A DNA stretch of 45,464 nucleotides, taken from NCBI RefSeq assembly GCF_009547075.1, contig NZ_WIPH01000019.1, forward strand, positions 1 through 45,464, written 5' to 3'. This DNA is from Gluconobacter aidae. GTDB taxonomy: Bacteria; Pseudomonadota; Alphaproteobacteria; Acetobacterales; Acetobacteraceae. Position numbers and translations under genes: made by a program. The notes beneath the pieces were generated by a model that was given only the letters and a program-made list of their open reading frames with translations, searched no databases and was not told where the DNA came from. Each line of letters begins with the position of its first letter. Positions within the stretch are counted from its first letter, which is position 1. Of this stretch, positions 1 through 45,464 are shown in pieces.

Positions 1-170
1 TGGTTGCGGGGGCACACAACCAATGTAGCCTGCACCTTGTGAGCGGTTTCGTGAAGAAGCTCACTGCATGACATTGTCGATTGACAAACCGTTGTTTTTA
101 TCAAAATTTTGTTTTGACAGCGGCCTCTGTAGCCTATTCCGCAGCAATACCCGAATACGGAGGTTACATA

Positions 171-323
171 ATGTCCCATTATGCGCTCCCACGCCAATAC
201 GCTTACGTTCAGAAAGCGCCCGCCGCCATGTCGCAAAAGCTCACTCGCTTGGTGATCCAGGAAATTCGACTCCTCTATCTGGAGGCCCCACCCCAGGTTC
301 TGATCACACATATCCTCCGATGA
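171..323 (+). CDS. Small hypothetical protein (50 aa)
   Basis: A 50-residue ORF beginning MSHYALPRQY. This start was chosen because CGGAGG (158-163) lies 7 nt before the ATG, an excellent ribosome binding site. TTGACA hexamers occur upstream at 81-86 and 114-119, though neither has a convincing -10 at ideal spacing. The sequence has a basic, partly helical middle (MSQKLTRLVIQEIRLLYLEA) and no signal peptide or metal motif. I do not recognise a family. It is separated from the nitrate operon by an AT-rich gap, so no functional link can be claimed. It could be a spurious ORF with a lucky Shine-Dalgarno sequence. Confidence 0.4.
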   Translation: MSHYALPRQYAYVQKAPAAMSQKLTRLVIQEIRLLYLEAPPQVLITHILR

Positions 324-632
324 TCCGTCTTCCGTCGAACCCATCAAGCAGGGGGCGCCTCATACATATTTAAATAAATAATAATTAAATTATTACAAAA
401 TACTTACAAAAATAATTTTGATAATTTATATTATTTTTAAGTGTTTCAAAGTATTTCATAGAAATATATTTTCTATAATTATTTTATATAGATGTACTAA
501 TTTAGGTATGCTCATTAAAACTTGTTTTCCTCTTAAAAAACCCAAAATTACGCATGATATTATGCGATATTTATTTCTCAGCACTCGAAATTTAACCGTC
601 AGAAGGAATCGTTCCAACCATACTTTATTATT
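324..632. other. AT-rich intergenic stretch without a convincing gene
   Basis: From about 360 to 632 the composition turns strongly A/T, in sharp contrast to the coding DNA on both sides. The only ORF (418-636) is a low-complexity Ile/Phe/Tyr/Lys-rich translation without a ribosome binding site, so I treat it as noise. The stretch ends in the nitrate operon promoter. An AT-rich upstream region could favour promoter opening or bind nucleoid proteins, but no specific site was recognised. Confidence 0.6.
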
Positions 633-660
633 TTGACATCAGATCGTTCTGCAATATAGT
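633..660 (+). promoter_or_regulatory. Sigma-70-type promoter of the nitrate operon
   Basis: TTGACA at 633-638 and TATAGT at 655-660 are separated by 16 nt. This is a near-consensus housekeeping promoter and predicts a transcript start near 666-668. That places the first leader hairpin about 16 nt from the RNA 5' end and gives a leader of roughly 150 nt before the first gene. No NtrC-type sigma-54 site was recognised. Confidence 0.65.
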
Positions 661-682
661 CTCTACACACAATGTAACGATA

Positions 683-759
683 CTCTATCAGTGCCGGTGG
701 AGAGTCGGGTTTGTCCGGTCAGGACGGAGACGCATAGGGTGGATCAATGGCGGTCCACT
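683..759 (+). promoter_or_regulatory. Two-hairpin ANTAR target RNA in the nitrate operon leader
   Basis: Two hairpins both carry a hexanucleotide loop with A at position 1 and G at position 4, the signature recognised by ANTAR-domain antiterminators. P1 pairs 683-689 with 696-702 around the loop AGTGCC (690-695). P2 pairs 738-745 with 752-759 around AATGGC (746-751). A smaller GTCC/GGAC hairpin (713-725) lies between them. The ANTAR protein NasT is encoded downstream in the same operon. By the known NasS-NasT mechanism, nitrate releases NasT from NasS and NasT then binds this RNA to allow expression. The linker between P1 and P2 (about 35 nt) may be longer than in typical cases. The pairings were drawn by hand. 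Confidence 0.7.
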
Positions 760-773
760 GGCCCTAAATGGGC

Positions 774-802
774 GATGACGCATCCCTGTTTGATGTGTCG
801 TC
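774..802 (+). promoter_or_regulatory. 11-bp hairpin abutting the first ribosome binding site
   Basis: Positions 774-784 pair with 792-802 (11 bp including two G-U pairs) around a 7-nt loop. The hairpin ends one base before GGAAA (804-808), the likely ribosome binding site of the transporter. A weaker GCCC/GGGC hairpin (761-773) precedes it. In other ANTAR leaders this position holds the attenuator. No U tract follows here, so this may be a non-canonical terminator or may act on ribosome access or RNA stability. Confidence 0.5.
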
Positions 803-814
803 TGGAAATGTATT

Positions 815-1996
815 GTGGACAGGGGTTTCCTGAAAGCCGGGCACGCACCAACCCTGCTGGCCGCTTTTCTATATTTCGACGTCTCATTCATGATCTGGGT
901 TTTGTTAGGTCCTCTCGGCATTGCGATTGCGCATGACCTTCACCTGAATGCTGGGCAGAAAGGACTGCTAGTCGCAACGCCTGTGCTGGCCGGGGCCGCC
1001 TTTCGTGTGTTGGCTGGGGGCCTGGTGGATATGTTCGGCCCGCGCCGCGTCGCGATTGCCGCACAGCTTACAGTCATTTTCGGCCTTGCCCTGGTCTGGT
1101 ACCTTGCACCTCATACTTACGGTCAGATGTTCGGACTGGCGGGCATTCTTGGCGTTGCTGGGGCATCTTTCGCCATTGCCCTTCCCCTTGCCTCCGTCTG
1201 GTATCCTCCGCAGTATCAGGGAACCGCGCTCGGCATTGCAGGCGCAGGCAACTCAGGAACCGCGCTGGCCTCACTTTTTGCGCCCGGACTGGCGGTTCTG
1301 GTGGGATGGCGCAACGTCATCGGCCTTGCGACGCTTCCGCTCATCTGCGTTCTGCTACTTTTCCTTATTCTGGCCAGAGAGCCTGTCAATCGGCCAGCAT
1401 CTCCGGGCCTGCGCTCATGGGGTCCAGTTCTGGGATCCGGCGATAGCTGGCTGCTGATGTTTTTCTATAGCGTGACCTTTGGTGGGTTTGTGGGTCTTGC
1501 GTCGTTCCTCACCATTTATTTCAATGACCAGTACAATCTCTCTCCCACCGTTGCTGGTGCGTGTACGGCATTTGTCGTTTTCATAGGCTCTTTTGTGCGG
1601 CCAGTTGGAGGAGCCTTCGCCGACCGTGTGGGCGGCACGAAAGCCCTGACCATCCTGTATGCGGTCGCGGCAGGCTGCTTTTGCGTCATTGCCCTTGGAC
1701 TTCCGACGATCTATCTCGCATTCCCGGTATTCCTCTTGGGGATGGTAACGCTCGGGCTGGGCAATGGCGCCGTTTTTCAGCTTGTTCCAGCCCGCTTCCC
1801 GCGTCAGGTCGGCATTCTGACAGGGCTGGTCGGTATGGCCGGCGGGGTCGGCGGCTTCTACCTGGCGCTCTCACTGGGGGAAGCCCGACAGATCGTCAAT
1901 TCTTACGGGCCGGGATTTCTCGCTTTCGCCGGGATCTGCCTGATTGCCTGCATCGCCGTTGTACTGTGTCACCATCGCTGGCGGGAGATCGGCTGA
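815..1996 (+). CDS. Nitrate/nitrite MFS transporter (NarK/NasA, NNP family)
   Basis: An inner-membrane transporter of the nitrate/nitrite porter family, expected to import nitrate for assimilation. The 393 residues contain about 12 hydrophobic segments. Both nitrate-signature motifs are visible: GAGNSG at about 143-148 and GLGNGAVFQLVP at about 314-325. The loop RVLAGGLVDMFGPRR (64-78) is the MFS signature. Arg64 and Arg262 sit where the substrate-binding arginines of NarK fall. The start is GTG with GGAAA 6 nt upstream, directly after the leader hairpin; an ATG at 808 is out of frame. The TGA stop shares its A with the ATG of the next gene, so the two are translationally coupled. First gene of the operon; it could be named narK or nasA. 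Confidence 0.9.
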   Translation: MDRGFLKAGHAPTLLAAFLYFDVSFMIWVLLGPLGIAIAHDLHLNAGQKGLLVATPVLAGAAFRVLAGGLVDMFGPRRVAIAAQLTVIFGLALVWYLAPHTYGQMFGLAGILGVAGASFAIALPLASVWYPPQYQGTALGIAGAGNSGTALASLFAPGLAVLVGWRNVIGLATLPLICVLLLFLILAREPVNRPASPGLRSWGPVLGSGDSWLLMFFYSVTFGGFVGLASFLTIYFNDQYNLSPTVAGACTAFVVFIGSFVRPVGGAFADRVGGTKALTILYAVAAGCFCVIALGLPTIYLAFPVFLLGMVTLGLGNGAVFQLVPARFPRQVGILTGLVGMAGGVGGFYLALSLGEARQIVNSYGPGFLAFAGICLIACIAVVLCHHRWREIG

Positions 1997-3642
1997 TGAC
2001 TGGTCTTTCCGTCTTCTCTCCCCTTCCCTATGCGCCCATGCTGGCAGGTCTTGCTTTGGGGGGGCTGGCATTCTCCAGCCCCGTGAAAGCTGACGATACT
2101 CCCAACCCCCATGTCGGGGTTCATCTGTCCGAACGCTCCAGAACAAAAGCCGTCACTCAGCCGGTTCACACCCAGCAAAACCGCTCCGCGCACTCCCCGG
2201 ACTGGGATGCTTTCAATGCGGGGAACGGAGCCGCATCCGGTTTCGGGTCAATGGCGGGCTTTGGTCAGGTTCGTTGGGCGGAAGACTGGAGCGATATCGT
2301 TAATACCCCGCCGGAACAGCGCAGGAATGACTGGTTCAGCCGCCTGAAATATATTCGCCTGAATGAAAGCGGAAGTATCTGGCTTTCTCTGAACGCGGAA
2401 GAACGCCTCCGTTATGTCTATGAAAACCAGCCCATGATGGGAACGGCAGGCAAGACCAACGCCAACCGGGTTCTTCTGCGCAATCTTTATGGCGCCGATC
2501 TTCATCTGGGAGCGCATGTCCGCGCTTATGCCGAGTTCCTGTACGGCGTCGCAGGAGGCTCCAATACCTACGGATACCAGACAGGGGTGCAGCGGGAACG
2601 ACTGGATCTCCAGCAGGGTATTCTGGAAGTGAAGGGCAATCTTCTGGGAGCCAAAGCCGGCATTATTGGTGGTCGACAGGTCTTCCTTGATACGCCTGTC
2701 TTCATGCAGTCCGCCCGGGACCTGACGAATGCACAGCAGACCTGGGATGGTATCCGTGGCTATGCCATCTGGAAACGTTTTCGGGTGGATCTGTTTGATT
2801 TCATGCAGACCAACAAACTGCCTGATGCTGTCTTTGGAGATGGCACGAACTACAGTGCCCGGATGTATGGCGCCATGACGTCCACGGCGCTTCCTGCATT
2901 CAGAGCCATGGGAAAGAAGAGTCAGCTTTTCGCAGACGTCTTTTACATCGGCTATCTCTACAGTGGCTCCACAGCATCTATCCCGACGACAACGGGTACA
3001 GAGGCAGGTTCCAGCCGTCGGGACAATGTCGGCATGCGACTATGGGGAAATATCGGCCCTTTCTCGACGAGCCTGAGCGGTGTGTTTCAGGGAGGCCAGT
3101 TTCGGCCAGCACAGGAAAGGCAGCCCACCCGTGCTGTACGGGCTTATGCTGTTAATGCATCCCTGCTGTATAACCGTCCTGATCTTGCGACCAAGCCGAG
3201 CGCTGGTCTGCAGGCCGATCTTTTTTCCGGCGGCTCCTATCATAGCAAGGATGGCGCAGTCGGGACGTTTGCATCCCCTTATTTTCCCTTGCCGTACTAT
3301 AACGATGTGACGTTGTCCGTAACGTCCCAGAACCTGATCGGTGTGGGGCCTCTGGCGACATTTGCTCTGCGGAAAAACCTTCACATCAAGCTGCATGTGC
3401 CTTTCTTCTGGCGGGAAAGCACACAGGATGCGGTGTATGGCACAGGCAAGATCTATTCTTGGCGCAATGGGTTATCTGGCGGCTTTATTGGGGCCACTCC
3501 CCAGACGCAACTTGCCTGGAACTTTGCTCCACATTGGACCTGGACTCACGACATCGCAGGCTTCATCGCATCTCGCAGCATGCGCACGGCAGGCGCAAAA
3601 AGCGACGCGTTCTACATGCAGACTCTCGAATTCAAGTTTTGA
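1996..3642 (+). CDS. Alginate-export-family outer-membrane porin
   Basis: A 548-residue predicted outer-membrane beta-barrel. The N-terminus (to about residue 35, ending PVKADD) looks like a signal peptide, and the C-terminus ends in Phe (TLEFKF), as in many barrel proteins. The body has the alternating aromatic strand pattern and the layout of the alginate export domain (for example RLNESGSIWLSLNAEERLRY followed by the IIGGRQ region). The start overlaps the transporter stop by one base. Its place between the inner-membrane transporter and nitrite reductase suggests a pore for nitrate/nitrite rather than alginate, since no alginate genes are nearby. That substrate is an inference from context. 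Confidence 0.75.
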   Translation: MTGLSVFSPLPYAPMLAGLALGGLAFSSPVKADDTPNPHVGVHLSERSRTKAVTQPVHTQQNRSAHSPDWDAFNAGNGAASGFGSMAGFGQVRWAEDWSDIVNTPPEQRRNDWFSRLKYIRLNESGSIWLSLNAEERLRYVYENQPMMGTAGKTNANRVLLRNLYGADLHLGAHVRAYAEFLYGVAGGSNTYGYQTGVQRERLDLQQGILEVKGNLLGAKAGIIGGRQVFLDTPVFMQSARDLTNAQQTWDGIRGYAIWKRFRVDLFDFMQTNKLPDAVFGDGTNYSARMYGAMTSTALPAFRAMGKKSQLFADVFYIGYLYSGSTASIPTTTGTEAGSSRRDNVGMRLWGNIGPFSTSLSGVFQGGQFRPAQERQPTRAVRAYAVNASLLYNRPDLATKPSAGLQADLFSGGSYHSKDGAVGTFASPYFPLPYYNDVTLSVTSQNLIGVGPLATFALRKNLHIKLHVPFFWRESTQDAVYGTGKIYSWRNGLSGGFIGATPQTQLAWNFAPHWTWTHDIAGFIASRSMRTAGAKSDAFYMQTLEFKF

Positions 3643-3644
3643 CC

Positions 3645-6569
3645 ATGACTGCCTCAGAGAACGGACAGATGACCATGAAAGAGAACATCATCATCATCGG
3701 CAACGGAATGGTTGGACATTACTGTGCCGAGCAGCTCGTCATGCACGGTCTGCATGAAACGCATCAGATCCATGTCTTTGGCTCCGAGCGCCACCATGCC
3801 TATGACCGCGTTCATCTTACGGAATACATGACGAGTCAGGATGCGCTGGCCCTGCGTTTGCATGAGGAAGATTTTCACTCGGCTCACGGCATCATCATGC
3901 ATCTGGGTGTTCCTGTCATGCGGATCGACCGTGACGCCAGGGCCGTGGAAAGCGAAGAAGGTATTCTTCCCTACAGCACACTGATTTTAGCGACAGGCTC
4001 CGTCCCGTTCGTGCCGTCAATACCAGGCAATACCGGAAGTGCAGGTCTTGTCTACCGCACGCTTGAGGACCTGGACATCATCCGCGCTGCCGCTAAAGGA
4101 GCCAGCCATGGAACCGTCATTGGTGGCGGCCTGCTGGGACTGGAAGCCGCTCATGCCCTGAAACTTCTGGGGCTGGACGTCAGTGTCGTACAGCTTGGAA
4201 CGCATCTGATGTCGGCCCAGCTTGATGAAGAGGGCGGTCGCGCGCTTCGCAGGCGCATTGAGACGCTTGGGATTGATGTGAGAACCTCCCACGCGACCAA
4301 AGAGATTGTCGCCGGCGAACAAAAACGTCATCGCTTGGTGTTTGCGAACAGTCCTTCTTTTGAAACCGATATGGTTGTTTTCTCTGCCGGTATCCGCCCG
4401 ACCGATCAGCTTGGCAGGGCTTGCGGGCTGGCTGTGGGCGCACGGGGCGGCCTCGTGATCGACAATCAGTGCCGGACGTCCGATCCGGACATTTTCGCCA
4501 TCGGTGAATGTGCGCTCTGGCAGGATCAGGTCTTTGGTCTGGTCGGACCGGGATACACCATGGCGCGGACCGTTGCTTCCCTTTTGGCCGGAGAAGACGC
4601 CGCCTTTACGGGCGCGGACATGTCCACCAAGCTCAAGCTTCAGGGTGTGGATGTAGGTTCGATCGGCGATGCGCACGGACGGGAGCCCGGCGCCACGAGC
4701 TATCGCTTCATCGGCGAGGCCGATGGCTCCTATCGGCGTCTCGTTCTGTCCGCGGACGGCCAGCGTGTGACAGGGGCGATCCTTGTTGGGGACAATTCCT
4801 ATTACGACACGATCTTCCAGTATGTTCAGAACGGCATCAAACCGCCGGCTGACCCCGCCGCACTGATCCTGCCGCGTGGTGAAGGGGCAGAGCTTCTGGG
4901 CGCGGACGCCCTGCCTGATACGGCCATGATCTGCTCCTGCCACAACGTTACGAAAGGCTCGATCTGTAGCGCCATTGATGCGGGTTGCGCCGATCTGGCC
5001 ACGCTCAAGCAGAGCACAAAGGCCAGTACAGGCTGCGGCGGCTGCGCGGCTCTGCTCAAGAGCGTGTTCGAAACGGAACTTTCCGCCCGGGGCATCGAGG
5101 TCGATCACAGCCTTTGCGAGCATTTTTCCCATACACGTCAGGAGTTGTACTCCCTCGTTCGTGTCCATGGCATCCGCAGCTTTGAAGAGCTGATGACACG
5201 CCATGGTAATGGCGGTTTAGGCTGCGATATCTGCAAACCAACCATTGGCTCGATCCTTGCCTCGGCATGGAACAAGCCGATCACCGATCCGCTCTATATT
5301 CCTTTGCAGGACACGAACGACACGTTCATGGCCAATATGCAGAAGAACGGGACCTATTCCGTTGTTCCCCGCATTGCAGGTGGCGAAATTACCCCGGACA
5401 AGCTGATTGTCCTGGGGCAGGTTGCAAAGAAATATGGCCTCTACACCAAGATCACCGGTGGCCAGCGTGTCGATCTGTTTGGCGCTCAACTCCACCAGCT
5501 TCCCGAAATCTGGGGAGAGCTTCTGGAGGCAGGATTTGAGACGGGCCATGCTTATGGAAAGTCCACACGGACGGTAAAATCCTGTGTTGGCAGCACATGG
5601 TGCCGTTATGGCGTGCAGGATAGCGTCGGTAAGGCGCTGGATCTTGAGAACCGCTATAAGGGGCTGCGCTCTCCGCACAAGCTCAAATTCGCCGTATCCG
5701 GCTGTACGCGGGAATGCGCCGAGGCCCAGAGCAAGGATGTGGGCATTATCGCTACGGAAAACGGCTGGAACCTGTATGTCTGTGGCAATGGCGGGATGCG
5801 TCCGCGCCATGCAGAGCTTTTCGCGACCGATCTCGATTCAGAAACGCTCGTGAAATACATCGACCGCTTCCTGATGTTCTACATCCGTACCGCAGACAAG
5901 CTCCAGCGCACGTCTGTCTGGCGGGAAGGTCTGGAGGGCGGTCTCGATTATCTCAAAGACGTCATCATCAAGGACAGCCTTGGCATTGCCGAAGAGCTGG
6001 AACAGCAGATGCAGCATGTGGTCGAAACATACCACTGTGAATGGAAGGATGCCCTGACGGACGGCGAGAAGCTCAAGCGCTTCCGCACTTTTGTCAATGA
6101 CAGCCGCCCCGATCCAAACGTTCAGCTTGTTCCCGAGCGCGATCAGGTCAAACCAGCCCCCAATCAGGCTACCCTTTTGGAAGGCGCGGGTCCGGTGGAA
6201 TGGACGGCCCTGTGCGACAAGAACGATCTGGTCCCACGATCAGGCGTGGTTGCCTGGTATGAAGGTGCGCAGATCGCCCTGTTTTATCTGCCGGAAACGG
6301 AAAACACATCCGCCCGCGTTTTTGCCGTGGACAACCATGACCCATTCTCGAAGGCCAATATCATCGGACGCGGCATCATAGGGGATCTGCGGGGGCAGCT
6401 CGTTGTCGCCTCCCCGCTTTACAAACAGCATTTCAATCTGGAAAACGGGATCTGTCTTGAAGATTCCAGCAAATCCCTGCGAACGTGGGACACGCGTCTG
6501 ACCCCCGAAGGCAAGGTTGAAATCCGCGCCAGGGTTATGGAGACCATCGCAGAACGCCTGTCTGCTTAA
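3645..6569 (+). CDS. nirB: Assimilatory nitrite reductase, NirB-NirD fusion
   Basis: Reduces nitrite to ammonium with NAD(P)H. Order along the 974 residues: FAD domain (IIIIGNGMVG near the N-terminus), NAD domain (VIGGGLLGLEAA), a BFD-like [2Fe-2S] module with Cys430, Cys432, Cys464 and Cys467, the nitrite/sulfite reductase fold with Cys647, Cys653, Cys687 and Cys691 for the 4Fe-4S/siroheme centre, and a C-terminal NirD-like Rieske-fold domain (about 865-970). That last domain lacks the Cys/His cluster ligands, as bacterial NirD proteins do. Usual NirB is about 850 residues, so the extra length is the fused small subunit. Starts at 3645, 3669 and 3675 are all in frame and none has a strong ribosome binding site. 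It is 2 nt after the porin and 6 nt before nitrate reductase. Confidence 0.92.
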   Translation: MTASENGQMTMKENIIIIGNGMVGHYCAEQLVMHGLHETHQIHVFGSERHHAYDRVHLTEYMTSQDALALRLHEEDFHSAHGIIMHLGVPVMRIDRDARAVESEEGILPYSTLILATGSVPFVPSIPGNTGSAGLVYRTLEDLDIIRAAAKGASHGTVIGGGLLGLEAAHALKLLGLDVSVVQLGTHLMSAQLDEEGGRALRRRIETLGIDVRTSHATKEIVAGEQKRHRLVFANSPSFETDMVVFSAGIRPTDQLGRACGLAVGARGGLVIDNQCRTSDPDIFAIGECALWQDQVFGLVGPGYTMARTVASLLAGEDAAFTGADMSTKLKLQGVDVGSIGDAHGREPGATSYRFIGEADGSYRRLVLSADGQRVTGAILVGDNSYYDTIFQYVQNGIKPPADPAALILPRGEGAELLGADALPDTAMICSCHNVTKGSICSAIDAGCADLATLKQSTKASTGCGGCAALLKSVFETELSARGIEVDHSLCEHFSHTRQELYSLVRVHGIRSFEELMTRHGNGGLGCDICKPTIGSILASAWNKPITDPLYIPLQDTNDTFMANMQKNGTYSVVPRIAGGEITPDKLIVLGQVAKKYGLYTKITGGQRVDLFGAQLHQLPEIWGELLEAGFETGHAYGKSTRTVKSCVGSTWCRYGVQDSVGKALDLENRYKGLRSPHKLKFAVSGCTRECAEAQSKDVGIIATENGWNLYVCGNGGMRPRHAELFATDLDSETLVKYIDRFLMFYIRTADKLQRTSVWREGLEGGLDYLKDVIIKDSLGIAEELEQQMQHVVETYHCEWKDALTDGEKLKRFRTFVNDSRPDPNVQLVPERDQVKPAPNQATLLEGAGPVEWTALCDKNDLVPRSGVVAWYEGAQIALFYLPETENTSARVFAVDNHDPFSKANIIGRGIIGDLRGQLVVASPLYKQHFNLENGICLEDSSKSLRTWDTRLTPEGKVEIRARVMETIAERLSA

Positions 6570-6575
6570 CTGTTC

Positions 6576-9500
6576 ATGACACGGGAAGACATCCGTTCTG
6601 TCTGCCCCTATTGCGGTGTCGGCTGCGGCATCGTGCTGGAGGTTGAGAACCATCAGATCGTCAAGGTGCGCGGAGATACCGAGCACCCGACGAATGGTGG
6701 TCGCCTATGCACCAAAGGAAGTTCCTGCGACAAACCGGTGTCATCGTCTACACGGCTGGATATGCCGCAGATCCGGCCGCACAGGACGTCTCTGCCCGTT
6801 CCCACCCGAATGGACGCAGCCATCAGAGAAACAGCCCGTCGCCTGAAGCAGATTCTGGAAGAATACGGCCCGGATGCGATCTCCCTTTACGTCTCCGGCC
6901 AGATGTCTCTGGAAGCGCAGTATCTGGCGAACAAACTCGTCAAAGGATACCTGAGAACCCAGCATATCGAGTCCAACTCCCGTCTGTGCATGGCGGCGGC
7001 GGGAGCTGGCTACAAACTCTCCCTGGGCGCAGATGCCCCTCCGGGAAGCTACGAGGATTTCGACTGCACGGACCTGTTCTTCGTGATCGGCGCCAATATG
7101 GCCGACTGCCATCCGATCCTGTTCCTGCGCCTGATGGACCGCAAACGTCAGGGAGCTAAACTCATCGTCGTTGATCCACGACGGACCGCTACGGCAGACA
7201 AGGCGGACCTGTTCCTTCAGATCCGCCCAGGCACCGATCTCGCCCTGCTGAACGGCATTCTTCACATTCTGGTTCGTGATGACGCGATAGATCCGGACTT
7301 TATCGCCAGTGCAACGAAGGACTGGAGCGATATGCCAGCTTTTCTGGCAGATTATTCTCCCGAACGCGTTGCCGGGATTACCGGCCTTCCACAAGATGAT
7401 ATCGAAACAGCCGCCAGATGGATTGCGGAAGCCGATGCGTGGCTGACGCTGTGGACCATGGGACTGAACCAGAGCACTTCAGGAGCCTGGAATACCAACG
7501 CGATCTGCAATCTTCATCTTGCCACTGGCGCCATTTGCCGCCCGGGCGCCGGACCGTTTTCCCTCACAGGACAGCCCAATGCCATGGGTGGTCGAGAAAT
7601 GGGCTATATGGGCCCCGGCCTCCCCGGCCAGCGCTCGGCATTGGTCGATGATGACCGGGCCTTTGTCGAGCAACAATGGAAGCTGCCCGCAGGAACCATT
7701 CGCAAAGCAGGTGGCCATGGCGCGATAGCCATGTTCGAAGCCATGACCCGCGGTGAAATCCGTGCCTGCTGGATCATCTGCACAAACCCTGTCGCGACTG
7801 TGCCACGCCGTGCCAACGTTACCGCGGCTCTTGAAGCCGCTGATCTGGTCATTGTTCAGGATGCCTACGCCGACACGGAAACGGCGGCTTATGCGGATAT
7901 TCTTCTGCCGGGTGCGTTATGGGCCGAAGGAGATGGCGTGCTGGTCAACTCTGACCGCACCATGACGCTGGCCCGGCAGGCTGTCTCTCCGCCCGGTGAA
8001 GCCATGGCAGACTGGGACATCATTGCACGTGTCGCCTGTGAGATGGGCTTTGAGGAGGCTTTCACTTTCTCATCTTCTACTGAAGTCTTTGACGAAGCCA
8101 GCCGTTTCGCCAATCCCAGGACAGGCTACGATATTTCCGGAGTCAGCCACGACCGTCTGAAATCCGGTCCCGTCCAGTGGCCTAGCCAGACGGGAGACGC
8201 CCTGCCCCGCCATCCGATCCGCTACCGGCCTGACCCGAATAAACCGCCTGTTTTCGCCACTGACGACGGAAAAGCGGCTTTTCATGCCCGACCTTATCTC
8301 CCCTTGGAAGAACAGCCGGACGACGAATTCCCTTTCCTGCTCAACACCGGGCGCCTCCAGCATCAATGGCACACGCTCACCAAAACTGGTCGGGTCGATG
8401 GACTTAACAAGCTCAATTCCGGCCCTTTCGTGGAAATCGCTCTTGCTGATGCCGAACGGCTGGGCCTGTGCAAGGACGATCCCGTCGAACTCCGTTCCCG
8501 CCGGGGCACCGCAATCCTTCCCGCCCGTCCAACTGACCGCGTTGCGCCGGGAACATGCTTTGCACCCTTTCACTGGAACGACCGCTTCGGCGAAAATCTG
8601 ACAATCAATGCTGTCACGGCCGATTTCACGGACCCCGTCTCCCTTCAGCCCGGGATCAAACACTGCGCAGTGTCCCTCTCGCGCATCGAAACTGTTTCTG
8701 TTCCCGCAGAGGAGAACGCTCCTGCCATGCCGCTTGATTATCTGACACAGCATCTTGGCCTCGCTCGAGCGGAACCCCTGGTCCTGTCCGTTGAAAGTCG
8801 CCAGTGGTTGACGGGATTCATGGACGGCCTGAAACTTGCCCCACCGGCAAACGAGCTTCCCTTTGTTCCCCCGAGTGCTCCTTTGCCGACAGAGCAGAAA
8901 GCCAGAATTAATGGCCTTCTGGCTGGTCTGTATGCCCGCAGCCCTGTGTCGAAGGATCCTGCTGTTTCGGAAAGTCCGACCGGTACCCAACCAAGGCTTC
9001 TTCTTCGGTGGGCGTCCCAGACAGGTCGGGCAGAAGGTCTGGCTGAAGAACTCGCTGTCTGGCTGAAAGAAAGCGGCTACGGTGTCGATGCCATGAGTCT
9101 GGATACCAGCAAACCCGCCGATCTTTGCGGAACGGTCCTCTTCGTCGTTTCCACCTTCGGCGACGGAGATGCCCCTGATAGCGCCAGTGCTTTCTGGGAT
9201 GAGCTTCGCAATGCCCAGGAACTGCGCGAAGATATCCGTTACGCCATGATAGCGCTTGGGGATTCTTCATACGCCAGTTTCTGCGGGTTTGGTCGGGCTC
9301 TTGATGACCGCCTGATCGCGCTCGGCGCAACCCCGCTTATGCCACGACAGGATTGTGAGCCCGATTACGAAGAAACCGTTGAGGCTTGGCAGCACAGATT
9401 TCTGGCTGCCCTGGGTGCCAAAACGGTCCCAGTCCCAGCCGTTCCGTTACCGGACGCACCAGCCATCACCCGAGCCAACCCTGCGATTGCACGCATCAGC

Positions 9501-10499
9501 CTTAATCACTGCCTGACGGGAAGGAACAGCGACAAGGAAACACGACAGATCGTTCTGGATCTCTCCGGGACAGGATTGCACTATGAACCTGGGGATGCTC
9601 TGGGGGTCTGGCCCTGCAATGCTGACTCAACTGTTGAGAGCGTTCTAAGCTCTCTGGGACTACCTTCCGGCACAACAGTCTCAGTGCGAGGTCATGGAAC
9701 TGTGTCGCTCGCAGACGCCCTGACCAGACATTTCGATCTGTCCCGACCGTCTCCGGCGTTGCTGGAAAAATTGGGGGCGCCGTCTTCCAGCTACCTGCCG
9801 GAGCTGCTGGCAACAGCCAAAATCGGCGTGCAGGCTCAGGATATCCCGAACCTTTTCCGCCGGATGCAGCCTCGCCTCTATTCAATCGCATCATCGCTGA
9901 AAGCATACCCTGACAGCGTACACATCACGGTGGGTGTCAATAATGAGCCCTACCCTGGTCTGTGCTCAAACTGGCTGGGAAGTTTACACGAAGATTCCGA
10001 GGTCCCGGTTTTCCTACAGACCACATCCCAGTTCCGTTTACCTGACGATCATACCAAATCTGTCATCATGGTGGGGCCAGGCACAGGAATTGCCCCCTTC
10101 CGTGCTTTCCTCCAGGAGCGGGCGGCCTGTAACAGCCCGGGCCGAAACTGGCTTTTCTTCGGAGAGCGTCATGCAGAAAACGGGTTTTACTATCGCGAGG
10201 AGCTGGAAGGCTTCATGGAACAGGGATGCCTGACACATCTGCATACGGCATTTTCCCGTGATCAGGACCAGCGGATCTATGTCCAGGACCGCATGGAAGA
10301 AAACGGCGAAGAACTCTGGAGATGGCTGCATGGAGGCGCATATTTCTACGTGTGCGGAGATGCTGCGCGAATGGCCAGGGACGTCGATAGCGCCCTGCGC
10401 CGTATCGTAGCCCGCTATGGCGGTATGTCCACGGAACAGGCCGATGAGTATGTCAGTAACCTTGTAAGAAATGGGCGATACGTCCGTGATGTGTACTGA
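6576..10499 (+). CDS. Nitrate reductase fused to a CysJ-like diflavin reductase
   Basis: Reduces nitrate to nitrite. Residues 1-705 are a molybdopterin assimilatory nitrate reductase: Cys10, Cys13, Cys17 and Cys45 ligate the N-terminal 4Fe-4S cluster, and Cys138 (SRLCM) matches the molybdenum ligand. A linker follows, then from about 806 a flavodoxin domain (ASQTGRAEG, STFGDGDAPD), an FAD domain (RLYSIASS at about 1100) and an NADPH domain (GPGTGIAPFRAF at about 1167, YVCGDA at about 1255), ending in RYVRDVY. At 1307 residues it joins what are normally separate polypeptides, so electrons should flow NADPH-FAD-FMN-FeS-Mo within one chain. Databases call such proteins bifunctional nitrate reductase/sulfite reductase flavoprotein alpha; a sulfite role is not implied here. 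Confidence 0.92.
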   Translation: MTREDIRSVCPYCGVGCGIVLEVENHQIVKVRGDTEHPTNGGRLCTKGSSCDKPVSSSTRLDMPQIRPHRTSLPVPTRMDAAIRETARRLKQILEEYGPDAISLYVSGQMSLEAQYLANKLVKGYLRTQHIESNSRLCMAAAGAGYKLSLGADAPPGSYEDFDCTDLFFVIGANMADCHPILFLRLMDRKRQGAKLIVVDPRRTATADKADLFLQIRPGTDLALLNGILHILVRDDAIDPDFIASATKDWSDMPAFLADYSPERVAGITGLPQDDIETAARWIAEADAWLTLWTMGLNQSTSGAWNTNAICNLHLATGAICRPGAGPFSLTGQPNAMGGREMGYMGPGLPGQRSALVDDDRAFVEQQWKLPAGTIRKAGGHGAIAMFEAMTRGEIRACWIICTNPVATVPRRANVTAALEAADLVIVQDAYADTETAAYADILLPGALWAEGDGVLVNSDRTMTLARQAVSPPGEAMADWDIIARVACEMGFEEAFTFSSSTEVFDEASRFANPRTGYDISGVSHDRLKSGPVQWPSQTGDALPRHPIRYRPDPNKPPVFATDDGKAAFHARPYLPLEEQPDDEFPFLLNTGRLQHQWHTLTKTGRVDGLNKLNSGPFVEIALADAERLGLCKDDPVELRSRRGTAILPARPTDRVAPGTCFAPFHWNDRFGENLTINAVTADFTDPVSLQPGIKHCAVSLSRIETVSVPAEENAPAMPLDYLTQHLGLARAEPLVLSVESRQWLTGFMDGLKLAPPANELPFVPPSAPLPTEQKARINGLLAGLYARSPVSKDPAVSESPTGTQPRLLLRWASQTGRAEGLAEELAVWLKESGYGVDAMSLDTSKPADLCGTVLFVVSTFGDGDAPDSASAFWDELRNAQELREDIRYAMIALGDSSYASFCGFGRALDDRLIALGATPLMPRQDCEPDYEETVEAWQHRFLAALGAKTVPVPAVPLPDAPAITRANPAIARISLNHCLTGRNSDKETRQIVLDLSGTGLHYEPGDALGVWPCNADSTVESVLSSLGLPSGTTVSVRGHGTVSLADALTRHFDLSRPSPALLEKLGAPSSSYLPELLATAKIGVQAQDIPNLFRRMQPRLYSIASSLKAYPDSVHITVGVNNEPYPGLCSNWLGSLHEDSEVPVFLQTTSQFRLPDDHTKSVIMVGPGTGIAPFRAFLQERAACNSPGRNWLFFGERHAENGFYYREELEGFMEQGCLTHLHTAFSRDQDQRIYVQDRMEENGEELWRWLHGGAYFYVCGDAARMARDVDSALRRIVARYGGMSTEQADEYVSNLVRNGRYVRDVY

Positions 10500-10508
10500 T
10501 ATAGCTCC

Positions 10509-11096
10509 ATGACAATGAAAATTCTTCTCGCAGACGAGAACTCCCAGCGGGCTGGCGCCCTGTCAGAGATTTTGAAAGCTGATTCTTCATTGGAGGTCAT
10601 TCGACTTGAAGGGTACGAAAGTCTGATTTCAGCGGTCAAAGCTCACGTTCCTGACATTGTGCTCGTGGACATCTGCCGCGCCGACCGCGACGGACTGGAC
10701 AGTGTGCGGGCGCTATCCTCCTCCGGGTTGGAGCGCCCCGTCGCCCTGTTTGTCGACGAAGATGACGAAGCGCTCATGGAAGATGCTTTTGCGGCTGGCG
10801 TCTGTTCCTACAACGTGATGGATACGCCGCCTCGGGACGTCAAACCCCTGCTTCGGTCGGCGATTGCACTATACCGTCGCTTTCAGGAAACAGCAGCCGA
10901 GCTGAAAGCGGCCCGACAGGTCCTTTCGGATCGGGAAACTGTCGATACAGCAAAGAAAATCTTCATGCGTAACGAACGCTGCAGCGAGGCAGAAGCCTAT
11001 CGCTGGTTCAGACGCCGAGCCATGCAGCAGGCCCGTAAGCTGGTGGATGTTGCCACTGACTACCTCCGGGTTCACACCAAGGATGATGCATCATGA
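10509..11096 (+). CDS. nasT: NasT, ANTAR-domain antiterminator
   Basis: A 195-residue RNA-binding regulator. Residues 4-125 form a response-regulator receiver fold with Asp54 at the phosphoacceptor position. The conserved Lys expected near 105 is replaced (YNVMDTPP), so phosphorylation control is doubtful, in line with NasT being controlled by NasS binding. Residues 138-188 are the ANTAR helices (AEAYRWFRRRAMQQARKL). It should bind the two-hairpin leader at 683-759. The last 4 bases (ATGA) overlap nasS, so regulator and sensor are coupled. ATGs at 10509 and 10515 are both possible starts. Confidence 0.9.
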   Translation: MTMKILLADENSQRAGALSEILKADSSLEVIRLEGYESLISAVKAHVPDIVLVDICRADRDGLDSVRALSSSGLERPVALFVDEDDEALMEDAFAAGVCSYNVMDTPPRDVKPLLRSAIALYRRFQETAAELKAARQVLSDRETVDTAKKIFMRNERCSEAEAYRWFRRRAMQQARKLVDVATDYLRVHTKDDAS

Positions 11097-12073
11097 GTTC
11101 TGCCATCAGAATAGGCCTGCTGAGGCTGGCAGATAGCGCCCCTCTGATTATCGCCCGCAATCTCGGAATATTTGAAAAACATGGTCTGGATGCGGAACTG
11201 ATAGTCTCGCCATCGTGGGCCAATATCGCAGATGGTCTTGTCTGGAATGGACTGGACGCTGCGCTGGTTTTCCCTCCTTTGGCGATCATGACGGCGCTGG
11301 GTCATCGCGGTCGGGAAATCGGCCTGCACCGGGGTATCCCTATCAGCCGTGGCGGCAACACGGTTGTTCTTCGTGGACAGCACCTCCCACCGTTCCTGGG
11401 AACGGATGACGTGACAAAGCACCGAAATTTTGAAAGCTGGCGTACGGGTTTAAGCCGGCGCCCCAAGCTGGCAGTAGTACATCTGTATTCGACCCATTTC
11501 CTCATTCTGATGGACTTCCTCAAAAGTTTGCATGCCCATCCAGAACAGGATGTGGAAATCGTCATCATGCCCCCCGACCGCATGATAGATGCTCTGGCCG
11601 CTGCGGAAATTGACGGCTTTTGTGCGGGCCCACCTTGGGGAACGGAAGCCGATCTGCATGGTCTCGGATCCATCGTAGCTGGATCCGCCAATATCCATAC
11701 CGGTCATCTGGAGAAAACTCTCGTGACGACACAACGCTGGGGTCAGAGTGCGCCGGCGCTGACGCAAGCTTTGCAGGCCGCCATTGGCGAAGCAACACGC
11801 TTCTGTATGAACCCCAGCAATTCTGCGGAGATCGTTCGTCAACTTTCCAGCCCCCTGGCGAACGGCGGCCTGGCCCTTCCACGCGAAGCGACAGAAAAGA
11901 TCATGCCTGATCAGCACAACCTCAACGCCATGCAATTCGATTTTTCGGCTTCAGACGTCGATCTTTCAATCAGTTGGATGATCCGGGCCATGCAGGCACA
12001 GGGTTGGTTAACCCCTGCGAATATGAAGCGGCTTTACGAACTTGGCTGGCTCACACCGGCCCCTATTTCCTAA
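11093..12073 (+). CDS. nasS: NasS, cytoplasmic nitrate sensor (NrtA/CmpA-like)
   Basis: A 326-residue periplasmic-binding-protein fold related to NrtA/CmpA/SsuA (IRIGLLRLADSAPLIIARNL; later LDAALVFPPLAIMTAL). There is no signal peptide, which separates the NasS sensor from transporter-bound binding proteins. In characterised NasS-NasT pairs NasS holds NasT until nitrate binds. The 4-base overlap with nasT supports a stoichiometric complex. No ABC permease or ATPase gene is nearby, which also argues against a transport role. Confidence 0.85.
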   Translation: MSSAIRIGLLRLADSAPLIIARNLGIFEKHGLDAELIVSPSWANIADGLVWNGLDAALVFPPLAIMTALGHRGREIGLHRGIPISRGGNTVVLRGQHLPPFLGTDDVTKHRNFESWRTGLSRRPKLAVVHLYSTHFLILMDFLKSLHAHPEQDVEIVIMPPDRMIDALAAAEIDGFCAGPPWGTEADLHGLGSIVAGSANIHTGHLEKTLVTTQRWGQSAPALTQALQAAIGEATRFCMNPSNSAEIVRQLSSPLANGGLALPREATEKIMPDQHNLNAMQFDFSASDVDLSISWMIRAMQAQGWLTPANMKRLYELGWLTPAPIS

Positions 12074-12101
12074 GCTACACAGATCTTCCGGAGACAGAAC
12101 C

Positions 12102-12575
12102 ATGAGCACAGATTTACAGATATTTGAATTCGAACGTGATTTCGCCGATACGCTTCGCTGCATTCCAATGAGCGTGCGCATGAAACTCGATGAATGTGGA
12201 ATAAAACTCAGTCTCCGCCAATGGAGCCATTTCAGTTACAACGATCGTTACGAACTCTGCTACCGTCCGACAGAATCAGATCCTGATAGGCTGACCTATC
12301 GTCGTTTCCTGAAAGACTTGATTCGCACACGCACCAATGAAGAACCTGTTTTTCTTGATCAGCCACAGTCTACTGAATGGCAGGATAGCCAGTCGGTGCC
12401 CCTGTGCCTCCAAAAGCAGATTATGGAGAAAGAACTTTCCTCTATACCACTGCAAAAATGGGCAACCTTAACGCCCTTGCAACGCTTTTCGCTTGTAAAG
12501 CTTTGCCGATCTGGCCACGAAAATCATAATCTTCCTGTCGCTTTGAAAGAATTTATTTTTCAGGGCCGCGAATAG
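12102..12575 (+). CDS. Nitrate-reductase-associated protein
   Basis: A 157-residue protein resembling the conserved nitrate-reductase-associated family found next to assimilatory nitrate reductases in cyanobacteria and proteobacteria. The diagnostic stretch is near the N-terminus: FEFERDFADTLRCIPMSVRM, then KLDECGIKLSLRQW. The start has CGGAGA (12089-12094) 7 nt upstream and lies 28 nt after nasS, so it closes the operon. An in-frame start at 12042 would overlap nasS and has no better signal. Its molecular role is not established to my knowledge. Confidence 0.75.
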   Translation: MSTDLQIFEFERDFADTLRCIPMSVRMKLDECGIKLSLRQWSHFSYNDRYELCYRPTESDPDRLTYRRFLKDLIRTRTNEEPVFLDQPQSTEWQDSQSVPLCLQKQIMEKELSSIPLQKWATLTPLQRFSLVKLCRSGHENHNLPVALKEFIFQGRE

Positions 12576-12861
12576 TATATATTCAAAAAAAATTTTGTGA
12601 ATGACGGACCAAAATCGATATATTTTACAGTCGATAGATATCCCATTTGTCCTTATACACGGAGAAATTTGGCTGCATATTTGTTAATATTCTTGTTTTT
12701 TTGAAAAATAAGTGAATGTTAAAATATTCCTTTTTTGTTTCCACTAACCTTACTTTGGATAATTCTTCGGAAATTCTCTATTGCCGCTACAGAGACGATG
12801 AATTGCCTTTCCCGCGATCTGGAGAAAACCAGAGCATTAAATGCAATCCACGGCTCACGCC
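12576..12861. other. AT-rich gap between nitrate operon and Fic gene
   Basis: A markedly A/T-rich segment between the 3' end of the nitrate operon and the 3' end of the oppositely oriented fic gene. An imperfect hairpin (ATTCA near 12591 with TGAAT near 12597-12603, around an A/T run) could help end the nitrate transcript, but no classical terminator is clear. The ORF at 12735-12944 overlaps fic antisense and is not credible. The shift in composition marks a likely boundary between the nitrate operon and the defence-type island. Confidence 0.5.
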
Positions 12862-13968
12862 TCAGGGAAGAACCAGAACATAACTCGTGCTTCTGCCACC
12901 CGCCGCCTCCTTATCCAAGACACCGCGCTCTACGAGATCATTGATATCCCGCAGGGCTGTATCTGGTGACGTCTTTGCGAGCTTTGCCCATTTGGATGAC
13001 GTCAGCTTACCCTCGAACCCGTCCAGCAGACGGTTCAGCATGAGACATTGCCGGTCATTGATTGATTGACCTACCAGAGTGTCCCAGAAGCGGGCCTTCT
13101 GAATGACCTTTCCCAGGACCAGTTCAGCACGGTCAAAAGCACGATCCAGAGCCCCCAGAAACCAGCGCAGCCAGGGCGTGATGTCCATGTCTCCTTTCTG
13201 GGTGGCCTCAAGAATGGCGTAATACTCTTTCCGCTCCTGACGGATCTGGGCTGACAGGCTGTAGAAACGCTGGTCTGTCTGCTCCGAACGCGCCAATATG
13301 AGGTCGCCAATGGCCCGCGCCATGCGCCCGTTCCCGTCCTCGAATGGATGAAGGGTAACAAACCACAGATGTGCAATGGCCGCCTTGAGCACAGGGTCCA
13401 ACGCCTGCCCAGCATTGCACCAGTCGAGAAAAACCTGCATCTCCGCGGGCACGCTGCTGGCGGACGGGGCTTCATAGTGGACTTTCTCGCGTCCGACAGG
13501 CCCTGATACGACCTGCATCGGACCGGTTCTGTCATCACGCCATTCTCCGACCAGAATGCGCGACATGCCGTTTCGGCCAGTCGGGAACAAGGCCGCATGC
13601 CATGCGAACAACCTCTCTGCGGTCAATGGATCGGCATAATGCCGGGTCGCGTCCAGCATCATCTCCACGACACCTTCAACGTCCCGATCCACTGGTGCCA
13701 GCGCGCCAATATCCATGCCCAGCCGTCGCGCGATGGACGAGCGCACCTGCTCACGATCGAGATTTTCGCCCTCGATCTCGCTCGATTTGAGGACATCTTC
13801 CGTCAGGGTCTGGAGCAGGGCTTCCGATCTGAAATCGAACCCCAGACTTTCCATGCGTCCCAGAAGCCGACCCTGTCGGTGACGCACGGCGGCCAGTTCA
13901 TGGGAAATGATCTCTTTGTCCCATTGAAAATTCGGCCATTCCGCGCGCTGATAGATATATCGCACCAT
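12862..13968 (-). CDS. Fic family protein (class II, AMPylation-type)
   Basis: A 368-residue Fic protein that would transfer AMP (or another NMP) to a target hydroxyl. The catalytic motif HPFEDGNGR is intact at 207-215. An N-terminal inhibitory-helix motif S-x-x-x-E-G fits Ser62-Glu66-Gly67 (SSEIEG), which marks a self-inhibited class II Fic. The N-terminal ~90 residues (WPNFQWDKEI and following) match the domain usual in such proteins. The C-terminal ~70 residues (SSKWAKLAKTSPDTALRDI) look like a winged helix, suggesting DNA binding or autoregulation. It is divergent from the type I restriction genes. No antitoxin gene is adjacent, as expected for a self-inhibited form. Confidence 0.88.
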   Translation of the reverse strand: MVRYIYQRAEWPNFQWDKEIISHELAAVRHRQGRLLGRMESLGFDFRSEALLQTLTEDVLKSSEIEGENLDREQVRSSIARRLGMDIGALAPVDRDVEGVVEMMLDATRHYADPLTAERLFAWHAALFPTGRNGMSRILVGEWRDDRTGPMQVVSGPVGREKVHYEAPSASSVPAEMQVFLDWCNAGQALDPVLKAAIAHLWFVTLHPFEDGNGRMARAIGDLILARSEQTDQRFYSLSAQIRQERKEYYAILEATQKGDMDITPWLRWFLGALDRAFDRAELVLGKVIQKARFWDTLVGQSINDRQCLMLNRLLDGFEGKLTSSKWAKLAKTSPDTALRDINDLVERGVLDKEAAGGRSTSYVLVLP

Positions 13969-14122
13969 TTTCCCTGCATCCTTTGCGGAGAATATGCCAT
14001 CTAATCGCCGCAGGGTGCAACGTCAATCACCGCAACAGATGCGGCTATTCCCTCAGGCCAGCGATCCCGAGTTCGTCCCACATGCCCCTTTATGCGTGAA
14101 TGTCTTTCGCGCATATTTATCA

Positions 14123-14155
14123 TTGACAGATCTACGTTCATGCTCCTTATATAAT
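14123..14155 (+). promoter_or_regulatory. Possible promoter of the restriction locus
   Basis: TTGACA at 14123-14128 is followed by TTATATAAT (14147-14155). Depending on which hexamer acts as the -10, the spacer is 18 (TTATAT), 19 (TATATA) or 21 nt (TATAAT). With the 18-nt spacing transcription would begin at or beside the ATG at 14159, implying a leaderless message. Spacing is not ideal, so this is tentative. Confidence 0.4.
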
Positions 14156-14158
14156 CGC

Positions 14159-14755
14159 ATGAAACACCTTCACGCAGATAAAGCGGTCCTTTCAGACATC
14201 GCGGCAGTCGTAGCGGGACACCCGTTCCGAGGGAAAATCGACCCGACCGATGGGGCGGAAACGGCTGTCGTGCAGATGCGGGACACGTCCACGTCGGGCG
14301 TGGACTGGACGTCCTGCGTGCGCACCGAAGTGGCCGGACGTCGTGAGCCGGACTGGCTGCGTCCGGGGGATATTCTCTTCCCCGCGCGGGGCAATGTGTC
14401 ACTGGCGGTTCTGATCGATGAGCGCATTGGCAGCCTTCAGGCCGTCGCCGCTCCACACTTCTTTCTGCTGCGCGTGTCGCGTCCAGACGTGCTGCCCGCC
14501 TGGCTGGCCTGGTGGCTCAATCAGGAACCGGCGCAGCGGCATCTGGAGCAGAACGGCCAGAGTTCCACCCTCGTCCGCAACATCGCCCGACCGGTGCTGG
14601 AGGCCACGCCTGTTATGCTGCCTCCCCTGCCCCGACAGGAACAGATTGTGGGTCTGGCCAACGCCATGCAGCGCGAGGAAGAGCTTCTGCACCGCCTGCG
14701 CCAGACCAACCAGCAGATCATGACCGGGCTTGCCAGAGACCTTCTGGCGGACTGA
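14159..14755 (+). CDS. Half-size type I specificity subunit (single target-recognition domain)
   Basis: A 198-residue HsdS-like protein. It shows one recognition-domain pattern (KAVLSDIAAVVAGHPFRGKI at the start; PVMLPPLPRQEQIVGLANAM near the end) followed by one conserved helix (residues ~170-195). Complete HsdS proteins have two such units and about 400 residues. The start at 14159 follows the domain edge; the frame is open further upstream but without a good signal. It lies 35 nt before hsdM and a full hsdS follows hsdM. It might dimerise into an alternative specificity subunit, be a remnant, or act on its own. Confidence 0.7.
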   Translation: MKHLHADKAVLSDIAAVVAGHPFRGKIDPTDGAETAVVQMRDTSTSGVDWTSCVRTEVAGRREPDWLRPGDILFPARGNVSLAVLIDERIGSLQAVAAPHFFLLRVSRPDVLPAWLAWWLNQEPAQRHLEQNGQSSTLVRNIARPVLEATPVMLPPLPRQEQIVGLANAMQREEELLHRLRQTNQQIMTGLARDLLAD

Positions 14756-14790
14756 CACTCCCTTGACGTTTTGAAACAGGATTTGACCTC

Positions 14791-16317
14791 GTGACCGAGC
14801 AGATTTCACAGGATACGATTAACAAGGCACTATGGAGCGCCTGCGATACCTTCCGTGGCACCGTCAGCCCCGATACCTACCGCGATTACCTGCTGACCAT
14901 GCTGTTCCTGAAATACATCTCCGATGTGTGGCAGGACCATTATGACGGCTATAAGAAAGACTATGGCGACAACCCCGCCCTGATCGAAGCCATGATGGCG
15001 CAGGAACGCTTTGTTCTGCCCAAAGGTGCGGACTTCTACACCCTCTATAAAGAGCGCAATGTCCCCGGCAATGGTGAGCGAATTGATAAAGCCCTGCACG
15101 CCATTGAAGAGGCCAACGGCACCAAGCTGAAGGACGCAGGCAAGAGCGTCTTCCAGGACATCAGCTTCAACTCCGACAAGCTGGGCGACGAGAAGCAGAA
15201 GAACACCATTTTGCGCCATCTGTTGGAAGATTTCCACAAGCCGGACCTGAACCTGCGCCCTTCCCGCGTCGGCAATCTGGACGTGATTGGCAACGGCTAT
15301 GAGTTCCTGATCAAGAACTTCGCTGCCAGTGGCGGGCAGAAGGCCGGGGAGTTCTACACCCCGCCGGAAGTCAGTGAACTGCTGGCCCGTATTCTGAGCC
15401 CGAAGCCGGGCGAGACGATCTGTGATCCGGCCTGCGGCTCGGCGTCCCTGCTGATGAAATGCGGACGGCAGGTGACGCAGAACCACAAGGGCAGCCGGGA
15501 CTACGCCCTGTATGGGCAGGAAGCCATTGGCTCCACATGGTCCTTTGCCAAGATGAACATGTTCCTGCACGGCGAGGACAATCACCGCATTGAATGGGGC
15601 GACACGATCCGCAACCCCAAGCTGCTGGATGACAGAAACCACCTGATGCGCTTTGACGTGGTGACGGCCAACCCGCCTTTCAGTCTCGATAAATGGGGAC
15701 ATGACGAGGCGGAAGGCGACGTGCATCACCGCTTTGCCCGTGGCGTGCCGCCGAAAACCAAGGGCGATTACGCCTTTATTCTGCACATGATCAGCACCCT
15801 GAAAGACCGCACGGGCCGCATGGGCGTGGTCGTGCCGCATGGGGTGCTGTTCCGTGGCAGTTCGGAAGGCAAGATCCGCCAGAAACTGATTGAGGAAAAC
15901 CTGCTGGATGCCGTGATCGGCCTGCCGGAAAAGCTGTTCTTCGGCACGGGGATTCCAGCCGCCATCCTGATCTTCCGCAAGGACCGCAAGACGAAGGACG
16001 TGCTGTTCATTGATGCGAGCCGCGAGTTCAGGGCGGGCAAGAACCAGAATGTGCTGACCGAAGAGAACATCACCAAGATTGTAGACACCTACCGCGCCCG
16101 CAAGGACGTGGACAAATACGCCCACCTCGCCACGCCGGACGAGATCAGGGAGAACGACTACAACCTGAACATTCCGCGTTATGTCGATACATTTGAGGAA
16201 GAAGAGGAAATCGACCTGAACGCCGTTCGGGCCGAACGGGCGGAGATTAAGGTGGAACTGGCAACGCTAGAAACACAGATGGACGTTTATCTGAAGGAGC
16301 TGGGTTATGCTTCCTGA
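14791..16317 (+). CDS. hsdM: Type I restriction-modification DNA methyltransferase subunit
   Basis: A 508-residue N6-adenine methyltransferase. The N-terminal helical domain (DTINKALWSACDTFRGTVSP) is typical of HsdM. Motif I is DPACGS at 212-217 (AdoMet binding) and motif IV is NPPF at 294-297 (catalysis). The start is GTG with AGGA (14778-14781) 9 nt upstream. The 3' end overlaps hsdS by 11 nt. With HsdS it forms the modification enzyme, and with HsdR the restriction complex. Confidence 0.95.
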   Translation: MTEQISQDTINKALWSACDTFRGTVSPDTYRDYLLTMLFLKYISDVWQDHYDGYKKDYGDNPALIEAMMAQERFVLPKGADFYTLYKERNVPGNGERIDKALHAIEEANGTKLKDAGKSVFQDISFNSDKLGDEKQKNTILRHLLEDFHKPDLNLRPSRVGNLDVIGNGYEFLIKNFAASGGQKAGEFYTPPEVSELLARILSPKPGETICDPACGSASLLMKCGRQVTQNHKGSRDYALYGQEAIGSTWSFAKMNMFLHGEDNHRIEWGDTIRNPKLLDDRNHLMRFDVVTANPPFSLDKWGHDEAEGDVHHRFARGVPPKTKGDYAFILHMISTLKDRTGRMGVVVPHGVLFRGSSEGKIRQKLIEENLLDAVIGLPEKLFFGTGIPAAILIFRKDRKTKDVLFIDASREFRAGKNQNVLTEENITKIVDTYRARKDVDKYAHLATPDEIRENDYNLNIPRYVDTFEEEEEIDLNAVRAERAEIKVELATLETQMDVYLKELGYAS

Positions 16318-17515
16318 GGGGTGGAGAAAAGCGTCACTAGAAGATGTTGCCGATATCCGTAGCGGCATTGCCAAAAGTCAGAAGACCATCGTAAATCCGA
16401 TCAGTCTTCCGTATTTACGCGTTGCAAACGTGCAAGATGGTTATCTTGATCTTAGAGACGTCAAAACTATCGAAATAGATAAAGAGAAAATAAATCGTTT
16501 TTCCCTTCACTCCGGCGACGTTCTGATGAACGAAGGCGGTGATTTCGATAAATTGGGCCGTGGAGATGTATGGCGAGGCCAAATAATGCCTTGCCTACAT
16601 CAAAATCACGTCTTTGCCGTAAGGCCAGACCAGAATAAACTTGATTCTTACTTTCTAGCCAATCTCTCGGCCAGCCCCTACGGCAAAGGATATTTTTTGT
16701 CCTGTGCGAAACGCAGCACAAATTTGGCAAGCATCAATTCCACACAATTAAAACAGTTTCCCGTAATCCTCCCCCCACTCCCCGAACAGAAGAAGATCGC
16801 AGCGATCCTCTCGACGTGGGATCGTGCGATTGAAGGGACTGAGAAGCTTCTGGCCAACAGTCAGCAGCAGAAAAAAGCCCTCATGCAGCAACTCCTCACA
16901 GGCAAAAAACGCCTGCCGGGGTTCACGGGGGAGTGGAAAATTTGCTCTCTTTCAGATGTTGCCACGGTACAAACAGCAACATCTAAAACTCAATATATCT
17001 GTGAAAATGGAGAACGATTTATTGTCGATATGGGTTCTGTAAACCGGTTAGGAAATCTCGTTTGCACGAAATCCACTCAGCATAATGCCGACCTTTTGCC
17101 AAAAGGTACGTTGGTCATGCCAAAAGATGATATCGGAGGCGGAAATATTATAGGTAGAACTTCTTATATTGATCGAGACGATCTGTATGTGCTGGGAGAC
17201 CATGTTTATGCCCTCCATATTGGCGATTGTGACAGTAAATTTCTTCACTTTCTAATAAATTCACACCCAATAAATAAGAATTTACGTCGCAGGGCTAACG
17301 GCACGGCTCAGTTGGGCTTGGGAAAAAAGGATGTCCTTAGACAAAAAATAAAGATCCCGTCCGAATTTTCTGAACAGAAAGCCATCGCCGCCGTCCTGAC
17401 CACAGCGGACGAAGAAATCACGGCCCTTGAATCCGACCTTGCGCGCCTGCGTCAGCAAAAGAAAGCCCTGATGCAGCAGCTTCTCACGGGCAAGCGCCGC
17501 GTGAAGGTCGATTAA
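16307..17515 (+). CDS. hsdS: Type I restriction-modification specificity subunit
   Basis: A 402-residue two-domain HsdS that sets the bipartite DNA target. Each half ends in a central/distal conserved helix: PLPEQKKIAAILSTWDRAIE for the first and the matching SEQKAIAAVLTTADEEITAL for the second, each followed by QQKKALMQQLLTGK (187-202 and 383-398). The recognition domains (about 1-150 and 205-345) are more A/T-rich than the flanks, as expected for exchanged specificity modules. The ATG overlaps the end of hsdM. The target sequence cannot be inferred. Confidence 0.93.
   Translation: MLPEGWRKASLEDVADIRSGIAKSQKTIVNPISLPYLRVANVQDGYLDLRDVKTIEIDKEKINRFSLHSGDVLMNEGGDFDKLGRGDVWRGQIMPCLHQNHVFAVRPDQNKLDSYFLANLSASPYGKGYFLSCAKRSTNLASINSTQLKQFPVILPPLPEQKKIAAILSTWDRAIEGTEKLLANSQQQKKALMQQLLTGKKRLPGFTGEWKICSLSDVATVQTATSKTQYICENGERFIVDMGSVNRLGNLVCTKSTQHNADLLPKGTLVMPKDDIGGGNIIGRTSYIDRDDLYVLGDHVYALHIGDCDSKFLHFLINSHPINKNLRRRANGTAQLGLGKKDVLRQKIKIPSEFSEQKAIAAVLTTADEEITALESDLARLRQQKKALMQQLLTGKRRVKVD
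16865..16912 (+). repeat. Intragenic hsdS repeat, copy 1
   Basis: Encodes QQKKALMQQLLTGKKR (residues 187-202). It matches copy 2 at 17453-17500 almost residue for residue, with mainly synonymous base differences. Such repeats end each half of HsdS and can act as recombination points for exchanging recognition domains. Confidence 0.8.
17453..17500 (+). repeat. Intragenic hsdS repeat, copy 2
   Basis: Encodes QQKKALMQQLLTGKRR (residues 383-398), the partner of the repeat at 16865-16912. The two are separated by one recognition-domain length. Confidence 0.8.
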
Positions 17516-17546
17516 GGTATTTCAGCTTACAGGACATTTGAACATT

Positions 17547-20500
17547 ATGGCTCCCGCCCCAAAATTTCAGGAAGAATACAGCGCCAAGCTTCCGGCGCTG
17601 GCCCTCCTCAGCACCCTTGGCTGGCGGTTTCTGTCGCCATCCGAGGCGCTGGCGTTGCGGGGAGGCAAACAGAGCACCGTGGTGCTGGTTCCTCTCCTGC
17701 GAGCGGAGCTGAAAAAGCGGCGCTTTACGTTTGAAGGCCAGGAACACAGCCTGTCCGATCAGGCTATTGATGCGCTGGTGTCGCACGTCACGCATCCGGA
17801 CTTTGTCTCCGGCCTCCGCGATGCCAATGACAAGATGACGACGCATCTGCTGTTCGGAATTGTTGCACACGAGTTCATCGGTGGGCGCAAGGCCAACCCG
17901 ACCATCGCGCTGATCGACTGGCAGAACCCACAGAACAACAGCTTTACCTTCACGGAAGAATTCAGCGTCCTGCGCACGGATCTGACACAGACCCGCAGGC
18001 CGGACATTGTCTGCTTCGTCAACGGCATTCCGCTGGCGGTGATCGAGGCCAAGCGCCCCGATGGTCAGCCGGGCAAAGTCCCGACCGTGGAGGTCGGGAT
18101 TTCCCAGAGTATTCGCAATCAGAACAAGGATGAAATCCCCCAGCTTTTCGCCTACAGCCAACTTCTGCTCTCCATCACCGGGCATGACGGGCGCTATGGC
18201 ACCTGCGGCACGCCCAAGAAATTCTGGGCAAGCTGGAAGGAAGAGGACATTCCCGAAAGCCGGATGGAGGCGCTCAAGAACACGCCGCTTTCTGGGGCCC
18301 AGAAAGACGCGCTATTTGCCATACGCGAACCGTCTGACCGGACGTGGTTCGATGACTGGGCCTCCCGCCCGCTTGCCATCACGGATCAGGACCGGCTTCT
18401 GATCGGCCTGCTCTCCCCTGAGCGTCTGCTGGAGATGGCGCGGTTCTTCACGCTGGTCGACCGCAAGGCCGGCAAGATCGTGGCCCGCTATCAGCAGGTC
18501 TTTGGCATCAAACGCCTGCTGGAACGCATCAAGTCCCGCCGCAGCGATGGCGGGCGTGAAGGCGGCGTGGTCTGGCACACCACAGGGTCGGGAAAGTCCT
18601 TCACCATGGTGTTCCTCAGCCGCGCCCTCATTCTGGATGACGATCTCAAGCAGTGCCGTATTCTGGTGGTGACAGACCGCAAGGATCTGGAACGCCAGTT
18701 GAGCACCACCTTCTCCACCGGCGGCGAACTGGCGGACAAGAAGGACAAGGACGAAGCTCTCGCCACCTCTGGCCGCCGTCTGGCGCAGCAGATCGGGCGT
18801 GGGCAGGAGCGCATCATCTTCTCGCTCATCAACAAGTTTCACACAGCGACCACGCTGCCCGAGTGTCATAACGACAGCGCGGACATCATCGTGCTGGTGG
18901 ATGAAGGCCATCGCAGTCAGGGCGGCGAGAACCATGCCCGCATGAAGCACGCTTTGCCCAATGCCGCCTTTATCGCCTTTACCGGCACACCGCTGCTCAA
19001 AGGCAGTGAAACCACCAGTCGGTTCGGCAAGATCATCCATTCCTACACCATGCAGCAGGCCGTGGCGGATGGAACGGTCACACCCCTGCTCTATGAAGAA
19101 CGCAAGCCTGATCTGGATGTGAACGACCGCGCCATTGATGCCTGGTTCGAGCGCATCACGCAGGGACTGACCGAGGAGCAGGTTACGGACCTCAAGAAGC
19201 GTTTTGCCCGCGCCAATCAGGTTTACAAGGCGGATGACCGCATCCGGCTGATTGCCATGGATCTGGCCACGCATTTTGACAACAATATCGACAGCGACCT
19301 CAAGGGCATGCTGGCCTGTGACAGCAAGCTCTCCGCCATCCGCTACAAGCAGTATCTGGATGAGGTCGGGCGGTTTGAAAGCGCCATCGTCATGAGCCCG
19401 CCCTATACGCGCGAAGGCCATACGGAAGTCGATGAGCGCAAACAGCCCGAGATTCAGGACTGGTGGAAGGATAATGTCGGCAGCCAGAGCGAGGATGACT
19501 ACACACGCGGCGTCATTGAACGCTTTGAGAAAGACCCGGACCTCAAGCTGATCATCGTGGTCGACAAGCTACTGACCGGCTTTGATGAACCGAAAAATGC
19601 TGTGCTCTATATCGACAAGCCGCTGAAGCAACACAATCTGCTTCAGGCCATTGCCCGCGTGAACCGGCTGCATGACCAGAAAAAGCACGGGTTGCTGATC
19701 GACTATCGCGGCATTCTGGCAGAACTGGACACCACACTGGCCCGCTATGACGAACTGGCAGCAGAAAATGTCGGCGGGTATGACCCGAAAGACATTGCCG
19801 GACTGTATAGCCAGATGAGCACGGAATACCGCGAACTCCCGGCCCTGCATAAAGCGCTCTGGGCCATTTTTGAGGGCGTGAAGAACAGAAGCGACCTCCA
19901 GCAGCTTCGTGCCGTGCTCATGCCCCGCATGGTGGAGGAGCACGGCCAGATGGTGGACGTGAACCTCAAGCGCCGGGATGATTTCTATGAGGCGCTGGCG
20001 AAATTTGCCGCCTGCCTGAAGGTTGCGCTGCAATCCGTGTCGTTCTTCGAAGATACCAGTTTTACGGAAAAAGACCGCGCCACCTACAAGGAGACGCTGA
20101 AGCAACTGACCAGCCTGCGCCAGATGGTCATGCAGGATACGGGGGAAACAGTCGATTTCGACCAATATGCCGAGCAGGTGAAAAAACTGCTGGACCGGCA
20201 CGTGGCAGGCGTGAAGGTGCATGAGTCTGAAGGGCTCTATGCGGTCGGCAAGATGGGCCAGAAGCCGGACGACAACGAGCCTAAAAACTGGACCGAGGAA
20301 AAGACCCGCAACGAGACGGATCTGATCCGCACCCGTGTGACGAAAATGATCGACCACGAGATGCAGGATGACCCTTACGCGAAGGAAGCGTTCTCAGCCC
20401 TGCTGCGCAAGGTCATCGCGGAAGCGGAAAGCCTGTTCGACCATCCACTCAAGCAGTTCATGCTGTTTCAGGAGTTTGAGGAACAGGTAGCCAACCGCAA

Positions 20501-20843
20501 GCTGGAAAACATTCCGTCTGTTTTTGACGGGCACCGCTATGCACAGGCCTATTATGGCGTGTTCCTGAAAACACTCGCGGCCATTTTCAACCATAGGCAG
20601 ACGGATGAGGAAAACCAGCGCTGGATTGATCTGGCGTTCGAGATTGACGCAATCGTGGACAAGGCCGTGCGGGAGAATTCGCTTAGCCGCCCAGATATGG
20701 AAAAAGCGGTTAAAAAAGAACTGCTGCCCCTTCTGTTCAGCGCGGGCCAGAAAGCGGGCTTTGGCGTGGACAAGGCGCAGGAGATCATCGAGCAGGTCAT
20801 CCAAATCATGCGGGCTGGGCCTGCTGATACCCTACGCGGCTAA
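17547..20843 (+). CDS. hsdR: Type I restriction endonuclease/translocase subunit
   Basis: A 1098-residue motor and nuclease that cleaves unmodified DNA with HsdM and HsdS. The PD-(D/E)XK nuclease site is Asp153 with Glu167-x-Lys169 (RPDIV, VIEAKR). The helicase motor has Walker A TTGSGKS (345-351), Walker B VDEGHR (451-456), FTGTPL, and a motif VI region (LLQAIARVNR). The start at 17547 was preferred over a TTG at 17538 because AGGACA (17531-17536) is better spaced. It lies 31 nt after hsdS and 2 nt before the metallopeptidase gene. Length is typical of the family. Confidence 0.94.
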   Translation: MAPAPKFQEEYSAKLPALALLSTLGWRFLSPSEALALRGGKQSTVVLVPLLRAELKKRRFTFEGQEHSLSDQAIDALVSHVTHPDFVSGLRDANDKMTTHLLFGIVAHEFIGGRKANPTIALIDWQNPQNNSFTFTEEFSVLRTDLTQTRRPDIVCFVNGIPLAVIEAKRPDGQPGKVPTVEVGISQSIRNQNKDEIPQLFAYSQLLLSITGHDGRYGTCGTPKKFWASWKEEDIPESRMEALKNTPLSGAQKDALFAIREPSDRTWFDDWASRPLAITDQDRLLIGLLSPERLLEMARFFTLVDRKAGKIVARYQQVFGIKRLLERIKSRRSDGGREGGVVWHTTGSGKSFTMVFLSRALILDDDLKQCRILVVTDRKDLERQLSTTFSTGGELADKKDKDEALATSGRRLAQQIGRGQERIIFSLINKFHTATTLPECHNDSADIIVLVDEGHRSQGGENHARMKHALPNAAFIAFTGTPLLKGSETTSRFGKIIHSYTMQQAVADGTVTPLLYEERKPDLDVNDRAIDAWFERITQGLTEEQVTDLKKRFARANQVYKADDRIRLIAMDLATHFDNNIDSDLKGMLACDSKLSAIRYKQYLDEVGRFESAIVMSPPYTREGHTEVDERKQPEIQDWWKDNVGSQSEDDYTRGVIERFEKDPDLKLIIVVDKLLTGFDEPKNAVLYIDKPLKQHNLLQAIARVNRLHDQKKHGLLIDYRGILAELDTTLARYDELAAENVGGYDPKDIAGLYSQMSTEYRELPALHKALWAIFEGVKNRSDLQQLRAVLMPRMVEEHGQMVDVNLKRRDDFYEALAKFAACLKVALQSVSFFEDTSFTEKDRATYKETLKQLTSLRQMVMQDTGETVDFDQYAEQVKKLLDRHVAGVKVHESEGLYAVGKMGQKPDDNEPKNWTEEKTRNETDLIRTRVTKMIDHEMQDDPYAKEAFSALLRKVIAEAESLFDHPLKQFMLFQEFEEQVANRKLENIPSVFDGHRYAQAYYGVFLKTLAAIFNHRQTDEENQRWIDLAFEIDAIVDKAVRENSLSRPDMEKAVKKELLPLLFSAGQKAGFGVDKAQEIIEQVIQIMRAGPADTLRG

Positions 20844-20845
20844 AC

Positions 20846-21583
20846 ATGGAAGAAACTCCCACTCGCGTCCTGACCTATGGGGGTGAGCAGATCCGCGTGA
20901 ACCTGGCCCCCCGCACCCGCCCCGGCACAACCCTGCGGATCAAAGTGCATCCTGACCTGCGTGTGGAGGCTTCTGTACCAGATGGCACAACAGAGGCTGA
21001 TCTGGACAAAGCGCTACACCAGAAAACCCGCTGGATCTGGCAGAAGCTACGAGACTTCCGGGCGGCACAGGAACATGCCACGCCGCGTACCTATGTCAGT
21101 GGGGAAAGCCATTTCTATCTGGGGCGGCGGCATCTGCTGAAGGTGCAGCATCAGCCTGATGCGCCAGAGACGGTGCGGATGTTGCGCGGGCGGCTGGAGG
21201 TGTCCGTGCAGGACCGCAACGTCTTGCGGATTCAGAAGCTGCTGGAACTCTGGTATTTTACGCGGGCGCAAGAGGTGTTTCGCCATCGTCTGTCTGCCCT
21301 TCTCCCCACAACGCTGTGGGTCAGAACATCTCCCGCTCTGAAGCTTCAGGTCATGCAGACGCAGTGGGGCAATTGCTCACCGGGAGGCACCATCACGCTG
21401 AACCCGCATCTAGTCAAAGCCCCACGGGACTGCATTGATTATGTGATCCTGCATGAACTCTGTCATTTGCAGGAGCACAATCATGGCCCAGCCTTCTGGT
21501 CACTTCTGGAGCGCGTGATGCCGGGCTGGGAACGGCATAAGGCAAGGCTGGACGGGATGGCGGAAATGATGCTGCAAGAATAG
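20846..21583 (+). CDS. YgjP/SprT-like zinc metallopeptidase
   Basis: A 245-residue predicted zinc metalloprotease (YgjP-like, formerly DUF45). The active-site motif HELCH is at 203-207 with a further His at 213 (LQEHNHGPAFW), and the upstream signature TQWGNCSPGGTITLN (172-186) is characteristic. It begins 2 nt after the hsdR stop, so it is co-transcribed and probably translationally coupled. Genes of this family are often found beside type I restriction loci; a role in turnover of the restriction complex is possible but unproven. No signal peptide is seen. Confidence 0.82.
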   Translation: MEETPTRVLTYGGEQIRVNLAPRTRPGTTLRIKVHPDLRVEASVPDGTTEADLDKALHQKTRWIWQKLRDFRAAQEHATPRTYVSGESHFYLGRRHLLKVQHQPDAPETVRMLRGRLEVSVQDRNVLRIQKLLELWYFTRAQEVFRHRLSALLPTTLWVRTSPALKLQVMQTQWGNCSPGGTITLNPHLVKAPRDCIDYVILHELCHLQEHNHGPAFWSLLERVMPGWERHKARLDGMAEMMLQE

Positions 21584-21758
21584 CTCTATGTGACTGCAAT
21601 GGGGGGCAAGCGGAAGGTCCGTTTTTGGGCAGGAAATTCTTAAAGCAGAATTCTTTGCCCGTCTCAGGCCGATTCAACTCCTTAAGCGCAAGAAACTTGT
21701 GCGACGCAATGCAAAACATCAGGCGAAATGAGAGAAAGACAGTGAACGGAGCGGCGGA

Positions 21759-22736
21759 ATGAATGAAGGCAATATGAGCGGTATTTTCGCCAATTCCGTG
21801 GCTTCCATCAAAATGGGAATCGAGGACTACGCGCTAGACACGCCGGCCCGCGCTCTGTCGGCAGTGCGCAATTTCTATGCAGGCGTCCTACTGCTCGGGA
21901 AAGAGGTACTAATCCGTGCAGTGCCCCTTGCCAATCCTAATGACGTCATTGGCGCCAAGTATGCTCCTGTGCCCGACGGAAAAGGTGGTGTCGATCATGT
22001 GATCGAGGGCTACCAGACGGTCGATTTCAACACGCTCAGCAAGCGTTTCAAGGATTTCAAAATCTCGATCAATACAAAGGGGCTTCAGGAACTGAACGTC
22101 CTGCGAAACCATATTGAACATCGTTATACCGATCAGCCCGCCCACGCAGTTCGCGAGGCCATTGCTCGCGCTTTCCCGATCACAGTCGCCATGTTCCAAC
22201 AGGTCGGTGCGCATCCGGCCGAAGTACTCGGCGAGGCTTGGGCGATCATGCTCAACGTGCGCGGCCTCTACGAAGCGGAACTCATCCGATGCCGCGCCAC
22301 ACTTGCCGATGTCGATTGGATTTCAGCGACAGTTGCGGAGAAGCATCTAAGCTGTCGGGAATGTCATTCTGAACTGATCGAGCAGCGCGACAACACCAAT
22401 ACGGAGCAGGAGGCGCTTGAGCTTGTCTGCCGAAGTTGTGGAGCCGAACCCGATTGGAATGACGCGATCGTCGATGCTGTCGATCGCGCACTTTCCAACG
22501 AAACGTATGCTCGCGCAAAGGATACCGGTGAACCAGGTCCTGTCTACGACTGCCCAGCATGCAATCGGCACACCTATATCGATTTCGAAAACGCCTGCGC
22601 GGCGTGTGGCGAGAGCATTGAGTACGAAACCGAGTGCGCGCGCTGTAGCAACGACATCTCACTTGAAGATGCCTTGGACGGATTGGATGAGGGATTATGC
22701 AGCTATTGTTTGTACGTCATGGGCAAGGACGACTGA
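21759..22736 (+). CDS. HEPN-motif protein with three predicted zinc ribbons
   Basis: A 325-residue protein of no family I can name. The N-terminal helical half (about 13-180) contains RNHIEH at 116-121, which fits the R-N-x3-H catalytic motif of HEPN ribonucleases within a helix-rich context. The C-terminal half has six CxxC pairs (199/202, 224/227, 265/268, 280/283, 293/296, 314/317), enough for three zinc ribbons. GGAG at 21748-21751 precedes the ATG by 7 nt. It lies downstream of the type I locus in the same direction but 175 nt away. RNA cleavage or nucleic-acid sensing is an inference from the motif only. Confidence 0.6.
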   Translation: MNEGNMSGIFANSVASIKMGIEDYALDTPARALSAVRNFYAGVLLLGKEVLIRAVPLANPNDVIGAKYAPVPDGKGGVDHVIEGYQTVDFNTLSKRFKDFKISINTKGLQELNVLRNHIEHRYTDQPAHAVREAIARAFPITVAMFQQVGAHPAEVLGEAWAIMLNVRGLYEAELIRCRATLADVDWISATVAEKHLSCRECHSELIEQRDNTNTEQEALELVCRSCGAEPDWNDAIVDAVDRALSNETYARAKDTGEPGPVYDCPACNRHTYIDFENACAACGESIEYETECARCSNDISLEDALDGLDEGLCSYCLYVMGKDD

Positions 22737-22877
22737 ACCTATGGCGCATGAGGAATTTTGTGCCTTAATTTGGAGGCAATGGTATTGTTTGTCTTCATCC
22801 CTATAACCCTCCCGGTTATGCAGCCCGATTTCGATTAGGAGAGACGCTGTGCACCTACATTCAGTTTCGGAAGAGCG

Positions 22878-22904
22878 CAAAATCCCTCTAAACGACGGAT
22901 TTTG
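22878..22904. terminator. Inverted repeat between convergent genes
   Basis: CAAAATCC (22878-22885) and GGATTTTG (22897-22904) form a perfect 8-bp inverted repeat with an 11-nt loop, in the 241-bp gap between the ends of two convergent genes. It may act as a two-way terminator. There is no T tract directly after it, so a factor-dependent or protein-binding role is as likely. Confidence 0.35.
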
Positions 22905-22977
22905 GGGGAGAAGAGACAGTCTGCTTGCTATAAAAAGGCCAAAAACCAGACATTTATCGGTCGCTTCGCATGAAGCC

Positions 22978-23871
22978 TCAAACCGCATCTAGATGTCGTC
23001 CGACAAACTCTGCGGACGAATCCCAAGCCTTTTTTATGACCCCATTGTCAGGGTCTTTGTACCACGCTTGTCCCCAAGTATTTTGCATATTCCATTCCCA
23101 TGCCACAGTTTCACCCTCCCGGAAATGGATTTGAGTGCTTGGAAAGATGCGAAAACTCTTAACCATGCCGCCGGCTGAAGTTGTCTCAAGGATTACTCCT
23201 TTCGCATTGGCTATTGGTATGAGGCAGTCTTTATCGCGGAAGAGATTGACTCCGGAATGGAAAACAACATTCGTCTCCTTTGGCAACGCGTTAAGTGCGC
23301 GTAGAATTGTAAGGCCAGAATCAAGCGCGCTGACCGCGTCGTCATCGGTGGCGGTCTTGCCATGGACGATTTTGTTTCTGACGTCCATGAAGAGCCTTAC
23401 CGAACCTATTAAATTAGGCGGAAACCCGTAAGCACCAAGCTCTCTGAGTGCCTCAGTTATCGCGACGTGCCGCCGATCTTTTAGAAGTCCTCTCACTGCA
23501 AGCTCCTGCCGTGCTTGCTTCTCCAATTCAGCCGAAAGTGCAATTAGAGCCAGCTTTGGGGTAACTTTCGCTTGGTCGAGAATCGTGGCAACTATAGCCT
23601 CAAATTTCTCCTCTTTCTCATCAGATCGTTCTGGTGGAGGCGCCGAAACTTGCATATCGCCTACTCTCGCCTCGAAACTGGCGGCTGATGCTGAAGCCTG
23701 AAGTTCCTGAAGCTCCTCACGTAGCTCAATTTTCTGACCAAATAGCTCGGCTTTTGAAAGACGTCCAAGTGCACTAATGATGCCTGAACGAAGAACGAAT
23801 AGGGCAGTGAATGCAAACCCTGCCCACGCCACAGAAGCAACAGCTTGTAAAATTGGCGCAATATTTTCCAT
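22978..23871 (-). CDS. Membrane-anchored protein with HEPN-like motif
   Basis: A 297-residue protein, family not recognised. Residues 5-28 form one hydrophobic segment (AVASVAWAGFAFTALFVL), followed by a charged coiled-coil-like stretch (about 38-66), a Pro/Glu-rich linker, and a helical domain with RNKIVH at 165-170, again fitting R-N-x3-H. The C-terminal ~100 residues look beta-rich. It converges on the zinc-ribbon HEPN protein. A membrane-tethered RNase-like effector is possible, but such R-N-x3-H motifs also occur in uncharacterised helical domains without known activity. Confidence 0.55.
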   Translation of the reverse strand: MENIAPILQAVASVAWAGFAFTALFVLRSGIISALGRLSKAELFGQKIELREELQELQASASAASFEARVGDMQVSAPPPERSDEKEEKFEAIVATILDQAKVTPKLALIALSAELEKQARQELAVRGLLKDRRHVAITEALRELGAYGFPPNLIGSVRLFMDVRNKIVHGKTATDDDAVSALDSGLTILRALNALPKETNVVFHSGVNLFRDKDCLIPIANAKGVILETTSAGGMVKSFRIFPSTQIHFREGETVAWEWNMQNTWGQAWYKDPDNGVIKKAWDSSAEFVGRHLDAV

Positions 23872-24313
23872 ACGTTCTAATTCAGCCTATTCGTCGGATC
23901 TACTTGGTAATAACCACTTTTTGGCTGCTAACCGGAATGAGTATGGCGACTAGCAGCTCAGGTTAAGCAGGATGCCATTTCAAGGCAAGGTCCGCTTTCG
24001 GCAACGTGTGAATTTTGGTCGAGCGTCCGACATGAAGGCGAAAGCGGCTGGTCCGCTTACGCCTACAAGGCAGACATCGAAATGATGATGGTGATTGCCC
24101 GAAAGCCGACATTGTTAGGCTAACCGCGATAGACCGCGTTGGGGACTCAGCTGCCGTTCGCGAGAACGAACGCTAACGACGGGTTTTGGCAACATCCGAC
24201 ATTCGCGCGGCTGCGTCATCAGCCCTTGAATGAGCAAAGCTGGCGGTTAACTGCCCGGCAGTTCCCAAGTGGACAGCCAGAAGGACCGGATTTTCCCTCT
24301 GGCTCGCGGCAAC
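23872..24313. other. Gene-free segment with short inverted repeats
   Basis: No convincing gene. CCGCTTTCG (23992-24000) and CGAAAGCGG (24039-24047) are 9-bp inverted copies. A related motif in reverse orientation at 24093-24113 resembles one at 30998-31017 on the other side of the three-gene ATPase operon. GTTCG/CGAAC inverted copies lie near 24154-24170. The ORF at 24139-24354 runs into the ATPase gene antisense and lacks a ribosome binding site. The segment may be a patchwork of intergenic repeats brought in with the defence genes. Confidence 0.45.
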
Positions 24314-27300
24314 CTATGAGGCGTAGACAACACCTAGTACGAGGCGAGCATTGATCATTACAGGTAAGTCTGGTGCCCCTTCTACTCGCTCGGTTGCGAG
24401 AACAACGGAGGCTCCGAGCCCACCGATCGTCTCGAACTGCCGGAGATATGGCAGACTCCTCGATAGCGGCGCGCCGATTCGCTTCAGGATGCTGTCACCG
24501 TCTTCTAGAGTGACAGCGACCATTTCGCCTTCCATGGCGTCCAGCTGATCTGGAGTCAGAACCGCTCCACCAAGGATGATCTGCCCCGGCATCACGCGGG
24601 GGACGGCGCTTTCTTCGCGGACGCGATACGCAATCTCGACTCGCCCAAGGGCGGGATGTCCTTCGAGGAGAAACGCCTCTTCCCGCCCCGCCGGCGGAGG
24701 GGCCTGAACGAACAGAGCTCCAACGACGCGATGCAAGTCGAGTTCATGATTCTCGAAAGCCAGCGTTGGCCGACCACCACGAGGGTCTATCGCTTCAGCG
24801 GCCAGGGAGTATCCCTCGCCGTTGCGCGGACGCAGCAGCCTGCGAGCGAAGGCTTGCGTCCCGCGGCGGCCAATAACCAGCTCATGATCGGCCGGCGAAG
24901 AAGGCGTGGCCTCAACGATCGCGATGGATCCGGCTGGGATTGTGAAGCCCATGGTATCCCTGCGGACGTAAAACAGCGACTTGTCATCAAACCACTGGCT
25001 GGAGAGCATCTCCAAGCTGCCATCCTGGCTGCCACCGCTCGGAACGTGCCTGCTAAACGCAGCAATGTCCTGAACGATCGGGACGTTGAACGCTGGTGCG
25101 GTAACGACAGCCAGAGGTACGACATTGTCCAGGAGAGCCTCCTGAAGCGGCTCCCGCCAACGATAGCGCCGGAATTCCTCGTGGACTCGTTCAACAGCCG
25201 AGCGCAATCGCTTCAGGTCCGCATCAACGTTCTGCACGTCGATGTAGCTCAAAGCGTTGGCGTCGCGGTGATGGGCTTGGTTGAGCACTCGTCGCGGCTC
25301 AGCACCATCGGCCAATGCAGGATCATCGCAGAAGCGCGAGAGTATTGGGCTTCTGAATAGTTCGTTGCTGCGAGCGGTGACCAATGAACGGAGACGCCCC
25401 ATCAGCGGCATCAACGTCGGCGCGTCAGTGGGCGCCGAAAACGCGGGATAAGCTGGATCGTCGAACAAGTCCCCGAGGCGGGCCTCCAAGAAGATACGAG
25501 CCTGATTCGCATAGTCCTGCGCGTGAGCTGCCGAGTCCGGGTTCGAGAGGAATTCGTTCCTCTTCCGATCCAAGTCCTCGATAGCCAGAGAAGTTTCGAG
25601 GGTGCTACGAGATGCGTGCACCGGATGGACGGCCCTGTGCTCAACACGATTGGTACCCCGAGCCTCAGCGACGAGGATCCGGCCGAAGCTACGGTCGTAG
25701 GTGGTCGCCAAAACCTGAGCTCCATCAGCCGCCAGCTGATCTAGGGCACGCGCCAGACGAGCGCGATTGTCATAGTCTAGGAGATCTTGGGGATCATCCA
25801 AGATCATGAGCGACAGGCCGCCATCCGTCCGGAGGACATGTTCTCGGAATGCGAGGTAAAAGCCCATGAGTGACGCTCTCAGAGCCGAAGCGTTCGAAAC
25901 ATGTTGGGCAGGCGCATGAACGCCCTCGCGTCCCACTTGGATTGCAATTGCTCCTTGGGGCGTCATCCCGGTTCGATGCGGTTTGGGCGATAGGGTCGTC
26001 GCGTTCTGGTAAATCGCGTTCCGCCAAAATTCCGCTCGATCATGCAAGCGGGCCTGCAAGCCTTCGACCTGCGCGGTGGCAAGATCGCCGATGGGAATGA
26101 TTTCATCCAGTGCCGCCGCGGCCGTCCCGCAGTCTTCGATCGCTTTCAGCTTGCGCTTATGGGCGGTCTGAGCAGTATTTATTCGCTTCGATAGGTCGAT
26201 GGCTGCACTGATGGGCGCAACGCCCTTCACGATGGCATCGAGGCGTAACAGCTGAGATCGCAGGCCTGTCGCCCGACCGTCGCCTCCATCGGCTTTGCCG
26301 CGGACTTCTTCAAGCGCCGCAGCAAGTTCCGCTCGGTGGGCCGTCATCCAATCGACAAATGCCAAAGCCCGGATAAGGCGGTTCAACGTCTTGCTCAGCT
26401 TAGCCGCGTGGACACCAACTCGGCTCGGCAGAACTCGCTGCACCGGCTCTGTGAACGAAGGCAGGTCTGCCATCGCCTTATCCGTTAGTGCTTCCACCTT
26501 AGAACGCAGCGAACGAAGGACGCCTGTAAAGCCTTCCGTGCTGAAGAGGTCGTCCAGCCACGCGGTTCGCAAGATTGCACTGGGAGATTCGGGCAGGTCC
26601 TTCTGCAAATCGCGCCGAAGCGTGTCAGGCAGATCGCGGGCCAGCTTGCCGGTCCAGGCCTCGGCCCATTGCGCAACCGTCTTGGAGAGGATTTCGCTGT
26701 CTTCAGCAACCTGGCGAAGATGATCGGCAACAAGCCCGCCAGTCTCGGCGTCGACGACGCCCGAGAGGGAATGACGGCAGACCGCACAATGATCATCATG
26801 GGGCTTCCCATGCTCGCGCATCCAGTCGGTCACGCGTGCGTAGAGCTGGGTTCGGCGCTCCAGCACCGGGTTCGCCGAGAGCTCTTCGAGGGCCGTCGCC
26901 TCCTCGAACATACGATCGATGAGGTCGTCCACCTCTTGGCGAGCGTCGGCCTCCAGCTTGAGAGCAACCAGCCTTTCCATTGATGGGAGCTGCGACAAGC
27001 GGCGCACCTGCTCTAGCGCAGGGGCGATGCATTGCTCCAAGCTCTGCCGCTGCGATTCCTCTGAAGCGTCAAACGTATCGCCAAGAACGTCTCGGGCATG
27101 GGCGAGACCGCTGGCTTTCAGATTCTCGAAATGCTGTCCTAGCGCGATAAACGCAGCCAGCTCATCCGTGATCGCCGGGAGAGCGGTGGCAGGCGCCATC
27201 TCCGAGAATTCGGAAATCCGCTGCTCGAGATCGCTGCGATGCTGCCGATAGTCCGTCTCGATCCGTTCGAGTTCGGTTGTGCGCTCCTTCGTGATGTCCC

Positions 27301-28303
27301 CCGCAATCTTCGTTCTCGCACGCCCAGCGTGCCTTGCCAGGGCTACAAGTTCGGAAAGGCCTGTCAGCTTGGCCACCGCCAGCCCCAACTCCGAGGGGTT
27401 GCCCACCTGAAGATGGGGCAGCAGCCCTGGCATGGTGGTCCCGAGATTGAACGCGATCGGATCGAGGCCAAGATCCGCCGCATTGGGCCCGATCTCTTCC
27501 AGCTTGCCGTTCGTCTTTCGTGACTGCATTCGACGGATCGGCGGAAGGCGGGTCCCATCCTCCCGTTCGAAGGTTAGCTCAACCCAAGTATCCGCTGGGA
27601 CAGTTTTAGCTGATGCCGCAGGCGTCCAGTGCTGGGCGCTCGGCAGGGGAGTCACCGCGCTGATCTTGTGCTGCGACGCCTCTTCAGTAGTCCCGCGATC
27701 GATCTCGCAGTCGAATTCGGCTTCGCCGCTTTCGGGCAGGCGTTGAGGCCGAAGCAGCTTACCGGTGAGACACCAGATCACCGAATTCATCAAGCTTGTC
27801 TTGCCCGACCCGTTCCAACCTTCAAATACCGTGATGGGGCTGTTCGGTTCGAACACGAAATCCGTGCTCGGCTCGTCTGCGGACCCGTAGGCATGGAGCC
27901 CTGCGAACCTATGTGCGACGATCTTCGCCAGCCTAAGAACTCGGCGCTCCCGATCTGCGGAAGCGGAAGGAGGCGGCACTTGGACTGGGGTAGCGTTGAT
28001 GCTGGCTATGATCGCTTCGCAGTCAGGCGTCATTACATTGCGAGCCCACTTGGAGCGCGCGCCGCGATACCAGGACAGCACGCCTCGAGCGGCATCGCTA
28101 CCGAGCACCAGCCGGTGGCCCTCATCTGTGGCGATCGGACGTCCGGAAACCAGCTCAGCAAGAAGCAGGTCAGTAGTGAGCAAGTGAAGTGCGCGAACGG
28201 GAGTCACGCCTGACAAATCTGCATCCGAATCAGTCAATTGTGCGCCCCCTAATCCTTGGGTCAGTGTAGTCTCCGGTTGACTCCGCATCATCTGCGAACT
28301 CAA
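24314..28303 (-). CDS. Rad50/SMC-like ATPase with tandem S24 (LexA)-like C-terminal domains
   Basis: A 1329-residue ATPase. After a ~125-residue N-terminal extension comes Walker A (WNGSGKTS, 163-170), a long helical region with a zinc-hook-like CAVC (506-509), and Walker B (SLMILDDPQD, 831-840) preceded by a poorly conserved signature segment. From about 1108 the sequence resembles LexA/S24 peptidases twice. The first copy (YVRRDTMGFTIPAGSIAIV) has Thr1117 and Arg1154 where the Ser and Lys should be, 37 residues apart as in LexA. The second (VREESAVPRVMPGQIILGG) keeps Ser1232 and Lys1274. The start is TTG at 28303; ATG 28291 is an alternative. It lies 33 nt after the nuclease gene in one operon. 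The ATPase assignment is firm; the peptidase-like reading rests on pattern only. Confidence 0.75.
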   Translation of the reverse strand: MSSQMMRSQPETTLTQGLGGAQLTDSDADLSGVTPVRALHLLTTDLLLAELVSGRPIATDEGHRLVLGSDAARGVLSWYRGARSKWARNVMTPDCEAIIASINATPVQVPPPSASADRERRVLRLAKIVAHRFAGLHAYGSADEPSTDFVFEPNSPITVFEGWNGSGKTSLMNSVIWCLTGKLLRPQRLPESGEAEFDCEIDRGTTEEASQHKISAVTPLPSAQHWTPAASAKTVPADTWVELTFEREDGTRLPPIRRMQSRKTNGKLEEIGPNAADLGLDPIAFNLGTTMPGLLPHLQVGNPSELGLAVAKLTGLSELVALARHAGRARTKIAGDITKERTTELERIETDYRQHRSDLEQRISEFSEMAPATALPAITDELAAFIALGQHFENLKASGLAHARDVLGDTFDASEESQRQSLEQCIAPALEQVRRLSQLPSMERLVALKLEADARQEVDDLIDRMFEEATALEELSANPVLERRTQLYARVTDWMREHGKPHDDHCAVCRHSLSGVVDAETGGLVADHLRQVAEDSEILSKTVAQWAEAWTGKLARDLPDTLRRDLQKDLPESPSAILRTAWLDDLFSTEGFTGVLRSLRSKVEALTDKAMADLPSFTEPVQRVLPSRVGVHAAKLSKTLNRLIRALAFVDWMTAHRAELAAALEEVRGKADGGDGRATGLRSQLLRLDAIVKGVAPISAAIDLSKRINTAQTAHKRKLKAIEDCGTAAAALDEIIPIGDLATAQVEGLQARLHDRAEFWRNAIYQNATTLSPKPHRTGMTPQGAIAIQVGREGVHAPAQHVSNASALRASLMGFYLAFREHVLRTDGGLSLMILDDPQDLLDYDNRARLARALDQLAADGAQVLATTYDRSFGRILVAEARGTNRVEHRAVHPVHASRSTLETSLAIEDLDRKRNEFLSNPDSAAHAQDYANQARIFLEARLGDLFDDPAYPAFSAPTDAPTLMPLMGRLRSLVTARSNELFRSPILSRFCDDPALADGAEPRRVLNQAHHRDANALSYIDVQNVDADLKRLRSAVERVHEEFRRYRWREPLQEALLDNVVPLAVVTAPAFNVPIVQDIAAFSRHVPSGGSQDGSLEMLSSQWFDDKSLFYVRRDTMGFTIPAGSIAIVEATPSSPADHELVIGRRGTQAFARRLLRPRNGEGYSLAAEAIDPRGGRPTLAFENHELDLHRVVGALFVQAPPPAGREEAFLLEGHPALGRVEIAYRVREESAVPRVMPGQIILGGAVLTPDQLDAMEGEMVAVTLEDGDSILKRIGAPLSRSLPYLRQFETIGGLGASVVLATERVEGAPDLPVMINARLVLGVVYAS

Positions 28304-28336
28304 TCGGGCATCGCCATGAGCCGTTGTTGCCAGCGC

Positions 28337-29491
28337 TTACTCTTGGCCAAACAAGTTGGCTTGCGGCGGCACGTCCTTTTCGACCTCTTCCGTCATTGCA
28401 TGGGCGGAGGCGGTGGCCGTAACGGGGTCCGCCTTCCAAGCATTCGCGAAGCGCTCGCGATCAACATTTGCATAGTCGAGGAGCGCACCGAGCATTGACT
28501 TGGTGTGGACGCTGAGGCCGTCGAACGTCGGCAGTGCGACGTGATAGCTTGCCATCTCCAGCTCCCGCCCGGTCATGAAAAGCTGATCCGACTTCAGAAG
28601 GCGGACGGCTTGATCTGCGACAATCTCAGCCGGGATTTGGTCCAAGTCACGCTTCAGCCCCGCCTCAACTGCGGTCGCAGTGCCGCGACCGCCGGGGGCG
28701 TATTTCTCGACTAGCGCCATCGCCAAGCGAAGCGTTTGCTGACCATTATCGTCGCCTAAGGCTCCGAGCCGCACGGCCCGTAGGATCAGGTCGCGCCTTT
28801 CGTCAATTGTTCGGAACGCTGCACCCACGCTAACATAATCGAGGCTCTGGCAGACAATAGCCCCGGCGAGATATGCTAGGCGGCCAGCCGAGCGAGCGGC
28901 CTGTGAATCTGGATGGTATGCAACGGCGGTTGTCGCTAACCGTGAGAAACCTTCCAGAGCTCTGACAGCCGATGGAGCGCCAAATCCCTCGGAGAGCGCC
29001 GACAGGATGTCTAAGCGCGCATCCTGTAGGTTCTTGTTTCGGAAGCTCTTATCGACCGCCTGCAATTCGGCGATCAGTTGCTCATCACTCCTTCGGTCCG
29101 GGTAGAGAACGGACTGACTATTCTGAATGCGCTGAATGTCCGTGCCGTCGATCAGCTGCAGATTGAGCTTTTCCGCCACAGAACGCAGGCTTTTCCGCTT
29201 GTCGGTCGTTGCAACATAAGCCCCGTCAACATCGAGCGCATCGGCTAGTCCGCTCGTCCAAAAGATGCGCTCAACAGCCTTCGGGCGTTGCTTGTATTTG
29301 ATGTCGCAAATCTGCACCCGGCGAGAAGTTCCCGTGGGACGTTCATACAACCAAAGGTCGACGTCGGTGAGATCTTCGTCCGCAAATCGAAATGGGACAC
29401 CGCGAATGACGAAGAAACCAGCGCGCAGGAAGTAGGCGCGCAGCACCTCTTCCAACACGGCCCCCTTGGGCGTTTGTACCTTGTCGCTCAT
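28337..29491 (-). CDS. PD-(D/E)XK nuclease-like protein
   Basis: A 384-residue protein. Its first 100 residues fit a restriction-endonuclease-like fold: Glu14/Glu15 (GAVLEEVLRAYF), Asp45 (LTDVDLW) and Asp63-x-Lys65 (CDIKYK), then YVATTDKRKSLRSVAEKL. The rest is helical, with no motif I recognise. The ATG at 29491 overlaps the stop of the upstream gene (TGATG), so translation is coupled; an in-frame GTG lies one codon earlier. Together with the ATPase it forms a candidate nuclease effector/sensor pair. Whether it cuts host, invading or no DNA cannot be told from sequence. Confidence 0.68.
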   Translation of the reverse strand: MSDKVQTPKGAVLEEVLRAYFLRAGFFVIRGVPFRFADEDLTDVDLWLYERPTGTSRRVQICDIKYKQRPKAVERIFWTSGLADALDVDGAYVATTDKRKSLRSVAEKLNLQLIDGTDIQRIQNSQSVLYPDRRSDEQLIAELQAVDKSFRNKNLQDARLDILSALSEGFGAPSAVRALEGFSRLATTAVAYHPDSQAARSAGRLAYLAGAIVCQSLDYVSVGAAFRTIDERRDLILRAVRLGALGDDNGQQTLRLAMALVEKYAPGGRGTATAVEAGLKRDLDQIPAEIVADQAVRLLKSDQLFMTGRELEMASYHVALPTFDGLSVHTKSMLGALLDYANVDRERFANAWKADPVTATASAHAMTEEVEKDVPPQANLFGQE

Positions 29492-30762
29492 CACAGCACA
29501 CGCCCGCCGCGAACGGCCTCTAGCACATCCCTTGTCGCCCGCTTGCTCAACGGGGATTGGCTCTTGCGAACCGAGGTGCGGCTTTCTTCGGGACCGATGT
29601 ATCCCGCCATCGGCGCGCTGGGCAGATCCGCGAGAGATTGGGCATAGGCGTTGCCTTGGGTGAGCACCTGCAACGCGAGCTCGCCTACCTCCCTCTTGAG
29701 CAGTCGCAGATAGTACCGATTGGCGTAGTTCGCGTCCCGCCTGAGCTTTACGACGCCGTTGACCTCAAGAACCCGATAGTCCTGTCCGATGGAGGTCGTT
29801 GGGCCGACGTCGCGGCCAGAAATCAGCTTGTTCACGAGAGCAGGCAGCTGGGTGATCCGGCCTTGGGAGGATGAGCGAGAAAGCATGCCATAGGTGAGCG
29901 CCGCCACCAGCGATTTCGCCATGTCGAAGCAATCATCCACCATGGGGTCGACAAATTTGTGAAAGGCGGCGGGTGCGGTGACATAGACGTGGCTGCCCTG
30001 TTCGTTCGTGACCTCGTTGAGGTCATAGACGGCTGCCGCAACCAGCTTCTCAAAGAGCGGCTTCGACAAAACGTGCTCAACGTGCTGGACACTCAGACAT
30101 CCGCTCTTGGATAGCTGCTCGGCGATCTCGCTGACCAAGCGCTGTTCAGCATCGTTCAGCGAGGCCAGCACTTTCTGGGTTTTAACGACGGACGAGCGGC
30201 GGAACAGGTTGCCGTTGAACAACAGCCGATCGTTGCCATCACCTTCTTTATCGACAAACCCAATACCCTCGGCACGGTCGAGGAAGTCGCCGGCCTGAGC
30301 ATTGGTGAGCTTGTGGGTATCGCCAATCCGTTGGGAGACATCGGAGCGTCGGATTGGCGCTTCCGAGGCGATTTCCGCCAACGTGATCGACGCTTCTTCG
30401 TAGGTGCTCGGCTCCGCCTCGTTGTAGATATCGGTAGCATGACCGAGCGAGCCGCGCGTGGTGACGCCCAAGATCGAGATGTCCTTGGTGGACTGATCGA
30501 TCAGGCGCTTGCGTTCAAGCACCTGGAGGAGCCCGTTCAACTCCAGCCGGGGGTCGAGCCCAGATGCGACGGCGATAGCGCGCGCCTCGACCTTGGTGAC
30601 GGTAGCCTGATTTGTTTGGCCGAGCTTCGTTAGTAGCGTCGCGGCCTTTGCCGCTTCGTTGATAGCAGGAAACTCCGCTGGCCCGTTCACGTCCAGAACG
30701 AGCTTGCGGCCGTGGTGGATCACCCAGGCGCCCTTGAGTTCCTTTTCGCTCGCCGTAGTCAT
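29491..30762 (-). CDS. Winged-helix-like first component of the three-gene ATPase operon
   Basis: A 423-residue protein, family not recognised. Several helical stretches look like winged helices: VEARAIAVASGLDPRLEL with LLQVLERKRLIDQ (about 58-90), and IASEAPIRRSDVSQRIGD with DFLDRAEGIGFVD (about 130-175). The C-terminal part is rich in Arg and Tyr (DANYANRYYLRLLKREVG). The start at 30762 has GGGGA just upstream; an in-frame TTG at 30813 adds 17 residues but has no better signal. It is the first gene of the operon and likely supplies DNA binding, regulation or a bridging subunit. That role is an inference. Confidence 0.55.
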   Translation of the reverse strand: MTTASEKELKGAWVIHHGRKLVLDVNGPAEFPAINEAAKAATLLTKLGQTNQATVTKVEARAIAVASGLDPRLELNGLLQVLERKRLIDQSTKDISILGVTTRGSLGHATDIYNEAEPSTYEEASITLAEIASEAPIRRSDVSQRIGDTHKLTNAQAGDFLDRAEGIGFVDKEGDGNDRLLFNGNLFRRSSVVKTQKVLASLNDAEQRLVSEIAEQLSKSGCLSVQHVEHVLSKPLFEKLVAAAVYDLNEVTNEQGSHVYVTAPAAFHKFVDPMVDDCFDMAKSLVAALTYGMLSRSSSQGRITQLPALVNKLISGRDVGPTTSIGQDYRVLEVNGVVKLRRDANYANRYYLRLLKREVGELALQVLTQGNAYAQSLADLPSAPMAGYIGPEESRTSVRKSQSPLSKRATRDVLEAVRGGRVL

Positions 30763-31082
30763 AGATTCCCCGCGTGTCTGGCTGGTAAGCAGCCATGGCG
30801 GAGGGCTGACCAACTTGCTTGCCCTAAAAGTAGCGCATACCGCCGGCGTGATCCAGCGTGCCCGCCCTTATTGGGCGCGTTGCCATCGGGTGGGTTTGCG
30901 CGATGGGAATGGCAGGTTTCAGCACGAGCGGTCGTTCACGCCCCGGCCGCTGAAGGTCCTGAGTTGGTCGGTAGCTGTCATGAACGTGAACACTGCGAAT
31001 GGCGGCTTTCGGTCATCCCTTCCCAATAACCGACATCCCGCTTTCCCCCCAAAGCTGACAAGCTTCTCCTCACCAGCACCAG
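30763..31082. other. Gene-free segment upstream of the three-gene ATPase operon
   Basis: This gap must hold the promoter of the minus-strand operon, though no clear -35/-10 pair was recognised. CGCCC-TTATT-GGGCG near 30868-30882 is a short perfect hairpin. AATGGCGGCTTTCGGTCATC (30998-31017) resembles, in inverted orientation, the motif at 24093-24113 beyond the far end of the operon. The + strand ORFs here are shadows without ribosome binding sites. Confidence 0.45.
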
Positions 31083-31931
31083 TCAAAACCTGGAGAGCAG
31101 GATATTCCCCCGACTGCGGGAACGGCGCTCATACCCACAGCGCCGCAGAACCGGAAAGACGTCCTGGGCCCACCGCCCATGCTCGCTGTCTTCCATGATG
31201 AGATGATCGGGCCATAACGCTGCCGGCGCCTCGCGAAAAAACGGCAGTAACGCCCGGTCTTCGTAGCCCTCGATGTCAATTTTCAGAACATGCACGGCTG
31301 TCACATCGCAGGACTGCAGAATGTCCAGAAGCGGACGGATCCGCACCGCAGCACCGTGTCCCGCACCAATCCTGCCGCCGCCAAAATCCCTGTTCACCTG
31401 CACGAGCTGACCAGAGCCCTCCTGATCGCCCACCGCGACACGCAAGAGATCGGCCTGCATCCCGTTCAGTCTCATATTGGTCGTCAGACGCTCGAACAGC
31501 ACCGGGTTCGGCTCGATGGCGATGACACGGGCCTCTCTCTGGGCAGCATAGAGCGAGAAGAACCCCATATTCGCGCCAACATCCACGAACGTCCCGCCTT
31601 TCGGTAGATGACGACGTAGCCATTTCAGCTCGCGATAATTGTAGCACACGCCATTGACCGCCGATTTTGCATCTGTCTGGTTATCCTGCGGGTGAAACCG
31701 CACCTTCAGCCCGAACAGGGTCGCATCGACAGGACCTGAGGAGCAGTCTCGTTTGAACCGTTCCATGAACGGCCGACGCAAACGGCTGTACCCCAAGGGC
31801 GTGTTGAAGAAGATTTTCCGGATCTTCTTCTGCACGTCCGTCAGCGGATAGGACCCAAAAGGAAGCGCACGCACAGGAGAGTGTCCGTCCAGCACAACGT
31901 GCTCAGAAGACGGGTCTGAGTGTTCTGACAT
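31083..31931 (-). CDS. FkbM-family SAM-dependent methyltransferase
   Basis: A 282-residue methyltransferase. The AdoMet loop VDVGANMGFF (about 116-125) is followed by the acidic residue of IAIEPNP (about Glu140), and KIDIEGYED further on is the usual FkbM signature. Substrates in this family are often sugars or secondary metabolites; nothing nearby identifies one. The start at 31931 gives the natural length; an in-frame TTG at 31961 is less likely. A small helical protein gene lies upstream in the same direction, 91 nt away. Confidence 0.8.
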   Translation of the reverse strand: MSEHSDPSSEHVVLDGHSPVRALPFGSYPLTDVQKKIRKIFFNTPLGYSRLRRPFMERFKRDCSSGPVDATLFGLKVRFHPQDNQTDAKSAVNGVCYNYRELKWLRRHLPKGGTFVDVGANMGFFSLYAAQREARVIAIEPNPVLFERLTTNMRLNGMQADLLRVAVGDQEGSGQLVQVNRDFGGGRIGAGHGAAVRIRPLLDILQSCDVTAVHVLKIDIEGYEDRALLPFFREAPAALWPDHLIMEDSEHGRWAQDVFPVLRRCGYERRSRSRGNILLSRF

Positions 31932-32022
31932 AAGAGATGATGACCGTATGGAAGGGAACAACAGGGCTTCGACGAAGCCAGACGACAGGGTCAGGACGGA
32001 CTGTGTCCGATGGACCGCTCCG

Positions 32023-32265
32023 TCACAGCTTCCCGACCTCGCGACAAAGTTGGAGCAGGCTGCCCATCCGCTGTTGCAGCACGGCCCCGAGCACCATCAC
32101 ACCCTCCAGCAGGCGTGCGCCTTCCGTATCCGCCCGCAGACTCTCCAACCGCCCTTTGAGCAGCGCATGCTCGATCTCGATCAGACGCAGGACATCGTGC
32201 AGGCCGGCATGCAGGTCCTCAAGACCGGCTGGACGGGGTGGTGGCAGCAGTGGATCTTCAGGCAT
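32023..32265 (-). CDS. Small helical protein (80 aa)
   Basis: An 80-residue ORF predicted to be almost wholly alpha-helical (LHDVLRLIEIEHALLKGRLE; VLQQRMGSLLQLCREVGKL), with a proline-rich start. GGGA lies about 6 nt before the ATG. Two longer + strand ORFs overlap it (31937-32452 and 31948-32412), but their Arg/Ser/Gln-rich translations look like shadows. It is divergent from the S24-type repressor and may be under its control. Function unknown. Confidence 0.5.
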   Translation of the reverse strand: MPEDPLLPPPRPAGLEDLHAGLHDVLRLIEIEHALLKGRLESLRADTEGARLLEGVMVLGAVLQQRMGSLLQLCREVGKL

Positions 32266-32380
32266 GACAATCCCTTGGACAAAAATGTCGGTTTCATGCG
32301 AGGATCTGACGATGACGAGTCACGGGCCACGCAACATTTCGATGCCAAGAGATACGGTTTTCCGACTTACATATCAAGCG

Positions 32381-32393
32381 GAATATCGTATTC
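32381..32393. promoter_or_regulatory. Candidate operator upstream of the repressor gene
   Basis: GAATA-TCG-TATTC is a perfect 5-bp inverted repeat with a 3-bp spacer, between the divergent helical-protein and repressor genes. ATACGG (32352-32357) lies nearby, and related ATACGG/CCGTAT sequences recur just downstream of the repressor gene. This suggests an autoregulatory site but no footprint-like array is evident. Confidence 0.4.
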
Positions 32394-32456
32394 ATGCCTC
32401 ATTTCCGAATGAGGACCCTCTGCGTGCCCCGACATTCCAGGCGAAAGCGTAAACTC

Positions 32457-33095
32457 ATGGACGACCAGATCCGCGTGATGCGCGAGCGCGGCGAGCGCCT
32501 CCGCGAAGCGGCCCAGAGTATTGGCATCACCCATGCCGCCAAGGCAGCGGGCGTGCCGTATACGACCCTGAGGGATTACATGAATGGCGGGGAGATGAAA
32601 TTCTCCGCCCTTGCGTCACTGGCCCGGGTTTGCGGCGTGTCCCTGGACTGGATCGCTTTTGGCACGGCTGGCGGCTCACCTTCCGGGGTGACAGCGGTCC
32701 AGACCACCTCGACGCGTCAGATCGTCGTGCCCTGGTATGATCATCATGAAGATGGCCTGCGGATTGGTCGTGACTGGTTGCAGAGCGTCATTCCCCGGGA
32801 CCTCACGTCCCTCTGCCTCATCAGCAATGCAGGGGATGCGATGGAGTCGACGTTGTCCTCAGGCGATCTGGTCATCGTAGATCGAAGCATCACGACCGTG
32901 ACGGGCAGCGCGCTCTATGCCCTGGAGAGCGCTGGCGCCGTCCTGATCCGTCGCCTTGATCCCAAACTCGGTGGCGGGGTCCGGGTGATTGCTGACAATC
33001 ACCGCTATCCGCCCCAGGACGTCGAGGCTGATCGTCTGGACTGCTTCAAACTGCTCGGCGAAGTGGTCTGGATCGGCGGCGTGCCTCATCCCTGA
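32457..33095 (+). CDS. HTH/S24-type repressor lacking the catalytic dyad
   Basis: A 212-residue phage-repressor-like regulator. Residues 10-66 form a helix-turn-helix (THAAKAAGVPYTTLRDYMNG, then LASLARVCGVSLDWIAFG). Residues 90-210 match the S24/LexA dimerisation-peptidase fold. The catalytic Ser is Ala128 (GDAMESTL) and the catalytic Lys is Arg165 (LIRRLD). Their 37-residue separation equals that of Ser119 and Lys156 in LexA, so the alignment is credible. Self-cleavage after DNA damage is therefore not expected. ATG 32457 was chosen because the domain starts there; the frame is open upstream to 32394. It probably represses its own gene and neighbouring promoters. Confidence 0.78.
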   Translation: MDDQIRVMRERGERLREAAQSIGITHAAKAAGVPYTTLRDYMNGGEMKFSALASLARVCGVSLDWIAFGTAGGSPSGVTAVQTTSTRQIVVPWYDHHEDGLRIGRDWLQSVIPRDLTSLCLISNAGDAMESTLSSGDLVIVDRSITTVTGSALYALESAGAVLIRRLDPKLGGGVRVIADNHRYPPQDVEADRLDCFKLLGEVVWIGGVPHP

Positions 33096-33104
33096 GGTAT
33101 TCTT

Positions 33105-33152
33105 GATATACGGGAACCTGTTTTTACAAATGGGCGTATATCCGTATTGACG
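33105..33152 (+). promoter_or_regulatory. Candidate operator/promoter after the repressor gene
   Basis: GATATACGGG (33105-33114) and CGTATATCCGTATTGACG (33135-33152) share ATACGG/CCGTAT elements in opposite orientation with each other and with the sites before the repressor gene. TTGACG (33147-33152) could be a -35 element, but the -10 is weak. This is the likely control region for the small membrane-protein genes that follow. Confidence 0.35.
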
Positions 33153-33241
33153 ATGCGCGGGAAATCGTAGATCATCAGGTTCGTTAAGTTCATCGTGTGT
33201 GCAGGGCTGTCCTGCCACACAGGAACCTCAAGGAGCTGGCG

Positions 33242-33307
33242 ATGATGTCTTTATCCCGTTGTGTCTTCCGGTCTGGCCCCTGTTCCTGCCTTTCAGGGGG
33301 CGCCTGA
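33242..33307 (+). CDS. Cysteine-containing leader peptide (21 aa)
   Basis: A 21-codon ORF (MMSLSRCVFRSGPCSCLSGGA) with AAGGAG (33230-33235) 6 nt upstream, one of the best ribosome binding sites in the window. Its stop codon is one base before the ATG of the next gene, and the next gene's AGGGGG site lies within its last codons, so downstream translation should depend on ribosomes finishing it. Three Cys in 21 residues could sense cysteine supply, or the ORF may serve only for coupling. Confidence 0.5.
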   Translation: MMSLSRCVFRSGPCSCLSGGA

Positions 33308-33308
33308 C

Positions 33309-33485
33309 ATGGTCGTCTCCATCCTCCTTGTCCTGATCGTTCTTCTCCTGCTGGTGCTGGCGCTCGGATCGTCGGTCAGGCTGTTCGCCTGGCTCAAGGC
33401 CCGCGACATTCTGCCGCCTGCGGCTCTGATGCTGGGCACGGCATTGGTGATCCGGGTCGTCTTCCACGCCCACTGGGGGAGATAA
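33309..33485 (+). CDS. Small membrane protein (58 aa)
   Basis: A 58-residue protein with one strongly hydrophobic helix near the N-terminus (VVSILLVLIVLLLLVLALG) and a second, weaker one (PPAALMLGTALVIRVVF). AGGGGG (33295-33300) lies 8 nt before the ATG; this start was preferred over a GTG at 33261 in the same frame. It is coupled to the upstream leader peptide and followed after 6 nt by another small membrane protein gene. Function unknown. Confidence 0.55.
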   Translation: MVVSILLVLIVLLLLVLALGSSVRLFAWLKARDILPPAALMLGTALVIRVVFHAHWGR

Positions 33486-33491
33486 GCGCTC

Positions 33492-33788
33492 ATGACGTCT
33501 TCAACAGACGGTCTGTACAGCGAGGCGACCGAAGCAAAACGCGCGGCCCGTCTGGCTGCCTATCTCGAAGAATATGGTGCTGAGGAAGACGAGACACGGC
33601 TTCTGCTGAGATATGTCTCGTGGTTCGGAGCGGGTGCCTGTCTTTTGTGCGGCATCGCCCTGGCTCTGCCCTGGCATCCGCTCTTTGCGTTCGTTCTGGG
33701 CATGAGCTGTTGGACGGCTCCGCGTGAACCGTTTCTGCGAAAACTGAAAGCCGCTAAAGACCGCCGCCACCTTCGCGGGCTGGACTGA
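33492..33788 (+). CDS. Small membrane protein (98 aa)
   Basis: A 98-residue hypothetical with a charged N-terminal helix (EATEAKRAARLAAYLEEYG), two hydrophobic segments (about 44-60 and 64-76) and a basic tail (KLKAAKDRRHLRGLD). GGGGAG (33476-33481) lies 10 nt before the start. It forms a short operon with the leader peptide and the 58-residue protein. No family recognised. Confidence 0.55.
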   Translation: MTSSTDGLYSEATEAKRAARLAAYLEEYGAEEDETRLLLRYVSWFGAGACLLCGIALALPWHPLFAFVLGMSCWTAPREPFLRKLKAAKDRRHLRGLD

Positions 33789-33806
33789 GACAGTCCGTTC
33801 GTTTTT
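33782..33806 (+). terminator. Rho-independent terminator candidate
   Basis: GGACTG (33782-33787) and CAGTCC (33791-33796) form a 6-bp stem with a 3-nt loop that includes the stop codon of the preceding gene, followed by GTTCG and five T (33802-33806). The short stem and loop make it moderate, but its position at the operon end fits. Confidence 0.45.
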
Positions 33807-33877
33807 CGGCAGGTCGCCCGCTTTTTTCCAATTGTCCCGTCATCGACTGTTTTTGCAAAAACAGCAAAGGATCCCGC

Positions 33878-34276
33878 ATGTCTGCACGTCTTCTCAGAAC
33901 CCTGGCCGTCACTCTGTCTCTTACGGGGCTAATCGCCCTGACAGGCTGTGCCTCGGAAGGAAACGAAACACTCAAAAACGAGACCAGTGCCTCCATTGAC
34001 CAGAAGATCCATGATGGCGTGACCACCAAGGACCAGATCCGGGCCCTGTTCGGAGATCCGCGCGAGAGCACGTTCACCGACAGCGGCCATGAACAGTGGC
34101 GCTATGCGTTCACCAATGCCTCGTCTGACGCCGCAAACTTCATTCCGCTTTATGGCGATCTGCATCAGGGCACCCATGGCACGGAAAAGACTCTGACCGT
34201 GATCTTCAATGGCGATGTCGTCTGGCACCACACCATGAATGCCTCCGCCGTCAAAACCGGCAGCGGGTTGTTCTGA
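33878..34276 (+). CDS. BamE/SmpA-OmlA-like lipoprotein
   Basis: A 132-residue predicted lipoprotein. The signal peptide ends in the lipobox LTGC with Cys24 as lipidation site. The mature part resembles the SmpA/OmlA (BamE) domain: KIHDGVTTKDQIRALFGDP, then a Trp/Tyr-rich strand region (EQWRYAF) and a conserved C-terminal strand (LTVIFNGDVVWHHTM). AAAGGA (33866-33871) lies 6 nt upstream. Accessory copies of this domain occur outside the Bam complex, so a role in outer-membrane assembly is not certain. It stands alone between two terminator-like hairpins. Confidence 0.7.
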   Translation: MSARLLRTLAVTLSLTGLIALTGCASEGNETLKNETSASIDQKIHDGVTTKDQIRALFGDPRESTFTDSGHEQWRYAFTNASSDAANFIPLYGDLHQGTHGTEKTLTVIFNGDVVWHHTMNASAVKTGSGLF

Positions 34277-34294
34277 GGCTACATAAGAGAGAGC

Positions 34295-34322
34295 CCCCCT
34301 CTGCTGTTGAAAGCAGAGGGGG
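34295..34322. terminator. Strong hairpin between convergent genes
   Basis: An 11-bp perfect stem (34295-34305 with 34312-34322) and a 6-nt loop, between the end of the lipoprotein gene and the end of a minus-strand operon. There is no T tract on the + side; the minus side continues into a CT-rich run. It may end transcription from both directions. Confidence 0.5.
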
Positions 34323-34414
34323 TAGCCCAGGCCGCTGAAGAACTGGATGCATCGTCCGGGTCTGAGGACATTTTCAAACCTTCCCAAGTCATCGTCGACG
34401 CCTCCGCTGGTCAC

Positions 34415-35062
34415 TCAGTCTTCCAGCATGGCAGGACCTTGAGGCAGACAACTCCACTCTGCGGCCTGACCGAAGGGTTCCTCCTCGCCAGGCGGTGGAG
34501 AGACGACATTGCCTGACAGCACCAGCAGCCGGTTCAGCGGCTCCCACTCAAGAAGTGTTTCAAGCAGAGCAGTTGCGCAGTTCAAACGCAGAAAAGGGCT
34601 GTCCTGCGTCAGTTCTGTCATCAGGTCTGTCCGTAGTTCGAGGACGGATTCCTGCAACCCGCACGGCCGCAACCAGGACGCCCGCTGTCGTGCGAGCCGG
34701 TACAGACAGAGATCATGAGGCGGTCGATCCTGCGGCCCACCCAGCACGCGGCGCAGGAACGACATGTGAAACCCCGCCAGAATAAAGGGTCTCGGGGCAT
34801 CCACCGGCATCAGGGCCCGGAACAGGGGATCACTGATGGTCAGAGCGGGCTGCCCGTGCTCGTCAAGACTTTCCTCAAGATGACCCGAGGTGCGCTGGGG
34901 TTCCCCCAGCCAGAGCAGGCTGCGCCCTTCGACAAAGCCATCTCTCTGCAGCAGCGTGACGGGAGCGCCCGCATAGGGCGCTCCCTTCTGATCGGGCGTC
35001 ATGTCGAGCAGTTTCAGGCGCGTGATGGGCCAGCGCGGCAGCCGGATCGGACCCTGGGTCAT
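34415..35062 (-). CDS. Hypothetical protein, third gene of an unknown operon (215 aa)
   Basis: A 215-residue protein with no recognised family. It is rich in Pro, Leu and Arg (GFHMSFLRRVLGG; RPPHDLCLYRLARQRASWL) with an acidic, Pro-rich C-terminus, and has no signal peptide or membrane segment. Its ATG overlaps the stop of the upstream gene by 4 bases (ATGA), which supports it as a real coupled gene. The two genes before it in the operon are equally unknown. Confidence 0.6.
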   Translation of the reverse strand: MTQGPIRLPRWPITRLKLLDMTPDQKGAPYAGAPVTLLQRDGFVEGRSLLWLGEPQRTSGHLEESLDEHGQPALTISDPLFRALMPVDAPRPFILAGFHMSFLRRVLGGPQDRPPHDLCLYRLARQRASWLRPCGLQESVLELRTDLMTELTQDSPFLRLNCATALLETLLEWEPLNRLLVLSGNVVSPPPGEEEPFGQAAEWSCLPQGPAMLED

Positions 35063-35712
35063 GACCCGCCTCCCGCGCGCAGCTGCGCCACAAGGGCGAG
35101 GAAACGCTTCTGTAACTGCGCTGGCTCAAGCAGATCGTTGAGATACCAGATCTCGGGCGTAAGACGCTGCTGCCGGTAGACCTCCAGTCTTCGGTCGAAC
35201 TGCGCTAGCAGATGGGATTCCCAATTGTTTCGGGTCACGCGGTCCGCACCGCAGGCACCCACGATCTCAACGTACCGAACCCGATCCTGAAACCGGATCC
35301 CCAGATCCGAAAAGAAGCGTTCCGGTGCCGCGATCTGGATGGGGGGCTCGACGTCCAGTGTAATGTCGGAAGGGGTAACCGGACACAGGGCTTCCCACGC
35401 GATCCGCTCGGGCGTGGAGTTGAGCTGCGTCCCATCTTCGGCAATTTTCCCTCCTGTCGGCAGATCGTTCCAGCACGCCATGGCCGCTTTGATGACTGCC
35501 GCCCAGGCCCAGGTTCCGCAGTCGCCAAGCCGGGTCAGGTGTTGCCCGGCCGGTGTTGGGATATAACGAAACAAGGAGCTGGGCGGCTGAGCGCGCAGAC
35601 GCAGGCTCAGTTCGCGGTAGAGACGGAGGTCGTCCGGTGTGGGCTCGAAGAAAGAGCGCGCGACAGAGCACCCAGCACCCGTCCGGGTGCTGGAGGAAGG
35701 AAAGAGCAACAT
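35059..35712 (-). CDS. Hypothetical protein, second gene of an unknown operon (217 aa)
   Basis: A 217-residue protein, family not recognised. The start at 35712 has AGGAC 8 nt upstream; the frame is open to 35835 but without a signal. Visible features are an alpha-helical opening (DDLRLYRELSLRLRAQ), a Trp-rich middle (DCGTWAWAAVIKAAMACW) and a basic helical C-terminus (FDRRLEVYRQQRL). It overlaps the next gene by ATGA. It appears soluble. Confidence 0.6.
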   Translation of the reverse strand: MLLFPSSSTRTGAGCSVARSFFEPTPDDLRLYRELSLRLRAQPPSSLFRYIPTPAGQHLTRLGDCGTWAWAAVIKAAMACWNDLPTGGKIAEDGTQLNSTPERIAWEALCPVTPSDITLDVEPPIQIAAPERFFSDLGIRFQDRVRYVEIVGACGADRVTRNNWESHLLAQFDRRLEVYRQQRLTPEIWYLNDLLEPAQLQKRFLALVAQLRAGGGS

Positions 35713-35794
35713 GATCGATTGTCCTGAATAAGAAGAGCACAGCGGCAACGCGCAGGGATGCTGCCGCGGGATAGAAGCGGAAACGAAGCTGACG

Positions 35795-36412
35795 TCAGCG
35801 GGCGACGGCGAGCACTTCGGAAAGCGGAAGCTCACTCAGCACGCCAGAGAGAATGCGGCCGGCGACGAACACGTCGTGAATCAAAGAGGCCGGATGATAT
35901 GGAGCGCTTGTTTGCGGATCGTAGAGCTTCCAGATGCGACGATAATCGTCGTGACCGACAATCAGGTTTGAAAACAGGCCTCTCATCAGCCTGTCAAAAC
36001 GCAGAACTCGCAGATCATCCCCGTGAGGCAAAGGCGCGAGCCAGCACTGGACACGACCGTCCAGTGGAACGATCAGTGTCGGTGCGCCATGCTCCTTTCC
36101 CACGCCCTGGCCGTTCTCGATCGCCTCAAGAAAAGGTCGATGAACAAGATCGTTCCGCAGTTCCGGATCAAGACTCAGGAAGACCGACGTATTGATCGTA
36201 TCATGCGGAATGTGCGTCACGGTGAACTGTTCGGTCGGAGACCACAGACACATGCGTTCAGCAGAGTGGCGAGCACTGCCGGAATTACCGACCAGCAGAT
36301 CGAGCAGGCAGGCTTCAATCAAAGTGGAGGCACCACTCCTTGGATGAGCAGGAGAGCCTGTGGGAGCGAGCCCGATAATCCGCGCTGGAATGTCAGAGGG
36401 AGAGAAAGACAT
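35795..36412 (-). CDS. Hypothetical protein, first gene of an unknown operon (205 aa)
   Basis: A 205-residue protein of unknown family. The C-terminal half contains a conserved-looking stretch (RRIWKLYDPQTSAPYHPASL) followed by a helix (VLSELPLSEVL). There is no signal peptide, membrane segment or metal motif. It lies 82 nt before the second gene of the group and is transcribed away from the relaxase control region. All three proteins have similar length (205-217 residues), which hints at a complex, but no sequence similarity among them is evident by eye. Confidence 0.55.
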   Translation of the reverse strand: MSFSPSDIPARIIGLAPTGSPAHPRSGASTLIEACLLDLLVGNSGSARHSAERMCLWSPTEQFTVTHIPHDTINTSVFLSLDPELRNDLVHRPFLEAIENGQGVGKEHGAPTLIVPLDGRVQCWLAPLPHGDDLRVLRFDRLMRGLFSNLIVGHDDYRRIWKLYDPQTSAPYHPASLIHDVFVAGRILSGVLSELPLSEVLAVAR

Positions 36413-36547
36413 AGGAGATCCAGTAAAAGACTGTGATCACCCGCAGGGTCTTGCCATCAGGCAGAGAGAACCTCTGGGGCGAGAGCCGCAGCGCAGCTCC
36501 CCTCCCCTTGTCTGCAGAAGAAAAAGACCTCCTCCGCTCAGACGTGA

Positions 36548-36578
36548 TGCAACTCCCAGCCCATGTATGTTGCAACTC
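36548..36578. repeat. TGCAACTC direct repeat upstream of the unknown operon
   Basis: TGCAACTC occurs at 36548-36555 and 36571-36578, start points 23 bp apart (about two helical turns), in the region expected to hold the promoter of the minus-strand unknown operon. Such spacing suits binding of a regulator to one DNA face. No matching promoter hexamers were clear. Confidence 0.35.
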
Positions 36579-36645
36579 TACCGGTTTTATAAGCCGCGCC
36601 AGCCGGCTATGACCCTACCCTACCTTTCAGGCGAACGCCGATGCA

Positions 36646-36840
36646 ATGACCATCAGGTTCAGCATTTCAGATGAGCTTTGCTATTTTCTCAAAAATCCAC
36701 TGCCACGCACCAAGGGTGCCTTGGTCTGTGATGAGAGACTTTTCAGGATAAATGTCACGCTTTCCGATACAGGCCCTGATTGGGATTCAAATGACTTCAT
36801 GAATGATGAAATCACGATTCTCACACGATCTTCCAAATAA
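36646..36840 (+). CDS. Doubtful small ORF (64 aa)
   Basis: A 64-residue ORF (begins MTIRFSISDELCYFLKN) just before a very A/T-rich stretch. Its composition looks protein-like, with a mix of charged and hydrophobic residues, but there is no Shine-Dalgarno sequence at normal distance. It could be a remnant of a longer gene. Confidence 0.3.
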   Translation: MTIRFSISDELCYFLKNPLPRTKGALVCDERLFRINVTLSDTGPDWDSNDFMNDEITILTRSSK

Positions 36841-37036
36841 GTTTTTGATTACACCAAAAAATAAACAGTGCATATTTGAAAAAAATATGACTGATTTATT
36901 TTTATTTAATCACACAATCGACGGTGTTTTATTCTTAAAATCCGAATTTTTAAAGAAATATCCTGATATCATTAATCAATAATTCTTTGTTATTTTACGA
37001 AAAATCACTCAACGAAATTTTTTATACTTCTCGCGC
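36841..37036. other. AT-rich control region before the relaxase operon
   Basis: A strongly A/T-rich stretch with many A and T runs and no gene. It ends in CAACGAAATTTTTT (37010-37023), a near copy of the ACAACGAA-plus-T-tract element that follows at 37037. Its place directly before mobilisation genes makes it a candidate for a transfer origin or for the promoter/regulator-binding region of the operon. No nic-site consensus was recognised. Confidence 0.45.
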
Positions 37037-37076
37037 ACAACGAATTTTTTTTATGAAGCACACTCTGTCAGCTTCA
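37037..37076 (+). repeat. Diverged control repeat, copy A (before the relaxase operon)
   Basis: ACAACGAA followed by eight T (37037-37052), then an inverted repeat TGAAGC (37054-37059)/GCTTCA (37071-37076) with an 11-nt loop, then a small ORF starting MSQ. The same order of elements occurs at 43598-43660 before the recombinase gene. This looks like a duplicated regulatory or recombination segment. Confidence 0.6.
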
Positions 37077-37079
37077 GTG

Positions 37080-37139
37080 ATGTCGCAACAGACACTCACA
37101 CCAGCGATGACGCTGAGCAGAAGGATATACTTCAAATGA
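37080..37139 (+). CDS. Possible 19-aa leader ORF
   Basis: A 19-residue ORF (MSQQTLTPAMTLSRRIYFK) whose stop overlaps the ATG of the next gene by ATGA. The parallel small ORF before the recombinase starts MSSQ and overlaps its downstream gene in the same way. There is no good ribosome binding site here, so it may be a decayed counterpart. Confidence 0.35.
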   Translation: MSQQTLTPAMTLSRRIYFK

Positions 37140-37573
37140 CAAAAATTAGCAAAGCAGACATGCGCCGCGCGATGGAAAACAGTCGTCAAAAGCTCAAAGG
37201 GCACACGCTCTCGGAGATTTTGGACAGGAACTTTGCCGTCATTGAAGACATCATCGGTCAACGTGCTGACTGGGCCATTGTCAGCGACGCGCTGGCAGCT
37301 CTCGGGATCACAGACTCAGACGGTAATGCTTATGCTGAGACGACGATCAGACAGAACTGGTACAGGGTCCGTCAGAGACGTCAGAACGCTATAAAGCGAA
37401 ACGGTGTTACTCTCAAAGCGAACAAGACACCACGCCTCGATCCGCAGGCGCAGCAGGAGAGTCGTCCTGCAGAGCAAAAAATTTTCTCAGAAGATCATCC
37501 ACAACATTCTGAAGATCTCGGCAAACCAAAATCGCTGTTCAATCAAAGAAAATCGATACTCAATAACAGATAA
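37136..37573 (+). CDS. Putative DNA-binding mobilisation accessory protein
   Basis: A 145-residue basic protein. Residues 38-80 (DWAIVSDALAALGITD, then ETTIRQNWYRVRQRR) have the look of a helix-turn-helix seen in small plasmid proteins encoded next to transfer genes. The C-terminal third is Gln/Lys/Ser-rich and probably disordered. AAGGA (37121-37125) lies about 10 nt upstream. As first full gene of the relaxase operon it may help assemble the relaxosome or regulate the operon; the exact family was not identified. Confidence 0.55.
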   Translation: MTKISKADMRRAMENSRQKLKGHTLSEILDRNFAVIEDIIGQRADWAIVSDALAALGITDSDGNAYAETTIRQNWYRVRQRRQNAIKRNGVTLKANKTPRLDPQAQQESRPAEQKIFSEDHPQHSEDLGKPKSLFNQRKSILNNR

Positions 37574-37630
37574 AATAAATCTCAAAATTTGAAAATCCTG
37601 CCACAAATTCAGACGCTACGGTGATCCATC

Positions 37631-37927
37631 ATGTGTGCAACCTCTGACAAGAGGCACGTCGCGCAGGAAGATATTCTCGCGATCCTCAGTGTTATTCTTG
37701 AAACACTACAAATTCAGGACAAAAAACTTGAACTCCTTTTAAAGGCTTTGAGCGCTCCCGAAAAAGACGAGCAACTCCTCCCGGATACGCTGCAATCTCT
37801 TGCGACCGTTCTGAAAGCTTATGATGCAGCGCTCTCTGCAAATAATCAGCTGATATCAGCTTTTCCGGAGGTCATGAGCCGCGCGATCAATCAGGCATTC
37901 GAAAACCACGTCGTGGATGGTTTCTGA
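37631..37927 (+). CDS. Small helical protein of the relaxase operon (98 aa)
   Basis: A 98-residue protein predicted to be nearly all helix (EDILAILSVILETLQIQDKK; LPDTLQSLATVLKAYDAAL), suited to coiled-coil oligomerisation. Its 3' end overlaps the most upstream relaxase start codon (37917), or lies 1 nt before a second start (37929), so the two are coupled. It may be a relaxosome accessory protein by position only. Confidence 0.55.
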   Translation: MCATSDKRHVAQEDILAILSVILETLQIQDKKLELLLKALSAPEKDEQLLPDTLQSLATVLKAYDAALSANNQLISAFPEVMSRAINQAFENHVVDGF

Positions 37928-40900
37928 AATGATGACGTATCGCACAGGCATCGCAGACCGGCCGTCGGATGCTTCTTTTATGATTGCACATCTGAAAGAG
38001 CCGACTGTCTCAATCAGCGAGGCCTGTCAGGCTGCATATTATACAGGTGTCGATACAGTGCAGGCCGTCACAACCAGTGAGACAGTGGCGCGCCTGGGTT
38101 CGACAGTCCATCCACGCGCGCAGAAGGGACTGGGCCTACGACCAGGTCATCCCATCACAGATCTTGAACTTGCGAATGTCATGAGCGGACGACGTGCGGA
38201 TGGAAACCGCGTCCCAGGCAAGCAGATTCAGAAAACAACAGCCAGCATAGCTTCGGTGCTTGAACTGTCGTCAAACAGTCTTCCTGACGCGCTCACATTA
38301 AAACGCATCTCTGGAATTCTGCGAAAGAAAATCCCCCGAACGCAGAAAGCTCTTCTCCGACAACAGGCCGCGGCAAAGCGGTTGTTTGCACTGTACGGGC
38401 TTCCGTCCGATCAGAAAGCAGGACCGGAGCTTCTGCGGCGTTTTGGAGACGGTTTTGACTATAATGGCCTCTCCATAAACCAGGATCGGTTCTTAAAATC
38501 TTTAGGACACAAACATGAGTCAGTTGGTTATATCGATCTGACTTTTTCAGCCGATAAATCCCTTTCGGTTGCATGGGCGCTTGCAAGAACACCCGCGGAA
38601 CGCGCCTGTCTCTTGCAGGCGCATCAGGATGCTGTGTCGCGTGTCATGCGTGATGTCGAGGCAATAATCGGACGCGCGCGGCGTGGCAAGGCGGGACGTG
38701 ATGGGTATGACTCTGGCGCCATCGCATGGTTCGGGTTCCTGCACTATACGGCGCGACCAACGGTTTATGTCCCTGAAAACGGTCAGGACAATAACCTACA
38801 GACGCAACTGGTGACGGTCCGAACACCCGGTGATCCTCAATTACATACGCACTGCGTTATTCCGAACTTCGTTTTCACGGAATCAGGGCATGTCGGCGGT
38901 CTTGATCTTGCGCGTCTCCAGGGACGCGTCAAAGAGATCGGGGCGCTCTATCAGGCCTATGTCGCAGACAATCTTCGACAGAATGGTGCAGAAGTCGCCC
39001 TCAATCAGAAAACCGGAGCGGCTCAGCTGGTGCAAGTGCCAGAAGAAGTTCGCACAGCGTTTTCAAAAAGAACACGCCAGGGAGAGGATGCAGCCCAGGA
39101 CTATGCCCGACAACAGAATGTCGACTGGTCCCGTCTTGATGCTGATCAGAAAATACGTTTCCTGAAGCAGGGGATACAGGGGAACCCGCGACAACCCAAG
39201 ACAGACGATCTGGCAGATCAGGATGCATGGCAGCAGACAATAACTCAACTGGGATGGACGATTCCTGATTTTCTGACCGGACACGACACGGGGACATTAC
39301 ACGATCCAGCGTCCCGGCTTGACGCGGCTCACCGCCTGACCTGTGCGTTTCTTGAAGATCCTTTCCAAAAAAGCGCCGTTCTGGACGGATCGATTATTCG
39401 ACTTTGCGCAGCACGCGCCTTGATTGATGTCGGCATCGACACCTCCGCAGACATCGACACGGTCGTTTCTATGGTCCGCGAGAACCCGATCATGATCGAC
39501 GGTATTCGGACTGAAGTTCTCTCCATAGTTAATGAAGACCGCCGAGGAGATCCTCGCCTGCGCATCACCACAAGACTTCAGGCAGATCACGAGAAGGAGG
39601 TTATCGATCGCGCCCTTAAAGCCGCCAACAATCATTTCGGCGCTTTAAGCGAGGCTGAAATCGATCTCGCGATCGCTGCTGGTGGTCTTAATTTCCGGGG
39701 CAAGCATGGAAGAAGCCAGCGTCAGGCCATGAGCATACTGGGCACCCAAGGGCGTCTGGCTGTACTCATCGGCGTTGCCGGCTCCGGAAAAACGACATTG
39801 CTGACGCCACTTGTACATGCCTGGGCGCAAAGCGGTCATACGGTTTGGGGAACGGCCGTGGCCTGGAGACAGGCCGACGATCTTGTTGGTGCAGGTATCG
39901 CTCAGCACCGCCTTGTCGCGACCCATCCTCTTCTTTGCGGGATAAAGAACGGCAATATTCGACTGGATTCCCGATCGGTCCTGATTGTCGACGAACTGAG
40001 TCTGCTGAGTACGGTGCAGCTTCTGGCGCTGCTCCGCGCCCAGGCTATGACGGGCTGCAGGCTGGTAATGATTGGGGATGCCCGGCAATGCCAGTCCGTC
40101 GATGCGGGACCGACCGTTGGCCTGCTTCAGCGCGCATTGGGAAAAGAAAAAATCCCGGAATTACTCTCCAGTGTGCGACAGCAGACAGAGACTGAACGGG
40201 CCACAGCTCTCCTTTTCCGCCATGGCAGAGCATTGGAAGCACTGCGCCGAAAATTTGAAGATGGATCCCTTCTCTTTGCAGACGGCGACGACCATCAGGT
40301 CGCTGAACACATCGCCGATCTCTGGCTGGAACGGCATATTGTCTTGAAAAAGGAGACACAAAATACACTGACAGTCAGCGCGCCAACGAACGCTGACGCC
40401 CGTATGATCGCTTCTGTAATCCGCGACCGGAGGCGCTCTATTGGCGAGCTCGACAAAGACCTTGTGATCCTCAAAGCGATGGATCAGCACGGGACGCCCT
40501 ACGATCTCCCTTTGGCACGTGGCGACAGGGTTCGTCTTTTCAAGAGAACAAATGCAAAACGCGATGATGGTAAGCGCGGGATCATCGGCAATAATGGCAG
40601 TGTGCTGGAAGTGCTCGATTACAGATACGGCGGTCTCTATCTCAGAAACAGTCATGGCACTTGCGGCTGGGTCGACCTGGAAACTCTGGCAAGCCCGCAA
40701 GACGACCGGGTTCTTCTGGGATATGGCGATGTCCTGACAATCGATGCATCACAGGGACTGACATCGACCGAACATATCCTGGCCATGCCACGGGGGTCGG
40801 GACATCTTGACGCTCATCGCGCCTATGTAGGCGCGAGCCGACATCGCTTCAGGAACTGGATCGTGACATCTGAGCGCGCTGAGCGACGGAATATCATGTC

Positions 40901-41981
40901 ACGACGCGGCATGGGGAGCAGGCAATCCATCGGCCGCGACGACATCCTGACAGCCATGGCCGATAATCTGGACCGACGCGACCAGAGGCTGTCCGCCCTT
41001 TCCTTACTGGAAGACGCCAGAACACTCCGCGCGGATGCTTTAAAGAGTTTTCATAAAACACTGCTTCAGGCCGAGCGGCGCAATGCCCCCTTATCCCTTA
41101 AACTGCGGTTGAAACAGGCGCGTCAGAAGCAGATCCTGCAGGGCAGTTCGTCTCTCAAGCCTGTTGAAGAACTCCTGAGGTCCCCCTTGCCTGAAATCGG
41201 CTTCCGATCACAAGACATGACCGAAAATCTGAAAACATCCCTTCGAACACAGACCTACATCGCCATCGCAAAAAACAGTGTCTGGTTCGAGAAGTCACAT
41301 CGACGTCGACGTCGACGCGAGGCTGTCGCCGAAGCGCTTCAACGAACCGGCCTGTCAGATAACCCTCAGTGGCATTGCATTGCCCGCGATGTCTCGCCTG
41401 AAGACCTCGATCTGACAGCGGATGCGGAATATCGCGCTCTTTTGTCACGCGGGAAAAAAGATGCAAATGGTCTCTGGATTGATGCAGATGCACTCCGATC
41501 GATTCAAAATCGACTTCTCAGACAAGGACGGGATGCAAGGCGCCTGAAACCCTGTGGTCTGAAATACGCGACAGCGCAGGTTGAGCGATTATTTGACCTG
41601 ACAGCGCGTCATCTGGACAGACCAGGAGCAGACAATCCGGCAAGTTCCCTCGCCCTGCTTCTGTCTTCGCCTGCGCGCCAGTCGTTTAGCGCTGCGGCAA
41701 CACTTGTTGCCGATCTTCAGGAGATGGGGATGACAATCTCCCGCGATCCGACATCCGTCGCCAATCGTATCTATCTTGACCAGAAGCATGTTGCACAGGC
41801 GCTCTCGAGATACGATGTAAAGACAGTAACAGCTGTTTGCGATCGACTTTTGCTGGTTCACGATTTCACAACGAGAAGAGCGCGCTCAACGCCAAGCCCA
41901 GCACTGAAAAGAGAAAATCGGAAGAATAGTCCGGCCATGAGGCGATCGCGCAGGGAACAGAAAGACAGAGAGCGAGACTGA
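37917..41981 (+). CDS. MobF-family relaxase-helicase (TraI/TrwC-like)
   Basis: A 1354-residue conjugative relaxase. An N-terminal AAYYTG (39-44) offers candidate catalytic tyrosines, followed by segments matching TrwC (GLGLRPG; YIDLTFSADKSLSVAWALA) and the metal-binding histidines of DPQLHTHCVI (about 310). A RecD-like helicase follows with Walker A GVAGSGKTT (about 619-627), Walker B VDELSLLS (about 690) and a late motif (TIDASQGLT). The C-terminal 300 residues are basic. It would nick the transfer origin and unwind the strand. An extra ~100 residues lie between the tyrosine region and the TrwC-like core. Starts at 37917, 37929 and 37932 are possible. No type IV secretion genes are in the window. 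Confidence 0.87.
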   Translation: MVSEMMTYRTGIADRPSDASFMIAHLKEPTVSISEACQAAYYTGVDTVQAVTTSETVARLGSTVHPRAQKGLGLRPGHPITDLELANVMSGRRADGNRVPGKQIQKTTASIASVLELSSNSLPDALTLKRISGILRKKIPRTQKALLRQQAAAKRLFALYGLPSDQKAGPELLRRFGDGFDYNGLSINQDRFLKSLGHKHESVGYIDLTFSADKSLSVAWALARTPAERACLLQAHQDAVSRVMRDVEAIIGRARRGKAGRDGYDSGAIAWFGFLHYTARPTVYVPENGQDNNLQTQLVTVRTPGDPQLHTHCVIPNFVFTESGHVGGLDLARLQGRVKEIGALYQAYVADNLRQNGAEVALNQKTGAAQLVQVPEEVRTAFSKRTRQGEDAAQDYARQQNVDWSRLDADQKIRFLKQGIQGNPRQPKTDDLADQDAWQQTITQLGWTIPDFLTGHDTGTLHDPASRLDAAHRLTCAFLEDPFQKSAVLDGSIIRLCAARALIDVGIDTSADIDTVVSMVRENPIMIDGIRTEVLSIVNEDRRGDPRLRITTRLQADHEKEVIDRALKAANNHFGALSEAEIDLAIAAGGLNFRGKHGRSQRQAMSILGTQGRLAVLIGVAGSGKTTLLTPLVHAWAQSGHTVWGTAVAWRQADDLVGAGIAQHRLVATHPLLCGIKNGNIRLDSRSVLIVDELSLLSTVQLLALLRAQAMTGCRLVMIGDARQCQSVDAGPTVGLLQRALGKEKIPELLSSVRQQTETERATALLFRHGRALEALRRKFEDGSLLFADGDDHQVAEHIADLWLERHIVLKKETQNTLTVSAPTNADARMIASVIRDRRRSIGELDKDLVILKAMDQHGTPYDLPLARGDRVRLFKRTNAKRDDGKRGIIGNNGSVLEVLDYRYGGLYLRNSHGTCGWVDLETLASPQDDRVLLGYGDVLTIDASQGLTSTEHILAMPRGSGHLDAHRAYVGASRHRFRNWIVTSERAERRNIMSRRGMGSRQSIGRDDILTAMADNLDRRDQRLSALSLLEDARTLRADALKSFHKTLLQAERRNAPLSLKLRLKQARQKQILQGSSSLKPVEELLRSPLPEIGFRSQDMTENLKTSLRTQTYIAIAKNSVWFEKSHRRRRRREAVAEALQRTGLSDNPQWHCIARDVSPEDLDLTADAEYRALLSRGKKDANGLWIDADALRSIQNRLLRQGRDARRLKPCGLKYATAQVERLFDLTARHLDRPGADNPASSLALLLSSPARQSFSAAATLVADLQEMGMTISRDPTSVANRIYLDQKHVAQALSRYDVKTVTAVCDRLLLVHDFTTRRARSTPSPALKRENRKNSPAMRRSRREQKDRERD
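41301..41320 (+). repeat. Short CGACGT tandem repeat in the relaxase gene
   Basis: CGACGT is repeated about three times and encodes a run of six arginines in the relaxase C-terminal region. It is a simple-sequence stretch that may vary in copy number without breaking the frame. Confidence 0.5.
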
Positions 41982-41984
41982 ACA

Positions 41985-43466
41985 ATGATCCGAAAACGAC
42001 CAGGCCGCCCCCGTCACAAAGCTCCCGCGCCAATTCCTCCCCTTGAACTGCCGATGTCGTTGCCCGCAGAGAGCATGAATTTGAGACTGCAGGCCGTTCT
42101 CCTTGAAGCCGCATACGCATTTGCTTCGGACCCCAAGGCAGGACCGGAAAAGAACCGGCAGGTCACGGAAGTCATCCCCCCTCGGATGAAGGTCAGAACA
42201 TATTTTTACGGACGTCTGCGTCTCATGAAGATGCAGCGGGAGATGAATTTCCTGACCAAAACCCTGACTGATCCTGACCATCGTGTTTTTGGAGATTTTT
42301 GCTCACTCGCGCAAAAATCTCTTCCTGAGCTGAATTCATGCCTGAGTGCAGCGATGGCCAGACGAAAAACGGGAGCGCAATCCGAACCTCAGGACGACAG
42401 AAAACTGGCGGCTTTAGGAGAACATATCCGTCTGCAGGCACTGACATCGGCGATTAAAACGCTCAGCAGGAAACTTGCCGTAGTGGATGAGGATCGACTT
42501 TTCGAGAATTATAATCTCTTCTGGCGTCCCCTTCTGCAAGACGCATGCGCGGTCATCGGATTTTCAGTTCACGTCGCAATTCGTCTTCGTCTTTTTCATC
42601 CTGAACAACCTCCCAGATGGGGAAGACTGGCATTTCTTTTCGATCTCAGTCGAGCTGTAGAACGTGGACACTTACCACCTGCTGCCCGGCTCATAGACGG
42701 ATCCGCACCCGCTGCAAGACACGCTCAGGATGCATATGTTTGTATCCGAAATGGAAGAGCGGGTGCGCCTGAGACAAGTACCTGTCGAACCAGATTTATG
42801 CTTTTGAAACATCATTTCCACTCCGTTGGACATATTCTGGGAGCGATGAATATTCTGTCCTCAGCTGTCGAAGATCCATCAACAGGAGCAAGAGCCGACT
42901 GGCCAGAGACTAAGGAAGATCTGGGTTATCGCGACATTCGGGCCGGACACACGATCCTGCACCATACAGACTGGGACGACCTGACCACAGGTACCATTGC
43001 TCTGGCTTTAGCACTGCAAAACGAACTCACCGTCAAGCAACAAACGAAACCATCCCCTGAACCCATCTTACGCCTCCATGAACTCGTTCTCATCAAAAGC
43101 GATATCAAAGCTGCCGAGCTTCGGAGAGGCCATCGTTTTACACCTGAGTATCGAAAAAAAAGGCGTCCCATCAGTCCTTTGACGGGTATTGCATTTGAGC
43201 CAGAACCTCTTTTTGGTCCGAAAATTCCAAAAGGTTTCAATTCTTCGACTTGGATCACCACCTCTGCTTTCTCTTGTCAGGCCGTCCCCTCCTATCGTGA
43301 AAATGATCTTTTCCCAACATCGCTGGCCTCGGTGGGACAGGATAAGACAGAAGAGGCCATTGATCATGACGCAGAGGACAGGACGCTTTGCGTAATTACT
43401 TTTTCCGAAGTGCCAGAGGTTTTTCTTGATATCTTCAGGAAATATATTCCTCCCAATCAAAAATAA
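41985..43466 (+). CDS. Hypothetical protein downstream of the relaxase (493 aa)
   Basis: A 493-residue protein beginning 3 nt after the relaxase stop, so it belongs to the same operon. Family not recognised. The N-terminus is basic and Pro-rich (MIRKRPGRPRHKAPAP, an AT-hook-like RPGRPR). The middle is helical, and there are several His/Trp-rich stretches (RFMLLKHHFHSVGHILGAMN; HTILHHTDWDD). No signal peptide or clear membrane helix. A role in mobilisation is suggested only by position. Confidence 0.55.
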   Translation: MIRKRPGRPRHKAPAPIPPLELPMSLPAESMNLRLQAVLLEAAYAFASDPKAGPEKNRQVTEVIPPRMKVRTYFYGRLRLMKMQREMNFLTKTLTDPDHRVFGDFCSLAQKSLPELNSCLSAAMARRKTGAQSEPQDDRKLAALGEHIRLQALTSAIKTLSRKLAVVDEDRLFENYNLFWRPLLQDACAVIGFSVHVAIRLRLFHPEQPPRWGRLAFLFDLSRAVERGHLPPAARLIDGSAPAARHAQDAYVCIRNGRAGAPETSTCRTRFMLLKHHFHSVGHILGAMNILSSAVEDPSTGARADWPETKEDLGYRDIRAGHTILHHTDWDDLTTGTIALALALQNELTVKQQTKPSPEPILRLHELVLIKSDIKAAELRRGHRFTPEYRKKRRPISPLTGIAFEPEPLFGPKIPKGFNSSTWITTSAFSCQAVPSYRENDLFPTSLASVGQDKTEEAIDHDAEDRTLCVITFSEVPEVFLDIFRKYIPPNQK

Positions 43467-43597
43467 GGCAGCCTCCAAAAAGGATACTGGAGCGCACCTG
43501 ATCAGCAACGTTCAGAGGTAACGAGCAACACCCCCCTTTTTTGATGACCTTGGATCACACGTGTAGACATTCATTAAGATTATTTAATATTTCAGCG

Positions 43598-43660
43598 ACA
43601 ACGAATTTTTTTCTCTCATACTGACGAGCGATGAATGAAGCACCGTTGTCGGAGCTTCAT
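43598..43660 (+). repeat. Diverged control repeat, copy B (before the recombinase)
   Basis: ACAACGAA followed by seven T (43598-43612), then ATGAAGC (43635-43641)/GCTTCAT (43654-43660), a perfect 7-bp inverted repeat with a 12-nt loop. The ribosome binding site GGAG (43651-43654) of the next ORF sits at the loop/stem edge, so folding could limit translation. Matches copy A at 37037-37076 in order and partly in sequence. Confidence 0.6.
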
Positions 43661-43661
43661 C

Positions 43662-43847
43662 ATGTCCTCGCAATTTTCTTCAGAGTCATCGCGCAAAAAG
43701 CCTGAGCAGAATCGTGAGCCCTCAGACGCCCTGATTATTCTTGTCCGTTTTTTAGCCCGCGAAGCGGCCCGACAATGCTACGAACATCAAGCTGCTCATT
43801 CCCTGACCAAGATCACGTCACCCTCAAAAAAGAAAACCCCACCATGA
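43662..43847 (+). CDS. Small protein coupled to the serine recombinase (61 aa)
   Basis: A 61-residue protein with a central helix (DALIILVRFLAREAARQCYE) and Lys/Ser-rich ends. GGAG (43651-43654) lies 7 nt before the ATG; an in-frame ATG at 43635 sits within the hairpin and is less likely. Its last 4 bases (ATGA) overlap the recombinase start. Its role is unknown; it could be a translational coupler or a partner of the recombinase. Confidence 0.6.
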   Translation: MSSQFSSESSRKKPEQNREPSDALIILVRFLAREAARQCYEHQAAHSLTKITSPSKKKTPP

Positions 43848-45464
43848 AAGTTGTCCTTTATGCGCGTTACTCCTCGGACAACCAGCGGGATGCGTCCATT
43901 GAGGATCAACTCCGGGCCTGTCGCGGTTATGCTGACACACAGGGTTGGACGATCGTTGACAGTTACAGCGACCGGGCGATTTCGGGGGCGTCCTTGATCC
44001 GTCCTGGTATCCAGGAGCTCATCACGGATGCCAATGCGGGTCGCTTCCAGATCCTCCTGACAGAAGCGATGGATCGCCTGTCCCGTGATCAGGAAGACAT
44101 CGCCGGTCTGTTCAAACGCATGAGCTTTGCAGGGGTAAAGATCGTCACCCTTTCAGAGGGTGAGATCAATCATCTCCATATTGGCCTGACCGGCACGATG
44201 AATGCGCTCTACCTCAGGGAACTGGCCAACAAGACCCGGCGGGGTCTGCGTGGCCGCGTCGAACTGGGCAAATCCGGTGGCGGCCTGTGCTACGGCTACG
44301 ATGTTGTCAAACAGCGCGACAGTCATGGCGAGGCGATCTGCGGCGAACGCGCCGTCAATGACGAGCAGGCGCAGATCGTCCGCCGGATCTTTCGGGACTA
44401 TGCCGACGGCAAATCTCCCAAAGCCATTGCTCTTTCTCTGAATGCTGAAGGCCATCGCGGCCCTCTTTCCGGAGCATGGAGCCCATCAACGATCAATGGC
44501 AACCGGGAACGCGGCACCGGCATCCTCAACAACGAACTCTATATCGGCCGACTTGTCTGGAACCGCCTGCGCTACATCAAGGACCCGAGCACCGGGAAAC
44601 GGGTGTCACGCCTGAACCCTGAATCCGAATGGGTTCTTCAGGATGTTCCTGATCTGCGCATTATCGAGCAGGATCTCTGGGATGCGGTCAAAGCCCGTCA
44701 GAGCAAAACGACCTGGTCCCAAAAATCCCGCGGTAACGGCGTTCATCCCCTCAACGCCCTGCAACGTCCGACCCATCTTCTGACAGGCCTCATCAAATGC
44801 GGCTGTTGCGGCGGTGGCTTTTCAATGATCTCGAAACACCATCTCGGCTGCTCGACAGCCCGGAACAAGGGCACCTGCGAGAACCGCCTGACAATTCGAC
44901 GGGACGTTCTGGAAAAATCCGTTCTCAACGGTCTGCGGACCCAGATGATGGATCCCGCCCTCTTCAAGGAATTCTGTGACGAGTTCACACGAGAGGTCAA
45001 CCGGCTGCGGATGGAAAAAGGAGCCGATCTGACTACCCTGAAATCCGAACTTCCCAAAATCGAGCGCGAACTGAACAAGGCCGTTCAGGCGATCCTGGAT
45101 GGCTTTGCCAGTTCTGCTCTCAAAACACGCATGGAGCAACTTGAAGCGCGCAAGGCCGAGATCGAAGCGCGGCTGGCCGAAGCCCCTTCCCCGCCGCCTC
45201 TGCTGCATCCGAACATGGCGGAGCTCTATCGTCAGAAGATCGGCGCCCTTCACGACAGCCTCCAGAACGAGGTCAGCAGAACACAGACGGTAGAAGCGAT
45301 CCGTTCTCTGCTCACACGGATCAAACTCATTCCGGAGAATGGAGAACTAGAGATTTTCCTTGAGGGCGACCTTGCTGCGATGCTGGGCTTTGCATCAAAC
45401 AGGAAGAGCGCCATGCATCACCCTGATGCTGGCGTTCTTGATCGGTTCTTGGTGCAGGGTTCAC
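43844..45464 (+). CDS. Large serine recombinase (3' end beyond the window)
   Basis: At least 540 residues, still open at the window edge. The catalytic domain starts MKVVLYARYSSDNQRDASIE with the nucleophilic Ser at position 10 and continues with AMDRLSRDQEDIAGLF. A recombinase domain (about 155-290) and a zinc-ribbon (KCGCCGGGF, later GCSTARNKGTCENR) follow, then a coiled-coil-like region (KIERELNKAVQAILDGF; QLEARKAEIEARL). It would integrate, excise or resolve the element. The family is usually about 500-600 residues, so little is missing. It overlaps the small upstream ORF by ATGA. Confidence 0.9.
   Translation, partial: MKVVLYARYSSDNQRDASIEDQLRACRGYADTQGWTIVDSYSDRAISGASLIRPGIQELITDANAGRFQILLTEAMDRLSRDQEDIAGLFKRMSFAGVKIVTLSEGEINHLHIGLTGTMNALYLRELANKTRRGLRGRVELGKSGGGLCYGYDVVKQRDSHGEAICGERAVNDEQAQIVRRIFRDYADGKSPKAIALSLNAEGHRGPLSGAWSPSTINGNRERGTGILNNELYIGRLVWNRLRYIKDPSTGKRVSRLNPESEWVLQDVPDLRIIEQDLWDAVKARQSKTTWSQKSRGNGVHPLNALQRPTHLLTGLIKCGCCGGGFSMISKHHLGCSTARNKGTCENRLTIRRDVLEKSVLNGLRTQMMDPALFKEFCDEFTREVNRLRMEKGADLTTLKSELPKIERELNKAVQAILDGFASSALKTRMEQLEARKAEIEARLAEAPSPPPLLHPNMAELYRQKIGALHDSLQNEVSRTQTVEAIRSLLTRIKLIPENGELEIFLEGDLAAMLGFASNRKSAMHHPDAGVLDRFLVQGS

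What the first reader, a model, noticed from the sequence alone, without database searches (positions are those of the whole stretch)
24314..24982. Tandem LexA/S24-like domains at the end of the SMC-type ATPase
Residues 1108-1198 and about 1210-1329 each follow the S24 pattern. The first has Thr1117/Arg1154 in place of Ser/Lys, with LexA spacing of exactly 37. The second keeps Ser1232 and Lys1274 (42 apart). A damage- or DNA-end-sensing ATPase with a self-cleaving tail would give a switch: ATPase engagement could trigger cleavage that releases the nuclease.
Basis: partly seen in the sequence, partly recalled or inferred. Interest (0 to 1): 0.85.

Follow-up and report, generated by a model that had tools for sequence, protein, structure and literature searches.

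The report
DNA-sensing ATPase with LexA-like tail
A bacterial defence-type ATPase of the Rad50 kind ends in two LexA-like protease domains, one dead and one whose active-site pair is unchanged in distant relatives, which suggests a built-in cutting switch that has not been tested here.

Summary
The tandem S24 tail is real. Window ORF 24314-28303(-) encodes a 1329-residue Rad50/LmuB-like ATPase. Profile comparison puts both tail domains with S24 proteins: domain 1 E 6.9e-9, domain 2 E 8.6e-8, with 0 of 60 shuffled controls near either. Ser1232 and Lys1274 are invariant in 20 of 20 sequences, window included; the 20 tails form 12 clusters at 60% identity. Domain 1 never has the Lys (0 of 19). 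It keeps an Ala at LexA's cut position (20 of 20) but never the Gly after it (0 of 20). So a dead LexA-like domain is followed by a live-looking one on a DNA-sensing-type ATPase. 'Releases the nuclease' fails: the neighbouring nuclease-like gene belongs to a separate pair (5 of 5 other loci), absent from 22 ATPase relatives' loci. Best reading: a defence or DNA-surveillance ATPase with a proteolytic switch in its tail. The dyad is shown by conservation; cleavage, substrate and trigger are inferred. No listed paper in my searches described this architecture.

The parts
24314..28303 (-). Gene for the 1329-aa Rad50/LmuB-like ATPase with LexA-like tail (TTG start as listed; matches to most close relatives begin near residue 20, so the Met codons at residues 5-6 may be the true start)
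   Evidence: PADLOC LmuB 5.9e-15, matched by 14 of 14 in A5; Rad50 chains in PDB
27929..28246 (-). N-terminal stretch, residues 20-125, of unknown fold
   Evidence: A7 alignment of 13 sequences
27797..27820 (-). Walker A, GWNGSGKT, residues 162-169
   Evidence: G162, N164, G165, G167, K168 invariant in 14 of 14
26777..26788 (-). Zinc-hook-type CxxC, residues 506-509
   Evidence: C506 and C509 invariant in 14 of 14
25787..25816 (-). Walker B ending DDPQ, residues 830-839
   Evidence: D836 D837 P838 Q839 invariant in 14 of 14
25124..25651 (-). Helical stretch, residues 885-1060, with NxxxH (N1008, H1012); no family match
   Evidence: no Pfam match better than E 0.12 and no PDB match better than E 0.39
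25055..25078 (-). LexA cut-site-like loop IVQDIAAF (residues 1076-1083); A1082 aligns with the LexA P1 Ala
   Evidence: hhalign; Ala in 20 of 20, following Gly in 0 of 20
24710..25051 (-). S24 domain 1 (residues 1085-1198), degenerate: T1117 and R1154 at the Ser and Lys positions
24317..24709 (-). S24 domain 2 (residues 1199-1329) with invariant S1232 (24608-24610) and K1274 (24482-24484)
28337..29494 (-). 385-aa protein, PD-(D/E)XK-like by eye only; part of a separate two-gene module, not a conserved partner
29491..30813 (-). 440-aa protein, other half of the two-gene module

Best explanation
This is a Rad50/LmuB-like ABC ATPase, without a conserved partner gene, that carries its own LexA-type regulatory tail and sits among defence genes and on plasmids. 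Shown: Rad50-like head with a CxxC hook motif; two S24-type domains; domain 1 lost its dyad; domain 2 keeps an invariant Ser/Lys dyad. Inferred: the ATPase senses abnormal DNA (ends, hairpins, or filaments on them). Domain 1, a dead LexA-like domain whose cut position resembles non-cleavable LexA, acts as a docking or dimer surface. Domain 2 uses S1232/K1274 to cut a peptide bond when the complex is engaged, most likely in its own or its partner's tail or linkers, which irreversibly separates tail from ATPase and switches its activity. The effector is unknown; no nuclease partner is conserved.
For: S1232 and K1274 invariant in 20 of 20 and, in a full-length alignment of 14, as fixed as Walker A, Walker B and the hook cysteines. 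In domain 2 only S1232, P1235, K1274, R1275 and G1324 are invariant across 20 rows, which fits the S24 signature as I recall it. Both domains fit an S24 alignment far above controls; the domain 1 profile hits LexA and UmuD in the PDB (16 of 17 hits at E up to 1, best 4.1e-4). Rad50 and LmuB relationship. Varied surroundings with no shared neighbour in more than 5 of 22 loci, among them Shango, CBASS and Shedu genes (ten hand-picked neighbours).
Against: No canonical cut site is conserved. No usable structure model. The domain 2 profile alone found no S24 chain in the PDB at E up to 1, and Pfam S24 matched only 4 of 20 domain-2 sequences even at E up to 1. No SOS box within 400 bases upstream in the window and no exact one in 21 upstream regions. 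No functional data.
Confidence: 0.5

Rival explanations
1. Domain 2 is a protease that acts in trans on another protein (a phage or plasmid S24 repressor, host LexA or UmuD, or an effector), so the tail is the effector rather than a self-switch.
For: No partner gene is conserved, so some effector must be built in or be a host protein; the dyad is invariant yet no self-cleavage site is conserved.
Against: LexA-family peptidases mostly cut themselves or close kin (recalled); no substrate is indicated by the neighbourhood.
Confidence: 0.22
2. The tail is a RecA-filament or dimerisation sensor; the dyad is kept for binding and does little or no cutting.
For: Domain 1 resembles non-cleavable LexA (dead dyad, no Gly after the cut-position Ala); LexA G85D binds RecA* but is not cleaved (PMC6363387, passages).
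Against: A pure binding role does not explain why both Ser and Lys of domain 2 are invariant while domain 1 drifted.
Confidence: 0.2
3. The ATPase, the 385-aa nuclease-like protein and the 440-aa protein form one Lamassu-like three-gene system, and tail cleavage releases the nuclease.
For: The three genes are adjacent on one strand in the window; the 385-aa gene's stop is 33 bases before the listed ATPase start.
Against: The pair occurs without the ATPase in the 5 other loci examined; neither gene was found in 22 loci with ATPase relatives; no LmuA or LmuC match.
Confidence: 0.06

Closest known systems
Lamassu / ABC-3C, LmuB subunit
   Same: Rad50-like ABC ATPase with CxxC hook motif; PADLOC LmuB model PDLC03859 matches 14 of 14
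   Different: About 1300 aa rather than about 650 (size of LmuB from PMC10586767 passages); extra N-terminal, helical and two S24 stretches; no LmuA or LmuC match among the window neighbours scanned
LexA (peptidase S24)
   Same: Both tail domains align with LexA-type S24; the window's domain 1 has A-35-T-37-R where LexA has A84-35-S119-37-K156; domain 2 has Ser/Lys
   Different: Fused to an ATPase; domain 1 dead; Gly after the cut-position Ala missing; in relatives the domain 1 spacings vary (33-37 and 36-41)
UmuD / phage CI-type S24 proteins
   Same: Ser/Lys dyad; the 42-48 spacing in domain 2 is near that of CI-type repressors (recalled)
   Different: Not a polymerase subunit or repressor; tandem arrangement on an ATPase
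RloC / PrrC (ABC ATPase with C-terminal RNase part; recalled, plus abstract starts in listing)
   Same: Single-protein idea: ABC ATPase with effector or regulatory C-terminus
   Different: Helical stretch has NxxxH but no conserved Arg before it, and no HEPN match

Membership tests
Peptidase S24 (domain 2) | Catalytic Ser and Lys at aligned positions | tested here: met
   20 of 20; aligned to the S24 dyad by hhalign
Peptidase S24 (domain 2) | Sequence-profile match to the family | tested here: met
   hhalign E 8.6e-8, 0 of 60 shuffles; but the Pfam model matches only 4 of 20 members at E up to 1, best 5.5e-5, and the PDB profile search found none
Peptidase S24 (domain 2) | S24 fold with Ser and Lys adjacent in space | tested here: inconclusive
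   AlphaFold pLDDT 36.8
Peptidase S24 (domain 2) | LexA-type Ala-Gly or Cys-Gly cut site before the domain | tested here: not met
   AG or CG 20-60 residues before S1232 in 5 of 20, at scattered positions
Peptidase S24 (domain 2) | Proteolytic activity | not testable with these tools
   needs the bench
Peptidase S24 (domain 1) | Catalytic Ser and Lys | tested here: not met
   Ser position T 11, S 3, N 2, W 1, R 1, A 1; Lys position R 16, G 3, K 0, of 19
Peptidase S24 (domain 1) | Profile match to LexA-type S24 | tested here: met
   PDB LexA 4.1e-4; Pfam 17 of 19 members at E up to 1, best 4.8e-5; hhalign 6.9e-9
Lamassu / ABC-3C system | LmuB-type ABC ATPase | tested here: met
   14 of 14 in A5
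Lamassu / ABC-3C system | Adjacent LmuA effector and usually LmuC | tested here: not met
   no matches among six window neighbours scanned; no neighbour shared by more than 5 of 22 relative loci, and those are Shango genes
Rad50/SbcC | CxxC hook motif and Rad50-type ATPase head | tested here: met
   zinc binding itself not tested
Rad50/SbcC | Mre11/SbcD nuclease partner encoded alongside | tested here: not met
   SbcD-like neighbour in 3 of 22 loci (L033, L037, L040); none seen in the window
HEPN RNase (helical stretch) | RX4-6H motif (recalled) | tested here: not met
   N1008 and H1012 conserved in 14 of 14, the Arg not; no Pfam HEPN match

The most novel reading that the evidence does not exclude
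A split LexA switch inside one chain: domain 1 is a dead LexA that presents a LexA-like loop (invariant Ala1082) and reads out RecA filaments or DNA state, while domain 2 supplies the Ser/Lys dyad that cuts that loop in the same chain or the dimer partner, detaching the tail and arming or disarming a Rad50-like defence ATPase. This would be a DNA-damage protease switch wired directly to an immune ATPase instead of to transcription.
Probability: 0.2. Interest if true: 0.87.

Novelty: new variant of a known kind. Interest (0 to 1): 0.62.

Why it matters
How Rad50/SMC-like defence ATPases of the Lamassu kind are first held inactive and then switched on was described as unclear in a 2023 review (PMC10586767, passages). 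A family in which the ATPase carries its own LexA-type tail, dead domain plus live domain, gives a one-gene system with two single-residue tests (S1232A, K1274A). If true it would extend LexA-type chemistry from repressors and polymerase subunits to a DNA-surveillance ATPase.

Tried and rejected
AlphaFold on residues 870-1329 and on 1190-1329 gave mean pLDDT 36.6 and 36.8; not interpreted, and no fold search was run on them. The tool admits only window and the search for related loci/search_dna proteins, so only 5 close relatives besides the window were aligned.

The PDB profile search with domain 2 alone found 4 unrelated chains at E up to 1.

A HEPN reading of the helical stretch was considered because of NxxxH and rejected for lack of the Arg and of any profile match. 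SOS regulation was considered. In the window as a whole the one-mismatch box is somewhat above chance (52 seen, 37.6 expected, 2 of 100 shuffles as high), but none lies within 400 bases upstream of the ATPase; one-mismatch boxes occur in 5 of 21 upstream regions and no exact one (L021 had no upstream sequence). Dropped.

Literature: searches in the held open-licence library. Searches returned no paper; the others returned lists seen as titles and abstract starts, capped (15 of 217; 15 of 11,667). No listed paper names an SMC/Rad50 ATPase with an S24 tail. In the one hit, 'S24' was a table number. The 2020 ABC ATPase classification paper is not held, so a prior description there is not excluded.

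Rows dropped before counts: L027/G185 and L023/G348 (degenerate tail pieces; in L023 the Lys is followed by His and the Ser region is not readable), L043 (IS630 inside domain 1), G784 and G719 (internal stops), L009/G045 (N-terminal piece). Kept although their genes look broken elsewhere: L040 (its separate domain-2 frame, only), L025/G305 (tail in its own ORF), L026/G057 (N-terminal part in another frame). L002, L003, L004 and L028 are duplicates or near-duplicates of L014 or L013; L011 was used in A1 but not in the 20-row counts. Of 25 plasmid records matching the ATPase, 10 were fetched.

Full report
What was checked. The ORF at 24314-28303 on the minus strand gives 1329 residues. On the single sequence the evidence is thin: Pfam Peptidase_S24 at 1100-1168, E 0.0033, below the curated cut-off, and nothing for the second domain (member 1).

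Relatives. The protein is rare and patchy, own genome counted: 8 of 299 genomes of the order at E up to 1e-20, one of them a tail piece only; 5 of 385 of the class with a tail profile at E up to 1e-5; 4 of 398 of the phylum with the full-length profile at E up to 1e-15, two of them with internal stops. There are 5 loci in genome contigs and 25 of 72,556 plasmid records, 15 of them over at least 80% of the query. Named hosts include Novosphingobium, Novacetimonas and Pseudoroseomonas, Croceicoccus, Methylorubrum, Mesorhizobium, Bradyrhizobium, Azospirillum and one gammaproteobacterium, Pseudomonas veronii. In the nine fetched plasmid records with annotation it is called 'ATP-binding protein' (7) or 'AAA family ATPase' (2).

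Anatomy. In an alignment of 14 full-length proteins, down to 22% identity to the window, the invariant columns include Walker A (G162, N164, G165, G167, K168), a CxxC hook motif (C506, C509), DDPQ at Walker B (836-839), N1008 and H1012 in a helical stretch, and S1232, P1235, K1274, R1275 and G1324 in the tail. The ATPase is Rad50-like (PDB Rad50 chains, best E 5.8e-13). The PADLOC LmuB model PDLC03859 matches all 14, but it is 611 positions long and in the window protein its best stretch ends at residue 882, before the tail.

The tail is two S24 domains. The profile of domain 1 (19 sequences) finds LexA in the PDB at E 4.1e-4, and 16 of the 17 chains listed at E up to 1 are LexA or UmuD; Pfam S24 matches 17 of 19 members at E up to 1, best 4.8e-5. 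Domain 2 is more diverged: Pfam matches 4 of 20 (best 5.5e-5) and its PDB profile search gives only unrelated chains. The profile of the whole tandem finds LexA at E 0.0051, again through domain 1. Profile-profile comparison decides it. Against an alignment of 31 S24 proteins (30 loci plus the window's own repressor), domain 1 scores probability 95.8, E 6.9e-9, and domain 2 probability 94.4, E 8.6e-8, with S1232 on the catalytic Ser and K1274 on the catalytic Lys. None of 60 column shuffles of either alignment came near (best probability 4.7 and 3.7), nor did reversed alignments. The two domains also match each other (probability 84.9, E 6.4e-6), T1117 on S1232 and R1154 on K1274.

Dead and live. 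S1232 and K1274 are invariant in 20 of 20 tails, and again in 20 of 20 in a set that replaces the broken L040 copy by L084. The 20 tails form 12 clusters at 60% identity, so this is not mere closeness. In domain 1 the Ser position is T 11, S 3, N 2, W 1, R 1, A 1, and the Lys position R 16, G 3, K 0, of 19. So the second dyad is held and the first has been released.

The cut site. LexA is cut at Ala84-Gly85 with dyad Ser119/Lys156 (PMC3834820, passages). In the window protein A1082 lies 35 residues before T1117, which lies 37 before R1154: exactly the LexA spacings. Across the 20 sequences the first spacing is 33-37 and the second 36-41. hhalign with a permissive setting aligns PIVQDIAAF with the LexA-type PLYGRIAAG of 29 S24 proteins. 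The Ala is present in 20 of 20, but the next residue is F 10, R 5, H 2, A 1, Q 1, S 1, never G. LexA G85D is non-cleavable yet binds RecA* (PMC6363387, passages). Domain 1 thus looks like a natural non-cleavable LexA; whether domain 2 can cut it despite the missing Gly is open. No other cut site is conserved upstream of S1232: AG or CG in 5 of 20, at scattered positions.

Partners. The 385-aa and 440-aa genes upstream look like an operon with the ATPase in the window. In the 5 other loci examined (L086, L087, L088, L041, L042; 12-16 kb held) they form a pair without the ATPase. tblastn of the window's neighbours against 22 loci with ATPase relatives found none of them, apart from a weak S24-repressor match in L020; flanks held are mostly 4-10 kb but under 500 bases on one side for L011, L013, L021 and L026. 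In an all-against-all comparison of neighbouring ORFs the most widely shared neighbours are Shango genes, in 5 of 22 loci (L010, L011, L014, L028, L035; L014 and L028 are near-duplicates), then SbcC- and SbcD-like genes, 3 of 22 each. Some loci have close same-strand neighbours (L037, L039), so local partners are not excluded, but none is conserved. Ten neighbours that I picked as likely defence genes all matched PADLOC models: Shango (L010, L014, L035), CBASS cyclase and E1-E2 (L012), Shedu (L034) and candidate PDC-S05 (L039); this is a picked sample, not a rate. The window has a type I restriction system (called by eye from the ORFs) and a PDC-S64 match.

Mechanism. Shown: architecture, homology, dyad conservation, no conserved partner. 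Inferred from Rad50 and LmuB knowledge: sensing of abnormal DNA. Inferred from S24 knowledge: cutting of a loop when a conformation or RecA filament favours it. My commitment is a built-in proteolytic switch (0.5), with a trans-protease (0.22) or a non-cutting sensor (0.2) as rivals. The nuclease-release version is disfavoured (0.06).

Limits. Both AlphaFold jobs failed for want of diverse admissible sequences, so the fold claim rests on profiles. The statement that I found no prior description rests on the searches in an open-licence library, some with capped lists; the main ABC ATPase classification paper was not held.

Noticed in passing
window 28337-30813 (-): A two-gene module (440 aa plus 385 aa, the latter PD-(D/E)XK-like by eye) with no Pfam, NCBIfam or clear PADLOC match, found as a pair on Mesorhizobium and Vibrio plasmids and in 3 other genomes of the order; a candidate uncharacterised mobile or defence module.
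   Followed up: partly
window 32394-33095 (+): XRE-S24 repressor (Pfam S24 4.7e-12) with Ala149 and Arg186 at the Ser and Lys positions as judged by eye, 37 apart: another S24 protein that looks catalytically dead.
   Followed up: partly
L010 8002-11578, L014 13483-19438, L035 13210-14892: Shango genes (SngC in all three, SngB in L010 and L014, SngA in L014) lie downstream of the ATPase on the other strand; related ORFs also in L011 and L028. All but L035 belong to one tail cluster or are near-duplicates, so this may be partly inherited.
   Followed up: partly
L033 9895-14111, L037 10019-15040, L040 10020-10652: Plasmid-borne SbcD-like genes, with a second SMC/AAA ATPase in two cases, next to the ATPase in three plasmid loci.
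   Followed up: partly
window 22978-23871 (-): 297-aa protein with a weak Swt1-like HEPN match (E 0.002, below cut-off) downstream of the ATPase; not found in 22 relative loci.
   Followed up: partly
window 25268-25282 (-): NxxxH motif (N1008, H1012) invariant in a helical stretch of no known family between ATPase and tail; possible hidden effector site.
   Followed up: partly
L040 near 9500; L043 8231-9346: Natural breaks in the tail: a frame change between the two S24 domains in Bradyrhizobium barranii and an IS630 insertion inside domain 1 in Rhizobium leguminosarum.
   Followed up: partly
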